This document shows positions 1-64,000 of a DNA stretch of 64,000 bases, piece by piece. The notes under the pieces were generated by a model, which worked only from the letters and a program-made list of their open reading frames with translations, searched no databases and had not been told where the DNA came from. Positions within the stretch are counted from its first letter, which is position 1; every line of letters starts with the position of its first letter. A program made the translations under genes and the position numbers. The stretch is from Billgrantia ethanolica (lineage in GTDB: Bacteria > Pseudomonadota > Gammaproteobacteria > Pseudomonadales > Halomonadaceae): assembly GCF_021404305.1 (NCBI RefSeq), contig NZ_JABFTX010000004.1:558001-622000 (forward strand), given 5' to 3'.

Positions 1-878
1 CCACCATCATCGGTTTCATCGTCGGGATTGCTCGCCTCTCGCCCAACTGGCTGATCGCCCGGTTGGCCAGCGGCTATATCGAGATATTTCGTAACATCCC
101 GCTGCTGTTGCAGATCTTCTTCTGGTACTTCGCCGTGTTGCGCGCCATGCCTTCGGCACGTGACAGCTACTCCCTTGGCGAGGTGATTTTTCTCAACGTG
201 CGCGGCCTCTACGTGCCCGAGCCGCTGTTCGAGTCGGGGTTTGGCCTGATCCCGCTGGCCCTTGGCATTGCGGTGGTGGCAAGTATCGCGCTGATCATCT
301 GGAACAAGCGGCGGCATGAAGCCACCGGCAAGCGTCTGCCGGCGGGCTGGATCTCGCTGGCCTTGATCGTCGGCCTGCCGCTGTTCGTGCTGCTGGTGAC
401 CGGCGTACCCGTCACCTGGGACGTGCCCGAGCTGCGCGGCTTCAACTTCCGCGGCGGCATCACCATTATCCCCGAGTTCCTGGCTCTGTGGCTGGCGCTC
501 TCGATCTACACGGCGTCGTTCATCGCCGAGATCGTGCGCTCCGGTATTCAGGCGATTTCCCATGGTCAGACCGAAGCGGCCCAGGCGTTGAGCCTGCCGC
601 AGAACCTGGTGCTCCGCCTGGTGGTGGTGCCTCAGGCACTGCGCGTGATCATTCCGCCTCTGACCAGTCAGTACCTCAACCTGATCAAGAACTCCTCGCT
701 GGCCACGGCCATCGGTTATCCCGACCTCGTCTCGGTGTTTGCCGGTACCACGCTGAACCAGACGGGGCAGGCGATAGAGGTCATCGCCATGACCATGGCG
801 GTCTACCTGACCATCAGCCTGCTGGTGTCGATGTTCATGAACTGGTTCAACGCCCGCGTGGCGCTGGTGGAACGCTAG
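1..878 (+). CDS. aapQ: General amino-acid ABC transporter permease, AapQ-like (5' partial)
   Basis: Inner-membrane permease of a polar/general L-amino-acid uptake system. The frame is open from the window edge (first full codon at position 3), so the true start lies upstream; about 291 residues are visible. The visible part begins inside the permease domain (ARLASGYIEIFRNIPLLLQ) and carries the EAA-type cytoplasmic loop near the end (SHGQTEAAQALSLPQNLVLR), the contact site for the ATPase. A long insert between the first helices and the EAA loop is typical of AapQ/BztB rather than of short HisM-type permeases. A second permease follows after 10 bp and an ATPase after that, so this is one operon. 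A periplasmic binding protein gene (aapJ) is expected just upstream, outside the window. The substrate range is inferred from family membership only. Confidence 0.88.
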   Translation, partial: TIIGFIVGIARLSPNWLIARLASGYIEIFRNIPLLLQIFFWYFAVLRAMPSARDSYSLGEVIFLNVRGLYVPEPLFESGFGLIPLALGIAVVASIALIIWNKRRHEATGKRLPAGWISLALIVGLPLFVLLVTGVPVTWDVPELRGFNFRGGITIIPEFLALWLALSIYTASFIAEIVRSGIQAISHGQTEAAQALSLPQNLVLRLVVVPQALRVIIPPLTSQYLNLIKNSSLATAIGYPDLVSVFAGTTLNQTGQAIEVIAMTMAVYLTISLLVSMFMNWFNARVALVER

Positions 879-888
879 GAGAGGCGCC

Positions 889-1989
889 ATGACGACTCAA
901 TACAAGATGATCGAGGCGCGTCCTGCGCCGAGGAACACGGTGGGGCCTGTCGCCTGGTTGCGTGCCAACCTGTTCAGCGGGCCGGTGAACTCCTTTTTCA
1001 CCCTGCTTGGCCTCTATCTGCTCTACCTGCTGCTCACCCCGACGATCCAGTGGGCCATCATCAACGCCGACTGGATCGGCACCTCGCGAGATGACTGCTC
1101 CCGCGAAGGGGCCTGCTGGGTCTTCGTCAGCGCTCGCTTCACCCAGTTCATCTACGGGCTCTATCCGCGCAGCGAGATCTGGCGGGTCGACGTGACCTTC
1201 GCCACTTTCGCCGCGCTGATCGCTTGGCTGGCCATACCGCGGCTGCCCTTCAAGCGCTGGGTGGCGCTGGTCACCCTGGTGGGGTTCCCGGTATTCGCCT
1301 ACTTCATGCTTTACGGCGGGTATTTCGGCCTGCCCGTCGTGCCGACCCACCGCTGGGGCGGACTGATGCTGACCCTGGTACTGGCCGTGGTAGGCATGGT
1401 CGGCGCACTGCCGATCGGTATCTTGCTGGCGCTCGGACGCCGCTCGCAGATGCCCATCGTCAAGAGCTTTTGCGTGGTGTTCATCGAGTTCTGGCGCGGC
1501 GTGCCGCTGATCACCGTGCTGTTCATGGCCTCGGTCATGCTGCCGCTGTTCATGCCGACGGGCGTCAGCGTCGACCGCCTGATCCGCGCTTTCATCGGTA
1601 TCACCCTGTTCCAGAGCGCCTACATGGCCGAGGTCATCCGGGGCGGGCTGCAGGCGATACCCCGCGGCCAAGAGGAAGCGGCGGCGGCGCTGGGCATGAA
1701 CTACTGGATGCGCATGGGCCTGATCGTGCTGCCCCAGGCGCTGAAGATGATGATCCCCGGTATCGTCAACACCTTCATCTCGCTGTTCAAGGACACCACC
1801 CTGGTCATGATCATCGGTCTGTTCGACCTGTTGGGCATCGTCCAGGCGGCGCTGTCGGATTCCCGCTGGCTGGGCTTCGCGCTCGAGGGCTACGTCTTCG
1901 CCGCGTTCATGTTCTGGATCTTCTGTTTCAGCATGTCGCGCTACAGCCAGTACCTCGAGCGGAAGCTGCACACCGGCCATAAGAGATAG
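889..1989 (+). CDS. aapM: General amino-acid ABC transporter permease, AapM-like
   Basis: Second transmembrane subunit of the AapJQMP-type importer, 366 residues. Several hydrophobic helices are visible. A Cys-containing periplasmic loop ([10 protein letters not shown]) follows the first helix, as is usual in AapM/BztC. The EAA loop is at about residues 256-275 ([20 protein letters not shown]). The gene starts 10 bp after the upstream permease stop, with a GGAGAGG-type ribosome site, so the two subunits are probably translated in similar amounts to make a heterodimer. No sign of truncation or frameshift. Confidence 0.9.
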
Positions 1990-2000
1990 GAATGAGAACA

Positions 2001-2768
2001 ATGACTGAACAAGCAACCAAGGCCGGCACCGAGACCCCCATGGTCGAGATGCGCGGCGTCAACAAGTGGTACGGCGACTTCCACGTGCTGCGCGACATCG
2101 ATCTCGAGGTCAAGCGCGGCGAGCGTATCGTCATCTGCGGCCCTTCGGGCTCGGGCAAGTCGACGCTGATCCGCTGCATCAACCATCTCGAGGAGCATCA
2201 GGCCGGCGAGATCGTGGTCGGCGGCATTCCGCTGACCCAGGACGTCAAGCGCATCGAGCAGATCCGTCGCAACGTGGGGATGGTGTTCCAGCACTTCAAC
2301 CTCTTCCCGCACCTCACCGTGCTGGAGAACTGCTGCCTGGCACCCATGTGGGTGCAGAAGAAGCCGCGGCGCGAGGCCGAGGCGCAGGCCATGAAGTATC
2401 TGGAACGGGTGCGGATTGCCGAGCAGGCGCGCAAGTACCCCGGGCAGCTCTCCGGCGGCCAGCAGCAGCGCGTAGCGATCGCCCGCTCGCTGTGCATGCA
2501 TCCCGAGGTGATGCTGTTCGACGAGCCCACCTCGGCACTCGACCCGGAGATGATCAAGGAGGTGCTCGACGTCATGGTCGAGCTGGCCAACGAGGGTATG
2601 ACGATGCTGTGCGTGACCCACGAGATGGGCTTCGCCAAGACCGTGGCCGACCGCGTGATCTTCATGGATCAGGGGCAGATCATCGAGGAGAACGCGCCGG
2701 AGCCTTTCTTCAACAACCCGCAGTCCGAGCGTACTCAGCTCTTCCTCAGCCAGATCCTCGGTCACTAG
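2001..2768 (+). CDS. aapP: Amino-acid ABC transporter ATP-binding protein, AapP-like
   Basis: ATPase that powers the amino-acid importer, 255 residues from the chosen start. Walker [11 protein letters not shown]-loop [10 protein letters not shown], signature [15 protein letters not shown], Walker [15 protein letters not shown] and the switch His in CVTHEMGFA are all present. An in-frame ATG lies at 1992, but AGGA at 1988-1991 sits directly against it, whereas the ATG at 2001 is 9 nt away; 2001 is therefore preferred. The gene closes the aap operon and is followed by a strong hairpin. Confidence 0.9.
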
Positions 2769-2774
2769 GAGCGA

Positions 2775-2811
2775 GGCTGCCGGGACCGCCTTTCGTTACG
2801 GTCCGGCAGCC
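2775..2811 (+). terminator. Stem-loop after aapP
   Basis: GGCTGCCGGGACCG (2775-2788) pairs with CGGTCCGGCAGCC (2799-2811), with one bulged base and a 10-nt loop. It starts 7 bp after the aapP stop. There is no T-run, so it may act as a 3' stabilising hairpin or a weak terminator rather than a classic intrinsic one. Confidence 0.5.
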
Positions 2812-2866
2812 GCCCATGCCTCGACGAGGCGGTCGGCCTACCGGTGTGGGCGTGACCGCTGGCCGA

Positions 2867-3295
2867 TCAGATGCTGCCTTGAGGCTTGAGGGGCTCGGCG
2901 GGGCGTGTCACGCGGGCACTGCCCAGCACGCTGGGTTCGATCTCGACCGAGCGTGCCTCGCTGGTCCATGCGGCCTGGGAATCATGTACTGCCGGGCGGC
3001 GCTCGAAGGAGCGCGTCATCACGTCGCCGGGGGCGAAGCCCGCCCGGGTGTCGAGATGGTAGGGCAGCAGCGAGATCTCGACGAGCAAGCGCAGGACGAG
3101 GGTCGCGGCCAGCCACAGCCCGGCGCCCACGGCCAGCTCGGGCCAGGTCTGGTACCAGCCGGTGGCAGCGAACCAGGGGGTGCGTGGCAGCAGCCATAGT
3201 GCGGCGGCGACAATCAGCCCCATCTGCAACAGGAGATGGAAGAAGAGCAGGAAGCCGCGGGACATGGGGCGGCGGGGAAACAGAAACTGACGCAT
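2867..3295 (-). CDS. Small two-helix membrane protein of unknown function
   Basis: 142 residues. I do not recognise a family. The N-terminus is basic (MRQFLFPRRPMSRG) and is followed by two hydrophobic segments at about residues 14-36 and 50-72. The remaining half is polar with no motif I can name. GGAGGAG lies a few bases before the ATG on the minus strand, a strong ribosome site that supports a real gene. It faces the aap operon tail to tail, and the histidine-phosphatase gene lies upstream on the same strand about 110 bp away. Plausible function: unknown membrane anchor. Confidence 0.6.
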   Translation of the reverse strand: MRQFLFPRRPMSRGFLLFFHLLLQMGLIVAAALWLLPRTPWFAATGWYQTWPELAVGAGLWLAATLVLRLLVEISLLPYHLDTRAGFAPGDVMTRSFERRPAVHDSQAAWTSEARSVEIEPSVLGSARVTRPAEPLKPQGSI

Positions 3296-3406
3296 CGGGC
3301 TCCTCCCTTGGGCACATCGGCATACGATGAACGTGCCGACATCCCTGCCGACGGTTCGATGCTACCCCAGATCGCGGCCAGCGTCAGCCGATACGTCGGG
3401 AAACGC

Positions 3407-4003
3407 TCACCCTCGGTCGAGCAGGGTGATGCTTGCCGGTAACAGAGCGTCCTGGTCGCGATGCTCTCCGAGCGGACGGCCCGACAGGGCGGTCAACAGG
3501 ATCTGCAGCGGATCGCCGTGGCTCACCAGCAGCACGGTCTCCTGGCGCAGCGATTGCTCCAGCGAGGCGATCACCCCCTGCATGCGAGAGGCGACACTGG
3601 CGACGCTCTCCACGCCATGCTCGCGATGCTCCGGGTCGTGCCCATCAAGCGCCCAGACCTCGGGATAGCGGCTGTCCGGCCCACCTTCAAAATCGCCGAA
3701 GGCACGCTCGCGCAGGCGCGGCTCGGGTTGCAGCGCGAGCCCGAAGTGCGTAGCCACTCGGGTGGCGGTTTCGGTGGTGCGCAGGAAGTCGGAGTGCAGG
3801 ATGCGGGTCGGCGTCGGCCAGCGCCAGTCGGCGAGCAGCGCTTGCAGCTGTGCCTCGCCCCGATGGGAGAGGCCGTACGCCGAGAGCCCCCTGGCCGGGG
3901 TGCTGATGATCAAGTGCCGCTCGTTGGCCTCGCTATGGCCATGCCGCATCAGCAGGTAGCGGTTGTGGCGCGCGCCCGTAGAGAAGTGAAATCGGTTTGA
4001 CAT
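3407..4003 (-). CDS. Histidine phosphatase (phosphoglycerate mutase-like) family protein
   Basis: 198 residues. The catalytic RHG motif is at about residues 19-21 (LLMRHGHSEAN), followed by the phosphate-pocket Arg in SDFLRTTETA, the acid/base Glu in RERAFGDFEGG, and the second catalytic His in LLVSHGDPLQILL. This is the histidine phosphatase superfamily (clan 1); the short length and divergent sequence fit a broad-specificity phosphatase rather than glycolytic GpmA. The gene is divergent from the phn transporter with a 180-bp gap. The substrate cannot be assigned from sequence. Confidence 0.85.
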   Translation of the reverse strand: MSNRFHFSTGARHNRYLLMRHGHSEANERHLIISTPARGLSAYGLSHRGEAQLQALLADWRWPTPTRILHSDFLRTTETATRVATHFGLALQPEPRLRERAFGDFEGGPDSRYPEVWALDGHDPEHREHGVESVASVASRMQGVIASLEQSLRQETVLLVSHGDPLQILLTALSGRPLGEHRDQDALLPASITLLDRG

Positions 4004-4093
4004 CGTCTTGTCACACTACCTAGATTGAAGGTTAGTTTCGTTTGCGATCATGCGGGCTATAGCATGTTCGCTTTCGAGCAGAATAGGCGGGAT

Positions 4094-4132
4094 GCCGGTA
4101 CGGGTCATCCCGTGTCTTGCCGCAAGACCGGC
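4094..4132 (+). promoter_or_regulatory. Compact three-way-junction leader upstream of phnD
   Basis: GCCG (4094-4097) pairs with CGGC (4129-4132) and encloses two perfect hairpins, ACGGG-tcat-CCCGT (4100-4113) and GTCTTG-ccg-CAAGAC (4114-4128). It lies 52 bp before the phnD start, inside the probable 5' untranslated region. I do not recognise it as a named riboswitch. The density of pairing in 39 nt suggests RNA structure, but a role is not shown. Confidence 0.35.
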
Positions 4133-4183
4133 ACACTTGAATCCAATAACTCGAATAACGACAAAGATCAGAGAGACACGCCA

Positions 4184-5185
4184 ATGACAACACCCAAGCC
4201 TTTCGGACGCTCTGCCCTCAATTCTCTGGCCCTGTCCAGCCTGCTGCCTCTGGCGCTGCTGATCTCGGCACAGGCCCAGGCCGATTGCCCCCGCGGTGAC
4301 CTGGACACTCTATTCTGCGACGAGGATGGCGACATGGTCGCCGATCTGCCCGCCGATGAATCCGAGTGGGCCAACCCCGATACGCTGATCTTCGCCTACA
4401 CCCCGGTGGAGGACCCTGCCATCTACTCCGACATCTGGCAGCCCTTCATCGATCATCTGCAGGAGGTGACCGAGCGTAACGTACGCTTCTTCGCCGTGCA
4501 GTCCAACTCGGCTCAGGTCGAGGCCATGCGCAGCGGGCGGCTGCACATTGCCGGCTTCTCCACCGGCCCGACGCCGTTCGCGGTGAATCTGGCCGGCGCG
4601 GTACCGTTCGCCCTGATGGGCTCCGACGACGGTCAGTTCGGCTACACCCTGCAGGTATATACCCACGTCGATTCCGGCATTGACGAGCTGGAGGACCTGC
4701 GCGGCAAGCGGGTGGCGCACACTTCGCCCACGTCGAATTCCGGCAACCTGGCGCCGCGGGCCCTGTTCCCTGAGCTCGGCATCGTGCCCGATGAAGACTA
4801 CGAAGTGGTCTACTCCGGTAGTCATGACCAGTCGATGCTGGGCGTGGTCGCTCGCGACTACGACGCCGCACCGGTGGCCTCCGAGGTAGTGGAGCGCATG
4901 GCCGCGCGGGGGCTCTACGATCCGGACGAGGTCAAGATCATCTACGAAACCGATGCCTTCCCCACCACCTCCTACAACTACGCGCACAACCTCCACCCTG
5001 ACCTTGTCGAGAAGATCAAGGAAGCCTTCTTCACCTTCGATTTCGCAGGCACGGCGCTGGGCGATGAGTTCGAGGGCGTCGACAAGTTCATCCCCATCAA
5101 CTACCAGGAACACTGGGAGATGATCCGCACCATCCAGGCCGCCAACGACGTGCGCTACACCCGCGAGGACCTGGAGCAGGAATAA
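4184..5185 (+). CDS. phnD: Phosphonate/phosphite/phosphate-type ABC transporter substrate-binding protein
   Basis: Periplasmic binding protein of the PhnD family, 333 residues. A signal peptide is visible (hydrophobic LNSLALSSLLPLALLISAQ, cleavage near AQA-DC). The fold contains the family-typical AYTPVEDP, the FSTGPTPFAV phosphate-oxyanion loop and HTSPTSNSGNLAPR. The frame is open from 4025, but the ATG at 4184 is the start that gives a normal signal peptide, and GAGAG lies 8 nt before it. The ATPase and two permeases follow. The ligand may be phosphonate, phosphite, hypophosphite or phosphate; sequence alone does not decide. Confidence 0.88.
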   Translation: MTTPKPFGRSALNSLALSSLLPLALLISAQAQADCPRGDLDTLFCDEDGDMVADLPADESEWANPDTLIFAYTPVEDPAIYSDIWQPFIDHLQEVTERNVRFFAVQSNSAQVEAMRSGRLHIAGFSTGPTPFAVNLAGAVPFALMGSDDGQFGYTLQVYTHVDSGIDELEDLRGKRVAHTSPTSNSGNLAPRALFPELGIVPDEDYEVVYSGSHDQSMLGVVARDYDAAPVASEVVERMAARGLYDPDEVKIIYETDAFPTTSYNYAHNLHPDLVEKIKEAFFTFDFAGTALGDEFEGVDKFIPINYQEHWEMIRTIQAANDVRYTREDLEQE

Positions 5186-5207
5186 CCAGGCGGACTCTGA
5201 AGCCGGG

Positions 5208-5228
5208 GCCCTTGGCAATGCCGAGGGC
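5208..5228 (+). terminator. Intercistronic hairpin between phnD and phnC
   Basis: GCCCTTGGC-aat-GCCGAGGGC, 9 paired positions including one G-T wobble, in the 91-bp gap after phnD. A hairpin in this place is common behind binding-protein genes, where it protects the upstream message and reduces read-through so that the binding protein is made in excess. No T-run. Confidence 0.45.
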
Positions 5229-5276
5229 TCTCCTGTCCCAGAGGGCTTTCCTGTCCCTTCAGCGTGAGGTGGGTGA

Positions 5277-6086
5277 ATGCTGGAAATTGCGAAACTGGTC
5301 AAGCGTTACGGCCGTGACGAGCCGGTGCTCAAGGAGCTGGATCTGAAGGTCGAAGGCAGCAGCGTGGTCTCCATCGTCGGCGCCTCCGGGGCCGGCAAGA
5401 GCACCATGTTGCGCTGTATCAACCGCTTGGTGGAGCCCTCTTCAGGTTCGATCAAGCTCAACGGCACCGAGCTGGTCAACCTGCGCGGGCGCGACCTGCG
5501 CCGTGCCCGGCGCAAGATCGGTATGGTGTTTCAGGGCTTCAATCTGATCGACCGTCTCACGGTGATGGAGAACGTGCTGGCAGGGCGGCTCGGCTACGTC
5601 AATCTCTATCAGGCGATTACCCGCCGCTATCCCCAGAGCGATATCGAGCGCGCCTTCACACTGATGGAACGAGTGGGCATCGCCCACTACGCCAACAAGC
5701 GGGCCGACGAGCTATCCGGTGGTGAGCGTCAGCGGGTCGGCGTGGTGCGGGCGCTGATGCAGGAACCGGAAATCCTTCTCGCCGACGAGCCCACCGCCTC
5801 CCTCGATCCGCGCACCTCCGAGCAGATCATGAAGCTGCTGCAGAGCCTGGCCAGTGAGCTCTCACTGCCGGTACTGATCAACATTCATAACGTGGCCCAG
5901 GCCAAGGCCTACACCGAACGCATCGTCGGCCTGCGCCACGGCAGGATGATCTTCGACGGCGTGCCGGCCGATTTCGGCAAGGAGGCGCTGGACGCCATCT
6001 ACGGCGGCATCGAGACGGCCGAAGACGAGATCACCGAGGAGCCCGGCCGCCCGGCGCAGCAGGGGGTGGCTCATGACTCGACCTGA
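5277..6086 (+). CDS. phnC: Phosphonate-type ABC transporter ATP-binding protein
   Basis: 269 residues. Walker A GASGAGKST, Q-loop VFQGFNLIDRL, the PhnC-typical insert with LYQAITRRYP, signature ELSGGERQRVGVVRAL, Walker B ILLADEPTASLDP and the H-loop His in NIHNVAQA are all present. It energises uptake through the two following permeases. The 3' end overlaps the next gene by 14 bp, so translation is probably coupled. Confidence 0.92.
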   Translation: MLEIAKLVKRYGRDEPVLKELDLKVEGSSVVSIVGASGAGKSTMLRCINRLVEPSSGSIKLNGTELVNLRGRDLRRARRKIGMVFQGFNLIDRLTVMENVLAGRLGYVNLYQAITRRYPQSDIERAFTLMERVGIAHYANKRADELSGGERQRVGVVRALMQEPEILLADEPTASLDPRTSEQIMKLLQSLASELSLPVLINIHNVAQAKAYTERIVGLRHGRMIFDGVPADFGKEALDAIYGGIETAEDEITEEPGRPAQQGVAHDST

Positions 6087-6882
6087 CCAGGCCACCGCGC
6101 CGCGCACCTGGCGCAAGCCGCCCTTCATCGCCAACCCGGTGCTGCGCTATGGGCTGTGGCTGGTGGTGATCGTCTACCTGGTGTGGGCCTTCGGCTCGCT
6201 GCCGTTCAACTGGGCGCGCATCAGCGAGGGCCTGCCACGGGCGGCACGTATCTTCGGCGGCGGCTTTCCTCCCAGCTTCGAGCGCAGCGGGCTGCTGATC
6301 ACCGGCTTCAAGGAGAGTTTCCAGATCGCCATCTTGGCCACCCTGATGGGGGTGGCGCTGTCGATTCCGTTCGCCGTCATGGCGGCCAAGAACGTGGCGC
6401 CCAAGCCCATCTACCTCCTCGGACGGGCGGTGATCATCATCTCGCGCAGCTTCCATCCGGTGATCGTCGCCATCCTGTTCGTGGCAGCGGTGGGCTTCGG
6501 TCCTCTGGCCGGCATCCTGACGCTCACGATCTACTCGATCGGCTTCGTCGGCAAGCTGCTGGCGGAGGAGATCGAGGAGATCGACTGGGGCCAGGTCGAG
6601 GCGATGAAAGCCGCCGGGGCGGGCTACCTGGCGACCCTGATCTACGCCGTGTTTCCGCAGATCCTGCCGCGCCAGGTGGGGCTCTCCATGTATCAGCTCG
6701 ACAGCAACCTGCGCGCCTCGGCGGTGGTCGGCATCGTCGGTGCCGGCGGGATCGGCGGCACCCTGATGAATGCCTTCGGTCGCTACGACTACGATTTCGC
6801 CTTTGCCATCCTGCTCATGATCATCGCCGTGATTCTGGTCAGTGAAGGCATCAGCGGCTGGGTGAGGAAGAAGATATGGTAG
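6073..6882 (+). CDS. phnE: Phosphonate-type ABC transporter permease, first copy
   Basis: 269 residues with about six hydrophobic helices. The PhnE-type cytoplasmic loop is EEIDWGQVEAMKAAGAGYLA, and the end carries the conserved VVGIVGAGGIGGTLMNAF stretch. The start overlaps phnC by 14 bp and the stop overlaps the next permease start by 7 bp (ATGGTAG). Two different PhnE proteins in tandem imply a heterodimeric channel. Confidence 0.9.
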   Translation: MTRPDQATAPRTWRKPPFIANPVLRYGLWLVVIVYLVWAFGSLPFNWARISEGLPRAARIFGGGFPPSFERSGLLITGFKESFQIAILATLMGVALSIPFAVMAAKNVAPKPIYLLGRAVIIISRSFHPVIVAILFVAAVGFGPLAGILTLTIYSIGFVGKLLAEEIEEIDWGQVEAMKAAGAGYLATLIYAVFPQILPRQVGLSMYQLDSNLRASAVVGIVGAGGIGGTLMNAFGRYDYDFAFAILLMIIAVILVSEGISGWVRKKIW

Positions 6883-7685
6883 ATCATGCCGGTGCCCTGG
6901 CCGACCGCGTCTGGCGGCGCTACGACCGCAAGCAGCAGCTGATCCGCTACGGCGTGCTGCTGGTTACCGTGATGGTGGTCTACTGGGCGATACGCGACAT
7001 CGACATCTTCTGGCCGTGGGTGTGGGACGCCCCCAACCAGATCTCGAGTCTGGGTGCGCGCATGTGGCCGCCCGACCCCTCGCGGCTTGCCGCGATCACC
7101 AACGCGCTGCTGGAGACGGTACACATCGCCACCCTGGCGACCCTGCTGACGATCTTCATCGCCCTGCCGGTCTCTTACATCGCGGCCCAGAACACCACGC
7201 CCAACCGCGCCTGCCTGTGGCTGGGGCGCTTCATCCTGGTGGCCAGCCGTTCGGTGAACACCATCATCTGGGCGCTGCTGTTCGTGGCCATCTTCGGTCC
7301 CGGGGTGCTGGCGGGAATATTGGCCATCATGTTTCGCTCCATCGGTTTCATCGGCAAGCTGATGGGTGAGGCCATCGAGGAGATCGACCGTCGCCCGGTG
7401 GAGGCCATGGAAGCCACCGGCGCCTCCAAGGCCAAGGTGATCGCCTATGCCGTCGTGCCCCAGGTGATGCCGGCGTTCTTCGCCATCGTCATCCTGCGCT
7501 GGGACATCAACATCCGCGAATCGACGGTGCTGGGGCTGGTTGGCGCCGGCGGTATCGGGGTGATCCTGCAGGGGGCCATCGACACCTTCGCCTGGCCCAC
7601 GGTGGCCACCATTCTGATCGCCATCGTCGTACTGGTGCTGATCGGCGAGGCAGTGACGGGCCTGCTGCGGCGCAAGGTGCTCTAG
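6876..7685 (+). CDS. phnE: Phosphonate-type ABC transporter permease, second copy
   Basis: 269 residues, a paralogue of the preceding permease: the corresponding loop is EEIDRRPVEAMEATGASKAK and the terminal stretch is TVLGLVGAGGIGVILQGAI. The N-terminus is longer and more polar before the first helix. It is the last gene of the phnDCEE unit. No C-P lyase genes (phnG-M) or phosphite dehydrogenase gene follow, so the imported compound must be used by enzymes coded elsewhere. Confidence 0.9.
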   Translation: MVDHAGALADRVWRRYDRKQQLIRYGVLLVTVMVVYWAIRDIDIFWPWVWDAPNQISSLGARMWPPDPSRLAAITNALLETVHIATLATLLTIFIALPVSYIAAQNTTPNRACLWLGRFILVASRSVNTIIWALLFVAIFGPGVLAGILAIMFRSIGFIGKLMGEAIEEIDRRPVEAMEATGASKAKVIAYAVVPQVMPAFFAIVILRWDINIRESTVLGLVGAGGIGVILQGAIDTFAWPTVATILIAIVVLVLIGEAVTGLLRRKVL

Positions 7686-7785
7686 AAGGCGTCGATGAGG
7701 TGGTGGTTGACCTACCCGGCGCCCCTTGCCATGTTGAACTCGAGGCCCCGTGATGGGGCTCCACTCACTGCATCAAGGAGAGGCT

Positions 7786-8214
7786 ATGACAACGTATATC
7801 GTGGTGGCCGATGCGGCTAGGGCGCGCGTATTCACCCGCGACGCGCTGCAGCTGGAGGAGAAGGAGAGCCTGGTGCACGCCGAAGGGCGGCTGCACGAGG
7901 GAGACCTGGTCACCGGCGAGACGGGAGCCGTCGACGAGTCGACCTCCCATACGCGGCGTTCCAGCCGCGGTGACAGCGTGGCGCTGGACCATGAGGCGGA
8001 AATCTTCGCCAAGCAGATCGCCGAGCGAATCTACAAGGCCCGAGTCGATAACCGCATGGACAAGCTGATCCTCGTCGCGCCGCCCCGCTTCCTGGGCGTG
8101 CTGCGTGACAAGATCGACGGGCCGACCAGCAAGCTGATCATTCACACTCTGGACAAGGATCTCTCCAAGGCGCCGCTGAACGATATCCAGAGAGCCGTCA
8201 GCGACATGCGCTGA
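7786..8214 (+). CDS. Host-attachment-like family protein
   Basis: 142 residues, soluble. It resembles the family annotated as protein required for attachment to host cells (Host_attach): it opens with TYIVVADAARARVF and has a conserved C-terminal half (LILVAPPRFLGVLRD, then HTLDKDLSKAPLNDIQ). A GTG in frame at 7750 exists, but the ATG at 7786 follows AAGGAG at 7775-7780 and gives the standard family N-terminus. The actual biochemical role is not known; the fold recalls release-factor-like or acetyltransferase-like domains, and that is inference. It sits between the phn operon and an MCP gene with no obvious link to either. Confidence 0.75.
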   Translation: MTTYIVVADAARARVFTRDALQLEEKESLVHAEGRLHEGDLVTGETGAVDESTSHTRRSSRGDSVALDHEAEIFAKQIAERIYKARVDNRMDKLILVAPPRFLGVLRDKIDGPTSKLIIHTLDKDLSKAPLNDIQRAVSDMR

Positions 8215-8224
8215 AGCGACCTTA

Positions 8225-8382
8225 GGAAACACTGCACAAATGCCTGCGCGAGCGAATCGCTGCGTTGCGCGGTGCTGGTGCGCCAGCCCGGTCGGAATCC
8301 TCACATATACCCCATATGCTCCGGTTCCTGTGCTCCGTGCGCCTTGCACTTCATCTCGCTCGTCGATTTGTTCAGCGTTTCC
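8225..8382. mobile_element. MITE-like element with IS5-type terminal repeats
   Basis: About 158 bp without coding capacity. The left end GGAAACACTGCACAAAT and the inverted right end GGAAACGCTGAACAAAT match at 15 of 17 positions. CTTA occurs directly outside both ends (8221-8224 and 8383-8386), as expected of a 4-bp target duplication. The ends resemble IS5-family terminal repeats, and no transposase is present, so it would be a non-autonomous derivative. A related end lies at 18619-18661. It occupies most of the 282-bp gap between the host-attachment-like gene and the MCP gene. Confidence 0.6.
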
Positions 8383-8496
8383 CTTAGCCTCGCATTCAAG
8401 CTTGCACTCAAGACAAGGGCGTTCTTGCCGATAGAAGGAGCATGTCTGTGAAGTTTGCTTCGCTGCAACATGCTACCCACTTCAGCGAGAACGCCC

Positions 8497-10560
8497 ATGC
8501 ATTTCAGATCGATCCGCCAGTTCGTGGTCATGCTGGCCGGGCCCTGCCTGTTGGCAGTGGTCGTGGCCCTGGTCGTCTATGCCCTGTTCTCCTCGGCACG
8601 TACCCAGCAGACCGTCGAAACCCACACCCGCGAACTGCTCGAAGGGGCCGTCGACGAGCGTCTGGAGGTATTGGCGGACGCCGAGGCCGGCAGGATCCAG
8701 CGCGAGCTCGAGCATGCCCTGACCCTGGCCACCCAGCTGGCCGATACCAACGCGCTGATGGGGCAGAGGGACGGCAGCGGCCGTACCGCCCTTGGCCTGA
8801 GCCGGCGCGAACTCTCCAACCTGGTACGCGAGACGGTGGTGCAGAACCCCTCGCTGCTGGATGCCTTCATCGGCTGGGAGCCCGATGCCTTCGGCCGCGA
8901 TGCGCTGTATGCCGAGCTTGGCGAAAGCGACGGCTACGATGGCAGCGGCCGCTTCATGCCCTGGTGGTATCGCACCGGGGAGGGTGGCGTTGAGGTGCTG
9001 CCGCTGGGCGAGACCATGGAGAGCACGGCGCTGCTCGGCAACGGCGTGCGTGAGGGCGAATACTACCTCTGTCCGCGGGAGAGCCTCGCCCCCTGCATCA
9101 TCGACCCGGCGCCCTACGACTTCGGCGGCGAGACGCTGCTGGTCACTTCGTTCAACGTGCCGATCGTCGTCGGCGGGGCGTTTCGCGGCGTAGCCGGCGT
9201 CGACCTGTCGCTGGACTTCATCCAGGAGCTGCTGATGCAGGCCAATGGCCAACTGTACGGCGGTGCGGGCGAAATGGCGCTGGTGGCGGGGCGCGGGGGG
9301 CTGGTGGCCTATACCGCCAATGCCGAGCGGCTGGGCGATGCGGCAAGCGAGGCCTTCGATGCTCAGGTGCTGTCGGCCCTCGACCGGGCTCGGGCCGAGG
9401 GCACCAGCGTGAGTCTGGCGCGGGATGGCATGCTGGAGCGCTATCAGCCCTTCACCATCGGTGCCAGCGAGCAGCCCTGGACGCTGATGATCCGGCTGCC
9501 CGAAGCGGCGGTGATGGCAGAACTCACGGCGCTGCAGGCGATGATGAACGAGCAGCGCCGGGCCGACACCCTGGGCATGGCGCTGGTCGGCCTGCTGCTG
9601 GCGGCATTGGGGCTCGCCGCCCTGTGGTGGGTCGGCACCCGCGTGTCGCGGCCGCTGCGCCTGCTGGCCGAACGCATGCGTGACATCGCCTCCGGCGACG
9701 GCGATCTGACCCAGCGCCTGCCGGTACGAGGGCGCGACGAGAGCGCCGAGCTCGCCATTCAGTTCAATGCTTTCGTCGACAAGATCCACGACGTGCTGCT
9801 CGATGTGCGCGCCAGCAGCGAATCGGTACGTATAGCGGCCAGCGAGATTGCCAGTGGCGGCGAGGATCTGTCGCGGCGCACCGAGCAGGCCGCCGCCAGT
9901 CTGCAGCAGACTTCTGCCTCCATGGAGCAGATCTCGGCCACGGTGGAACACACCTCGGCCTCCTCGCGGGAAGCCAACGGGCTGTCGAAGTCGGCCGCAG
10001 AGGTCGCCCAGCGCTCCGGCGACACGGTAGGCCAGGTGGTGGACACCATGCAGGAGATCAGCCGCTCGTCGGAGAAGATCGGCGAGATCGTCAAGGTGAT
10101 CGACGGCATCGCCTTCCAGACCAACCTGCTGGCGCTCAATGCCTCGGTCGAGGCAGCCCGGGCCGGCGAGCACGGCCGCGGCTTCGCCGTGGTGGCGGGA
10201 GAAGTGCGCCAGTTGGCCACCCGCAGCGCCGAGGCCTCGCGCGACATCCGTGGGTTGATCGAGGCCTCCAGCCAGCGCGTCATCAACGGCACCGAGCTGG
10301 TGGGACGCGCCGGCGAGAGCATGGGCGAGCTGATGGCCAGCGTGAACCGTGTGGCCAACATGCTCGGCGAGATCAGCATGGCCGCCGGTGAGCAGAGCGA
10401 CGGCATCGGCCAGGTCAGCGTGGCCGTGGCCGACCTCGACCGTACGATCCAGCAGAATGCCGCGCTGGTGGAGGAGTCGACCACCGCCGCCGAGCAGCTC
10501 AGCGAGCAGGCCGATCGTCTGGCCCAGGTCGTCGGCGGCTTCCGCCTGCGCGATCGCTGA
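8497..10560 (+). CDS. Methyl-accepting chemotaxis protein
   Basis: 687-residue chemoreceptor. Order: short basic N-terminus, first membrane helix at about 9-31, a periplasmic sensor of about 320 residues (double-Cache-like, with [15 protein letters not shown]), second helix at about 353-378, a HAMP segment ([16 protein letters not shown]), then the coiled-coil signalling domain with the hairpin tip [20 protein letters not shown] and [20 protein letters not shown]. There is no C-terminal CheR-binding pentapeptide. The start at 8497 is chosen because it puts the first helix at the N-terminus; TTG 8455 and ATG 8470 are alternatives. A perfect AAGGAG at 8435-8440 serves an ATG at 8442 in another frame, which makes the true start uncertain. 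The ligand is unknown. Confidence 0.88.
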
Positions 10561-10601
10561 CGCGCAGAGGCTGAGGCACAGAGGCTGGGGCAACAGGCGG
10601 G

Positions 10602-11528
10602 TCAGGAGACCGGCGGCAGATCGATCTCGTCGCTGCGTCTGGCCCCCTCGGTCATCTGGCGGCACAGGCGCAGGAACTCGCGCATGCCGGTGGCCAGGTA
10701 CTTGTGGCGATGCCAGATGAAGGCGAACTGACGGCTCAGGTCGAGTTCGGGCGTGGGAATCGGCACCAGGCTGCCGCGGCGAAAGGCGTCACGCAGCGCC
10801 AGCTTCGATACGCAGCCGATGCCGAGCCCCGACTCCACCGCGCGCTTGATGCCCTCGGTATGCTCCAGCTCCAGTAGTGTGTTGAAGCGCCCGCGGCGGT
10901 GCCTCGCCGCCTGCTCCAGCGTCATGCGCGTGCCCGAGCCCTGCTCACGCATGATCCAGGCCTCGCGCAGCAGGCGCTCCAGCTCCACCGGCCCCTGGCC
11001 GGCCAGCGGGTGGCGAGGCGAGCAGAATACCGATAGCTCGTCCTCCACCCAGGGTTGGGTGATCACGTTCTCTTCCTCGCAGTGACCCTCGATGAGCCCC
11101 AGGTCGAGCTCGTGCTGGCGCACGCGGTCGATGATCTCTCGCGTGTTGCGCACCGCCAGGCGTACCCGGCTGCCCGGGTGGCGCTGCATGAAGTCGCTGA
11201 TCAGCAGCGTCGCCAGGTAGTTGCCGATGGTCAGGGTGGCGCCCACGTCGAGCGAGCCGATGCCCTGCTGGCCGTGCAGGATCTCCTCGATCTCCTCGGC
11301 GCGGTCGAGCAGCGCCACCGCCTTGGGCAGCAGCTGAAATCCCAGGGCGTTGAGCCGCAGCCGCTTGCCGATGCGGTCGAGCAGCTGGCAGTCGAACTGG
11401 CGCTCGAGCTCGGCCAGGGCGGTACTGGTGGCCGACTGCGACAGCGAGAGCGCCCGCGCGGCGCGAGAGACGCTCTCATGCTGGGCGACGGCGACGAAGA
11501 CCTCGAGTTGGCGCAGGGTGAAGTGCAT
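10602..11528 (-). CDS. finR: LysR-family regulator, FinR-like
   Basis: 308 residues. The N-terminal winged helix-turn-helix (LRQLEVFVAVAQHESVSRAA, then ALSLSQSATSTALAELE) is followed by a LysR substrate domain. It is transcribed divergently from the ferredoxin-NADP reductase gene with a 146-bp gap, exactly as finR and fprA are arranged in Pseudomonas, where FinR activates fpr under superoxide or oxidative stress. That regulatory link is inferred from the arrangement. It is convergent with the MCP gene, 41 bp apart. Confidence 0.8.
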   Translation of the reverse strand: MHFTLRQLEVFVAVAQHESVSRAARALSLSQSATSTALAELERQFDCQLLDRIGKRLRLNALGFQLLPKAVALLDRAEEIEEILHGQQGIGSLDVGATLTIGNYLATLLISDFMQRHPGSRVRLAVRNTREIIDRVRQHELDLGLIEGHCEEENVITQPWVEDELSVFCSPRHPLAGQGPVELERLLREAWIMREQGSGTRMTLEQAARHRRGRFNTLLELEHTEGIKRAVESGLGIGCVSKLALRDAFRRGSLVPIPTPELDLSRQFAFIWHRHKYLATGMREFLRLCRQMTEGARRSDEIDLPPVS

Positions 11529-11588
11529 GAAACGGCTCGATGTTGATCTATATCAGAAATCTGGATAAAGGATATCCATACAATCCAA

Positions 11589-11617
11589 TTAACAGATAAA
11601 CCTTGCGCTCTTATAAT
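11589..11617 (+). promoter_or_regulatory. Sigma-70 promoter of fpr with nearby palindromes
   Basis: The -35 box TTAACA (11589-11594), a 17-bp spacer and a perfect -10 box TATAAT (11612-11617) lie 58 bp before the fpr ATG. Two short inverted repeats just upstream, CAGA-AA-TCTG (11555-11564) and GGATATCC (11571-11578), sit at the position where a LysR activator such as FinR would bind. The promoter is directly visible; the operator assignment is inference. Confidence 0.7.
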
Positions 11618-11674
11618 GCAAGCAAATCATCTAGCCCAATGCTTTATTCGATATAGGAATATCTAGGAGCCGGC

Positions 11675-12451
11675 ATGAGCAAGTTTGCGTTGGAAGAGGT
11701 TCTCAGTGTCCACCACTGGAACGACACCCTGTTCAGCTTCCGCACCACCCGCGAGCGCAGCCTGCGCTTCAAGAACGGTCAGTTCGTGATGATCGGTCTC
11801 GAAGTGAACGGCAAACCGCTGATGCGTGCCTACTCCATCGCCAGCCCCAACTACGAGGACCACCTCGAGTTCTTCAGCATCAAGGTGCCCGATGGTCCGC
11901 TGACCTCACGTCTGCAGCACCTCAAGGTGGGCGACCAGATCATGGTCAGCCGCAAGCCCACCGGCACCCTGGTCACCGACGACCTGCTGCCGGGGCGCAA
12001 CCTCTACTTCCTCTCCACCGGTACCGGCCTGGCCCCGTTCATGAGCCTGATCCAGGACCCGGAGGTGTACGAGCGCTACGAGAAGGTGATCCTGGTGCAC
12101 GGCGTGCGCAGCGTCAGCGAGCTGGCCTATGCCGACTTCATCACCAAGGAGCTGCCGGCCCACGAATACCTGGGCGACGAGATCCGCGAGAAACTGGTCT
12201 ACTACCCCACCGTGACCCGCGAGGAGTTCCATACCATGGGCCGCCTCACCGATCATATCCGCAATGGCAAGCTGTTCGAGGACACCGGCATTGCGCCGAT
12301 GGATCCCAAGCAGGACCGCGCCATGATCTGCGGCAGCCCGGCGATGCTCGACGAGACCAGCGCTCTGCTCGACGACCTGGGCTTCAACATCTCGCCGCGC
12401 ATGGGCGAGCCCGGCGATTACGTGATCGAGCGCGCCTTCGTCGAGAAATAA
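11675..12451 (+). CDS. fpr: Ferredoxin/flavodoxin--NADP+ reductase
   Basis: 258-residue FAD enzyme that moves electrons between NADPH and ferredoxin or flavodoxin, used for iron-sulphur repair and the oxidative stress response. The FAD-binding RAYS motif (LMRAYSIASPNYE), the NADP-site stretch LSTGTGLAPFMSLI and the CGSPAMLDET loop are present. The C-terminus ends in AFVEK, as in the bacterial subclass typified by Azotobacter/Pseudomonas FPR. AGGAG lies 5-6 nt before the ATG. A strong promoter precedes the gene and a strong terminator follows, so it is probably monocistronic. Confidence 0.93.
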   Translation: MSKFALEEVLSVHHWNDTLFSFRTTRERSLRFKNGQFVMIGLEVNGKPLMRAYSIASPNYEDHLEFFSIKVPDGPLTSRLQHLKVGDQIMVSRKPTGTLVTDDLLPGRNLYFLSTGTGLAPFMSLIQDPEVYERYEKVILVHGVRSVSELAYADFITKELPAHEYLGDEIREKLVYYPTVTREEFHTMGRLTDHIRNGKLFEDTGIAPMDPKQDRAMICGSPAMLDETSALLDDLGFNISPRMGEPGDYVIERAFVEK

Positions 12452-12482
12452 AAAGGGGCGTTTCGGTGCTTGCCGAGCTTCA

Positions 12483-12514
12483 AAAAACCCACGGCCTTGC
12501 GGTCGTGGGTTTTT
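12483..12514. terminator. Bidirectional terminator between fpr and glnK
   Basis: CCCACGGCC-ttgc-GGTCGTGGG, flanked by AAAAAA on the left and TTTTTG on the right. It works in both directions: after fpr on the plus strand and after the second glnK on the minus strand. Confidence 0.9.
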
Positions 12515-12526
12515 GTTTGGCTGGGC

Positions 12527-12931
<405 letters not shown>

Positions 12932-12959
12932 TCAAGCATACACCGCCCTCGGCAGGAAG

Positions 12960-12983
12960 AAAAAAGGCTCCCCGCAGGGAGCC
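12960..12983 (-). terminator. Intrinsic terminator after amtB
   Basis: Read on the minus strand: GGCTCCC-tgcg-GGGAGCC followed by six T. It lies 19 bp after the amtB stop and uncouples amtB from the downstream glnK copy. Confidence 0.85.
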
Positions 12984-13001
12984 CGGAAGGGGGAAGTATT
13001 T

Positions 13002-14327
13002 TTATTCTGGGCGGGGCTGGCCGACCGGTGCGCCGGCTGCATAGCCGCCGGACTGCGGACGTCCACCGCTACCGCCATAGACACGGGCGACACTGAACTC
13101 GGGGTAGGCTTCCATGCCGCACTCGGCCAGGTCGACCCCCTCGTACTCTTCCTCTTCGCTGACCCGTACGCCCATGATCGCCTTGATGATCAGCCATACG
13201 GCCAGGCTGGCGGCGAAGACCCAGGCGAAGATCGCCAGGCCGCCGATGATCTGGGCGCCGAAGGTGGCGTCACCGTTGGAGAGCGGCACCGCCAGCAGGC
13301 CCCAGATGCCGACCACACCGTGCACCGAGATAGCGCCGACCGGATCGTCGATCTTCAGCTTGTCGAGGGTGACGATGGCGGCCACCACGATGAAACCACC
13401 CACGGCACCGATCAGGGTCGCGCCCAGCGCAGTGGGCTCCAGCGGCTCGGCGGTGATCGCCACCAGGCCGGCCAGGGCGCCGTTCAGGGCCATGGTCAGA
13501 TCGGCCTTGCGAAACCATAGCTTGGCCAGGATCAGCGCGGCGATGACGCCACCGGCCGCTGCGGCGTTGGTGTTGACCAGTACCTGGGCCACGTTGTTGG
13601 CCGAGGCCACGTCGGAGAGCTTGAGCTCCGAGCCGCCGTTGAAGCCGAACCAGCCCATCCACAGAATGAAGGTCCCCAGGGTGGCCAGCGGCATGTTGGC
13701 GCCCGGGATGGCATGAATGCTGCCGTCCTTGCCGTACTTGCCTTTGCGCGGGCCGAGGATCAGCACGCCGGCCAGAGCCGCGGCCGCCCCGGCCATGTGC
13801 ACGATGCCGGAGCCGGCGAAGTCGGAGAAGCCCAGCTCGTCGAGCCAGCCCTCGCCCCAGGTCCAGTAGCCGGACACCGGGTAGATGAAGCCGGTCATGA
13901 CCACGGCGAAGGCGAGGAAGGCCCACAGCTTCATGCGCTCGGCAACGGCGCCGGAGACGATCGACATGGCGGTAGCGACGAACACCACCTGGAAGAAGAA
14001 GTCGGCGCGCATGGAGTAGTAGGGGGCGTCTTCACCGCCGGCGGTGACCGCATCGACGCTGTTCTCGCCGCCGATCAGCACGCCCAGGTTGGGCAGGATG
14101 CCGCCGGCATCGCTGGAGTACATGATCGAGTAGCCCACCAGCAGATACATGGTGCAGGCGATGGCGAACAGGGCGATGTTCTTGGTCAGGATCTCGGCTG
14201 TGTTCTTGGCGCGCACCATGCCGGCTTCCAGCATCGAGAAGCCGGCGGCCATCCACATCACCAGCACGCCGCAGATCAGGAAATAGAAGGTGTCGAGCGC
14301 ATAGCTCAACTCGGCAAGTTCACTCAT
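13002..14327 (-). CDS. amtB: Ammonium transporter AmtB
   Basis: 441 residues, about 11 membrane helices. The two pore histidines lie in IVHMAGAAAALAG and ISVHGVVGIWGLL, and the family motif GAVAERMKLWAFLAF is present. No cleaved signal peptide is evident. The cytoplasmic C-terminus (DLAECGMEAYPEF) is the conserved GlnK-docking segment, followed by a Gly/Pro-rich tail. It conducts ammonium and is blocked by non-uridylylated GlnK. It lies 30 bp downstream of the first glnK and is co-transcribed with it. Confidence 0.95.
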   Translation of the reverse strand: MSELAELSYALDTFYFLICGVLVMWMAAGFSMLEAGMVRAKNTAEILTKNIALFAIACTMYLLVGYSIMYSSDAGGILPNLGVLIGGENSVDAVTAGGEDAPYYSMRADFFFQVVFVATAMSIVSGAVAERMKLWAFLAFAVVMTGFIYPVSGYWTWGEGWLDELGFSDFAGSGIVHMAGAAAALAGVLILGPRKGKYGKDGSIHAIPGANMPLATLGTFILWMGWFGFNGGSELKLSDVASANNVAQVLVNTNAAAAGGVIAALILAKLWFRKADLTMALNGALAGLVAITAEPLEPTALGATLIGAVGGFIVVAAIVTLDKLKIDDPVGAISVHGVVGIWGLLAVPLSNGDATFGAQIIGGLAIFAWVFAASLAVWLIIKAIMGVRVSEEEEYEGVDLAECGMEAYPEFSVARVYGGSGGRPQSGGYAAGAPVGQPRPE

Positions 14328-14357
14328 GGGTGTTCTCCGTTGTTCTCGTTATGACGA

Positions 14358-15353
<996 letters not shown>

Positions 15354-15383
15354 TCACGCAAATGAACTGCGAGGGACCGCAAG

Positions 15384-16887
<1,504 letters not shown>

Positions 16888-16889
<2 letters not shown>

Positions 16890-17032
16890 GAGGCTGCTTA
16901 CACGCTACTGCGCTAGGCCATGCTGTGTTGAAATCAATCTCAAATTGCTCATTTACAAACCAGTAAACTCCGCTTTTTCGATTGATTTCGCCTTGCCTGG
17001 CCGTCGCTCGTAACGCGTGTAAACACCCTCTC
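16888..17032. repeat. Long imperfect palindrome (MITE-like repeat)
   Basis: The ends GAGAGGCTGCTTACACGC and, inverted, GAGAGGGTGTTTACACGC match at 16 of 18 positions. Inner arms also pair (GGCCA, GAAATCAATC and TTTAC...GTAAA around the centre), so almost all of the 145 bp can fold into one long hairpin. It sits between the convergent comM and lipoprotein genes and its left edge overlaps the comM stop codon. No coding capacity. I believe similar sequences recur in halomonad genomes, but that is from memory. Confidence 0.6.
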
Positions 17033-17060
17033 CTAATGAGCCAATGCTTGCTGATGAGCT

Positions 17061-17540
17061 TTACAGCGCCGTGGCGTCGAAGGCGCCTTCGACCTCGGTC
17101 TGCCACAGGGCGCCGTCGTTGTCGGGGCGATGTAGCGACAGCGTGAGGCGGTAGGGCAGCAGGTCGCGGTCGGTCAGGCGCAGGCGCGGTGCGGTGGCTT
17201 CCAGCCGGCTCTCCATGCGCCACTGGTGAGCGCCGCCCTCTCCGGCCATCGCCGGCCGCCAATCGATCACCTGAGGGCCGTCGCTCACGCCCAGCAGGGC
17301 ACGGGTGAGGCTTTCGAGGAAGCGGTCGCTGTCGATCTCGAGGCTATCGTCAACCTGGGGCGAGACCAGCAGCAGCACTTGGTCGGCGGGGGGCTGCAGG
17401 GCATCTACCTGGATCACCCGGTCGACGGCGCGGTCGCTCAGGTTCTGCAGGGCGCGGCGAATGGGATCGGGTTCGGGCGGCTGGGCGGCACAGCCCGCCA
17501 GCAAAATGAGAAGAGCGAGCAGCGCGATATGTCTCAGCAT
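17061..17540 (-). CDS. Putative lipoprotein of unknown function
   Basis: 159 residues with a lipoprotein signal peptide: hydrophobic LRHIALLALLILLAGC, lipobox LAGC with Cys16-17 as the lipidation site. The mature part is mixed alpha/beta with no named motif that I recognise. Its start overlaps the 3' end of the upstream hydrolase gene by 7 bp, so the two are probably translated together. An outer-membrane location is likely, as residue +2 after the Cys is Ala, not Asp. Confidence 0.7.
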   Translation of the reverse strand: MLRHIALLALLILLAGCAAQPPEPDPIRRALQNLSDRAVDRVIQVDALQPPADQVLLLVSPQVDDSLEIDSDRFLESLTRALLGVSDGPQVIDWRPAMAGEGGAHQWRMESRLEATAPRLRLTDRDLLPYRLTLSLHRPDNDGALWQTEVEGAFDATAL

Positions 17541-18517
17541 CGAATGTCAGGCTCCTGAGCGGCCGGTGCCAGGCGCTGCTCCAGCTCCTCGACGAAGGCG
17601 TCGAGTGACTTGAACAGAGCGTCGCGGATGGGCTCGGCTTCGTTGACTAGATGATGGCGCGCTTCAGGATGGCGCTCGATGCGGGCCTTGGGGAATTTTC
17701 GCTCCAGTACCGCCAGATTCCACTCCCAATCGACGGTGACGTCCTGCTCCCCTTGAAGGATCAGGGTGGGGAGGTCGCGTGGGGGCAGGGCGAGCAGCTC
17801 AGGCATCCAGCGGCGCATGGCGCTGACCCAGTTGAGCGACAGGTGCTCCGGCTGCAGCGGATCGTGCTCGCGCAGGAAGGCGGCAAACTCGGCGTCGGTG
17901 GAGTTGGCGCCGAAGCGGCGCGGCAGGGTCTCGACGAAGGGGCCCACCAAGGTGTGCAGCCACCCCGCCTGAGGCCAGCCGAAAGGGCGCACCAGGGGCG
18001 CGAGCAGTGCGAGGCCGGCCCAGCGATCCTCGTCGGCGTGGCTCAGGGCGTCGGTGGCAAGAATGGCGGCCCCGGTACTCTGGCCCACTCCGAGCCAGGG
18101 CCGGGGGGCCAGCCCGCTCCCTTCCAGCTGATCCTGCAGCGCATTTAGGCACTCGCCGTAATGCGCGAAGTCATCGATGCAGGCGCGCTTGCCGCTGGAC
18201 AGGCCATGCCCCGGCAGGTCCCACATCACCACCCGCCAGCGACGCTCCAGCAGCCGCTGCAGCAGGTGTCGGTAGAGGCCGAGATGATCGTAGTAGCCGT
18301 GTACCACGAAGGCCGTGCCGATGGGCTCCGCGGGGTTCCATACCTGGGTCCACAGCTGATAGCGCTCGGTGCCGGTATAGCCAACGTAGAGGCCGACATG
18401 GTCGGTGAGCAGCGGTGCCAGGCCGTAATGTGCCAAATAGCCCGCCAGCGAAGGCTCGCCTTCGGCACGAAAGGGCGCCACCGGTCCCAGCGCCTGCAGG
18501 GGCGTAAAGTCGGTCAT
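17534..18517 (-). CDS. Alpha/beta hydrolase (monoacylglycerol-lipase-like)
   Basis: 327 residues, serine-hydrolase fold. The oxyanion region is FVVHGYYDHLGLYRHLL and the nucleophile elbow is GVGQSTGA (G-x-S-x-G). The acid is probably the Asp in LQGEQDVTVDWEW and the His lies in RHPEARHHLVNEAEP. It resembles the Hydrolase_4 / lysophospholipase-PldB group that cleaves mono-acyl lipids. No signal peptide. Operon partner of the following lipoprotein. Confidence 0.82.
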   Translation of the reverse strand: MTDFTPLQALGPVAPFRAEGEPSLAGYLAHYGLAPLLTDHVGLYVGYTGTERYQLWTQVWNPAEPIGTAFVVHGYYDHLGLYRHLLQRLLERRWRVVMWDLPGHGLSSGKRACIDDFAHYGECLNALQDQLEGSGLAPRPWLGVGQSTGAAILATDALSHADEDRWAGLALLAPLVRPFGWPQAGWLHTLVGPFVETLPRRFGANSTDAEFAAFLREHDPLQPEHLSLNWVSAMRRWMPELLALPPRDLPTLILQGEQDVTVDWEWNLAVLERKFPKARIERHPEARHHLVNEAEPIRDALFKSLDAFVEELEQRLAPAAQEPDIRC

Positions 18518-18618
18518 GACGTGCTCCAGCGGATCAAGACACTTTCCCTTCGATTCCTTTCATCTGTCGCGACACCGAGCGTGCAGTGAGTATAACTTCC
18601 GGCCATGCTGTCGAGTGA

Positions 18619-18661
18619 GGGAAACCACTGCACTCGCTCATCGACTTGTGCAGCGCTTCCC
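18619..18661. repeat. Fragment of the IS5-like MITE
   Basis: The right end, inverted, reads GGAAGCGCTGCACAAGTCGA and matches the right end of the 8225-8382 element at 17 of 20 positions. The left side, GGGAAACCACTGCACTCGC, starts like a terminal repeat but is only 43 bp away, so this is an internally deleted copy or a solo end pair. Confidence 0.5.
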
Positions 18662-18690
18662 GAAAGATCGCTGCGGTAGCCGATATTTGT

Positions 18691-18704
18691 TGACCATTTG
18701 GTCA
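18691..18704. promoter_or_regulatory. Inverted repeat, candidate operator of glcB
   Basis: TGACCA-TT-TGGTCA, a perfect 6-bp inverted repeat about 165 bp before glcB. TGGTC/GACCA half-sites are typical of FadR/GlcC-type GntR regulators, and GlcC controls glcB in enterics. The overlapping TTGACC could serve as a -35 box. The regulator is not encoded in this window. Confidence 0.4.
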
Positions 18705-18867
18705 GAAAAACGACTCTTAACCCTATGTCTAGTAGGGTAGCCCTTCCTTCGGGTTTACATATGGAACAGTTTTCCACAAAATTGGCGCCTCGCAGTGGTA
18801 TCACCCCCACGAATTGCGGCGAGCCGAGAGCAGGATAGTCGGCCGCCACGCAGGAGGAGACTCTTCC

Positions 18868-21054
18868 ATGTCCGAACGCGTTACTCGCCATCGTCTCCAG
18901 GTGGCCGCTGAGCTGGACCGTTTCATCAACGACCAGGCCCTGCCGGGCACCGGCATCGATGCCGAGAGCTTCTGGGCCGGGGTCGACGCCATCTTTCATG
19001 ATCTGACACCGAAAAATCGTGAATTGCTCGCCGAGCGCGAGCGACTGCAGGCGCAGCTGGATACCTGGCATCGTGAGAATCCGGGTCCGGTACGCGACAT
19101 GAGCGTCTATCGCGCCTTTCTCGAGGAGATCGGCTACCTGGTGGACGCCCCGGCACAGGTGACGGTGTCCACGGCCAACGTCGACCGTGAAGTGGCCATT
19201 CAGGCCGGCCCGCAGCTGGTGGTGCCGGTGAGCAATGCGCGCTATGCGCTGAACGCCGCCAATGCGCGCTGGGGCAGCCTCTACGATGCGCTCTACGGCA
19301 CCGACGCCATCTCCGAAGAGGGCGGCGCCGAGAAGGGCTCGGGCTATAACCCCAAGCGCGGCGAGAAGGTCATTGCCTACGCCCGCGGCGTGCTCGACCT
19401 GGCCGCACCGCTGGCCACCGGTTCCCACCGCGATGCCGTCAAGTACGTGCTGCGTGACGGCCACCTGGTCGTGAGTCTCGAAGGCGGCCGTGAGACCGGC
19501 CTCAAGGAGCCGGGCAAGCTGGTCGGCTACAGCGGCGATGCGGCAAGCCCGCAGTCGATTCTGCTCTCCAACCATGGCCTGCATCTGGAAATCCAGATCG
19601 ATCCCAGCCACCCCATCGGCAAGACCGACCCGGCCGGCGTCAAGGATCTGCTGGTCGAGGCCGCCCTGACCGCCATCATGGACTGCGAAGACTCCGTGGC
19701 CGCGGTCGACGCCGAGGACAAGGTCGGCGTCTATTCCAACTGGCTGGGCTTGATGAAGGGCGATCTCGAAGAGGCCATCGAGAAGGGCGGCAAGACGTTT
19801 ACCCGTCGCCTGCACGCCGATCGCAGCTACACCACTCCGGACGGCGGCAGCCTGACCCTGCCCGGCCGTTCGCTGATGTTCGTGCGCAACGTCGGTCACC
19901 TGATGACCACCCCGGCGGTGCTTGACGCCGACGGCAACGAACTGCCCGAGGGCATTCTCGACGGTATCGTGACCAGCCTGCTGGCCCTGCACGATCTCAA
20001 GAAAGGCGAGAGCGATCCGCGCAACTCCCGCAGCGGCTCGGTTTACATCGTCAAGCCGAAGATGCACGGACCGAAGGAAGTCGCCTTCTCCAATGAGCTG
20101 TTCGGCCGCGTCGAGGACCTGCTGGGCCTGGCCCGTGACACGCTCAAGATGGGTATCATGGACGAGGAGCGGCGCACCTCGGTCAACCTCAAGGCGTGTA
20201 TTGCCGAGGCCGCCTCACGCGTGGTGTTCATCAACACCGGCTTCCTTGACCGTACCGGCGACGAAATGCACACCGCCATGGAAGCGGGCCCGATGATCCG
20301 CAAGGGCGATATGAAGAATGCCGCCTGGATCGGCGCCTACGAGCGCAACAACGTGCTGGTCGGTCTGGCCTGCGGCCTGCGCGGACGGGCCCAGATCGGC
20401 AAGGGCATGTGGGCCATGCCGGACCTGATGGCGGCCATGCTGGAGCAGAAGATCGGCCACCCCAAGGCCGGTGCCAACACCGCCTGGGTGCCGTCGCCTA
20501 CCGCCGCCGCCCTGCATGCGCTGCACTATCATCAGGTCGACGTCAGCGAGATCCAGCGCGAGCTCGAGGCCCAGGGCGAGCCTGCCCTGCTGGAGGAGCT
20601 GCTCGACAAGCTGCTCACCGTGCCGGTGGCCGAGAAGGCCGAGTGGTCCGACGCTGAGCTGCAGCAGGAGCTCGACAACAACTGCCAGGGCATCCTCGGT
20701 TACGTGGTGCGCTGGGTCGAGCACGGCGTGGGCTGCTCCAAGGTGCCGGACATCCACGACGTGGGCCTGATGGAGGACCGTGCCACGCTGCGTATCTCCA
20801 GCCAGCATATCGCCAACTGGCTGCACCACGGCGTGGTCGACGCCGAGCGCGTGCAGAAGACCCTGGAGCGCATGGCCAAGGTGGTCGACGAGCAGAACGC
20901 CGGCGACCCGACCTATACCGCGATGAGCGCCGATTTCGCGGCCTCCACCGCGTTCAAGGCGGCCAGCGACCTGGTCTTCAAGGGCCGCGTGCAGCCCTCC
21001 GGCTACACCGAGCCGCTGCTGCATCACTGGCGGGCGGTGCACAAGGCGCGTTGA
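18868..21054 (+). CDS. glcB: Malate synthase G
   Basis: 728 residues, the normal length for the monomeric G isoform. It condenses glyoxylate with acetyl-CoA to malate in the glyoxylate bypass and glycolate use. The conserved region [15 protein letters not shown], the stretch [15 protein letters not shown] and the active-site loop [15 protein letters not shown] are present. The start is set by AGGAGG at 18852-18857, 10 nt before the ATG. It is monocistronic by its own upstream region and a following strong hairpin. The partner isocitrate lyase is not in the window. Confidence 0.95.
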
Positions 21055-21094
21055 TGCCTTGACGCTGCTTCCTCAGGCCGACGTCTGATCCACT

Positions 21095-21123
21095 GCGCCC
21101 CGGGTACCCGCCCGGGGCGCTTT
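21095..21123 (+). terminator. Terminator after glcB
   Basis: GCGCCCCGGG (21095-21104), loop TACCCG, CCCGGGGCGC (21111-21120), then TTT. A perfect 10-bp GC stem with a short T-tail, 41 bp after the glcB stop. Confidence 0.75.
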
Positions 21124-21187
21124 GGGTTATGTTGGGCTCCACGATCACCACCGCTAGCCACGAGCACAACCAGCAGGGAGCCCGACG

Positions 21188-21601
21188 ATGACCGTGATGA
21201 CCGCCGCCGCCATCGAAGATTTTCTCGACGAGGTCTTTCCCCAGCGTGCCGGCACCATCGAGGCGGTCGATCACATGCGCGCCACCATGAGTCTGGCTAT
21301 CGAGGACGAGCATCTGCGGCCCGGCTCCAGCGTCTCCGGGCCCACCATGATGGGGCTGGCCGACGTCTGCCTCTACGTGGCCATCCTGGCCCAGATCGGC
21401 CCCGAGCCGATGGCCGTGACCACCGATCTCAACTGCCACTTCCTGCGCCGCGCCCGCGGCGACCGCGACCTCATCGCCAACGCCCGCGTGATCAAACTGG
21501 GCCGTCGCCTGGCGGTGGGCGAGGTGCAGCTCTTCTCCGCCGGCGACGAGCGCCCGGTGGCCCACGTCACCGCCACCTACGCCATTCCCGACTCCGACTG
21601 A
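21188..21601 (+). CDS. Hotdog-fold acyl-CoA thioesterase (PaaI family)
   Basis: 137 residues. It has the PaaI/4HBT hotdog pattern: SSVSGPTMMGLADVCLYVAI (long helix region), VTTDLNCHFLRRARGDRDL and VAHVTATYAIP at the end. It likely hydrolyses aryl- or acyl-CoA thioesters; the substrate cannot be told from sequence. It is convergent with the DUF423 gene, and their coding ends overlap by 25 bp. Confidence 0.82.
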   Translation: MTVMTAAAIEDFLDEVFPQRAGTIEAVDHMRATMSLAIEDEHLRPGSSVSGPTMMGLADVCLYVAILAQIGPEPMAVTTDLNCHFLRRARGDRDLIANARVIKLGRRLAVGEVQLFSAGDERPVAHVTATYAIPDSD

Positions 21602-21981
21602 GCGTCGCGCCCGGCGCGCAAGGCGCCCACGGCCAGCGTCAGCCAGCCGGCGATCATCAGCACGCCGCCGAACGGGGTGATCATGCCCAGGCCGCGCAGG
21701 CCGGTCAGCGCCATGACATACAGTGAACCGGAGAACAGCAGCACCCCCACGGCCCACAGGCCCAGCACGACGCCGAACCCGCGCCGCGGATGCGAGGCGC
21801 GCCAGGCGAGCACGCCGAGCATCGCCAGGGTGTGCCACATCTGGTAGCGCACGCCGGTCTCGAAGGCGGCCAGCAGCCGCTCCGGCAATTGACCCTGCAG
21901 GGTATGAGCGGCGAAGGCGCCGGCCATGACTGCCACTCCGCCCGACAGCGCCGCCAGGCACCACCATCCGCGATCGCGCAT
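21577..21981 (-). CDS. DUF423 family membrane protein (YgdD-like)
   Basis: 134 residues with four hydrophobic helices. The N-terminal GGVAVMAGAFAAHTLQGQL and the ETGVRYQMWHTLAML stretch identify DUF423. Inner membrane, function unknown. The 3' end overlaps the convergent thioesterase gene by 25 bp. Confidence 0.85.
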   Translation of the reverse strand: MRDRGWWCLAALSGGVAVMAGAFAAHTLQGQLPERLLAAFETGVRYQMWHTLAMLGVLAWRASHPRRGFGVVLGLWAVGVLLFSGSLYVMALTGLRGLGMITPFGGVLMIAGWLTLAVGALRAGRDAQSESGMA

Positions 21982-22084
21982 CTCGTCCTCCTTCGGGGAT
22001 TGGGATTGCCGCCTACCGTACCCCGGGCGGCGTTAAGGGGCTACAATATGGGCCCGCGACACTCGTCAACTGAAGAGGGACGCC

Positions 22085-22285
22085 ATGCAGATCCAGCTCA
22101 ACGGTGAGCCCCGCGACCTTGCCCCCGACCTTACGGTGGCGCAGTTGGTCGACGACCTTGGCCTGAGCGGTCGGCGCATCGCCGTCGAACGCAATGAGGA
22201 GATCGTGCCCAAGAGCGAGCACGGTGCCACGCGCCTGGCCGACGGCGACCGCATCGAGATCGTTCACGCCATCGGCGGCGGCTGA
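22085..22285 (+). CDS. thiS: Sulfur carrier protein ThiS
   Basis: 66 residues, beta-grasp fold, ending in the required Gly-Gly (HAIGGG; a third Gly precedes it). The C-terminal thiocarboxylate donates sulphur for the thiamine thiazole. ATG at 22085, with GAGGGA upstream. thiG follows after 56 bp, the usual pairing. Confidence 0.93.
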
Positions 22286-22341
22286 TTGCCACCTGCCGAC
22301 GGTTCCCGCTTCCAGACCCGCTACAGACACAGGCCCACGCG

Positions 22342-23136
22342 ATGACAGACTTCTTCCAGGATCAGCCGCTGCGGATTGCCGGCCACGCCTTCACCTCACG
22401 CCTGCTGGTCGGTACCGGCAAGTACAAGGATTTCGACGAGACTGCCGACGCCATCGCCGCCTCGGGCGCCGAGGTCGTCACCTTCGCCGTGCGTCGCACC
22501 AATCTCGGCCAGGAAGACGGCCCCAACCTGCTCGACGTGGTGCCGCCGGAGCGTTTCACCCTGCTGCCCAACACCGCCGGCTGCTACACCGCCAAGGACG
22601 CCGTGCGCACCTGCAAGCTGGCGCGTGAGCTGCTCGACGGTCACAAGCTGGTCAAGCTCGAGGTGCTCGGCGACGACTCGACCCTCTACCCCAACGTGGT
22701 CGAGACCCTCAAGGCGGCGGAGGAGCTGATCCGCGACGGCTTCGACGTGATGGTCTACACCAGCGACGATCCCATCGTGGCTCAGGAGCTCGAGCGCCTG
22801 GGCTGCTGCGCGATCATGCCGCTGGGCTCGCTGATCGGCTCCGGCCACGGCATCCAGAACCCGCATAACATTCGCCTGATCATCGAACACGCCAACGTGC
22901 CGGTGCTGGTGGATGCCGGCATCGGCACCGCCTCCGACGCCGCCATGGCCATGGAGCTGGGCTGCGACGGCGTGCTGATGAACTCCGCCATCGCCCACGC
23001 CCGCCAGCCGGTGCTGATGGCCAGCGCCATGAAGAAGGCCGTCGAGGCCGGGCGCGAGGCGTTCCTCGCCGGACGCATGCCGCGCCGTCAGAGCGCCGAT
23101 CCCTCCTCCCCCTTTGCCGGCCGCATCAACGGCTGA
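22342..23136 (+). CDS. thiG: Thiazole synthase ThiG
   Basis: 264 residues, TIM barrel that condenses DXP, dehydroglycine and ThiS-thiocarboxylate into the thiamine thiazole. The Schiff-base Lys lies in [10 protein letters not shown]; phosphate loops [10 protein letters not shown] and [18 protein letters not shown] are intact. It forms thiS-thiG and is followed by trmB at 25 bp. ThiH or ThiO, which would make dehydroglycine, is not in the window. Confidence 0.96.
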
Positions 23137-23160
23137 ATTCACTGGAGCCGCAACGAATCC

Positions 23161-23901
23161 ATGAGTGACCCGCAACGCGACCCCTCGACTACCGGCCCGG
23201 AAGGGCCGGACGCCCCGCTGCATCGTCGCGGCATCAAGAGCTACGTGCTGCGCGCCGGCCGCATGACCCAGGCCCAGACCCGCGGCCTGGAAGAGGTCTG
23301 GCCGCGGCTGGGCCTGACCCTGGCCGAGGGGCGGCAAGATCTCGACGCCCTGTTCGGACGCCGGGCGCCGCGGGTGGTGGAGATCGGCTTCGGCATGGGC
23401 GCCTCGCTGATCGAGCAGGCCGAGACCCACCCCGATACCGACTTCATCGGCATCGAGGTACACGCCCCTGGCGTAGGCAAATTGCTCGACGAAGCCGACA
23501 AGCGCAACCTGACCAATATCCGCGTCTACCGCGAGGACGCCCTGGCAGTGCTCGAGCAGTGCCTGCCGGAGGCCAGCCTCGCCACCCTGCAGCTGTTCTT
23601 CCCCGACCCCTGGCCGAAGAAGAAGCACCACAAGCGGCGCATCGTCCAACCCGCCTTCGTCGAGCTGATTCGCAGCCGTCTCGAGCTGGGCGGCAAGCTG
23701 CACATGGCCACCGACTGGCAGGCCTATGCCGAATGGATGGCCGAGGTGATGGAGTCCGCGCCGGGCTACGTCAATACGGCGACACCCGAGACGGCGCCCT
23801 ATGTGCCGCGTCCCGAGTTTCGTCCGCTGACCAAGTTCGAGGCCCGCGGCGAGCGTCTGGGCCACGGCGTGTGGGACCTGATCTTCGAGCGCTGCGAATA
23901 G
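23161..23901 (+). CDS. trmB: tRNA (guanine-N7)-methyltransferase TrmB
   Basis: 246 residues. SAM-binding motif [13 protein letters not shown], catalytic region [16 protein letters not shown], and the C-terminal [17 protein letters not shown]. It makes m7G46 in tRNA. Its last 131 bp are overlapped on the other strand by the tail of the EamA transporter frame. Confidence 0.95.
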
Positions 23902-24766
23902 CCAGACCGGCGCCCGCCCCGGCGAGTGCCATGCCTGCCAGGCCGGTGGGGCCGAGGCGTTCGCCGAACATCGCCGCGGCCCACAGTAGCGTCACTCCCG
24001 GGGTCAGATGCACCAGCGCCGAGGTCAGGGTGACGCCCAGCCGGCGCAGGCTGGCGACGAAGAAGCCGTAGCCGCCCAGGCTCGACAGCACCACCAGCCA
24101 GCTCATGGTCACCAGCACGGCAGGTTCGAAGCCGGGGGCGGTCAGCTTGCCGCCCCCCGTCACCCAGGCGGCCACCAGAAAGATGCCGCCGGCCGCGAGC
24201 AGCTGGGCCAGCAGCGCCGTCGGCAGCGGCAGTACCGAGGGCTGGCGCACCGCCAGCAGGCTGCCGAGCGTCACTGCTGCGACCGACAGCAGCGGCAGCA
24301 GATAGGCCCAGCCCGGCGCAGCCAGCGAGCGCTGCATGTCGTCGCCCACGCACAGCGCCACGCCCAGGGTGGCCAGCACCATCCCCAGCCAGCCGTATGC
24401 GCCCAGGCGCTCGTCCAGCCAGCGTCCGGCCAGGGCTGCCGCCAGCAGCGGCTGCAGGGCCGCGATCAGCGCCGTGATGCCGACGCTGACGCCGAGATCG
24501 ATGGCCACGATCACTCCCAGCAGATAGCCGCCCATGGTCAGGCTGCCCACGAGCATCTCGCGCCTCATGTCGCGTATTGCCGGAAGTGTGCCAAGCGTCA
24601 GGCGACACCACAGCGCCACCAGCAGCGCGGCGAGCAGGAAGCGCCAGGCGAACAGGTCGAGCACCGGCGTGTCGAGCTCGCTGGCCAGCCGACCGCCGAC
24701 GAAGCCCGAACTCCAGCACACCACGAAGCCGATGGCGATCAGTAGCGCAGGAACCTGTGCTGGCAT
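23771..24766 (-). CDS. EamA/DMT-family metabolite exporter
   Basis: 331 residues, ten hydrophobic helices in two EamA repeats ([20 protein letters not shown] at the start, [20 protein letters not shown] in the second repeat). AAGGAG lies 7 nt before the ATG. The helices end near residue 291; the last 40 residues are Arg/Pro-rich and lie antisense to the 3' end of trmB. That tail may be a read-on with little function. Divergent from the LysR gene, which probably regulates it. The exported compound is unknown. Confidence 0.85.
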
Positions 24767-24854
24767 CGTCGTGCTCCTTCATCGATGGCGGTGCTTGAGC
24801 TTGACGGTCATCCCGGCTTCAATGAAGCGATATATTTTGTAGGCAGGATTCAAT

Positions 24855-25757
24855 ATGGCTGAAGTCTCGTCGGCAACGCTGGATCTCGAGCTGCTGCGCA
24901 GTTTTCAGGCTGCGGCCCAGCTCGGTTCGCTGGCGGCGGCGGCCGAGCAGCGGCACCGCACTGTCAGCGCCATCAGCATGCAGATCAAGCGCCTGGAGGC
25001 GTTGCTCGACGTCCGCCTGCTGGAGCGTGGCCCGCGTGGCGTGGTGCCCACTACCGCCGGGGCGGCACTGCTGCAGGAGGCGCGGGAGCTGCTGCGCATG
25101 CACGACGGAATCCTGGCCCGCTATGCCGGGCGCGGGCTGCGGGGCAAGGTGCGCTTCGGCCTGCCCGAGGATTATGCCCGCGAGCTGCTCGGCGACGTGC
25201 TGCCCGAGTTCACCTCGCACCACCCCGAGGTGCTGCTGCAGGCGGTGACGGCCACCAGCGGCGAGCTGGTGCGGCAACTGGAGCGCTCGCGGCTGGACTT
25301 GGCAGTGGTACTGGACCGGCCCATCGCACTGCCCGGCGGCGAGCCGCTGTGGCGCACCACCCCGGTATGGGCCGCGCCGCGTGCCGCCAACCTGACCGAG
25401 CGGGACAGCCTGCCACTGGCCCTGCATGAGGTCGACTGCCCCTACCGGGCGCTGGCCACCGAAGCCTTGGAGCGGCTCGGCAGGCCCTGGCACGCGCTGT
25501 TCACCAGCACCAGCATCCACACCATCGAGCGCGCGGTGGAGACGGGGCTGGCGATCAGCGTGCTCGACCGCGAACGCCTGACCCCTGCCATGCGCGAGCT
25601 GGGCGAGGCCGAAGGCCTGCCCGCTCTCGGCCGCTGCGAAGCGCAGCTGCATTTCGCCCGCGCCATTGCACCCGCCTCGCAGCCTGCTGCCCAGGCCCTG
25701 GCCGAGCTGCTGCGCGAGCGTCTGCGAGGACGCGGCCCCTGGCGCGGAGCCGGATGA
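24855..25757 (+). CDS. LysR-family transcriptional regulator
   Basis: 300 residues. The HTH is at the N-terminus (LDLELLRSFQAAAQLGSLAA, QRHRTVSAISMQIKRLE), followed by the effector domain. It is transcribed divergently from the EamA exporter gene with an 88-bp gap, the classic arrangement for a regulator and its target. The effector is unknown. The 3' end is followed by the small-RNA locus on the opposite strand. Confidence 0.85.
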   Translation: MAEVSSATLDLELLRSFQAAAQLGSLAAAAEQRHRTVSAISMQIKRLEALLDVRLLERGPRGVVPTTAGAALLQEARELLRMHDGILARYAGRGLRGKVRFGLPEDYARELLGDVLPEFTSHHPEVLLQAVTATSGELVRQLERSRLDLAVVLDRPIALPGGEPLWRTTPVWAAPRAANLTERDSLPLALHEVDCPYRALATEALERLGRPWHALFTSTSIHTIERAVETGLAISVLDRERLTPAMRELGEAEGLPALGRCEAQLHFARAIAPASQPAAQALAELLRERLRGRGPWRGAG

Positions 25758-25770
25758 GTCGGGAGTGGGC

Positions 25771-25815
25771 ACAGGCAAGACCCTGACCCGGTGAAGAGCA
25801 GCAATGAGGGGGGTG
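25771..25815 (-). repeat. Second copy of the small-RNA core
   Basis: On the minus strand this stretch repeats the core of the neighbouring RNA: CCCCCTCATTGCT followed further on by GGTCTTGCCTG. It begins about 11 bp beyond the terminator of the first copy. I see no promoter or T-run terminator of its own, so it would be transcribed only by read-through. The equivalent block in the first copy is 25851-25883. Confidence 0.6.
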
Positions 25816-25825
25816 TTTTCTGAAC

Positions 25826-25942
25826 AAAAAAGGCGCCTCCAGAGGAGGCGCAGGCAAGACCGTGACTAGCAATGAGGGGGAGAAACCATAGCGGGAAACT
25901 GGCGGTTCCCCTAATGGCCGTGGTGCCTCATCAACACCACGT
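25826..25942 (-). ncRNA. Candidate Fur-controlled small RNA (RyhB/PrrF-like)
   Basis: About 115 nt predicted on the minus strand. 5' hairpin CGTGGTG-N9-CACCACG (25941 to 25919); second hairpin GGGGAAC-cgcca-GTTTCCC (25911 to 25893); an unpaired stretch with a C-rich CCCCCTCATTGCTAG core (about 25869-25883); then the terminator GCGCCTCC-tct-GGAGGCGC-C-TTTTTT (25851 to 25826). The promoter upstream carries a Fur-like box. Size, promoter type, C-rich seed and tandem second core resemble iron-sparing RNAs such as RyhB (which, from memory, shares CATTGCT) and the duplicated PrrF1/PrrF2 of Pseudomonas. There is no credible frame inside. Function is inference. Confidence 0.65.
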
Positions 25943-25947
25943 CCTCA

Positions 25948-25976
25948 ATGTAAGTCATTCTCATTCTCTCTGTCAA
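25948..25976 (-). promoter_or_regulatory. Promoter with Fur-like box for the small RNA
   Basis: Minus strand: -35 TTGACA (25976 to 25971), a 17- or 18-bp spacer, -10 TTACAT or the one-base-shifted TACATT. The spacer and -10 hold GAGAATGAGAATGACTTAC (25968 to 25950), which matches the 19-bp Fur consensus at 13 positions. A repressor bound there would block RNA polymerase, giving transcription only under iron limitation. Confidence 0.6.
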
Positions 25977-25999
25977 CACGAATGCGAACGTTTTTTATT

Positions 26000-26917
26000 T
26001 CAGCTTCCGGCCAGGTGCAGCCACAGGGGCAGCGTCGCCATGGCGAGCAGCGTCTGACCGGTGATCAGGGCGGCCATCAGCTCGGCGTCGCCGCCCAGCT
26101 GGCGAGCCAGGATATAGGCCGAGGTGGCGGTGGGCAGGGCGGCGAACAGCAGCGCCACGTCACGGCTCACGGCGTCCAGCCCCAGCAGCAGCGCCAGGCC
26201 GAACACCAGCGCCGGCATCAGCATCAGCTTGACCAGATTCGAGACCCACACACCGCGATCGAGGCGCAGTAGCGCCTGGGGGCGCAGGGCGACGCCCACC
26301 GCCACCAGCCCCAGCGGCAGGGCGGCACGACCCAGCAGCTCCACGGCCGAGCCGCTCCAGCCGGGCAGGCCGATACCGGTGAGATTGAGGGCGATGCCAG
26401 TCAGGCAGGCCAGGATCAGCGGGTTGCGCACCAGGGCCGCCAGGCTCTTGGCCAGGCTCGAGGGGCCCAGGGTGCCGGCGGCGATGAAGCTGGCCACGCA
26501 CAGCACGTTGACCACCGGCACCATCAGCGCCACGGCCACCGCGGCCACCGTGGCGCCGGCCGAGCCATGCAGGGCGGCGGCCCCGGCGACCCCCACGTAG
26601 GTATTGAAGCGCAGCGCACCCTGGAAGACCGAAGTGAAGGCCGCCGGCTCCAGGCCCAGCCGCCGCTGCGCGGCCCACAGCAGCCCGGCGAAGGCCAGCA
26701 TGCCGCCGAGTAGGGCGATGGCCAGGCGCACCACCGGTACCTCGCCCACGTTGGCGTTGGCCAGCGTGGCGACCAGCATGGCGGGAAAGAGCAGGAAATA
26801 GATGACCTTCTCGAGCTGTACCCAGAAATCGTCGCTCGGCTGGCGCAAGCGTCCCAGCGCGGCGCCGAGCAGTATCAGCAGGAACAGGGGGCCCAGCGCA
26901 TTGGTGACGCCATCCAT
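26000..26917 (-). CDS. AEC-family (auxin efflux carrier-like) transporter
   Basis: 305 residues, about ten hydrophobic helices in the inverted-repeat AEC fold. N-terminal LFLLILLGAALGRLRQP and C-terminal FAALPTATSAYILARQLGGD are typical. Bacterial members export malate, malonate or other organic acids; the substrate is not known here. Its coding end is about 24 bp from the -35 box of the small-RNA promoter. Confidence 0.85.
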   Translation of the reverse strand: MDGVTNALGPLFLLILLGAALGRLRQPSDDFWVQLEKVIYFLLFPAMLVATLANANVGEVPVVRLAIALLGGMLAFAGLLWAAQRRLGLEPAAFTSVFQGALRFNTYVGVAGAAALHGSAGATVAAVAVALMVPVVNVLCVASFIAAGTLGPSSLAKSLAALVRNPLILACLTGIALNLTGIGLPGWSGSAVELLGRAALPLGLVAVGVALRPQALLRLDRGVWVSNLVKLMLMPALVFGLALLLGLDAVSRDVALLFAALPTATSAYILARQLGGDAELMAALITGQTLLAMATLPLWLHLAGS

Positions 26918-27054
26918 CTCGATGTCCTTGTCGTCTCGGGATTTGAGGTGCCGGAACCGTTAAACCCTGCGACAACGGTACACGCCAGGGCGACCGGCAA
27001 ATGCTGTTAAGCTTACCTTCTACCGCCGTTTCGTGAAGTGCTGCTTTCGCTGCC

Positions 27055-27567
27055 ATGTCCTCGCCCACCCTGCCTAACGTCGGCAAGTCCCGCTTTCCGG
27101 GGCTTAGTCTGCTGATACTGGTCACGCTGCTGACGCTTAGCGTGGCGCTGTGGTATCTGGCCTCGCACCTGCTGCGTGGCGGCGCCGACGTCGACTGGCA
27201 TCTCGCCACGCAGCCCTGCGAGCTTCAGCGCGGCGAGTGCAGCGCCACCCTGGGTGGGAGACGCACGCTGACCCTTGACGTCGGCGCGCCCGGGAGCATT
27301 CGGGCGCTGGAACTTCTGCCGCTGAAGGTGCATGTGGATGGCGTCGAGGCGCAGTCGGTCAGGGTCGACTTCGTTGGCAGCGACATGGATATGGGCTTGC
27401 ATCGTTTCCCTCTGAGCAAGCAGGATAGAGGGCATTTCGAAGGCGTCGGCCAGGTGCCGATCTGTACCGAATCGGTTATGCGCTGGCAGGCTCAGGTGGT
27501 GGTGGAGACACCTGAAGGCCGGTTAGGGGGCCGATTCGATTTCACGGTGGAGCGGAGTTTGCCATGA
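27055..27567 (+). CDS. Membrane-anchored periplasmic protein linked to SCO
   Basis: 170 residues. One N-terminal helix at about 17-40, then a periplasmic beta-rich domain with two Cys (QPCELQRGEC) and a Met/His cluster (GSDMDMGLHRF) followed by VPICTES. I do not recognise a precise family; the layout resembles FixH/YtkA-like domains. The 3' end overlaps the SCO gene by 4 bp (ATGA), so the two are co-translated. A role in copper handling for an oxidase is plausible from the partner and the Met/His/Cys residues, but it is inference. Confidence 0.7.
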   Translation: MSSPTLPNVGKSRFPGLSLLILVTLLTLSVALWYLASHLLRGGADVDWHLATQPCELQRGECSATLGGRRTLTLDVGAPGSIRALELLPLKVHVDGVEAQSVRVDFVGSDMDMGLHRFPLSKQDRGHFEGVGQVPICTESVMRWQAQVVVETPEGRLGGRFDFTVERSLP

Positions 27568-28157
27568 AACGGCAACGTATATGGATGGCGCTGGGGGCGC
27601 TGATCGTCGTGGTGGGCCTGGGAGGACTCTTCGGCTACCAGCAGTTCCAGGATGACGACGACGGCAGTCCGCGGGGCGGCCCGGTGGAGCTGCCTTCTAC
27701 CCAGGGCGACTTCTCGCTGACCCAGCTCGAGGACGACCAGCTGGCCGTGCTGTTCTTCGGCTACACCTACTGTCCCGACGTGTGCCCGATGAGCATGGCG
27801 GTGATGCGTCAGGTGATGCAGGGGCTGGACGACGAGCAGCGTCGCCGGGTGGTGCCGGTGCTGGTCTCGGTGGATCCCGAGCGCGACACCATCGAGCGGC
27901 TCACCGAGTACGTCGGCTACTTCGGCGACGACTTCATCGGTGCTACCGGCAGTCAGGAGCAGCTCGAGGAGCTGGCCGCGCGCTATGGCGTGGTCTGGCG
28001 CCGGGTGGAAACGCCCGAGTCGGCGATGGAGTACACCGTCGATCACAGCTCCTCGCTCTACCTGGTCGATCGCGAGGGCACTATCCGTCAGCGCGTCCTC
28101 TACTCGCCGGCGCCGCATGCCCTGCGCTCGGCGCTGGAGCAGGAGCTCGGCGGCTGA
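27564..28157 (+). CDS. SCO1/SenC-family copper chaperone
   Basis: 197 residues. An N-terminal membrane anchor at about 8-28, then a thioredoxin-like domain with the metal-binding YCPDVCPMSM (CxxxC) and the matching His in VDHSSSLYLVDREG. SCO proteins deliver copper or reduce thiols in the CuA site of cytochrome oxidase. Overlaps the preceding gene by 4 bp. No oxidase gene is in the window. Confidence 0.9.
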   Translation: MKRQRIWMALGALIVVVGLGGLFGYQQFQDDDDGSPRGGPVELPSTQGDFSLTQLEDDQLAVLFFGYTYCPDVCPMSMAVMRQVMQGLDDEQRRRVVPVLVSVDPERDTIERLTEYVGYFGDDFIGATGSQEQLEELAARYGVVWRRVETPESAMEYTVDHSSSLYLVDREGTIRQRVLYSPAPHALRSALEQELGG

Positions 28158-28178
28158 GGCCGCGGAGTTCGCCTACCC

Positions 28179-29210
28179 TCACTCAGGGCTCTGTCCGAGC
28201 CGTTCGAGCATGCTCATCAGCGCCTTGACCTGTACGCCTTCCCGGGTGTCGTGGAGCGGGTCGAGTTGCCAGGTACTCTCGGTGAAACCCCACCAGTCCC
28301 AGCAGCCCTGGGGATTGGCCAGGCTGGTGGTGGCCTGGGGATAGAGCACCACGCGCCGGTTGGTTTCGGCCCACTCGTTGAGTCCGCTGTACTCCACGAA
28401 GGCGCGGTCGATCTGCTCCTCGGTCATGCCGCAGCCGTGCAAGGCGATCGTCAATTCGCAGCCGCCTTCCTCGCAGCCTTCGGGAATCATCACATAGCCG
28501 GCCTTGCCCAGGCCGCGAGCGGCGAACGGGGCCTGATCGAAGCGCAGCAGCTCACTGCCGGCGCCCTGCCGAGGTGGCGTCAGCGAGCCGTGCAGCCAGC
28601 CCAGCGCCTCGCCGGCAATGTCGAGATCGCAGGCCAGCATATGGGTACCACCGCCGAGTCGACACTGCGCCAGCTGGCTCGGTGGGACCTGCTCGTCGGC
28701 CTGGACGGGCCAGCCGTGACCGACACCGGGTGAGCGCACGACCCTGAGTTGCTCGTCGGGGCTGGTCAGCCAGCCGGCGAGCTGCTCCGCCAGGGCCTCG
28801 CCCAGGGCTGGATTCACCACGCCGTCCTCGTCACCGTGCCAGACGAAGGCCCGCAGTTCGGCCAGCGCTTCCGCCTCCCCCACCAGGCCGCGGGCCTGAT
28901 AGTCCCGCAGGCGCACGTCCAGCGCGCTGAGGTCGGGCGGTCCGCGGCGCGTGGCCATGCACTGACCCAATGCCTGACCGAGCCCGCCCTGAGCGCAGCT
29001 CCAGGGGCCGGCCGCCAGTATGGCCACGCCGGCGAAGCGCTCCGGCCAGGCAACGGCCAACTGGGCGGCCATGTAGCCACCCGAGGAGACACCGATCACG
29101 CTGACCCCATCAGGCTCGATGCCGAGTCGGGGCAGGTCCGGCAGGCGCTCGTCGGCCTGCGCACCGGTCGTCAGCAGCAGGCCGACGACCAGGAGTGTCG
29201 AGGCTCTCAT
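28179..29210 (-). CDS. Extracellular PHA-depolymerase-like esterase, type 2 order
   Basis: 343 residues with a signal peptide (cleavage near AQA-DE). The nucleophile elbow GVSSGGY is at about residues 40-46, the acid is probably in FVWHGDEDGVVNP, and the His in GVGHGWPV. The oxyanion-hole motif LTIALHGCGM comes after these, near residue 255, and the protein ends with a Trp-rich stretch (CWDWWGF). In poly(3-hydroxybutyrate) depolymerases an oxyanion motif C-terminal to the lipase box defines catalytic domain type 2. No substrate-binding domain follows, so action on short-chain PHA or oligomers is more likely than on crystalline polymer. Confidence 0.75.
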   Translation of the reverse strand: MRASTLLVVGLLLTTGAQADERLPDLPRLGIEPDGVSVIGVSSGGYMAAQLAVAWPERFAGVAILAAGPWSCAQGGLGQALGQCMATRRGPPDLSALDVRLRDYQARGLVGEAEALAELRAFVWHGDEDGVVNPALGEALAEQLAGWLTSPDEQLRVVRSPGVGHGWPVQADEQVPPSQLAQCRLGGGTHMLACDLDIAGEALGWLHGSLTPPRQGAGSELLRFDQAPFAARGLGKAGYVMIPEGCEEGGCELTIALHGCGMTEEQIDRAFVEYSGLNEWAETNRRVVLYPQATTSLANPQGCWDWWGFTESTWQLDPLHDTREGVQVKALMSMLERLGQSPE

Positions 29211-29219
29211 GACGTCATG

Positions 29220-29903
29220 TCACTCCATGACGTCGAGCAGCTCGACGCGGAAGATCAGCGTCTCGTTGGGGCCGATGGGGCCCTGACCCTGGGCGCCATA
29301 GCCCAGCTCCGGGGGAATGAACAGCATCCAGGTATCGCCTACGCTCATCAGCTGCAGGGCCTCCTGCCAGCCCTCGATCACCTGGTCGACGCGGAAGCTC
29401 AGCGGCTGGCCGCGCTCCAGGGAGCTGTCGAACACCGTGCCATCGACCAGGGTGCCTTCGTAGTGCACTTCCACATGGTGGCTCGGCCCAGGGCTTTCGC
29501 CGTCGCCGCTCTCCAGTACCTCATACTGCAGGCCCGAATCGGTGGTGGTGACCTCCTCGCGTTCGCCGTTCTCGGCCAGGAAGGCCTGACCTTCGGCGAG
29601 GTTGCGCTCGGCCAGCTGCTCGGCTTCGGCCTGGCGGGCCGCCAGCGCGTCCTGCTGGAACTGGCTCAGGGTCTCGGCCATCTCCTCGGCGCTCATGGCC
29701 GTGTCGTTACCCTCGATGATGTCGCGAATGGCAGCGCTGAAGGCGTCGACATCGAGCTCGGGATACTCCTGGGCGATGCTCTGGCCGTAGGCGATGCCGA
29801 GGCTGTAGCTGAGACGCTCATCCTCTGTCTCCGGCGCAGCCAGGGCGAAAGGCGCCGCGGCCACCAGGGCAGCCAGGGAGGCGCAAGTCAGCAGTGTCTT
29901 CAT
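29220..29903 (-). CDS. FKBP-type peptidyl-prolyl isomerase
   Basis: 227 residues. Signal peptide (LTCASLAALVAAAPFALA), then the helical FKBP_N dimerisation domain at about 28-115 (SYSLGIAYGQSIAQEYPELD) and the FKBP_C domain at about 125-225 (VHYEGTLVDGTVFDSS, VIEGWQEALQLM, FIPPELGYGAQG). Periplasmic folding catalyst of the FkpA/Mip class. It follows the esterase gene closely, 9 bp in the minus direction, but the two read the same way, so co-transcription is possible. Confidence 0.92.
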   Translation of the reverse strand: MKTLLTCASLAALVAAAPFALAAPETEDERLSYSLGIAYGQSIAQEYPELDVDAFSAAIRDIIEGNDTAMSAEEMAETLSQFQQDALAARQAEAEQLAERNLAEGQAFLAENGEREEVTTTDSGLQYEVLESGDGESPGPSHHVEVHYEGTLVDGTVFDSSLERGQPLSFRVDQVIEGWQEALQLMSVGDTWMLFIPPELGYGAQGQGPIGPNETLIFRVELLDVME

Positions 29904-30015
29904 GCAGAGTCCTGTCGATTGATCGTTGGGCGATTTGTACAGTGCTCCCGTGGGAGCGGTCGGCTCGATAACAGTACTCGGACTCTATCAGGGCAGGGCC
30001 GGTTCCGCACATGCG

Positions 30016-30057
30016 TGGTGCATGACGAATGGTGCATGGCGAATGGTGCATGACGAA
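30016..30057. repeat. Three tandem 14-bp repeats
   Basis: TGGTGCATGACGAA, TGGTGCATGGCGAA and TGGTGCATGACGAA stand head to tail, 14 bp past the teaD stop. One base differs in the middle copy. A small palindrome GCTCCCGTGGGAGC lies nearby at 29944-29957. No function is evident. Confidence 0.8.
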
Positions 30058-30070
30058 ACCGGCCTGTGGG

Positions 30071-30514
30071 TCACACCACCAGAGTGGGGCAGTGGGCAGA
30101 GCCTGCCACCCGCTGCGCCACGCTGCCCAGCAGCAGGCTCTTCTCGCCGTTGGTGCCCTGGGCGCCGATCACGATCAGGTCGCACTCACGCTTGCGCGCG
30201 AAGCGCACGATGGTGCGCGAAGGCTGGCCGCCCTTGACGAAGGCGCGCAGCTTGTCGGGGTCGGCTCCCAGCCCCACCGCCTCGCTCTTGGCCTGCACGG
30301 CGATTTCGGTGGCGTACGCCTTGAGCGCATCGTCGGGGATGTCGAGCTTCGCCGGGCGCACCATGGAGAGCGAGGCCTCCAGCAGACTGTGGTGCTTGAA
30401 CACGCACAGCACGTAGAGCTCGGCGCCGGTCAGCAGGTGCAGGCCCACGGCCTTCTGCAGCGCCTTCAGGGCGCCCTTCGAACCGTCCACCGGTACCAGT
30501 ATGCGATTGAACAT
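30071..30514 (-). CDS. teaD: Universal stress protein TeaD, partner of the ectoine TRAP transporter
   Basis: 147 residues, UspA fold. The ATP-binding signature [15 protein letters not shown] fits G-2X-G-9X-G(S/T). It is the last gene of teaABCD, 26 bp after teaC. In H. elongata, TeaD binds ATP and lowers ectoine uptake by TeaABC. The same role is inferred from position and motif. Confidence 0.88.
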
Positions 30515-30540
30515 TTCAGCGTCTCCTCAGCCTCGGGCCG

Positions 30541-31824
30541 CTAGCGGAAGGCCATGTCGCGCAGGAACAGGGCGATCTGCGGGAACATGATGATCAGCGC
30601 TGCCGACAGGATCAGCATGAAGACGAAGGGCGGCGTGCCGCGTATCACCTCCCAGTAGGGTCGCTTGAATATCGCGATGGCGGTGAAGATGTCGCAGCCG
30701 AAGGGTGGCGTTGCCGAGCCTATCGCCACCTGCAGCGTGATCAGCACGCCCACCAGCACCGGGTCGAGGCCGGAGGCGGCGATGGCCGGGGCGAAGATCG
30801 GCGTCAGCACCAGGATAACCACGATGGGATCGACGAACATGCAGGCAATGAAGAAGGCCACACAGATGGCGATCAGCACGCCGACCGGCCCCGCCTCGTT
30901 GATGCCGAACGCCTCGAGCAGGGTCTGGGGGATCTGGGCGAAGGAGATGATCCAGGAGAATCCGTTGCCCACCGCCACCAGGATGAACACCACTGCGGTG
31001 ATCAAGCCGGTGGACTTGGCGATGGCATACATGTCCGGCAGCTTCAACGAGCGGAAGATCACGAACTCCAGCAGTACGGCATACAGCACGCAGGCCGCGG
31101 CGGCCTCGGTGGGGCTGAAGATACCGCCATAGATACCGCCCACGATCAGCACCGGAAAGCCCAGCGGCCACAGTGCCTTCTGCACCGCGGTGAGGCGTTC
31201 GCGCCAACTGGACTTGGGCTCGGTGGGCACGTCCTTGATGATGGCGTAGGCCACGCAGTAGAGCGAGAACATCAGCAGGATCAGCAGGCCGGGACCGATG
31301 CCGGCGATGAACAGCTCGCCGATGGAGGTGCCCGAGATGACCCCGTAGATGATCATGCCGATGCTCGGCGGGATCAAAAAGGCAATGTCGCTGGAGTTGA
31401 TGATCAGCGCCAGAGTGAAGGGATCCTTGTAGCCGGCCTTGAGCATGCGCGGGCGCAACGGTGAACCCACCGCCACCACGGTGGCCTGGGTGGAACCCGA
31501 GACGGCGCCGAACAGGGTGCAGGAGGCCGCGGTGCTGACGGCCAGGCCGCCCTTGATGTGGCCGACGAAGCTCATGACCATGTCGATCAGGCGGTGGGCC
31601 GACTGGCCGCGGGTCATGATATCGGCGGCGAGGATGAACATCGGCACGGCGATCAGCGCCGTGGGTCGGATGCCGCCCATCATCTGCTGAATGAGGGTTT
31701 CCATCTGACCCATGCCGCCGAAGGTCATGTAGAAACCGACGAAGGCCGCCGTGGCCAGGGGGATCATCATCGGAAACCCCAGCAGCAGCAGCACGATCAT
31801 GATGGTGAGAATAATGGCTGTCAT
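30541..31824 (-). CDS. teaC: Ectoine TRAP transporter, large membrane subunit TeaC
   Basis: 427 residues, about twelve helices, DctM family. The start at 31824 (MTAIILTIMIVLLLLGFPMM) is chosen over the upstream frame extension because it gives the family N-terminus and length (TeaC of H. elongata is about 426 residues, from memory). It contains the DctM-typical GAVSGSTQATVVAVGS and PPSIGMIIYGVISG. It performs sodium-driven translocation of the ligand delivered by TeaA. Confidence 0.92.
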   Translation of the reverse strand: MTAIILTIMIVLLLLGFPMMIPLATAAFVGFYMTFGGMGQMETLIQQMMGGIRPTALIAVPMFILAADIMTRGQSAHRLIDMVMSFVGHIKGGLAVSTAASCTLFGAVSGSTQATVVAVGSPLRPRMLKAGYKDPFTLALIINSSDIAFLIPPSIGMIIYGVISGTSIGELFIAGIGPGLLILLMFSLYCVAYAIIKDVPTEPKSSWRERLTAVQKALWPLGFPVLIVGGIYGGIFSPTEAAAACVLYAVLLEFVIFRSLKLPDMYAIAKSTGLITAVVFILVAVGNGFSWIISFAQIPQTLLEAFGINEAGPVGVLIAICVAFFIACMFVDPIVVILVLTPIFAPAIAASGLDPVLVGVLITLQVAIGSATPPFGCDIFTAIAIFKRPYWEVIRGTPPFVFMLILSAALIIMFPQIALFLRDMAFR

Positions 31825-31849
31825 GGTTATTGTTCCTTGTCGCCCTGCG

Positions 31850-32437
31850 TCAGACTTCCGTCTCGGTATCCTTGTAGCCATCGACCACATGGGTCGACAG
31901 ATAGACGTCGCGTGAGGTGAGGTTCTTGAACGCGGTCAGCAGATACTGGATGCCGGTGATGGCGAAACCGATGGGTACCCAGAGATAGATCGTCCACACC
32001 GGAATGCTCAGCGAGGGCAGCACCCGGCCGCGTCCGTAGAGCGTCTGGATGTAGCCGATGGAGAAATAGCAGAGCACCAACATCACCAGCGCAGTGAACA
32101 GGCAGATGAAGATCATCAGGGCGCGCCGGCCACCGGTGGGCAGCACGTCGTAGAAGGCGGACATGCGGATGTGGCGGCCGTGGCGCGCCGCATAGCCGAT
32201 GCCGGCGAAGGTGATCATCACGATCAGGATACGGTTGACCTCTTCGGCGAAGTGCAGACTCTCGCCGAAGGCAAAACGGCTGATCACGTTGGAGACGGTA
32301 TTGATCGCCATCAGGATCACGCCCACGGCCAAAATGACGGCCTCGGCGCGGCTGATCCAGGTGTCGACGACGCCGAGGGGGCCGGGGAGCGTGGAACGGT
32401 AGTTCTTCTCGGCGATGTCTTCTTCACTCATGTCCAT
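31850..32437 (-). CDS. teaB: Ectoine TRAP transporter, small membrane subunit TeaB
   Basis: 195 residues, four helices of the DctQ family with AEEVNRILIVMITFAGIGYA and the RHGRHIRMSAF loop. It forms the membrane complex with TeaC, 25 bp downstream. Start at MDMSEED; the second Met is an alternative. About 140 bp with a hairpin separate it from teaA. Confidence 0.9.
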   Translation of the reverse strand: MDMSEEDIAEKNYRSTLPGPLGVVDTWISRAEAVILAVGVILMAINTVSNVISRFAFGESLHFAEEVNRILIVMITFAGIGYAARHGRHIRMSAFYDVLPTGGRRALMIFICLFTALVMLVLCYFSIGYIQTLYGRGRVLPSLSIPVWTIYLWVPIGFAITGIQYLLTAFKNLTSRDVYLSTHVVDGYKDTETEV

Positions 32438-32521
32438 GGCGGCAGGCTCCAGGCTCCGCTGCGCGGGATGATGCGCAGAAACGGGTTGGGTTGAGTTTCA
32501 GTCGGATCTGCGTCCAAACGC

Positions 32522-32551
32522 CGAGGGGGCAGCCGACCGGCCACCCCCTCG
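32522..32551 (-). terminator. Hairpin between teaA and teaB
   Basis: CGAGGGGG (32522-32529) pairs with CCCCCTCG (32544-32551), and the loop contains a small GCCG/CGGC stem. It stands right after teaA on the minus strand without a T-run. Probably an mRNA-protecting or attenuating hairpin that lets the binding protein be made in excess. Confidence 0.65.
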
Positions 32552-32578
32552 ATGCTTGCACGTCGAATCGCTCGCGGC

Positions 32579-33598
32579 TTACTCGTCGCCGGTGACGGCT
32601 TCGAGGTCTGCCTTGAACTGCTCGAGGAGCTCGCGACCGCGATCGCCGGTCATCTCGATGAAGCGTTCCTCAACCCGCGGAGCACGCTCACGGAAGGCTT
32701 CGATCTCGTCCTCGTCGAGACGGGTCACGGTGACCTCGTCGGAGGCTTCCTGGATCTTCTCCAGCGACTCGTCGGCCAGGCCCGAGATGTGCTCCATGGT
32801 GTGCTCGTAGGCCGCCTCGGCGGCGTCACGCACCAACTGCTGCTCCTCCTCGGAGAGGCCGTCGAAGAAGTCCTGGTTGGCCATCATTGCGGTGGTGAAC
32901 CAGCCATGACCGGTGAAGATCAGGTGCGGGGAGACCTCGTAGAGACCGCCGGACTCGATCCAGAAGATCGGGTTCTCCTGACCCTGGATGATGCCGGTCT
33001 GCAGACCGCCGTAGACCTCACCCCAGGGCAGCGGGGTCGGTGTGGCACCGAAGGCGCGATAGGTTTCGGAGAGCAACGGGTTGGTCATGGTGCGGATGTT
33101 CTTGCCGCGCAGGTCTTCCGGGGTGCGGATCGGCTCATCCACGGTGATGACCATTTCGCCCTCGGGGTACATCTTGAGCAGCTCCAGGCCCTGTTCGGCA
33201 TAGAGCTCGGGGAACATCTCGTTGATCGCCACGCTCTCGTCGAAGAACTGGAGAACGGTCTCTTCATCGGTGGGCAGCAGATAGGGGATGAAGAAGATCT
33301 GGGCTTCGGGGATCAGGGCGCCGGTAAAACCGGGTGACTGGTTGACGAACTGCAGGATGCCGGCCTGGGTCTGCTCCATGATATCGTCGGATTCACCCAG
33401 TTCGCCGAAGCGGTAAATCTGGACGGTATTATCGGAGTTTTCCTCGATGTACTCCTTGAAGGCTACGGCGAATACGTCCTGAACGTCACCTTCGAATTCC
33501 TCATGCGCATAACGCCAGTTGGCGGAATGGGCGGCAGCCGACATGCCGAACAGCAGTGCGCCGATACTGGCAGTGGTCAACAGCTGGGTTGCCTTCAT
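32579..33598 (-). CDS. teaA: Ectoine-binding protein TeaA of the TRAP transporter
   Basis: 339 residues. Signal peptide MKATQLLTTASIGALLFGM with cleavage near AHS-ANW; the mature protein opens with NWRYAHEEFEGDVQDVF. The TRAP/DctP features include GELGESDDIMEQTQAGILQF, RTMTNPLLSETYRAFGATPT and LPWGEVYGGLQTGI. It recalls H. elongata TeaA along its full length. It binds ectoine and hydroxyectoine in the periplasm and hands them to TeaBC, recovering leaked solute and scavenging it as osmoprotectant. AAGGAG lies before the ATG at 33598; the longer frame from 33676 lacks a signal peptide at the right place. Confidence 0.93.
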   Translation of the reverse strand: MKATQLLTTASIGALLFGMSAAAHSANWRYAHEEFEGDVQDVFAVAFKEYIEENSDNTVQIYRFGELGESDDIMEQTQAGILQFVNQSPGFTGALIPEAQIFFIPYLLPTDEETVLQFFDESVAINEMFPELYAEQGLELLKMYPEGEMVITVDEPIRTPEDLRGKNIRTMTNPLLSETYRAFGATPTPLPWGEVYGGLQTGIIQGQENPIFWIESGGLYEVSPHLIFTGHGWFTTAMMANQDFFDGLSEEEQQLVRDAAEAAYEHTMEHISGLADESLEKIQEASDEVTVTRLDEDEIEAFRERAPRVEERFIEMTGDRGRELLEQFKADLEAVTGDE

Positions 33599-33699
33599 TA
33601 TTATGTTCTCCTTGCAGGTTTGGCCCGTGAAAAAAGCGGTATCGACAGGCATTGGTAGCCACAAAACGCTACACATCTTTTTTCAGGCTAGCGTGCCGC

Positions 33700-34224
33700 C
33701 TACAGAGGGTCAAGCTGGCATTCGAGGGTTTGAACCGCCAAAAGTTGCTCTTTTTTCTGTAATTTCCAGCGACTTGCAAGGGAATTTTCGAGGTCAGGAG
33801 TAGCGGCGGAGAAGGCCGACGGCGGCATCGTTCGCAGGGCCAGATGCTGCAGTCGCAGCAACGTTTCACGTTCGGCCGCAAGCTCGGCCTGCTGAATGCG
33901 ACGGCGCACCTCGGCGGTGCCGGGGTCTTGGGCGGCCTGGGCCTTCAACCGTCGACGCAGCGTCCGCAACGGCACCGTCACCTCGTCCTGCCAGTGACGT
34001 ATCGCTGCCAGCTCGTCGGGCTCTCCGGCAGGCGCCAAGCCGTGACGATGCAGCCAGCAGCGCCACAGCAGTTCGCAGACATCGACACCGGCGTCATCCT
34101 GCAGCAGCAGGCAGGCCGCCTCTACACCGGGGCGGGCATAGAAGGAGAGGGCGAATTCCCACAGCGGGTCGGCGGCAAGCCCGGCCCGCAGAGACGCCAT
34201 GGTTGCGGTAGAATCTTTGCTCAT
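33700..34224 (-). CDS. TIGR02444/DUF2390 family protein
   Basis: 174 residues, soluble. It opens with the family pattern PLWEFALSFYARPGVEAACL, followed by VDVCELLWRCWLHRHGL and RHWQDEVTVPLRTLRRRLK. Function unknown. It is divergent from the ABC-F gene, an arrangement I recall in Pseudomonas as well. It is followed at about 100 bp by teaA on the same strand, probably a separate unit. The much longer open frame on this strand (to 35199) is a shadow of the ABC-F gene. Confidence 0.8.
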   Translation of the reverse strand: MSKDSTATMASLRAGLAADPLWEFALSFYARPGVEAACLLLQDDAGVDVCELLWRCWLHRHGLAPAGEPDELAAIRHWQDEVTVPLRTLRRRLKAQAAQDPGTAEVRRRIQQAELAAERETLLRLQHLALRTMPPSAFSAATPDLENSLASRWKLQKKEQLLAVQTLECQLDPL

Positions 34225-34302
34225 GATCCGAAGTCGTCGCCGCTGTCTCGATAGCGAGCATCGGGCCGCGACCGTAACCCTGTATCGCCAGTTGGAGCCT
34301 GC

Positions 34303-36255
<1,953 letters not shown>

Positions 36256-36279
36256 CATGCCCGGAACAACGACATCACG

Positions 36280-36427
36280 ATGCTGATGGCAGCTTACGCT
36301 AGCGGCGCCGGGGACAGGTCGAAGAGGAGGTCATTTGCCATGGATGGCAAATGTAGCGCCCAGGGATGGGTTCACAGCGCCTCCTCGTAGGCCTGTCCCC
36401 GGATCAGCCGCGGGATGCGGCCAGCAT
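36280..36427. repeat. Cloverleaf-like repeat element with internal mini-frame
   Basis: Nested stems: outer ATGCTG...CAGCAT, then GCGGC/GCCGC, CCGGGGACAGG (36308-36318) with CCTGTCCCCGG (36392-36402), GAGGAGG (36324-36330) with CCTCCTC (36379-36385), and an inner hairpin ATTTGCCAT-gg-ATGGCAAAT. It fills the space between yheS and dtd. GAGGAGG stands 9 nt before an ATG (36340) that opens a 16-codon frame, MDGKCSAQGWVHSASS, ending at 36390. I believe the sequence recurs in halomonad genomes; this is from memory. Confidence 0.65.
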
Positions 36428-36434
36428 GGTGCCT

Positions 36435-36872
36435 TCAACTCTCCAGCAGAAAGGTCACCGGCCCGTCGTTGATCAGCTCGACCTGCATGTTGGCGGCGAA
36501 CTCGCCGCTCTCGACCCGGGGCCAGGCCGCCCGGGCGCGGTCGAGCAGGTAGTGGAACAGCCGCTCACCGTCGGCCGGCGGTGCGGCGCTGGAGAAGCTC
36601 GGGCGCAGCCCCTTGCGGGTATCGGCGGCCAGGGTGAACTGGGAGACCAGCAGCAGCCCGCCTTCGACCTGCTGCAGGTCGAGGTTCATCTTGCCCGCCT
36701 CGTCGCTGAACACCCGGTAGCGCAGCAGCTTGTGCAGCAGGCGCTCGGCGGCGGCCTCGTCGTCGCCCTTCTCCACTCCCACCAGGGCCAGCAGGCCATG
36801 ATCGATGGCGCCCACCGTTCGCTCATCCACCGTCACGCTGGCGCGTCGCACGCGCTGTATCAGGGCCTTCAT
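36435..36872 (-). CDS. dtd: D-aminoacyl-tRNA deacylase
   Basis: 145 residues, standard length. It hydrolyses D-aminoacyl-tRNA. The N-terminal [15 protein letters not shown], the active-site stretch [15 protein letters not shown] and the Gly-cisPro region [11 protein letters not shown] are intact. It lies on the minus strand, convergent with yheS across the cloverleaf repeat. Confidence 0.95.
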
Positions 36873-36933
36873 GCAGCGAGTTTCCCTTTCAGACTCAAGT
36901 TGGCCGAAAGGGTATCACGCCCGGCAGAGGGTG

Positions 36934-37779
36934 TTACCAGGCGCGGCACAACATGATGTCGCAATGCGGCTCCGCCAGCAGCGCCTCGGTGATGGGGCTC
37001 TGACGCCCCAACTGGCCGCGGCTGCTCAGCGCCAGCAGGTCGGGCGGCTGGCGCCGCAGTCGGGTGACCAGCACCTCAAGCGGGTCGCCCTGTTCCAGCA
37101 CCAGGTCGACGTCGGGCACGCTGTCGAGCTCGCCCATCAGCTGATCGGTCTCGCGTTCGAGCTGGCAGCGCAGGCGCTCCACCTCGCGGTCGCGCCAGCG
37201 GGCATAGTCGCTGTCGGAGCCCATCTCGCGCTCGCCGGGGATGTCCCAGGCGTGCAGAAGGGTCAGGTGACTTTCGGGGAAGCGCTTGAGCACCTCGCGC
37301 AGGGTGTTGCGGCTGGCCAGCGAGAAGTCCACCGGCAGCAGCACCTCCTGCCAGTCGCGGTTGGCCGGCTGGATCACCGACAGTACCGGGCAGGGTGCGC
37401 TGCGCAGCACGCGAGCCAGGGTGGTGCCGACGATCAGATCGTTCTGGCCGCGCTTGCGGTGGGAGCCGAGCACAATCATGTCCACTTCACGTTCGTGGGC
37501 TTCGCGGACGATTTCGGCATAGCTGGCGCCGGCCACGGTCTGCAGCATGACGCTGGGCTCCGGTAGGGCGTAGTCCTCGCGGATGTCCTTCATGATGGCC
37601 TGCATGTCGTCGACCACGGCGGCCTCGAGATCGTGCAGCACGCGGCGCGGTAGATAAGGGTCGAGAACGTGGATCACGTCCAGGCGTGCGCCGCTCTCGG
37701 TGGCCAGGCGAATGGCCCGGGCGAAGGCGGCACGGTTCTCGGCCGAAAGGTCGCAGGCGAACAGCAGGGTCTGGGTCAT
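36934..37779 (-). CDS. Tandem-domain universal stress protein
   Basis: 281 residues, two Usp domains (about 1-145 and 150-281), each opening with a beta strand (TLLFACDLSAENRAAF; EVLLPVDFSLASRNTL). The first domain ends with MIVLGSHRKRGQNDLIVGTT and the second with LLALSSRGQLGRQSP, both diverging from the ideal ATP loop. It is of the UspE-like layout. The start at 37779 is preferred to 37848 because upstream residues are not Usp-like. Confidence 0.85.
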   Translation of the reverse strand: MTQTLLFACDLSAENRAAFARAIRLATESGARLDVIHVLDPYLPRRVLHDLEAAVVDDMQAIMKDIREDYALPEPSVMLQTVAGASYAEIVREAHEREVDMIVLGSHRKRGQNDLIVGTTLARVLRSAPCPVLSVIQPANRDWQEVLLPVDFSLASRNTLREVLKRFPESHLTLLHAWDIPGEREMGSDSDYARWRDREVERLRCQLERETDQLMGELDSVPDVDLVLEQGDPLEVLVTRLRRQPPDLLALSSRGQLGRQSPITEALLAEPHCDIMLCRAW

Positions 37780-37858
37780 GGCGTCTCTCCGATGCGATGA
37801 GCCTGGCGAGGCAGACTTCAGCATGGGCGCCACTCGGCGAGGCTGCAAGGCCGTTTCG

Positions 37859-38671
37859 TTACCACCAGCGATGGAAGTGGTGCACCGGTCCGTGGCCCTG
37901 GCCCACCGTGAGCCGCCGGCTCTCGGTCAGCGCCGTCTCGAGCCACTGCTTGGCTGCGGCGATGGCGACGGGCAGCTCATCGCCCAGGGCGAGGCGGGCG
38001 GCGATGGCGGAAGAGAGCGAGCAGCCGGTGCCATGCAGGTTTGAGGTAGCGATGCGGGTGCCCTCGATCCAGCAGCTCTCGCCGGCCTCGATCAGCAGGT
38101 CGGGGCAGCTTTCGTCACGCAGGTGCCCCCCCTTGAGCAGCACGGTAGCGGCGCCCAGGCCGGCCAGCGCCGGCGCCATGGCCAGCATCTCATCGCGGCT
38201 GGCCGGCGCCGAGCGCCCCAGGAGCACTGCAGCCTCGGGCAGATTGGGGGTGATCAGGTCGGCCAGCGGCACCAGCACCTCGCGCACCGCGGCGATGCCC
38301 ACGTCATCGACCAGGATGTCGCCGCTCTTGGCCACCATCACCGGGTCCAGAACGACCCAGCGCGGGCGCCTGGCCTCGAGTGCGTCGCGGATGGCCTCGG
38401 CCACCTCGCGGCTGGCAACCATGCCGATCTTCACCGCATCGATGGTCACGTCATCGAGCAGGGTTTCGAGCTGCAGACGAATGAACTCCACCGGTATCGG
38501 TTGCACGCCACGCACGCCAAGGGTGTTCTGGGCGGTCAGCGCGGTGATGACGCTGGTACCATAGGCGCCCAGCGCCGAGAAGCTCTTGAGATCGGCCTGA
38601 ATGCCGGCGCCCCCGCTGGGATCGGAGCCGGCGATGGTGAGCGCATTGGGAATGGGGCGGTGGGTCGTCAT
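37859..38671 (-). CDS. thiD: Hydroxymethylpyrimidine (phosphomethylpyrimidine) kinase
   Basis: 270 residues, ribokinase fold. It phosphorylates HMP and HMP-P in thiamine synthesis. N-terminal ALTIAGSDPSGGAGIQADLK, mid-region VLDPVMVAKSGDILV and the anion-hole loop SNLHGTGCSLSSAIAA are all present. It complements thiS-thiG at 22 kb but is not linked to them. Start set by MTTHRPIPNALTIAG. Confidence 0.95.
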   Translation of the reverse strand: MTTHRPIPNALTIAGSDPSGGAGIQADLKSFSALGAYGTSVITALTAQNTLGVRGVQPIPVEFIRLQLETLLDDVTIDAVKIGMVASREVAEAIRDALEARRPRWVVLDPVMVAKSGDILVDDVGIAAVREVLVPLADLITPNLPEAAVLLGRSAPASRDEMLAMAPALAGLGAATVLLKGGHLRDESCPDLLIEAGESCWIEGTRIATSNLHGTGCSLSSAIAARLALGDELPVAIAAAKQWLETALTESRRLTVGQGHGPVHHFHRWW

Positions 38672-38713
38672 GGCGTCCTCTCGCAAACAGAATGGCGTGT
38701 GTAGGGAGGCTGG

Positions 38714-39145
38714 ATGCTGAGTCTTTTCGTGGTGGCGTTCGTCAGCGCCACCCTGTTGCCGGGTGGCTCCGAGGTATGGCTGGCGCGCCAGTGGTGCCTC
38801 GGCCAGCCGGTGCTGGCGCTGTGGCTGGTGGCCACCTCGGGCAATACCCTGGGCAGTCTGGTCAATGTCTGGATGGGACGCTATGCGCGCCGCTTCCAGG
38901 ACCGGCGCTGGTTTCCCGCCTCGCCCCAGGGCCTGGCCCGGGCCGAGGGCTGGTATCACCGCTTCGGCGAGTGGAGCCTGCTGCTCTCCTGGGCGCCGGT
39001 GATCGGCGACCCGCTCACCGTGCTGGCCGGCATCTTCCGCCTGCCCTGGTGGCGGGCCATCCTGCTGATCACCGTGGCCAAGGGGACGCGCTACGCCGTG
39101 GTGCTCTACCTGGCCCAGGCGTGGCTGGCCCCGCTCTGCCAGTAA
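38714..39145 (+). CDS. YqaA-type DedA/VTT-family membrane protein
   Basis: 143 residues, four hydrophobic stretches. It matches the short YqaA branch of the DedA family: SATLLPGGSEVWLA, GNTLGSLVNVWMGRY, WAPVIGDPLTVLAG, then LITVAKGTRYAVV. Divergent from thiD with 42 bp between starts. Family members act in membrane lipid scrambling or proton-motive-force maintenance; the specific role is unknown. Confidence 0.85.
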   Translation: MLSLFVVAFVSATLLPGGSEVWLARQWCLGQPVLALWLVATSGNTLGSLVNVWMGRYARRFQDRRWFPASPQGLARAEGWYHRFGEWSLLLSWAPVIGDPLTVLAGIFRLPWWRAILLITVAKGTRYAVVLYLAQAWLAPLCQ

Positions 39146-39148
39146 CGT

Positions 39149-39182
39149 AAGACCAGGCCAGGCTCAAGACCAGGCCAGGTTC
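39149..39182. repeat. Two tandem 17-bp repeats
   Basis: AAGACCAGGCCAGGCTC is followed directly by AAGACCAGGCCAGGTTC, between the convergent yqaA-like and TRAP genes. The second copy reaches into the stop codon of the TRAP large subunit. Confidence 0.8.
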
Positions 39183-40596
39183 ACCTCAACACCGAAGGCA
39201 GCCAGGTGGCCAGCCCCGGGAATAGCGCCAGCGCCCCCAGCATGCCCAGCTGCATCAGGATGAAGGGCACCACGCCGCGGTAGATCGCCGAGGTCGGCAC
39301 CGACTCCGGCGTCACCCCACGCAGGTAGAACAGCGCGAAGCCGAACGGCGGCGTCAGGAACGAGGTCTGCAGGTTCACCGCGATCATGATGCCCAGCCAG
39401 ATCGGGTCGAGGCCCATCATCAGCAGCACCGGGCCGACGATCGGCACCACCACGAAGGTGATCTCGATGAAGTCGAGAATGAAGCCAAGCAGGAAGATCA
39501 CCAGCATCACCACCAGGGTAGCGCCCACCACGCCGCCGGGCAGCGCCTCGAACATCTCCTTGACCAGCTCCTCGCCGCCGTAGGCGCGGAACACCAGCGA
39601 GAACAGCGCCGCACCGATCAGGATCAGGAACACCATGCTGGTGACCTTGGTGGTGGTGAACACCACCTTGCGCAGCATGGGGATGTTCAAGCGGCGGTTG
39701 GCCAGCGCCAGCAGAAAGGCGCCGGTGGCACCCACTGCCGAGGCCTCGGTGGGGGTGGCGAAACCGCCGAGGATCGAGCCCAGCACGGCGACGATCAGCA
39801 GCACCGGGGGAATCAGCCCCTTGATCAGCAGCGGCAGGATGCTGCCGGTTTGGCCCAGCTCCTGTTTCAGCACGTCCCGATCGGCGGCCGGAGCGCTTTC
39901 CGGCTTCAGCCATGCGACGATCATCATGTAGAGGATATACGCCACCACCAGCAGCAGGCCGGGAATCAGGGCGCCGACGAACAGATCGCCCACCGAGACG
40001 GTCTTGGGGCTCCACACGCCCATGGCCAGCTGGGCGCGCTGATAGGCGTTGGAGAGCACGTCGCCGAGCAGCACCAGGGCGATGGAGGGCGGAATGATCT
40101 GGCCCAGGGTGCCGGTGGCGCAGATGCTGCCGGTGGCCAGCGCCGGCGAGTAGCCGCGCTTGAGCATGGTCGGCAGCGACAGCAGGCCCATGGTGACCAC
40201 GGTGGCGCCGACGATGCCGGTGGAGGCGGCCAGCAGCATGCCCACCAGAATCACCGAGATGCCCAGCCCCCCGCGCAGGGTGCCGAACAGCAGCGCCATG
40301 GCGTCGAGCAGGGTCTCGGCCACGCGGGACTTCTCCAGCAGCACCCCCATCAACACGAACAGCGGCACCGCCAGCAGGGTCTGGTTGGTCATGATGCCGT
40401 AGAGGCGGTTGGGCATGGCGCCCATCATGCGCGCCTCGAAGGGTACCGGCACGCCCATCTGCAGCAGCAGATGGCCCAGACCGGCAAAGATCAGCGCAGT
40501 GCCGGCCAGCGCCAGGGCCACCGGATAGCCCAGCATCAGCACGGCGCAGACGGTGAAGAACAGGAACAGCGGCATGAATTCGAGCAGGGCTTCCAC
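39181..40596 (-). CDS. TRAP transporter large membrane subunit (DctM)
   Basis: 471 residues, about 12-13 helices. DctM features: LLAVPLFVLMGVLLEKSRVA, STGIVGATVVTMGLLSLP, GTLGQIIPPSIALVLLGDV. It is longer than TeaC and carries a central insert at about 185-250, of the sort seen in transporters for mannitol or chloroaromatic compounds. It follows its small subunit at 1 bp. The binding-protein gene is absent nearby, so the substrate is unknown. Confidence 0.88.
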   Translation of the reverse strand: MEALLEFMPLFLFFTVCAVLMLGYPVALALAGTALIFAGLGHLLLQMGVPVPFEARMMGAMPNRLYGIMTNQTLLAVPLFVLMGVLLEKSRVAETLLDAMALLFGTLRGGLGISVILVGMLLAASTGIVGATVVTMGLLSLPTMLKRGYSPALATGSICATGTLGQIIPPSIALVLLGDVLSNAYQRAQLAMGVWSPKTVSVGDLFVGALIPGLLLVVAYILYMMIVAWLKPESAPAADRDVLKQELGQTGSILPLLIKGLIPPVLLIVAVLGSILGGFATPTEASAVGATGAFLLALANRRLNIPMLRKVVFTTTKVTSMVFLILIGAALFSLVFRAYGGEELVKEMFEALPGGVVGATLVVMLVIFLLGFILDFIEITFVVVPIVGPVLLMMGLDPIWLGIMIAVNLQTSFLTPPFGFALFYLRGVTPESVPTSAIYRGVVPFILMQLGMLGALALFPGLATWLPSVLR

Positions 40597-40597
40597 G

Positions 40598-41146
40598 TCA
40601 GACTACCTCGTCGTGGTCGGGAGTATTGCCCGGCGCCTTGCCGCGCAGGATCAGAATCTGACGCATCACCTGGGCCACGCCTTGCACCAGCAGCAGCGCC
40701 ATCATCACCAGGATCAGCGTCTTGAGCAGGTAGACGCCTGGGATGCCGCCGTCGGGGGAGCGCTCGAGGATCGCCCAGCTGCTGCGCACGTAGCCGAAGC
40801 TCGACCAGGCGATGAACAGCACTACCGGGAACAGCAGGATCAGCGTGCCGCCGAGGTCGATCCAGGCACGGCCGCGGGCGGAGAGCTTGCGGTAGAAGAT
40901 GTCGACGCGCACATGGCCGTCGTGACGCAGGGTCCAGGCGGCCCCCAGCATGAACACCATGGCGTGCATGTACATGACCGACTCCTGCATCACGATGCTA
41001 TGGATGCTGAAGACGTAGCGCATCACCACGATGGCGAACTGTACCGCCATCATGATGATCACCAGCCAGGCGATGGAGCGGCCCACGACCTCGGTAAAGC
41101 CGTCGAGCCACGCGAGCAGGACCGGATCACGGTTCGCGGTAGGCAT
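40598..41146 (-). CDS. TRAP transporter small membrane subunit (DctQ)
   Basis: 182 residues, four helices with IAWLVIIMMAVQFAIVVMRY and the loop RHDGHVRVDIFYRKL. The start at MPTANRD (41146) gives a normal DctQ length; the longer frame to 41224 has no family-like residues. It is the first gene of the TRAP pair. An endonuclease-family gene lies about 100 bp upstream on the same strand. Confidence 0.86.
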   Translation of the reverse strand: MPTANRDPVLLAWLDGFTEVVGRSIAWLVIIMMAVQFAIVVMRYVFSIHSIVMQESVMYMHAMVFMLGAAWTLRHDGHVRVDIFYRKLSARGRAWIDLGGTLILLFPVVLFIAWSSFGYVRSSWAILERSPDGGIPGVYLLKTLILVMMALLLVQGVAQVMRQILILRGKAPGNTPDHDEVV

Positions 41147-41248
41147 GGGTGGGTCTCGTGTCGAAGCGAATTCAGGGATCGCATCATCGCCGATTCCGCC
41201 GCGGGCGTCATCCCCGGTCCTCAACGCCCGGCCTCGTGTGATGCGGAA

Positions 41249-42085
41249 CTAGCGGATCTGCTTCCTGTGCAGCGCCTCCAGCACTGCCTGGCAGGATGAC
41301 GGCAGGGCGACGTCGACGGCAATCGGCAGGTGGTCGGAGAAGAGGTGATCCAGCACGCGCACGTCCCGCGCCTCCAGCGAATCGGAGAGCAGGATGTGGT
41401 CCAGTGCACGGCGCGGCTGCCAGGAGGGGTAGCTGAGCAGCGGACGCACGGGGTGCAGCGGCAGCGAGGCGCAGAAACGTGAATGCGAGTGCAACTGCTC
41501 CGGCGTGCAGTTGAGATCGCCCATCACCACCACGTGGCGCAGCGGCTGGATGATCTCGCTGAGATAGTCGAACTGGCGCATCCGCGCCCGGTGGCTCAGG
41601 GCCAGGTGGGCGACGAACAGGTGCAGGGCGTCCGGGCCGTCGCCGTAGCGGGCGTGGATGGCGCCGCGGCCCGGCAGCGTGCCGGGCAGGCGGTGCTCCT
41701 CGACCAGCGTCGGGGCGAGCCGCGACAGCAGACCGTTGCTGTGCTGGGCGAAGCGTCCCAGGTTGCGGTTGAGCTGTTGGTAATGGTGAGGAAAACCGCC
41801 GCGGGTGGCCAGGTACTCGACCTGGTTGACGTTGCTCGAGCGAAAACTGCCGCCGTCGACCTCCTGCAGGCCGACGATGTCGAAGCGGCTCAGCACGCTG
41901 CTGACCATGTCGAGCCGCCGCGCCCGATGCGGGTGCGGCAGCAGATGTTGCCAGCTACGGGTAAGGTAGTGATGATAGGCCGACGTCTGGATACCGACCT
42001 GCATGTTGAAGGTGAGCAGCTTGAGGTGCCCACCCTCGAGGGTCGGGGTCCTGGCCTGGGCCAGGTGCGAGTTCTCGGCAGTCAC
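41249..42085 (-). CDS. Endonuclease/exonuclease/phosphatase-family protein
   Basis: 278 residues. EEP-fold motifs: LLTFNMQVGIQ, IVGLQEVDGG (catalytic Glu), VVMGDLNCTP (Asp-x-Asn) and the terminal FSDHLPIAVDV (Asp-His). It may be a phosphodiesterase, nuclease or lipid phosphatase; bacterial chromosomal members are poorly defined. The start is GTG at 42085, only 2 bp after the dsbA stop, so both are probably one operon. Confidence 0.82.
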   Translation of the reverse strand: MTAENSHLAQARTPTLEGGHLKLLTFNMQVGIQTSAYHHYLTRSWQHLLPHPHRARRLDMVSSVLSRFDIVGLQEVDGGSFRSSNVNQVEYLATRGGFPHHYQQLNRNLGRFAQHSNGLLSRLAPTLVEEHRLPGTLPGRGAIHARYGDGPDALHLFVAHLALSHRARMRQFDYLSEIIQPLRHVVVMGDLNCTPEQLHSHSRFCASLPLHPVRPLLSYPSWQPRRALDHILLSDSLEARDVRVLDHLFSDHLPIAVDVALPSSCQAVLEALHRKQIR

Positions 42086-42087
42086 GG

Positions 42088-42735
42088 TCAGTCTTCGCGC
42101 TCCTGACGCACGCGCTCGAGCAGGGCATCGGCCACCTGCGGCATGTTCTCCAGGCTGCCGGCGCTGCTGGGGGTGACCAGATAGCGGCCGTCGATGATCA
42201 GCGCCGGAACGCCCATCAGGCGCATGCTGCGCATCCGCGCGTGGGCCTGGTTGACCTGTGATTTGACGCCGAAGGAGTCCAGCGCCTTACGAGCCTCTTC
42301 CTCACTGACGCCGTATTCGCTGAAGAAGGCGGCAATGCTGTCGGCATCGTTCAGCCGACGTCCCTCTTGATGAATGGCGTTGAAGATGTCGGCATGGGCC
42401 TCTTCGCGGATGCCTAGCTCCTCGGCGGCATAGAACACCACGGCGTGGGTGTTCCAGTCGCCGCCCATGGTGGCGGGCAGATGCTCGACGCTGACGTCGT
42501 CGTCCAGGGTCTCGTACCACGCCTTCACGCTGCTTTGCAGGTTGTAGCAGTGGGGGCAGCCGTACCAGAACGCTTCGACCACCTCGATCTGGCCCTCCTC
42601 GACGCGGGTCTCGACGGGCTCGGGCAGGCGCTCGTAGTGCTGGCCCTCGACCACATTGGCCGAGGCGAGCGATGCCAGACCGAGGCCGGCCACGGCAATC
42701 ACGGCTGACTGAAGAAGGCGTAAAGGCTTGAACAT
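42088..42735 (-). CDS. dsbA: Thiol:disulfide interchange protein DsbA
   Basis: 215 residues. Signal peptide (QSAVIAVAGLGLASLASA), active site FWYGCPHCYN (CPHC) at about residues 54-57, helical insertion domain, and the cis-Pro loop GVPALIIDG. Periplasmic oxidase that makes disulfide bonds. The start at 42735 gives the signal peptide at the N-terminus. Upstream on the same strand lies cytochrome c4, a common neighbour of dsbA in this class. Confidence 0.94.
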   Translation of the reverse strand: MFKPLRLLQSAVIAVAGLGLASLASANVVEGQHYERLPEPVETRVEEGQIEVVEAFWYGCPHCYNLQSSVKAWYETLDDDVSVEHLPATMGGDWNTHAVVFYAAEELGIREEAHADIFNAIHQEGRRLNDADSIAAFFSEYGVSEEEARKALDSFGVKSQVNQAHARMRSMRLMGVPALIIDGRYLVTPSSAGSLENMPQVADALLERVRQERED

Positions 42736-42919
42736 GGATGAGCTCCTTGAGAGGCCGCAGGTTAGGGCGGCAATGTCAGCATAGCGAATTTGCTGCTCAC
42801 TTTGAGGGCTGGAGTCGGTGACGGTTCCCCAGGAACCCTCTGTCGCTGCATACGGAGAAGGCGGCCGAAGCCGCCTTCCGCTGCCGGCTCGGGGCCGGCG
42901 TATGCCTGTCGGCAGCGAT

Positions 42920-43540
42920 TCAGTGCAGACCGTAGATGTAGTTGGCCACGGCCTGCATGTCGGCATCGCTCATCTTGGCGGCGATGTCGGCCATCATGTT
43001 GTTCGGGTCGTTGGCCCGCTCGCCGCTGGCGAAGTCCTGCAGCGTCGACACGGTGTACGACGGGAACTGCCCGGAGAGCGCCGGGTAGACGGCAGTGTTG
43101 ATGCCGGCGCCGGTGGGGCCGTGGCAGGCCGCACAGGCCGGGATGCCCTTGGTCATGTCGCCGGCACGGTAGAGTTCCTGGCCGCGCATCAGCGCTTCCT
43201 CGTCGGCGTCGGCCTGGCCGACATGGGCATCCTGCTCGGCATAGAAGGCGGCCACGTCCCAGGCATCTTCGTCGGAGAAGTCGTCGACCTGACCGGCCAT
43301 CTCCGGCACCACGCGATTGCCGTCACGGATGTCCATGATCTGCTTGGCCGTGTAGGTCATGTTCTGACCGGCGAGATGCGGGAAGGAAGAAGCGGAGCTG
43401 ATGCCGTTCTGACCGTGACAGGCGGCACAGGACTGTGCCAGCTCACGTCCGGCGGCAGGATCGGCGTCTGCTTCCAGGTCGGCGTGGGCGACGCCAACGG
43501 CGCCGATGGTAAATGCCAGGCTTGCCAGTAACTTTCTCAT
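42920..43540 (-). CDS. Diheme cytochrome c4
   Basis: 206 residues. Signal peptide (LLASLAFTIGAVGVAHA), two CxxCH haem sites (SCAACHGQNG and PACAACHGPTG) about 100 residues apart in two homologous domains, each with a later Met ligand. Periplasmic electron carrier to terminal oxidases. Divergent from engB with a 260-bp gap. Confidence 0.93.
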   Translation of the reverse strand: MRKLLASLAFTIGAVGVAHADLEADADPAAGRELAQSCAACHGQNGISSASSFPHLAGQNMTYTAKQIMDIRDGNRVVPEMAGQVDDFSDEDAWDVAAFYAEQDAHVGQADADEEALMRGQELYRAGDMTKGIPACAACHGPTGAGINTAVYPALSGQFPSYTVSTLQDFASGERANDPNNMMADIAAKMSDADMQAVANYIYGLH

Positions 43541-43800
43541 CGCTTTTTCACTATGCCGTTATGGGTTGTACCGGTACGCATCCTGGGAGCTGCCCGGGTC
43601 TCTCACGAGCCAGGCCGGGCTCATCCTGTCGAAGCGAGCGCCGCGAGCGTCGGTCGCTGCCGGCAAGAGCACGGTGGTACACTAGCGCGCCCAGGTCGCA
43701 GACAAAAGACACCGCATTATAACGAAACAAGCCGGCATCGGGAATGCAGGTCAAGAACCCGGCGCTGCCCCTGATGCCCATGTCGTAGGAAGTCGAGGTC

Positions 43801-44445
43801 ATGTCCCGTTTGAACTACCAGAGCGCGCGTTTCCTGATCAGCGCCCCCACGCTTGCCAAGTGCCCGGTCGACGACGGTGCCGAAGTCGCCTTCGCCGGCC
43901 GCTCCAACGCCGGAAAATCTAGCGCGATCAACAGCTTGACCCGGCAGAAGGCGCTGGCGCGTACCTCGCGCACACCGGGACGCACCCAACTGATCAACTT
44001 CTTCTCGCTGGGCGAGGATACCAGCCGCCGGCTGGTCGATCTGCCCGGCTATGGTTATGCCAAGGTGCCGGAGGCGGTCAAGCTCGAGTGGCAACGCCAC
44101 CTGGCCGAGTACCTGCGGGAGCGGCGCTCGCTGCGCGGCCTGGTGCTAGTGATGGACGTACGCCATCCGCTGACCGAGTTCGACCAGACCCTGCTGGGCT
44201 GGGCCGACGATCAGGACAAGCCGGTGCACATCCTGCTGACCAAGGCCGACAAGCTCAAGTCCGGCGCCGCCAAGAACGCCCTGCAGCAGGTGCGCAGCCG
44301 CCTGCGCGAGTGGGAGGATCTGGTGACGGTGCAGCTGTTCTCCTCGCTCAAGCGCGAGGGGGTAGACGAGGCGTGCGCCCGCCTGGACCAGTGGCTGACG
44401 GAGCCCACCGAGATTCAGGAATCGGGCAGCACCGGGGCCTCCTGA
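43801..44445 (+). CDS. engB: Ribosome biogenesis GTPase EngB (YihA/YsxC)
   Basis: 214 residues. G1 GRSNAGKSS, switch region [15 protein letters not shown]3 [14 protein letters not shown]4 LLTKADK, G5 FSSLKREG. It is needed for large-subunit assembly. The gene stands alone, head to head with cytochrome c4, and its last 31 bp overlap the convergent HAD gene. Confidence 0.95.
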
Positions 44446-45185
44446 CCCAGCCGGCGCAGCAGCGCAGGTAGCTCGCGTACGTGGTCGAGGCGATGCACGC
44501 CGGGCGGCAGGGGCAAGCTGTCCACCTGAGGTGAGATCCACACCGCCTGCATGCCTAGGCGCCTGGCCGGCTCGACGTCCTCACGCCAGGAGTCGCCCAC
44601 GTGCATGGCGCGGGTCGGCGTCACACCCAAACGCCCCAGGGCCGCCAGGAACGGCCGCGGATCCGGCTTGGGGGCGAACATCTCACCGGCGGCAATGGCC
44701 ACTGGAAAGTGCCGGCCCAGGGCCAGCCGCTGCACCGCCACGTTACCGTTGGTGATGCTGGCCAGGCGGTAGTGCCGGCTCAGCCCGACCAGCAGCGGCT
44801 CCACCTCGGGGTGCGGCTCGACCCGATGACGCAGCTCCATGAAGCGCTCCATGGCCGCTCCGGCCCACAGCCGGGCGGCGGCCGGGTCGAGGCCGAACTC
44901 CGCCAGCATCTCGCGCAGGGCTCGCTCGCGCAGCCAGGTGAAGTCGCCGCGGCGCAGCGGATGGGCGCGCGCCAGGGCGCGGCGGCGCTGCTCGAAGGCT
45001 TCCAGCGGGAAGCGCTCGGCGAACGAGGGCGAGCCCTGCTGTCCACGCATGCTCAGCCAGGCGCCGAGCTCGCGGTCGAGCCAGCCGTAGTGGCCGGTTT
45101 CGGTGGCCACCATCACGCCGTGGTTGTCCCACAGGGTGTCGTCGAGGTCGAAGGTGATGGCCTGGAGCGGCGTGGTTCGCAGCAT
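44415..45185 (-). CDS. yigB: HAD-family phosphatase (YigB-like)
   Basis: 256 residues. HAD motif [13 protein letters not shown], motif II ITNGN, motif [13 protein letters not shown] and motif [15 protein letters not shown]. YigB is an FMN phosphatase in E. coli and stands next to xerC there as here. Last gene of the argH-to-yigB unit. Confidence 0.9.
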
Positions 45186-45188
45186 GGT

Positions 45189-46121
45189 TCAGGTGCCCGG
45201 AGAGTCGTCGCGGCGCCGCCGCGCGCGGGGGTGCGCGGCGTCGTAGCTGGCCGCCAGGTGCTGCCAGTCGAGCTTGGTGTAGACCTGAGTGGTGGAGAGG
45301 TTGGCGTGACCCAGCAGCTCCTGCACCGCGCGCAGGTCCTGACTCGACTCCAGCAGATGACTGGCGAAGGAGTGGCGCAGCCGGTGCGGATGCAGGTGCT
45401 CGGGCAGGCCGCGCTGGCGGGCCACCTCGGCCAGGCGTTTCTGAATCGCCCGATGGCCGAGGCGGCTGCCGCCGCGGCCGACGAAAAGGGCCGTTTCGCC
45501 ATCGCCGGCCAGGGTGCCGCGTACGGCCAGCCATGCTTCCAGGGCGCGTCGTGCGCTGCGGCCGACCGGCACCTGGCGCGGCTTGCTGCCCTTGCCCATG
45601 ACCCGTACGCGGCGGCTGGTGGCGTCGCCCAGGTCGAGCCCGGCCAGCTCCGCCAGGCGCAGGCCGCTGGAGTAGAACAGCTCCAGCATCGCCTGGTCGC
45701 GCAGCGCCAGCGGCGAGCCGTCGTGTGGCGTATCGAGCAGCCGGGCGAGCTGGTCGGCATCCAGCGGCTTGGGCAGGTGGGCGCCCTGGCGGGGCGTCGG
45801 TACCAGCTCGGCGGGGTTGTGGCCGAGCACGCCGGCGTTGACCAGGAAAGCACCGAAGTGCGACACGGCGGCACGGCGGCGCGCCAGGCTGCGAGGGGCC
45901 AGGCCGCGGCTGCGCTCGGCGCCGAGAAAGCGACGCACCAGGCTCAGGTCCAGGTGCGCGGCGTCATGGATGTCGCGGGCCTCGAGAAATTCCGCCAGCG
46001 CTTCGAGGTCGCGGCGGTAGGCGCTCAGCGTGGCCGGACTGGCCTGCTGTGCCAACCGCTCGAGGCACGCGTCCAACTGATGGCGCAGCGCGCTATCAGC
46101 CATGGGCCGGGGGGCTGTCAT
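45189..46121 (-). CDS. xerC: Tyrosine recombinase XerC
   Basis: About 310 residues. N-terminal SAM-like DNA-binding domain (SPATLSAYRRDLEALAEFLE), C-terminal catalytic domain with Arg in SSGLRLAELAGLD, Lys in MGKGSKPRQVPV, HPHRLRHSFASHLL (H-R), LLGHANLSTTQVYTKLD (H and the nucleophile Tyr). With XerD it resolves chromosome dimers at dif. Three in-frame ATGs exist (46136, 46121, 46103); no clear ribosome site decides, and 46103 gives the length closest to E. coli XerC. The 5' end overlaps the DUF484 gene. Confidence 0.93.
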   Translation of the reverse strand: MTAPRPMADSALRHQLDACLERLAQQASPATLSAYRRDLEALAEFLEARDIHDAAHLDLSLVRRFLGAERSRGLAPRSLARRRAAVSHFGAFLVNAGVLGHNPAELVPTPRQGAHLPKPLDADQLARLLDTPHDGSPLALRDQAMLELFYSSGLRLAELAGLDLGDATSRRVRVMGKGSKPRQVPVGRSARRALEAWLAVRGTLAGDGETALFVGRGGSRLGHRAIQKRLAEVARQRGLPEHLHPHRLRHSFASHLLESSQDLRAVQELLGHANLSTTQVYTKLDWQHLAASYDAAHPRARRRRDDSPGT

Positions 46122-46833
46122 GGACACTGGGCGCATGGCGCAGCAGCAGCCGGGCCAGCACGTCGCCCAGGTATTCGGTGAACAGGGTGTCCATGCTGGC
46201 GCGGAAATGGTCCGGGTCGGGGCTGGCCAGCACCAGGTAGCCCATCGGCTCGCCCAGGGTCAGCCGGGTCAGAGCGCAGGAGCCGGCCTGGCGCGGCGGT
46301 CTGACATGAGGCAACAGACGCCCCCAGTCGGTGGGGGTAAGCCGGGTGCAGCGGCTGGTGCGCCCGTCGAGCAGTGCGGCCAGGCGGACGCCGGCGTGTT
46401 CGTCGAGCACGTGGCGCGGCGGCTGCGGCGGCAGCGGCTCGTGGTTGGTGAGCTGAGCGGGGCACCACAGGGCCACGGCGGGGATCTGAAAACGCTCGGC
46501 CATCTGCGTGGCCAGCGCCTGGCCCAGGGCGTCGGCATCTTCGGCCTCCAGCAGTGCCAGCACCAGCTCGCGGGTGCGGCGATACTGCACCTCGTTGTGG
46601 CGCGCCGACTCCAGCAACTGCTCCAGCCGCCACTCGGCCTGCTCGGCGCGGCGGCGCAGGTCGTGAACCAGGCGCTCCAGCAGCGAGGTGGTGCCGTGGG
46701 CCTCCGGGTGGGGCACCTTGAGCTGCTGCAACAGCCCCTCGCGGCCGACGAAGAAGTCCGGATGGCGGGCCAGCCACTCGGCCACCCGGTCCGGATCGAG
46801 GGTCTTGCGCGGTTCGGGAACGGCTCGGGTCAT
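46096..46833 (-). CDS. DUF484 family protein
   Basis: 245 residues. N-terminal helix (DPDRVAEWLARHPDFFVGRE), coiled segment (LERLVHDLRRRAEQAEWRLE), then a GAF-like domain. Function unknown. It always travels between dapF and xerC in this group, and here overlaps the xerC start. Confidence 0.9.
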   Translation of the reverse strand: MTRAVPEPRKTLDPDRVAEWLARHPDFFVGREGLLQQLKVPHPEAHGTTSLLERLVHDLRRRAEQAEWRLEQLLESARHNEVQYRRTRELVLALLEAEDADALGQALATQMAERFQIPAVALWCPAQLTNHEPLPPQPPRHVLDEHAGVRLAALLDGRTSRCTRLTPTDWGRLLPHVRPPRQAGSCALTRLTLGEPMGYLVLASPDPDHFRASMDTLFTEYLGDVLARLLLRHAPSVHDSPPAHG

Positions 46834-46869
46834 GCAGTGACTCCTACGGTTCGGGGTGGGCCCGTTACA

Positions 46870-47703
46870 TCAGGCCAGGGCGATACGCCCTTCGAAGACG
46901 CGTTCGGCCGGGCCGGTCATGAGCAGCGGCGCCTCGTCGCCGGACCACTCGATGCGCAGGTCGCCGCCGCGCAGATGGACCGTGACCGGGCTCTCCAGCA
47001 GACCCTGACGGATGCCGCTGGCCACCGCGGCACAGGCGCCGGTGCCGCAGGCCAGGGTCTCGCCGGTGCCGCGCTCGAATACCCGCAGGCGGATCTCGTG
47101 GGGAGACACCACCTGCATGAAGCCGGCGTTGACCCGGCGCGGGAAGCGTGGATGGCGCTCGATCAGCGGGCCGAGGCGTTCGACGGGGGCAGAGTCGACA
47201 TCGTCGACGCGCAGCACGGCGTGGGGGTTGCCCATGGAAACGGCGCCGATCTCGTAGCGCTCGCCGTCGACCTCGAGGCTGTGCAGCGGGCGATCCTCGG
47301 TGGCATCGAAGGGCAGGTCCGAAGGCGCGAAACGCGGAGTGCCCATGTCTACCGTGACCTGGTCGTCGTCATTGACCACCAGCGTCAGCGGCCCGCCGGC
47401 GGTCTCCACGTGGATCTCGCGCTTGTGGGTCAGACGCTGATCGCGCACGAAGCGGGCGAAGCATCGCGCGCCGTTGCCGCAATTCTCCACCTCGCTGCCG
47501 TCGGCATTGAATATCCGGTAGCGGAAGTCCATGTCGGGGCTGCGCGGCGGCTCGACCACCAGCAGCTGGTCGAAGCCGATGCCGAAGCGGCGGTCGGCGA
47601 GCTGGCGAATCTGCTCGTCACGCAGCCGCGCCCGCTGGGTGATCAGGTCGATCACCATGAAGTCGTTGCCGAGGCCATGCATCTTGGTGAAGTGCAGCAG
47701 CAT
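46870..47703 (-). CDS. dapF: Diaminopimelate epimerase
   Basis: 277 residues. It interconverts LL- and meso-diaminopimelate without cofactor. The two catalytic Cys are in [10 protein letters not shown] and [13 protein letters not shown]-terminal [13 protein letters not shown]. Its first base coincides with the last base of lysA, so translation is coupled. It serves both lysine and peptidoglycan synthesis. Confidence 0.96.
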
Positions 47704-48995
47704 CAGCGCGTGTCTCCTTCACTTGCCGCGCTGCCATGGGGCAGCAGCGCCTCGCCGGCCCACAGCGATTCGACGCTCTCGCGCTGGCGCACCACGTGAT
47801 AGGCGTCGCCATCCACCATGACTTCGGCGGGGCGCGGGCGGCTGTTGTAATTCGAGGCCATGACGAAACCGTAGGCGCCGGCGGAGCGCACCGCCAGCAG
47901 GTCGCCGGGGGCGATGGCCAGCTCGCGTTCCTTGCCGAGGAAGTCGCCGGTTTCGCACACCGGGCCGACCACGTCGTAGACGGCGCTCTCGCGCACGGGC
48001 CTGGTGTCCACCGGAATGATCGCCTGCCACGCCTGGTAGAGCGAGGGCCGGATCAGGTCGTTCATGCCGGCATCGACGATGGCGAAGTTCTTGGTCTCGC
48101 CGGGCTTGAGGAACTCGACCCGGGTCAGCAGCACGCCGGCATTGGCGGCGATCGAGCGGCCCGGCTCGAACAGCAGGGTCAGGTTCTCGCCGTGCTTCCA
48201 CTGGGCCAGGCGCTCGAGCAGCGAGGCGGCATAGTCGAAGGGCTGGGGCGGACGCTCGCCGCGGTAGGGCACGCCGAGACCGCCGCCGAGATCGAGGTGC
48301 TCCACGCTGATGCCGCGCTCGTGCAGACGCTCGAGCAGCACCAGCAGTCGGCCCAGGGCGTCGAGGAAGGGCGCCAGCTCGGTGAGCTGCGAGCCGATGT
48401 GGCAGTCGATGCCGACGACCTTCAGTCCCGGCAGGCGGGTGGCCAGCTCGTACACTTCGAGCGCCTCGTCCACCGCGATGCCGAACTTGTTGTCCTTGAG
48501 CCCGGTGGAGATATAGGGGTGGGTACCGGCGTCTACATCGGGATTGACCCGCAGCGACACCGGCGCCACCTTGCCCAGCCGCTCGGCCACGGCGGACAGG
48601 CGCTCGAGCTCCGGGCGCGACTCGACGTTGAAGCACTTGATGCCTACCTCGAGGGCACGGGCCATCTCGTGCTCCTGCTTGGCCACGCCGGAGAACACCA
48701 CCTTGGCCGGGTCGCCGCCGGCGGCCAGCACACGCTCCAGCTCGCCCAGCGAGACGATGTCGAAACCGGCGCCCAGGCGTGCCAGCAGGTTCAGCACCGC
48801 CAGGTTGGAGTTGGCCTTCACCGCGTAGCAGATCAGGTGAGGGTGGCTGCCCAGCGCCTCGGTGTAGGCCCGGTAGTGGCGGGTCAGGGTGGCACGAGAG
48901 TAGACGTAGCAGGGCGTGCCGATCTCGTCGGCCACCTGGGTCAGCGGGACCTCCTCGCCGTAGAGTACGCCGTCGCGGTATTCGAAGTGATCCAT
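47703..48995 (-). CDS. lysA: Diaminopimelate decarboxylase
   Basis: 430 residues, PLP enzyme of fold type III, last step of lysine synthesis. The PLP Lys is in [13 protein letters not shown]; a second-domain Cys lies in [15 protein letters not shown], and the C-terminal [19 protein letters not shown] is intact. It follows lptM by 9 bp in the operon. Confidence 0.96.
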
Positions 48996-49004
48996 GTTGG
49001 TCCG

Positions 49005-49157
49005 TTAACTCTCGTCGTCGTTGGGAGAGGCAGCGCCCGTGCCGTAGCGTTCGGCGGCGGCCTCGTCGTCGGGCAGATAGAGCGGCCCGGTCTGGCCGCA
49101 GCCGGCCAGCAGCAGGCTGGCCGCCAGCGTCAGCGCGGCCAGGGCGAGACGGTTCAT
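49005..49157 (-). CDS. lptM: LPS translocon maturation chaperone LptM (YifL-like lipoprotein)
   Basis: 50 residues. Lipoprotein signal ([16 protein letters not shown]) with lipobox LAGC, followed by the family stretch [11 protein letters not shown]. LptM assists LptD disulfide maturation in E. coli. The ATG overlaps the argH stop (ATGA). It is hidden inside a longer open frame that starts within argH, and is recognised by its signal peptide. Confidence 0.9.
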
Positions 49158-50587
49158 GGGTGGTTGCCTCGCAGGGCGGTCAGGGCCTCGCGGGCACGGC
49201 TCGCCGCGGCGCGCACCTGGTCCGGCGCGGTGCCACCAATATGGTTGCGCGCGGCCACCGAGCCCTCCAGGGTCAGCACCTCGAACACGTCGCTCTCGAT
49301 CACGTCGGAGAATTGGCGCAGCTCGTCGAGGCTCATCTCGGAGAGGTCCCTCTTCTCGCGAATGCCGAAGGCCACGGACTGGCCGACGATCTCGTGGGCG
49401 TCGCGGAAGGCCACGCCGCGGCGCACCAGGTAGTCGGCCAGGTCGGTGGCGGTGGAGAAGCCGCGGCGGGCGGCCTCGTACATGCTCTCCTTGCGCGCTT
49501 CGATGGCCGGCACCATGTCGGCGAAGGCCTTGAGGCAGTCGCGCACCGTATCGAGGGTGTCGAACAGCGGCTCCTTGTCCTCCTGGTTGTCCTTGTTGTA
49601 GGCCAGCGGCTGCGACTTCATCAGCGTCAGCAGGCCCATCAGGTGGCCGTAGACGCGCCCGGTCTTGCCGCGCACCAGCTCGGGCACGTCGGGGTTCTTC
49701 TTCTGCGGCATGATCGAGCTGCCGGTGCAGAAGCGGTCGGGCAGGTCGATGAAGTCGAACTGGGCGCTGGTCCACAGCACCAGCTCCTCGCTCATGCGCG
49801 ACAGGTGCATCAGCAAGATGCTGGCGAAGCTGGCGAACTCGATGGCGAAGTCACGATCGCTCACCGCGTCCAGCGAATTCTCGGCGGGGCGTTCGAAGCC
49901 CAGCAGCTCGGCGGTGACATGACGATCGATGGGGTAGGTGGTGCCGGCCAGCGCCGCGGCGCCCAGTGGCATCACGTTGACCCGCTTGCGGCAGTCGAGC
50001 AGGCGCTCGTGGTCGCGGGCGAGCATCTCCTGCCACGCCAGCAGGTGGTGGCCGAAGGTCACCGGCTGGGCGGTCTGCAGGTGGGTGAAGCCGGGCATGA
50101 TGGTGTCGGCTTCGCGCTCGGCGAGTTCGATCAGCCCCTCGCGCAGGCGGCTGAGCTCGGCTTCCACCACGTCGATTTCGTCGCGCAGGAACAGGCGGAT
50201 GTCGGTGGCCACCTGGTCGTTGCGCGAGCGGCCAGTGTGCAGCTTCTTGCCGGTGATGCCGATCTTGTCGGTCAGGCGCGCCTCGACGTTCATGTGCACA
50301 TCTTCGAGCTTCACCGACCACTGGAACTCGCCGCGCTCGATCTCGCCGCGGATCTCAGTCAGTCCGGCGACGATGGCGTCGCGCTCGTCGTCGGTCAGCA
50401 CGCCGACCCGGGCCAGCATGGTGGCGTGGGCGATGGAGCCCTGGATGTCCTGTAGCGCCAGGCGCTGGTCGAAACCGACCGAAGCGGTGAAACGTTCGAC
50501 GAAGGCATCGGTGGGTTCGCTGAAGCGACCGCCCCAGGACTGGTTGGTGCCGGGGGTTGTGGGACTAGAGCTCATCGGCGTGGACAT
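49154..50587 (-). CDS. argH: Argininosuccinate lyase
   Basis: 477 residues, fumarase/aspartase superfamily. It cleaves argininosuccinate to arginine and fumarate. The signature [15 protein letters not shown], the catalytic loop [13 protein letters not shown] and [14 protein letters not shown] stretch [13 protein letters not shown] are present. Alternative ATG at 50575 four codons in. First gene of the argH-lptM-lysA-dapF-DUF484-xerC-yigB unit, divergent from hemC. Confidence 0.95.
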
Positions 50588-50833
50588 CCTGCGCGTTGCG
50601 TGCTGTGACGTTCATCGGGAAGCCGCCTGCGGCGGCGGCAGTCAGGTCTTGCAGTGTACCAGAGTCGGCGCGGCTGGCGAGGGGCGGCGGCCAAGCGCGG
50701 GGCGCTCGATTTTTCCTGCTTCGCTCGGTGCTTTATGATGAACGTCAATGACCGACTGCCGACCGTGACCGATAATGTTGCGGCAATCATCGTTGAGCAG
50801 GGCCGCCGGGGCCCGCTGCCTGGGGAGAACCAC

Positions 50834-51772
50834 GTGCGATCCATCAACACGCTGCGCATTGCCACCCGCAAGAGTCTACTGGCCATGTGGCAGGCCGAAC
50901 ACGTTCGCGATCTGCTGATGGCCGAACACCCGGGGCTCGAGGTCGAGCTGGTGGCGCTCTCCACCCGCGGCGACAAGATCCTCGACACGCCGCTGGCGAA
51001 GATCGGCGGCAAGGGGCTGTTCGTCAAGGAGCTGGAAGAGGCGATTCTGGACGGCCGTGCCGACATCGCCGTGCACTCGATGAAGGACGTGCCGATGCAC
51101 TTCCCCGAGGGCCTCGGCCTGTCGGTGATCTTCGCCGGCGCCGAACCCACCGATGCTTTCGTCTCCAACCACTATGGCTCGCTCGACGAGCTGCCCGAGG
51201 GGGCTCGCATCGGCACCTCCAGCCTGCGTCGCGGGCTGCAGATGCGCGAGCAGCGCCCCGATCTGGAGATCCTGACTCTGCGCGGCAATGTCCAGACCCG
51301 CCTGGCCAAGCTCGATGCCGGCGAGTTCGACGCCATCATCCTGGCGACCTCCGGTCTCAAGCGACTGGGGCTCGGCGAGCGTATCGCCCAGGAGCTGGCG
51401 CCGGAGGTGTGTCTGCCGGCCTGTGGCCAGGGCGCGCTGGGCATCGAGTGCCGTATCAACGACCCGGAGCTGATCGCGCTGCTGGCGCCGCTGGACGACC
51501 CCATCACCGCTACCCGGGTGCGCGCCGAGCGAGCCATGAACACCCGTCTCGAGGGCGGCTGCCAGGTGCCCATCGGCGGGTACGCCACCTTCGAGAACGA
51601 CGGCCAGACGCTGTGGCTGAGGGCGCTGGTGGGCAACCCTGAGGGTACTCAGGTGCTGCGCGCCGAGGGGCGTGGGTCGATTCACGAGCCGGAGGCGCTG
51701 GGCGTTCGGGTGGCCGAAGAGCTGCTGGAGCAGGGCGCCGGCGAAATCCTGGCGCAGGTCTACGGCGCCTGA
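50834..51772 (+). CDS. hemC: Porphobilinogen deaminase (hydroxymethylbilane synthase)
   Basis: 312 residues from the GTG at 50834, which follows GGGGAG by 6 nt. An upstream ATG pair at 50735 is in frame but would add 33 non-conserved residues. [14 protein letters not shown], the active-site Asp in SMKDVPM, and the dipyrromethane-binding Cys in [11 protein letters not shown] are intact. It polymerises four porphobilinogens. The stop abuts the hemD start. Confidence 0.95.
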
Positions 51773-52570
51773 ATGGCTGCCGAGCCCGCCGTCCTCATCT
51801 GCCGCCCGGGTGAGCGCGCCGCTGCGCTGAGGGCGGCCATCGAGGGCGTGGGCTACCCGGTGCTCAATCTTGAGGCGATGGCACTGGAAGCGTTGCCGGA
51901 AGACCCGGCGCTGCGCCAGGCCTGGCTAGACTTCGACCATTTCCATAAGGTGGTGGTGGTCAGCCCCTTCGCCGCGGAATGTCTCTACCAAGCCCTGGAT
52001 CGCTACTGGCCGCAGCTGCCGCTGGGCACCCAGTGGTATGCGGTGGGGGCGGCCACCGCCGAGACGCTCCACGAGCGGCTCGGCGTGCGGGTCCACCTGC
52101 CCCCGGCCGCCGCCGGCGAGGATACCAGCGAGGCGCTGCTCGAACTCGCCTCGCTGCGCTCGCTGAACGATCAGCGCGTGCTGCTGGTGGCCGGCGAAGG
52201 GGGACGCACACTGCTGGCCGATACCCTGGCGGCACGCGGCGCCAAGGTCACACGGGTAGCGCTCTACCGCCGGCGGCTGCAGGCTCCCCCGCCGGAGCTG
52301 CAGGAGCGCCTGGCACGTGGCGAGTTTCGGGCGCTGGTGGTCAGCAGCGGCGAACTGCTCGAACATCTGGCAAGATGGTGTGCCAGGGCCACCTTCAACC
52401 AACCGCTAATCGTGTCCAGTCGCCGTTTGGCTACACTGGCCAGCAACTTGGGTTTTCGCACTCCCGTGGTGGCGGCGGGTGCCACGCCGGCGGCTCTCGC
52501 CAGTGCCGTGGCCGCAGCCTGTAACCAGGAGGATGCCGATGTCGATCAAGACGATCTCGAAAAGGGCTAG
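51773..52570 (+). CDS. hemD: Uroporphyrinogen-III synthase
   Basis: 265 residues, the usual poorly conserved two-domain fold. Identification rests on its place directly after hemC (TGA immediately followed by ATG) and on typical patches such as VVVVSPFAAECLYQ, WYAVGAATAETL and FRALVVSSGELLEHL. It closes and isomerises hydroxymethylbilane to uroporphyrinogen III. Confidence 0.9.
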   Translation: MAAEPAVLICRPGERAAALRAAIEGVGYPVLNLEAMALEALPEDPALRQAWLDFDHFHKVVVVSPFAAECLYQALDRYWPQLPLGTQWYAVGAATAETLHERLGVRVHLPPAAAGEDTSEALLELASLRSLNDQRVLLVAGEGGRTLLADTLAARGAKVTRVALYRRRLQAPPPELQERLARGEFRALVVSSGELLEHLARWCARATFNQPLIVSSRRLATLASNLGFRTPVVAAGATPAALASAVAAACNQEDADVDQDDLEKG

Positions 52571-52576
52571 CGACAG

Positions 52577-54157
52577 ATGAGCAAGCAGACCAACGATCAG
52601 GATGAACGGAAGGCGTCTTCCGGCAAAGGACAGGACGGCAAGGGCCGCGAGGCGGAGGCAAAGTCGAAGCCCGCCAGCGACAGCGGCAGGAGTGCGGCGT
52701 CTTCGCCAGCGGCGGGCAGCGACGCCAAGAGCGTCGAGAAGCCCACCGCCGCGCCTGTGGGAGGCTCCCCGAGCGCTGCCGGTCCTGCTGACAAGAAGGA
52801 TGCCGGCCCTGCTGCTGCCAAAAACGCTCCTACCGGTTCCGACAAGCCGGCCCAGCCCGTCGCTGCGACCCCTGCCGAGACCAAAGCCGCTCAGGAAAAG
52901 GCCGCTCAGGAAAAGGGTGGTGGCAAGCCCGCTGCGGCCAAGCCCGAACCTGCCAAGCCCGCCAGCAGCGACAAGCCGGCTGCAGCGGGCAAGCCTACGA
53001 CCAGCGATAGCAAGAGCGGCATCGGCAAGAGCGACGGCGATACTGCCAAGGCGGCACCGGGCGGCGGCGCGGCGACCCCGCCGCCGGCGTCTGCTGCCAG
53101 TGGCGGCGGCCAGGGCGGCGGGCGTGCGGCCGGTGTTCTGGCTCTGATCCTGGTGCTGTTCCTGGGTATCGGCGCCGGCCTCTTCGCCTGGAACGCCTGG
53201 GAGCGCCTCGACGAACAGCAGCAGCGCCTGGCCGAACTCGAGCAGCGCGCCGAAGGCGCGGCGTCCGCCGACGAGGTCGCCAGCCTGCGCGAGGAGCTGG
53301 AGCGTGCCGACGAGACCCGCGACGCCGAGGTGGCCGAAGCTATCGAAACCATGCGCAGCGAATTCGCCAGCTACCGCAGCGAAGTCGACGGTGCCCTGGA
53401 CCAGGTGCTGGCCGAGCTCTCCCGCGAGCAGGATGCCGACGAGCGCGAATGGCTCCACGCCGAAGCCGCCTACCTGCTGCGCCTGGCCAACCAGCGGCTG
53501 CAGCTCGAGCGTGACGTGGAAGGGGCCGCGGCGCTGTTGCGTACCGCCGATGCCCGTTTGAACGAGGCCGACAACCCGGCGCTGCTCTCCGTACGCCGTG
53601 CCATCGCCGCCGAGCTTTCTGTTCTTGACGGCGTGCCCCGCGTCGACCGCACCGGCCTTTATCTGGCGCTCAACGCCCAGCAGCAGCGTCTGGCGCAGCT
53701 GCCGCTGTCCCGCGAGCTGGAAGAGATCCCCGCACGCCCCGGCATCGAGGAAGCGCCCACCGGCGGCTGGCAGGATCAGCTCTCCCGCTTCGGTCAGGAG
53801 CTGCGCGAACTGGTGGTGATCCGTCATCACGACGAGGCGCTCGAGGCGCTGGTCACGCCGGAGCAGGAGGCCTACCTGCGCCAGAGCGCCCGACTGATTC
53901 TCGAGCAAGCCCAGCTGGCGCTGCTCAAGGAGGAGCAGGAGCTGTACGAGGCCAGCCTCGACAAGGCCCTGGCCATGATCGAAGGCTACTACGACACCGA
54001 GCGCAACGAAGTCCAGGCCGTCATCGCACGGCTCCAGGAGCTCAGGGGCGAGAACATCCAACCCGAGCTGCCCGACATCAGCGGCTCCCAGCAGGCGCTG
54101 GCCGAGTTCATCGAGCGTCGTTTCGGTTCGCGCGGCGAGCGGGGAGATGAGGCATGA
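52577..54157 (+). CDS. hemX: HemX family membrane protein
   Basis: 526 residues. The first 180 are low-complexity and rich in Ala, Lys, Pro and Ser; then one membrane helix (GVLALILVLFLGIGAGLFAW, about 185-207), a periplasmic coiled coil (about 210-275) and the conserved HemX domain (WLHAEAAYLLRLANQRL and LLKEEQELYEASLDKAL). It was once annotated as uroporphyrinogen III methyltransferase, but no SAM motif is visible. Overlaps hemY by 4 bp. Confidence 0.92.
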   Translation: MSKQTNDQDERKASSGKGQDGKGREAEAKSKPASDSGRSAASSPAAGSDAKSVEKPTAAPVGGSPSAAGPADKKDAGPAAAKNAPTGSDKPAQPVAATPAETKAAQEKAAQEKGGGKPAAAKPEPAKPASSDKPAAAGKPTTSDSKSGIGKSDGDTAKAAPGGGAATPPPASAASGGGQGGGRAAGVLALILVLFLGIGAGLFAWNAWERLDEQQQRLAELEQRAEGAASADEVASLREELERADETRDAEVAEAIETMRSEFASYRSEVDGALDQVLAELSREQDADEREWLHAEAAYLLRLANQRLQLERDVEGAAALLRTADARLNEADNPALLSVRRAIAAELSVLDGVPRVDRTGLYLALNAQQQRLAQLPLSRELEEIPARPGIEEAPTGGWQDQLSRFGQELRELVVIRHHDEALEALVTPEQEAYLRQSARLILEQAQLALLKEEQELYEASLDKALAMIEGYYDTERNEVQAVIARLQELRGENIQPELPDISGSQQALAEFIERRFGSRGERGDEA

Positions 54158-55413
54158 GAAAGCTGCTGCTGATCGTTCTCTTCGGCCTGGCGCTGGGAGC
54201 GCTGCTCGGCCAGCTGATGGTCTCGGTGCCGGGCTACTGGCTGGTGCGCGTAGGCGATACCTCCTACCAGACCTCGTTCTGGTTCGGCCTGGTGCTGCTG
54301 CTGGCTGCCTTCCTCGTGCTGCACTTCGTGCTGCGCCTGCTGATGCGCATGAGCCACCCCGTCAGCCGGCTCAAGGTGTGGAATCGCCGCACGCGCCATC
54401 GCAACGCCATGAAGCGCACCGTGCGCGGCCTGGTGGCGCTGGCCGAAGGGCGCTGGAAGCGCGCCGAGAAGTCGCTGGTCAAGGCCGCCGACGATTCCAG
54501 CACGCCGCTGGTCAACTATCTTTCCGCCGCCTTGGCGGCCCACTATCAGGGCCGTTACGAGCAGGCCGACACGCTGCTCAAGCGTGCTCACCTCTCCACC
54601 GAAGGCGCCGACACCGCCGTGGGGCTGATGCAGGTCCAACTGATGCTGGACCGTCAGCAGTACGAGGAGGCGCTGGCCATCCTGACCCGCCTCGACCGTC
54701 AGCTGCCCAACCACCCTCAGGTGCTCAAGCAGCTCAAGCAGGCTTATCTCAGCGTCAACGACTGGGAGGGTCTGCGTCGCCTGATGCCGCGTCTGGCCTC
54801 GCGCCAGCTGATCTCGCCCCAGGAGCGTGGTCAGCTGGAGCTGCGCGCCTACAAGGAGCTGCTGGTACACGAGTCCCGTGACCCGGGGAACGTCGAGCGC
54901 ATTCGCAGCCTGTGGGCCGACATGCCGGACTCTCTGCGTGGCAACGTCGAGTTGATCGTGCTGTATGCCGAAGCGCTGGTGCGGGGCGACGAAGAGGGTA
55001 TCGCCGAGCGCCTGCTGCGCCATTCGCTCAAGGAGCACTGGGACAGTCGCCTGGTGCTGCGCTATGGGCTGCTCAACGTCGACCCGGCGCGTCAGCTGGT
55101 GCACGCCGAGAAGTGGCTGCAGGAGCGTCCCAATGACCCCGACCTGCTGCTGACCCTGGGCCGTCTGGCGCTGCGCAACGCCTACTGGGGCAAGGCCCAG
55201 GAGTACTTCGAGGCGAGCCAGCGCCAGCGCCCCAGCGGGCTGGTCTGCGCCGAGCTGGCGCGGCTCTATGCCAACCTGGGCGAGCACAACAAGAGCCAGC
55301 TCTACTATCGCCAGAGCGTCGAACTGCTCGACAAGTCGCTGCCCTCTTTGCCGCAGCCGGCCGAACCCGCCGGGGCAACGGATGCGGAGCCGGCCTCTCC
55401 CAAGGCGAGCTGA
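54154..55413 (+). CDS. hemY: HemY protein (TPR membrane protein)
   Basis: 419 residues. Two N-terminal helices (LLLIVLFGLALGALLGQL and SFWFGLVLLLAAFLVLHF), then TPR-like helices (AEGRWKRAEKSLVKAA; RYEQADTLLKRAHL; LLLTLGRLALRNAYWGKAQE). It belongs to the proteobacterial HemY family in hemCDXY operons, unrelated to the protoporphyrinogen oxidase also called HemY. The role in haem synthesis is undefined. Confidence 0.93.
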   Translation: MRKLLLIVLFGLALGALLGQLMVSVPGYWLVRVGDTSYQTSFWFGLVLLLAAFLVLHFVLRLLMRMSHPVSRLKVWNRRTRHRNAMKRTVRGLVALAEGRWKRAEKSLVKAADDSSTPLVNYLSAALAAHYQGRYEQADTLLKRAHLSTEGADTAVGLMQVQLMLDRQQYEEALAILTRLDRQLPNHPQVLKQLKQAYLSVNDWEGLRRLMPRLASRQLISPQERGQLELRAYKELLVHESRDPGNVERIRSLWADMPDSLRGNVELIVLYAEALVRGDEEGIAERLLRHSLKEHWDSRLVLRYGLLNVDPARQLVHAEKWLQERPNDPDLLLTLGRLALRNAYWGKAQEYFEASQRQRPSGLVCAELARLYANLGEHNKSQLYYRQSVELLDKSLPSLPQPAEPAGATDAEPASPKAS

Positions 55414-55442
55414 GTCGGCTTCAAGCCGTCGCAAGGCAACGC

Positions 55443-55466
55443 AAGGGGCGCCTCGGCGCCCCTTTG
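55443..55466 (+). terminator. Terminator between hemY and perM
   Basis: AAGGGGCGCC-tc-GGCGCCCCTTT, a perfect 10-bp stem with the A and T ends included, 30 bp after the hemY stop. It may separate hemCDXY from perM. Confidence 0.75.
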
Positions 55467-55486
55467 CCGTGTCGCAGGAGGACACC

Positions 55487-56551
55487 GTGGCACTCAAGCA
55501 GGTCTGGCAGCGCTGGACGTCCCGTTACTTTTCCGACGAACAGGCGGTGATCCTGCTCGTTCTGCTCATCGCCGGCTTTGCCGCCGTCCTCTGGCTGGGG
55601 CGCATGCTGGCACCTTTCCTTACCGCCCTGGTGCTCGCCTTTCTGCTACAGGGAGCGGTAACGCGCCTCACGCGGCGGGGCATGTCGCACCTGGCGGCGG
55701 TGATCACGGTCTTCGTGGTGTTCGTCGGGCTGCTGCTCAAGGTCGTGCTGCTGCTGATTCCGCTGGTGTGGTCACAGCTGACCGCCCTGGTACAGGAGAT
55801 CCCCTATATCGTCGGCCAGGGCCAGGAGCTGCTGGGGCAGCTCGAAACGCGCTTCCCCAACCTGGTGAGCCCCGAGCAGATCCAGGCGTGGACCGCCATG
55901 GCCGGGCGTGAGGCCACCCAGCTCGGTCAGCGGCTGCTGGCGCTGTCGCTGGCTTCGCTGGGTAATGTCATGGCGCTCATCATCTATCTGGTGCTGGTAC
56001 CGATCCTGGTGTTCTTCCTGCTCAAGGATCGCGCAGTGCTGCTGGGCTTCTTCCTGCCCTTCCTTCCGGAGAAGCGCACCTTGATGAGCCAGGTCTGGGC
56101 GGAAATGGAGGTGCAGTTGAGCAACTACGTGAGGGGCAAGGCGCTCGAAATCCTCATCGTCAGCACGGTCAGCTATGCCACCTTTGCCCTGTTCGGGCTG
56201 CCCTATGCGCTGCTGCTGGGCATTCTGGTAGGGCTCTCGACGCTGCTCCCCTATATCGGTGCTGCCGTCGTCACCCTTCCCGTTGCCGCCGTGGCGGGCT
56301 TCCACTTTGGTCTCACCCAGCCATTTCTCTACGTGATCCTGGCCTACGGCGTGATCCAGGCGCTGGATGGCAACGTGCTGGCCCCGCTGCTGTTCGCCGA
56401 GGCGGTGAACCTGCATCCCGTGTCTATCATCGTGGCGGTGCTGTTCTTTGGCGGCATCTGGGGCTTTTGGGGGCTGTTCTTCTCGATTCCCCTGGCCACC
56501 CTGGTCAAGGCGCTGTGGTTGGCCTGGCCAAGGCAAGCGCCGGCTCAATAG
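55487..56551 (+). CDS. AI-2E family transporter (PerM-like)
   Basis: 354 residues, about eight helices. PerM/AI-2E_transport features: RMLAPFLTALVLAFLLQGAV, VPILVFFLLKDR and LVGLSTLLPYIGAAVV. GTG start at 55487, set by AGGAGGA four bases upstream. Members include sodium-proton antiporters as well as the proposed AI-2 exporter, so the substrate is open. The end overlaps the convergent antiporter gene by 7 bp. Confidence 0.88.
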   Translation: MALKQVWQRWTSRYFSDEQAVILLVLLIAGFAAVLWLGRMLAPFLTALVLAFLLQGAVTRLTRRGMSHLAAVITVFVVFVGLLLKVVLLLIPLVWSQLTALVQEIPYIVGQGQELLGQLETRFPNLVSPEQIQAWTAMAGREATQLGQRLLALSLASLGNVMALIIYLVLVPILVFFLLKDRAVLLGFFLPFLPEKRTLMSQVWAEMEVQLSNYVRGKALEILIVSTVSYATFALFGLPYALLLGILVGLSTLLPYIGAAVVTLPVAAVAGFHFGLTQPFLYVILAYGVIQALDGNVLAPLLFAEAVNLHPVSIIVAVLFFGGIWGFWGLFFSIPLATLVKALWLAWPRQAPAQ

Positions 56552-58251
56552 AAGCGCACCCCCACCTTGAGCACCTTGTCGCCCGCCACCTCGCTGACCA
56601 CCCAGTGGATGCCATGCCAACTGACGTCGTCGCCCACTACCGGATGGCCGCCTACGCGTTTGGAGATAAAATCACCAAGCGAAACGTCACCCTCGCCGGG
56701 CGTCACCGAGAGCCCATACGCCTTGGCGATATCGGCCATGCGGGCCTCAGCGTCAATCACGAAGGGGCCGAAGAATTCCTGGGCTTTCTTCAGGCGCTTC
56801 TCGCCGCTGAACAGCTTGTTCAACGCCGGCAGATCATGGTTGCGGCCAATCACGCAGACTACGTCGTCAAGCTGTAGACGGGTGCTGCCCTTGGGATGGA
56901 GCATGTCGCGCTCGCGGAATAGCGCCGAAATCAAGGCCCCGGAGGGAAAGCGCAGCATACGGATTGGCACATCGTCCAGCGCTTGGTTCTCGACCCGATA
57001 GACGAACAACTCGTAATCGTCCTCCGGTAGGATGCCGAGCGGCCCGCGCTGTTCGGGTGTCACCCCCGGCGGTACCTCGACCTTCAGCAGACGAGCCATC
57101 AAGGGAATGGTGCCGCCTTGGATCAGCAGCGACATCAGTACCACGGCAAAGGCTGCGTTGAAGTAGAGCGAGGCGTTCTCAACTCCGCCGATTACGGGAA
57201 AGATCGCCAGAACGACGGGCACCGCGCCACGCAGCCCGACCCAGGAGATGAAGCCGATTTCGTGCCAGCGGAACTTGAAGAAAGGCTTGATCGTGAGCAC
57301 TACGGCCAGCGGGCGCGCCACGAAGATCAGGGCCAGTCCCACGATGGTGGCCGGTAAGGCATACTCGAGTAGGTCGGTGGGATTGACCAGTAGGCCCAGC
57401 ACCAGGAACAGGCCTATCTGACTGAGCCAAGCCAGGCCGTCATTGACGGGCAGTATGAAATTCAAGTGCTTGCCCGGCTGGTTGCCGATCATCAAGCCGG
57501 CAAGATAGATGGCCAGGAAGCCGCTGCCACCCGCGACGCTAGTCAGACCGAAGACGCAGAAGCCCAAAGCGAGGGCGAGAAGCGAGTAGAGGCCGGGCTC
57601 CAGGTCGACCCAGCGCATGAAGCGCGCGATCAGCCAGCCACCCGCGACCCCCATTGCCACTCCGACACCGAACTGCTGGAAGAAGAAAAGCGTGGTTTCC
57701 ACTACTCCCCCGATATCCCCGACCAGCACTTCAATCAGCATGATAGTGAGGAATATCGCCATCGGGTCGTTGGTACCTGACTCGATCTCCAGCGTCGCCC
57801 CGACCCGTTCGTTGAGGTTCACGCCTTTTCCGCTCAGCATCGAGAAGACGGCAGCCGCATCGGTAGAGCCGACGATGGCACCGATCAGCAGTCCCTCGAT
57901 CAAGCTGAGGCCGAAGACCCACATGGCGATCAGGCCGGTGATGCCACTGGTGAGAAAGACTCCGATGGAGGCCAGCGAGAGAGCCGGCTTGAAGGCCGAG
58001 CGAAAGGTCGAAAGGCGGGTGCGAAGGCCACCGTCCAATAGGATCAGCGCCAATGCCAGGTGGCCGATGGTAAAGGCGAGGGGATAATCGTCAAAGCGAA
58101 TGCCAAGCAGGCCCTGCTCGCCTGCCAGCATGCCCAAGGCGAGGAAGAGAACCAGCAAGGGCAAGCCGAACAGGGAGGAGAGCCGGCTGGCCAGGATGCT
58201 CAGCGCCAGCAAGGAGCCGGAAAGTAGAAACAGGGTGTTGATAGTGTCCAT
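56545..58251 (-). CDS. K+/H+ antiporter of the NhaP2/CvrA type
   Basis: 568 residues. About twelve helices of the CPA1 fold (LFGLPLLVLFLALGMLAGEQ; GAIVGSTDAAAVFSMLSG; FISWVGLRGAVPVVLAIFP), then a cytoplasmic part with an RCK_C/TrkA_C domain (RLQLDDVVCVIGRNHDL) and a CorC/HlyC-like end. It expels K+ or Na+ against protons, which suits an organism that meets changing salt. Convergent with the perM-like gene. Confidence 0.92.
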   Translation of the reverse strand: MDTINTLFLLSGSLLALSILASRLSSLFGLPLLVLFLALGMLAGEQGLLGIRFDDYPLAFTIGHLALALILLDGGLRTRLSTFRSAFKPALSLASIGVFLTSGITGLIAMWVFGLSLIEGLLIGAIVGSTDAAAVFSMLSGKGVNLNERVGATLEIESGTNDPMAIFLTIMLIEVLVGDIGGVVETTLFFFQQFGVGVAMGVAGGWLIARFMRWVDLEPGLYSLLALALGFCVFGLTSVAGGSGFLAIYLAGLMIGNQPGKHLNFILPVNDGLAWLSQIGLFLVLGLLVNPTDLLEYALPATIVGLALIFVARPLAVVLTIKPFFKFRWHEIGFISWVGLRGAVPVVLAIFPVIGGVENASLYFNAAFAVVLMSLLIQGGTIPLMARLLKVEVPPGVTPEQRGPLGILPEDDYELFVYRVENQALDDVPIRMLRFPSGALISALFRERDMLHPKGSTRLQLDDVVCVIGRNHDLPALNKLFSGEKRLKKAQEFFGPFVIDAEARMADIAKAYGLSVTPGEGDVSLGDFISKRVGGHPVVGDDVSWHGIHWVVSEVAGDKVLKVGVRFY

Positions 58252-58459
58252 TCGCTAGGCCCCGAGTCGGCGCTATCAGAGACTCATATCCTTGTCCATA
58301 AGCCCGTGTATGTGAGTAGCGTTTATGAATGCACTGTGGTTTAACGTGCGCTTTGATTTTAAGTGGTTGATTAATATAACGAGTGCAGCTTTGTTGGGCA
58401 AGCCTGGCTGAAGTCGCTGTCGGCAGTTGCCGGGGCGCGCTTAAAAAGGCAGTCGCTAT

Positions 58460-58490
58460 GGCGGATGACTACACCAGTAGCTCATCCGCC
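58460..58490 (-). terminator. Strong stem-loop after the MscS gene
   Basis: GGCGGATGA-CTAC-acca-GTAG-c-TCATCCGCC, 13 base pairs with a single bulge, 14 bp beyond the mscS stop on the minus strand. A T-run follows only 12 nt later. The rest of the 58252-58503 gap is AT-richer and shows no gene. Confidence 0.6.
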
Positions 58491-58503
58491 GAGGTGTGGA
58501 AGG

Positions 58504-60813
58504 TCAGGTTTCCTCGTCGAAATCCCCTTTGAATTTCGGATTGGGTCTTGCCCTGGGGTCGTAGCGGTCGTCGGTATGGCTATCTTCCGATTTGGGTTGG
58601 CCCGCGGGGCTGCCGTCGATGGTGAAGTCCTGCTGCATGACCCGCAGGTTGGCGGGCGGGGCCGAGCCGGTCTTGTCCTGGCCGAAGTAGAGCGTGGTGT
58701 GCGGGAAGGGAATCTCGATGCCCCTGGCGTCGAAGTGCAGTTTGACCAGGCGATTGTAGGCGCGACCGATGCCCCAGTGAGTGCCGGGCGTGGTCTTGAT
58801 GCGCACGCGAAGATTTACCGAGCTGTTTGCCAGAGCCGTGACGCCAGCCACCTCCAGCGGTGCCACGATGTTCATCTTGTGGGTCTCGTCGGCGGCCAGT
58901 TCATCGAATGCCTCGCGCAAGGCGATGATCGCTTCGTCGATGTTCTCGCGGTAGGCGATGCCGTATTCGCCGACGTGGTAGCCGAAATCACGCATGAAGT
59001 TGGAGACGGTATCCACGCTGGAGAAGGGCACGATGTGGTAGGTGCCGGCGAGATCGCGGATGCCAACCGAGCGAATGCTGAGCCGCTCGGCGGTGCCGGT
59101 GATGCCGCCCACCGAGACCACGTCGCCGGTATTCATGGCGTTCTCCACCTGAATGAAGATGCCGGTGATGATGTCCTGCACCAGCCTCTGGGCGCCAAAG
59201 CCGATGGCAAGACCCAGCACCCCGGCACCGGCGATCAGTGGGCCGATATTGATGCCGATCTCCGACAGCACGATCATCCCGGTCATGGTGATCAGCGCAA
59301 TGGCCAGCGCATTGCGGAACAGGGTCAGCAGCGTCTTGGCGCGGGCATCGGGCTCACCGGTACCGGTCTCCGGATTGAGCTTGTGCTCGATCAGGCTGGC
59401 TAGTGCCAGCCATACGGCAACGGCCAGGGCCAGAATCGTGGCTACGCTGGCGACCATGGCCACTACGCTTCGGCCGGCTTCGGAGGCGTACCAGGCGGCC
59501 AGGTCGAAGGCGCCCCAGGCATTAAGTATCAGCAGCACCACGACGATGAGGATGATCGTGCGGATGAACCGCAGCGCATTGGGCACGTAGCTGTTGAGCC
59601 GTGGCTCGAGCAGCGGCAGTTTGCGACGCAGGTCGTCGGAGAGGCGGATACGCCGTCCGATGGAGTGGGTCAGCAGGTTGGAAAGTAGCATGCCTACGAT
59701 CACCACCGCCAAGGTTTGCAGGGTGGCAATCAGAACGAAAGGCAGCGCATCGACCGGGCGCGTCAGGGTCAGCACCAGCACTATCAGGAAATAGAGCAAA
59801 GCAAAGAGGTGCCAGGTGCGTGCGAACAACTGCAGGGTGACCCGGGTCGCGGTGAAGTCGGAGCGCGCCGCCATGGCATTCAGCTCATCGCGGATGCGCA
59901 GGCGGTTCTTCAGCACCACTGCCACGGCATAGATGAAGGCGCCGAACATGATCAGCACGCCGACCGCCTGGCCCATGGTCGGGGCCAGATAGACGCTGGT
60001 CAGTGGCGCCACCACCAGCAGGCCGTAGCCGACCAGGCCGATCAGCCGGGCCAGCCAGCGGTTCCAGTAGGAGGCCTCGGCCGCCGAGATGGGCAGCAGC
60101 CTGAGCCCCTCGTAGCGCGAGGCGAACAGCATGCGAACGGCCGCCTTGATCAGCTCGATGATCAAGAAGGCGTTGAGGAACAGCGAGGCGCGGGTCGAGA
60201 GTTCGCCGGTCTCGCCCACGGCGAAGGTGGCGATCAGGTTGCCGCCCACATAGGCCAGCGCCACCACCAGCACGTCGGCAACGGCAGCGGCCAGTACCCC
60301 TAGAACGAGTCGAATGGTGGGATTGAGCCCACCTTTCTGCTGTTTCCAATGGCTCAAGCGAACGAAGAGTGGCCGCTCAAAGCGGCGGAATACCATGAAC
60401 AGGGCGAAGGTGGCGGCGATGACCAGCCCCAGGTTGATCGCCGCAGTGAGAAAGTCGCCCCAGTCGATGGCGGTGGTGTCGGTCTCGGCGGTGAACAGGC
60501 CAGCCACCACGTCGAACAGGTTGCGCATCTCGCCACCGATATCGCTGACGACGCGACTAGTCATTTCGGCCAGCTGCCTGGGCAGCGATATCGCGCCATC
60601 CGGTTCGGCAGCCAGCCCCGGGTCGGCGGCAGCCTGACGACGCAGATGTTCGATCAGCTGCTGACGGGTCTGCTCGTTCTCGAGCAGCTCGGCCAGTACT
60701 TCAGGGGCCGGAGCGGCGCCGTTGTCGGCGGGTTGCGCCAAGGCCGGCGAAGACGCCAGCAGGGCGATAGATAGCCAGACCAGTAGGCAGGCAAGAATCC
60801 GTTGGGCAATCAC
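58504..60813 (-). CDS. Large MscS-type mechanosensitive channel
   Basis: 769 residues. Signal peptide (ACLLVWLSIALLASSPALA), periplasmic helical part, several membrane helices, then the MscS core: pore-lining helix and GAGVLGLAIGFGAQRLVQDI, followed by the beta domain (GDVVSVGGITGTAERLSIRS). It releases solutes on hypo-osmotic shock. The start is GTG at 60813 with GGAGGA upstream; the longer frame to 60879 puts a polar stretch before the signal peptide. The polar C-terminus ends in an acidic tail. Confidence 0.92.
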   Translation of the reverse strand: MIAQRILACLLVWLSIALLASSPALAQPADNGAAPAPEVLAELLENEQTRQQLIEHLRRQAAADPGLAAEPDGAISLPRQLAEMTSRVVSDIGGEMRNLFDVVAGLFTAETDTTAIDWGDFLTAAINLGLVIAATFALFMVFRRFERPLFVRLSHWKQQKGGLNPTIRLVLGVLAAAVADVLVVALAYVGGNLIATFAVGETGELSTRASLFLNAFLIIELIKAAVRMLFASRYEGLRLLPISAAEASYWNRWLARLIGLVGYGLLVVAPLTSVYLAPTMGQAVGVLIMFGAFIYAVAVVLKNRLRIRDELNAMAARSDFTATRVTLQLFARTWHLFALLYFLIVLVLTLTRPVDALPFVLIATLQTLAVVIVGMLLSNLLTHSIGRRIRLSDDLRRKLPLLEPRLNSYVPNALRFIRTIILIVVVLLILNAWGAFDLAAWYASEAGRSVVAMVASVATILALAVAVWLALASLIEHKLNPETGTGEPDARAKTLLTLFRNALAIALITMTGMIVLSEIGINIGPLIAGAGVLGLAIGFGAQRLVQDIITGIFIQVENAMNTGDVVSVGGITGTAERLSIRSVGIRDLAGTYHIVPFSSVDTVSNFMRDFGYHVGEYGIAYRENIDEAIIALREAFDELAADETHKMNIVAPLEVAGVTALANSSVNLRVRIKTTPGTHWGIGRAYNRLVKLHFDARGIEIPFPHTTLYFGQDKTGSAPPANLRVMQQDFTIDGSPAGQPKSEDSHTDDRYDPRARPNPKFKGDFDEET

Positions 60814-60850
60814 GCAGGTCCTCCATTTCGGGCGTGTCGGCAGGCAGCGA

Positions 60851-60879
60851 AGCGTACTGAGCCAATCATACGGGTTCAA
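60851..60879 (-). promoter_or_regulatory. Candidate promoter of the MscS gene
   Basis: Minus strand: TTGAAC (60879 to 60874), 17-bp spacer, TACGCT (60856 to 60851). Both boxes are partial matches to the sigma-70 consensus. Predicted start near 60845, about 30 nt before the GTG. Confidence 0.35.
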
Positions 60880-60930
60880 GGCGTGAGGAACGAATGCTTG
60901 TGCTGCACGCCCGGCTTTCTTATTCAGCTA

Positions 60931-60959
60931 TTGTACATCATTTGATTGTTGTGTAATAT
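60931..60959 (+). promoter_or_regulatory. Promoter of the crcB leader RNA
   Basis: TTGTAC (60931-60936), 17-bp spacer, TAATAT (60954-60959), in a locally AT-rich stretch. It predicts transcription from about 60966 toward the fluoride-channel genes. Confidence 0.5.
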
Positions 60960-60965
60960 TTAACC

Positions 60966-61050
60966 TGCGCCATCCCCCTTGTGGCGCGATTCCCTGCACC
61001 AAGTTCGACATCCCTCTTCGCCACCCATCCCCTGGGTGGCTTTCTTTTTG
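60966..61050 (+). ncRNA. Structured leader or small RNA upstream of crcB
   Basis: About 85 nt between a promoter and an intrinsic terminator. First hairpin GCGCCA-TCCCCCTTG-TGGCGC (60967-60987) with a C-rich 9-nt loop complementary to Shine-Dalgarno sequences; then an unpaired stretch; then the terminator stem. It lies before crcB, so it could be a transcription-controlling leader, but it lacks the conserved bases of the fluoride riboswitch as I know them. It could equally be a free-standing small RNA. Confidence 0.5.
61020..61050 (+). terminator. Intrinsic terminator before crcB
   Basis: GCCACCCA (61020-61027), loop TCCCC, TGGGTGGC (61033-61040), then TTTCTTTTT. A full intrinsic terminator that ends 55 bp before the crcB start, so crcB expression must come from read-through or from another start between them. 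Confidence 0.85.
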
Positions 61051-61104
61051 TCTCGGCCACCCGAGTCGGCTAGCATCGGCTGGCGACAGCGACGAGAGAG
61101 GCGC

Positions 61105-61497
61105 ATGAATGCGAGCGTGGGGCTAGTGCTAATGGTAGCAGCGGGCGGTGCCTTGGGTGGCATGGCACGCCTGGCAATCACCAACCTGTTTGCCAGGTGG
61201 GTGGGTACCGCCTTTCCCTGGGGCACTCTGTTCGTCAATCTCAGCGGGTCGCTGCTGGCCGGTGCGCTGGCCGGCTGGTTCGGCCTGGCCCGAGGGGGCG
61301 AGATGACGGGCGGCTGGCTGTTTTTGGTCGTCGGCCTGCTGGGCGGCTATACCACCGTCTCTTCGCTGAGCCTGCAGAGCCTGACCCTGTGGCAGAGCGG
61401 CCACCGCCGGGGGGCGATCGGCAACGTTGCCGTCACCCTGGTAGCCGGGCTGGCATTGGCAGCGTTTGGCTGGTGGCTGACGGGGCGACTGACATGA
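61105..61497 (+). CDS. crcB: Fluoride channel subunit CrcB/Fluc, first copy
   Basis: 130 residues, four helices. The motif GGALGGMARLAITNL, the PWGTLFVNLSGSLLAG stretch with the pore Asn and GGYTTVSSLSLQSLTL (Na+ site and polar track) are present. Fluc channels export fluoride as antiparallel dimers. ATG at 61105 with AGAGAGG upstream. The stop overlaps the second subunit start (ATGA). Confidence 0.92.
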   Translation: MNASVGLVLMVAAGGALGGMARLAITNLFARWVGTAFPWGTLFVNLSGSLLAGALAGWFGLARGGEMTGGWLFLVVGLLGGYTTVSSLSLQSLTLWQSGHRRGAIGNVAVTLVAGLALAAFGWWLTGRLT

Positions 61498-61886
61498 ACG
61501 GCTGGCGCGCCTATGCGGCGGTGGGGCTGGGCAGCGCCCTGGGCAGCGCGCTGCGCTATCTGGTATCGCTGGCCAGCCTTGCCACGCTCGGCCCGGCCTT
61601 CCCCTGGGGCACGCTGGTGGTCAACCTGCTGGGCTCGTGGCTGATCGCCGCCTTCGCCGCTCATGCTGCCCTGCGGGTCGGCGGCAGAGTGGCGCGCTGG
61701 CAGCCGTTCCTGGTGGCCGGCTTCTGCGGCGGCTTCACCACCTTCTCGCTGTTCAGCCTGGAAACGCTCTTCCTGCTCGAGCTCGGCTGCCCCGGCCTGG
61801 CGCTGCTCTACGTCGTGCTCAGCGTGCCGCTGTGGCTGGCGGCGGCCTGGTGGGGCGACCGCTTCGTGCGAGCCCGTCACGGCTGA
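61494..61886 (+). CDS. crcB: Fluoride channel subunit CrcB/Fluc, second copy
   Basis: 130 residues, four helices, paralogue of the preceding gene: GSALGSALRYLVSLA, PWGTLVVNLLGSWLIA and GGFTTFSLFSLETLFL. A four-base overlap with the first copy suggests the two assemble as a heterodimer, as in two-gene Fluc systems where each subunit has a fixed opposite orientation. Confidence 0.92.
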   Translation: MNGWRAYAAVGLGSALGSALRYLVSLASLATLGPAFPWGTLVVNLLGSWLIAAFAAHAALRVGGRVARWQPFLVAGFCGGFTTFSLFSLETLFLLELGCPGLALLYVVLSVPLWLAAAWWGDRFVRARHG

Positions 61887-61924
61887 CGGGCCGCGTCTGG
61901 CTGCCTTCCTTCCTTTTGGCGCTG

Positions 61925-63589
61925 TCAGCGCCTGGCCTTCGCCGTCTTCTTTCCCACTTTGCCGGCTTTGGCCGGCTCCACCGTCTCCTCCGCCTCTGGG
62001 GCGGAGCGGAAGTGCTCGCGGACCAGCGCCAGCAGGCCCTGGGTCGAGGCATCGAACTCCTGGCTGCGCTCGTCGATGCGCTCGCTGATCTCGCCGGCGA
62101 TGCGCTTGCCCAGTTGAACCCCCCACTGATCGAAGGAGTTGATGTTCCAGATCACCCCCTGCACGAACACCTTGTGCTCGTAGAGCGCGATCAGCGCGCC
62201 GAGGTTGCGCGGCGTCAACTCATCGAGCAGCAGCACGCTGGAGGGGCGGTTACCGGGGCAGCTGTAGGGGTCGAGCTGGCTGCCCTCCTGACTGCCCATC
62301 ATGAAGGCGTTGGCCTGGGCCAGCATGTTGGTGAGCAGGGCGAAGTGGTGCTCCTCGACGCCGGGCTCGGGCTTGAGCGAGGCGATGAAGTCGATGGGCA
62401 CGTAGCGGGTGCCCTGGTGCAACAGCTGGAAGAAGGCGTGCTGGCCGTTGGAGCCGGTCTGGCCCCAGACGATGGGCCCGGTCTTGTAGTTCACCGGGTG
62501 GCCGAAGATGTCCACCGACTTGCCGTTGGACTCCATGTCGAGCTGCTGCAGGAAGGCCGGCAGCTGATGCAGCGCCTGATCGTAGGGCACGATGGCCTGG
62601 GTCTCGGCGCCGAGGAAGTTGATGTACCAGATGCCGATCAGCGCCATCAGCACCGGCATGTTGCGGGCGTTGGGGGCCTCGATGAAGTGCTGATCCATGG
62701 CGTAGGCGCCCTCGAGCATCTCCATGAAGCCATCGAAGCCGATGGAGAGCGCGATGGGCAGGCCGATGGAGGACCACATCGAGTAGCGTCCGCCGACCCA
62801 GGCCCAGAACTCGAACACGTTCTCCTCGCGGATGCCGAACTCCATGGCCGCCTTGCGGTTGGTCGAGGCGGCGACGAAGTGAGCGCCCACGTCGGCGCCC
62901 TCACCGGCATTGTCGAGGAACCAGCGGCGGGCGGTCTTGGCGTTGAGCAGCGTCTCCTGAGTAGAGAAGGTCTTGGTCGAGACGATGAACAGCGTGGTGG
63001 CCGGGTCGAGTCGCTTGAGCACCTTCTGGATGTGGGTGCCGTCGACGTTGGAGACGAAGTGGAAATTTAGCTCGGCGTGGCGGTACTTGAGCAGCGCCCG
63101 GCAGGCCATGTTGGGGCCGAGGTCCGAGCCGCCGATGCCGATGTTGACCACGTCCTTGATGCGCTCGCCGCTGTAGCCGCGCCACTCGCCGCTGCGCACC
63201 GCCTCGGAGAACTGGCGGATCTGCTCACGGGTGCGCTGGATCTCGGGCATCACGTCCTTGCCGTCGACCATCAGCGGGCCCTCGCCGAGGTTGCGCAGCG
63301 CGGTGTGCAGTACCGGACGGTCCTCGGTGACGTTGATGATGTCGCCGGAGAACATCTGGGCGCGGCGCTGCACCAGCGCCGAGTGATCGGCCAGCTCGAG
63401 CAGCTTGGCCAGCACCGCCTCGGAGACGTGATGCTTGGAGTAGTCGAGGAACAGCCCGCCGACGCGCAGGCTCATCTTGTCGAAGCGCTGCGGGTCGGCG
63501 GCGAAATAATCGCTGATACGGTCGTGGGCGGTGGCCTGATGCAGCCGCTGGAGTGCCTGCCAGGTGACGCTGCGGGTCAGATGAAACAT
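61925..63589 (-). CDS. pgi: Glucose-6-phosphate isomerase
   Basis: 554 residues. It interconverts glucose-6-P and fructose-6-P. VVNIGIGGSDLGPNMA (phosphate site), TKTFSTQETLLNAK, and the signature NSFDQWGVQLGKRIAGE are present. The end carries a Lys-rich tail. Start at MFHLTRSVTW, preceded by GAGGAAACC. Upstream by 40 bp lies mgsA on the same strand. Confidence 0.95.
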   Translation of the reverse strand: MFHLTRSVTWQALQRLHQATAHDRISDYFAADPQRFDKMSLRVGGLFLDYSKHHVSEAVLAKLLELADHSALVQRRAQMFSGDIINVTEDRPVLHTALRNLGEGPLMVDGKDVMPEIQRTREQIRQFSEAVRSGEWRGYSGERIKDVVNIGIGGSDLGPNMACRALLKYRHAELNFHFVSNVDGTHIQKVLKRLDPATTLFIVSTKTFSTQETLLNAKTARRWFLDNAGEGADVGAHFVAASTNRKAAMEFGIREENVFEFWAWVGGRYSMWSSIGLPIALSIGFDGFMEMLEGAYAMDQHFIEAPNARNMPVLMALIGIWYINFLGAETQAIVPYDQALHQLPAFLQQLDMESNGKSVDIFGHPVNYKTGPIVWGQTGSNGQHAFFQLLHQGTRYVPIDFIASLKPEPGVEEHHFALLTNMLAQANAFMMGSQEGSQLDPYSCPGNRPSSVLLLDELTPRNLGALIALYEHKVFVQGVIWNINSFDQWGVQLGKRIAGEISERIDERSQEFDASTQGLLALVREHFRSAPEAEETVEPAKAGKVGKKTAKARR

Positions 63590-63629
63590 GGTTTCCTCGC
63601 ACGTGCGGGCGCGGCCCGCCATCTCGTTA

Positions 63630-64000
63630 TCAGGGGTTGCGTGAGGCCACCCAGGCCTCGGCGTCGGGAATGGCCATCTCGTAGGACTGGTCGAGCCAGG
63701 GCGAGCTGGCCAGGAAGTCGGCGCTGGCCGCATTGCACGCCACCGGTACGTTCCACAGCGCCGCCAGGCGCAGCAGCGCCTTGACGTCCGGGTCGTGGGG
63801 CTGGGGGGCGAAGGGGTCCCAGAAGAAGACCAGCAGGTCTAGGCGCTGTTCGGTGATGCGCGCGCCGATCTGCTGGTCGCCGCCGAGCGGACCGCTCATC
63901 AAGCCTTCCACTTCGAGCCCGAGGCTGGCCGAGAGGCGCCCGGCCGTGGTGCCGGTGCCGACCAGCTCATGCTTGGCCAGGGTGTCGCGCCAGCGTGCGG
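63630..64000 (-). CDS. mgsA: Methylglyoxal synthase (5' partial)
   Basis: The frame stays open to the window edge, so the N-terminus is missing; about 123 residues are visible. ATE-like start region is outside; visible are LVGTGTTAGRL, the catalytic Asp in SGPLGGDQQIGA, WDPFAPQPHDPDVKALLR and CNAASADFL, all family landmarks. It turns dihydroxyacetone phosphate into methylglyoxal when phosphate is short. It is followed by pgi, which suggests a shared transcript. Confidence 0.93.
   Translation of the reverse strand, partial: ARWRDTLAKHELVGTGTTAGRLSASLGLEVEGLMSGPLGGDQQIGARITEQRLDLLVFFWDPFAPQPHDPDVKALLRLAALWNVPVACNAASADFLASSPWLDQSYEMAIPDAEAWVASRNP

Follow-up and report, generated by a model that had tools for sequence, protein, structure and literature searches.

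The locus

The window (the whole stretch of DNA that was analysed, 64,000 nucleotides from Billgrantia ethanolica) contains a segment flanked by a LysR-type regulator gene and a transporter gene, in which the following features were mapped:

24855-25757, plus strand: LysR-type regulator gene, one flank of the small RNA
25775..25815, minus strand: degenerate second unit, 'core B', past the small RNA terminator and lacking its own recognisable terminator; conserved in relatives
25826..25942 (approximate ends), minus strand: candidate PrrF-like small RNA of about 117 nt (promoter and terminator scan, sub-threshold RF00444 match, model R2 match)
25826..25851, minus strand: intrinsic terminator (terminator scan)
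25858..25885, minus strand: conserved core TTTCTCCCCCTCATTGCTAGTCACGGTC, rich in C and predicted to pair with mRNA (conservation, complementarity to sdhC and sodB)
25886..25917 (approximate extent), minus strand: hairpin 2 (covariation: 7 of 9 pairs changed on both sides, 81.6% of cells paired)
25919..25941, minus strand: hairpin 1 (covariation: 6 of 7 pairs changed on both sides, 95.2% of cells paired)
25947..25952, minus strand: -10 element TACATT (promoter scan)
25950..25968, minus strand: Fur-like box GAGAATGAGAATGACTTAC in the promoter spacer (13/19 match; homologous site kept in relatives)
25971..25976, minus strand: -35 element TTGACA (promoter scan)
25981..25992, plus strand: second, inverted Fur-like half site AATGCGAACGTT upstream of the -35 element, kept in relatives
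26000-26917, minus strand: Mem_trans-family transporter gene, the other flank

The original prediction had placed a TTGACA/TACATT-type promoter and an intrinsic terminator on the minus strand, and both were borne out. The promoter, running from 25976 to 25947, is of the sigma-70 type with a spacer of 18 nt, agrees with the consensus at 10 of 12 positions and is the sole promoter-like site within 25000-27000 (shuffle mean 0.1). The terminator consists of a G+C stem at 25851-25833 followed by a T-run; two terminator-like sites were detected compared to 0.7 in shuffles.

Conservation in the halomonad family

A BLAST search with the 206-nt unit gave matches in 35 of 58 genomes, namely in 35 of the 37 genomes of the same genus (own genome included) and in none of the 21 from other genera. 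The core played no part in the selection of the 30 loci fetched from this search; its pattern was found in 29 of them, and L019 carries the core with one change. Scanning named genomes for the exact core returned at least 118 stretches, in which the core is invariant by construction, and the 80 titles listed all belong to Halomonas, Vreelandella, Billgrantia or Halovibrio. Among 130 copies less than 92% alike, conservation peaks at the Fur box, the -35 element, the hairpin-1 loop, the core and the terminator.

For a search across the family we used model R2, which was built from halomonad sequences without any PrrF. It matched 236 of 250 family genomes in 22 of 24 genera and placed its match to the window's own small RNA at G000:C40:583819-583947. 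In the class sample four of 369 genomes matched, all from the window's own order and including the window's genome. The hairpins and core on which the original prediction relied are therefore conserved in related genomes. Thirteen of the 14 match-free family genomes belong to the genera g113, g114 and g125.

Fold of the predicted RNA

Two hairpins had been proposed and covariation bears out both. In alignment A2, which comprises 27 of 47 sequences picked as alignable and free of long inserts, 18 of 22 pairs show changes on both sides, a number reached in none of 500 shuffles; since the 27 were picked for alignability, this count rests on that selection and on a hand-written structure, and the shuffles ignore the relatedness of the sequences. 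Double-changed cells numbered 63 versus 19.4 in shuffles, and 86.1% of cells were paired versus 37-50% when the structure was slid along the alignment. An alignment of all 47 sequences (A1) yielded a meaningless RNAalifold structure because of inserts of variable length, and model R1, built on it, was discarded.

The core had also been described as unpaired, which holds only in part. The 112-nt window RNA folds with a z-score of -2.64 (5 of 200 shuffles equally good), and its minimum-energy fold pairs the core with the 5' arm. At least five such core/5'-arm pairs were predicted in 35 of 47 relatives, and four in the 128-nt window sequence; ATGAG occurs upstream of the core in 41 of the 47, and the median cost of freeing the core among them is 4.1 kcal/mol. 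The predicted folds suggest that part of the time the core is probably paired and give a hint of seed masking by the 5' arm. As covariation favours the local hairpin 1 whereas the predicted folds favour masking, both folds may exist. The conserved hairpin-1 loop TTGATGAG (25926-25934, minus strand) is complementary to CTCATT in the core, a possible seed-masking switch. The layout of PrrF in the wider sense, with two hairpins, a single-stranded core, a terminator and a length of about 115 nt, is found here, the accessibility of the core being doubtful.

Predicted control by Fur

The proposed Fur box was confirmed as a 13/19 match at 25950-25968, but the count itself carries no significance. Scored against a 19-mer consensus, five places in the 64-kb window reach 13/19, compared to 0.63 per 64 kb and strand in a Markov control, and we rejected the match count alone as evidence because 13/19 is not above chance by this control. 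The box is credible because it is conserved in relatives. Upstream of the core a 12-position Fur motif, derived from the small RNA family itself, was found at 10/12 or better in 30 of 32 distinct BLAST-found sequences (0.1 in shuffles) and in 126 of 135 pattern-scan loci (1.7 in shuffles). With the canonical 7-1-7 box, at least 10/14 positions matched in 71 of 146 upstream regions versus 11.2 when shuffled, and at least 11/14 in 33 versus 1.6; this excess is clear and smaller than with the family motif. The inverted half site reached at least 10/12 in 68 of 124 distinct promoters, chosen beforehand for a Fur-like spacer, versus 1.3 in shuffles.

A Fur box in the promoter, as expected of PrrF in the wider sense, is hence present as a sequence feature. 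The contig of the window also carries a strong FUR-family gene, about 11 kb past the window end, and a weaker one was located on another contig; an hfq gene was found in the genome as well.

Relationship to PrrF

The original prediction had assigned the RNA to the RyhB/PrrF kind. RyhB of enterobacteria is a Fur-repressed, iron-sparing RNA, and the same general role is likely for the halomonad RNA, but membership in RyhB itself was rejected: none of the three Rfam matches at E<=10 was to a RyhB model. The PrrF part of the assignment stood. The whole length of the Rfam PrrF model RF00444 aligns to 25825-25976, a segment which takes in the promoter and the Fur box, with 36.7 bits and an E-value of 8.4e-5 in 361 bases. 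This score lies well under the gathering cut-off of 90 bits, so the sequence does not belong to RF00444 as curated, and for the single window sequence it is marginal at genome scale; a strict-filter scan of the order missed the own genome.

When 20 related loci were searched, 17 matched RF00444 at the position of the small RNA with E<=1 (best 52.6 bits), and three of the 20 reached E<=0.001 in a 63-kb search, a low number which we counted against a PrrF reading. Five genomes of the sister genera g23, g25, g26 and g27 scored 51-65 bits. Across the order, RF00444 matched 40 of 244 genomes in 22 of 112 genera, nine genomes scoring above the cut-off; in the class sample it matched two of 369 genomes, both from the own order. 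In the reverse direction R2 detected PrrF in 10 of 10 reference loci at E<=1.1e-5 (rough calibration), so that full-length profile similarity holds both ways, as required of PrrF in the wider sense. Since RF00444 matches end to end and R2 finds PrrF reciprocally, the halomonad RNA is, by profile comparison, a diverged PrrF homologue.

PrrF1 and PrrF2 of Pseudomonas (RF00444) have the Fur box in the same place of the promoter, two hairpins and a terminator, and their core likewise ends in CTARTCACGG. Their length is similar, with 116 and 114 nt given for P. aeruginosa in the accessible part of one paper (PMC2851614), which also describes PrrF as Fur-repressed and iron-sparing. They differ in the core, which is CTCATCAGGCTAATCACGG in most PrrF reference loci and CTCATTGCTAGTCACGG in halomonads, in the halomonad hairpin-1 loop and in the sub-cut-off score. 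An intermediate core, CTCATCAAGCTAGTCACGG, was found in one sister genus.

A Fur-regulated small RNA of independent origin could have converged on the layout and targets of PrrF, and the sub-cut-off score and the marginal E-values of most single relatives would fit such an origin. Convergence does not readily explain an alignment that extends through promoter and Fur box, the reciprocal R2 match, or scores graded through the sister genera with an intermediate core in one of them, and we regard it as improbable. Homology to PrrF is the reading followed below.

Predicted mRNA targets

We searched six genomes for the core complement CCGTGACTAGCAA with at most one mismatch. The start of sdhC was matched in all six, with the GTG start codon within the match, and the sodB leader in one. 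Apart from these and the small RNA copies five matches were left, four inside open frames on the same strand and one outside. The total of 19 matches shows no excess over the 48 obtained with the reversed pattern, so that it is not the number of sites that matters but which sites match. A 16-nt core-complement pattern with three mismatches likewise gave no excess in the own genome (20 matches versus 19 for the reversed control).

In the own genome sdhC is complementary to the core at 12/13 positions and sodB at 11/13, compared to 10/13 at most in 369 other start regions, which come from rough gene calling on a genome sample. Of 2000 shuffled motifs, two equalled the core at sodB, and at sdhC there was none that did. 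Furthermore, none of the first six sdhC codons varies among the 23 same-genus genomes compared, and of 38 other codons for invariant amino acids within the first 60 three are equally constant; causes other than pairing with the small RNA may have frozen the sdhC start. Duplex energy over the 369 start regions did not make either gene stand out (sodB rank 73, sdhC rank 136) and was dropped as a target test, because a C-rich core binds many G-rich leaders and energy does not discriminate. Among 14 same-genus iron-SOD leaders (no start was located in 5 of 31 SOD loci), five reach 10/13, three more pair by eye with a small gap and six show no pairing.

Genes affected by PrrF include sdh and sodB according to the accessible parts of two reports (PMC2851614, PMC13104616). 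Complementarity to both mRNAs, a further property of PrrF in the wider sense, is found here, together with a negative energy test and a sodB site that is not in all relatives. The proposed targeting is thus upheld by base complementarity for sdhC and, in this species, for sodB; duplex energy does not favour it, and 6 of 14 relatives lack the pairing at sodB.

These results also bear on the possibility that the window copy is a real small RNA by descent that has lost its iron control or acts on mRNAs other than sdhC and sodB. The weak Fur match of this copy, the failure of the energy test to favour the two genes and the incomplete distribution of sodB pairing point in this direction, but promoter and spacer site are conserved, all six genomes carry the sdhC complement and the first sdhC codons are frozen, which makes such a change of function very improbable.

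Proposed mode of action

Since the transporter gene on the minus strand, which ends at 26000, lies directly before the segment, the latter might instead be a cis element, serving as leader or 3' region of an adjacent gene and not as a separate RNA. It has its own promoter and terminator, the next minus-strand gene follows only past the opposing LysR gene, and the neighbours differ in some relatives (for example, those in which a methyltransferase-like frame, read by eye, follows the small RNA), which leaves a cis element with hardly any likelihood. A short protein can be dismissed almost entirely: a 105-codon minus-strand frame (25555-25872) overlaps part of the small RNA, but hairpin 2 shows compensatory changes together with indels of differing lengths, as suits an RNA structure and not a reading frame.

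We consider it highly likely that the segment encodes a PrrF homologue, a small RNA that acts in trans to spare iron. Homology to PrrF, covariation of the hairpins and conservation of promoter, box and sdhC complementarity were observed in the sequences, and transcription, Fur binding, Hfq dependence and the direction of regulation are deduced. When iron is plentiful, Fur-Fe(II) bound at 25950-25968 would block the promoter, probably aided by the upstream inverted half site. When iron is short, RNA polymerase would transcribe the RNA of about 117 nt, ending at the terminator at 25826. Messenger RNAs of iron-using proteins would then be bound by the C-rich core, probably together with Hfq, at their ribosome-binding or start region, which would lower their translation and stability; the most likely targets are sdhC and, in this species, sodB. 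The candidate segment 25826-25942 is very probably the gene for a small RNA by which iron-using proteins would be lowered under iron shortage. Conservation and homology to PrrF support the original prediction of a halomonad equivalent in its main point, with corrections to the Fur count and the pairing of the core.

Tandem copies and arrays

Two or more R2 matches were present in 67 of 250 family genomes, with up to five per genome; not all are tandem (they lie far apart in G072). We distinguished three layouts. In the first, found in L098, L323 and L324, whole copies each have a Fur-like promoter. In the second, one Fur-type promoter is followed by promoterless repeats of hairpin 2, core and terminator: five in L319 (G431) with a period of about 135 nt, four each in L320 (G402) and L321 (G468) and three in L322 (G471). 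Repeat periods in these four arrays are about 135 or 183 nt, and the last copies have changed cores in L319, L321 and L322.

The third layout contains a changed 'core B' (CTCATTGCTGCTYTTTAC...CAGGGTCTTGCC), of which 14 of 147 loci carry between one and five units; this number of loci came from a loosened pattern after the first had matched none, and it includes some sequences fetched twice as well as three loci (L006, L071, L074) in which only the first part is present. Core-B units of relatives often have their own terminator, and no promoter was seen. In ten loci, where the search pattern fixed ten core-B positions, core B is conserved and the spacer before it is not. Searching four genomes for core-B targets returned the modules themselves and one site with three mismatches each in G029 and G031. 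Downstream of the core in L128, two spacers alternate between five core-B units, the whole forming a higher-order repeat.

Tandem PrrF also occurs beyond halomonads: nine of the 40 RF00444-matching genomes of the order have two or three matches within about 500 bases. A second, distant tandem pair of PrrF-like RNAs was observed in the sister-genus genome G072 (L325, 864-968 and 1044-1164), with a strongly changed core that reads CTCCTCATCATCAGGTCC in the second RNA.

According to the accessible part of a 2010 paper, the tandem prrF layout is restricted to P. aeruginosa among pseudomonads and gives rise to PrrH, a longer RNA from the tandem locus (PMC2851614). Halomonad arrays could yield a comparable read-through product, although their later units lack a promoter or carry the changed core B, and a long halomonad RNA is hypothetical. 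A precedent for promoterless tandem units is provided by CcsR1-4 of Rhodobacter sphaeroides, four homologous small RNAs from one precursor, which differ in that they share a transcript with a protein gene and are processed with RNase E, with no Fur link stated in the accessible text (PMC8307010).

Tentatively, halomonads may repeatedly have turned the PrrF gene into an array with one Fur-controlled promoter and up to five further promoterless modules of core and terminator. Partial read-through of the terminators would set the number of cores per RNA and give a graded, multivalent response to iron, with a possible second target specificity through core B; the window would represent the decayed end of such an array.

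Meaning for the family and the order

Our literature search covered few papers, mostly without subscription journals, and within this scope we found no description of a native halomonad PrrF; in the accessible Halomonas literature PrrF appeared only as an imported Pseudomonas tool. The profile matches indicate that PrrF is a property of the entire order and that most copies escape notice because of the Rfam cut-off, as just nine of the 40 matching genomes score above it. By the same kind of comparison, a PrrF-like RNA occurs in most of the halomonad family, sometimes in tandem, and the clade is unusually prone to arrays. Tandem copies and promoterless arrays represent natural experiments on the multiplication of a small RNA gene, and the RNA is a likely iron-sparing regulator of a family that is used as an industrial chassis.
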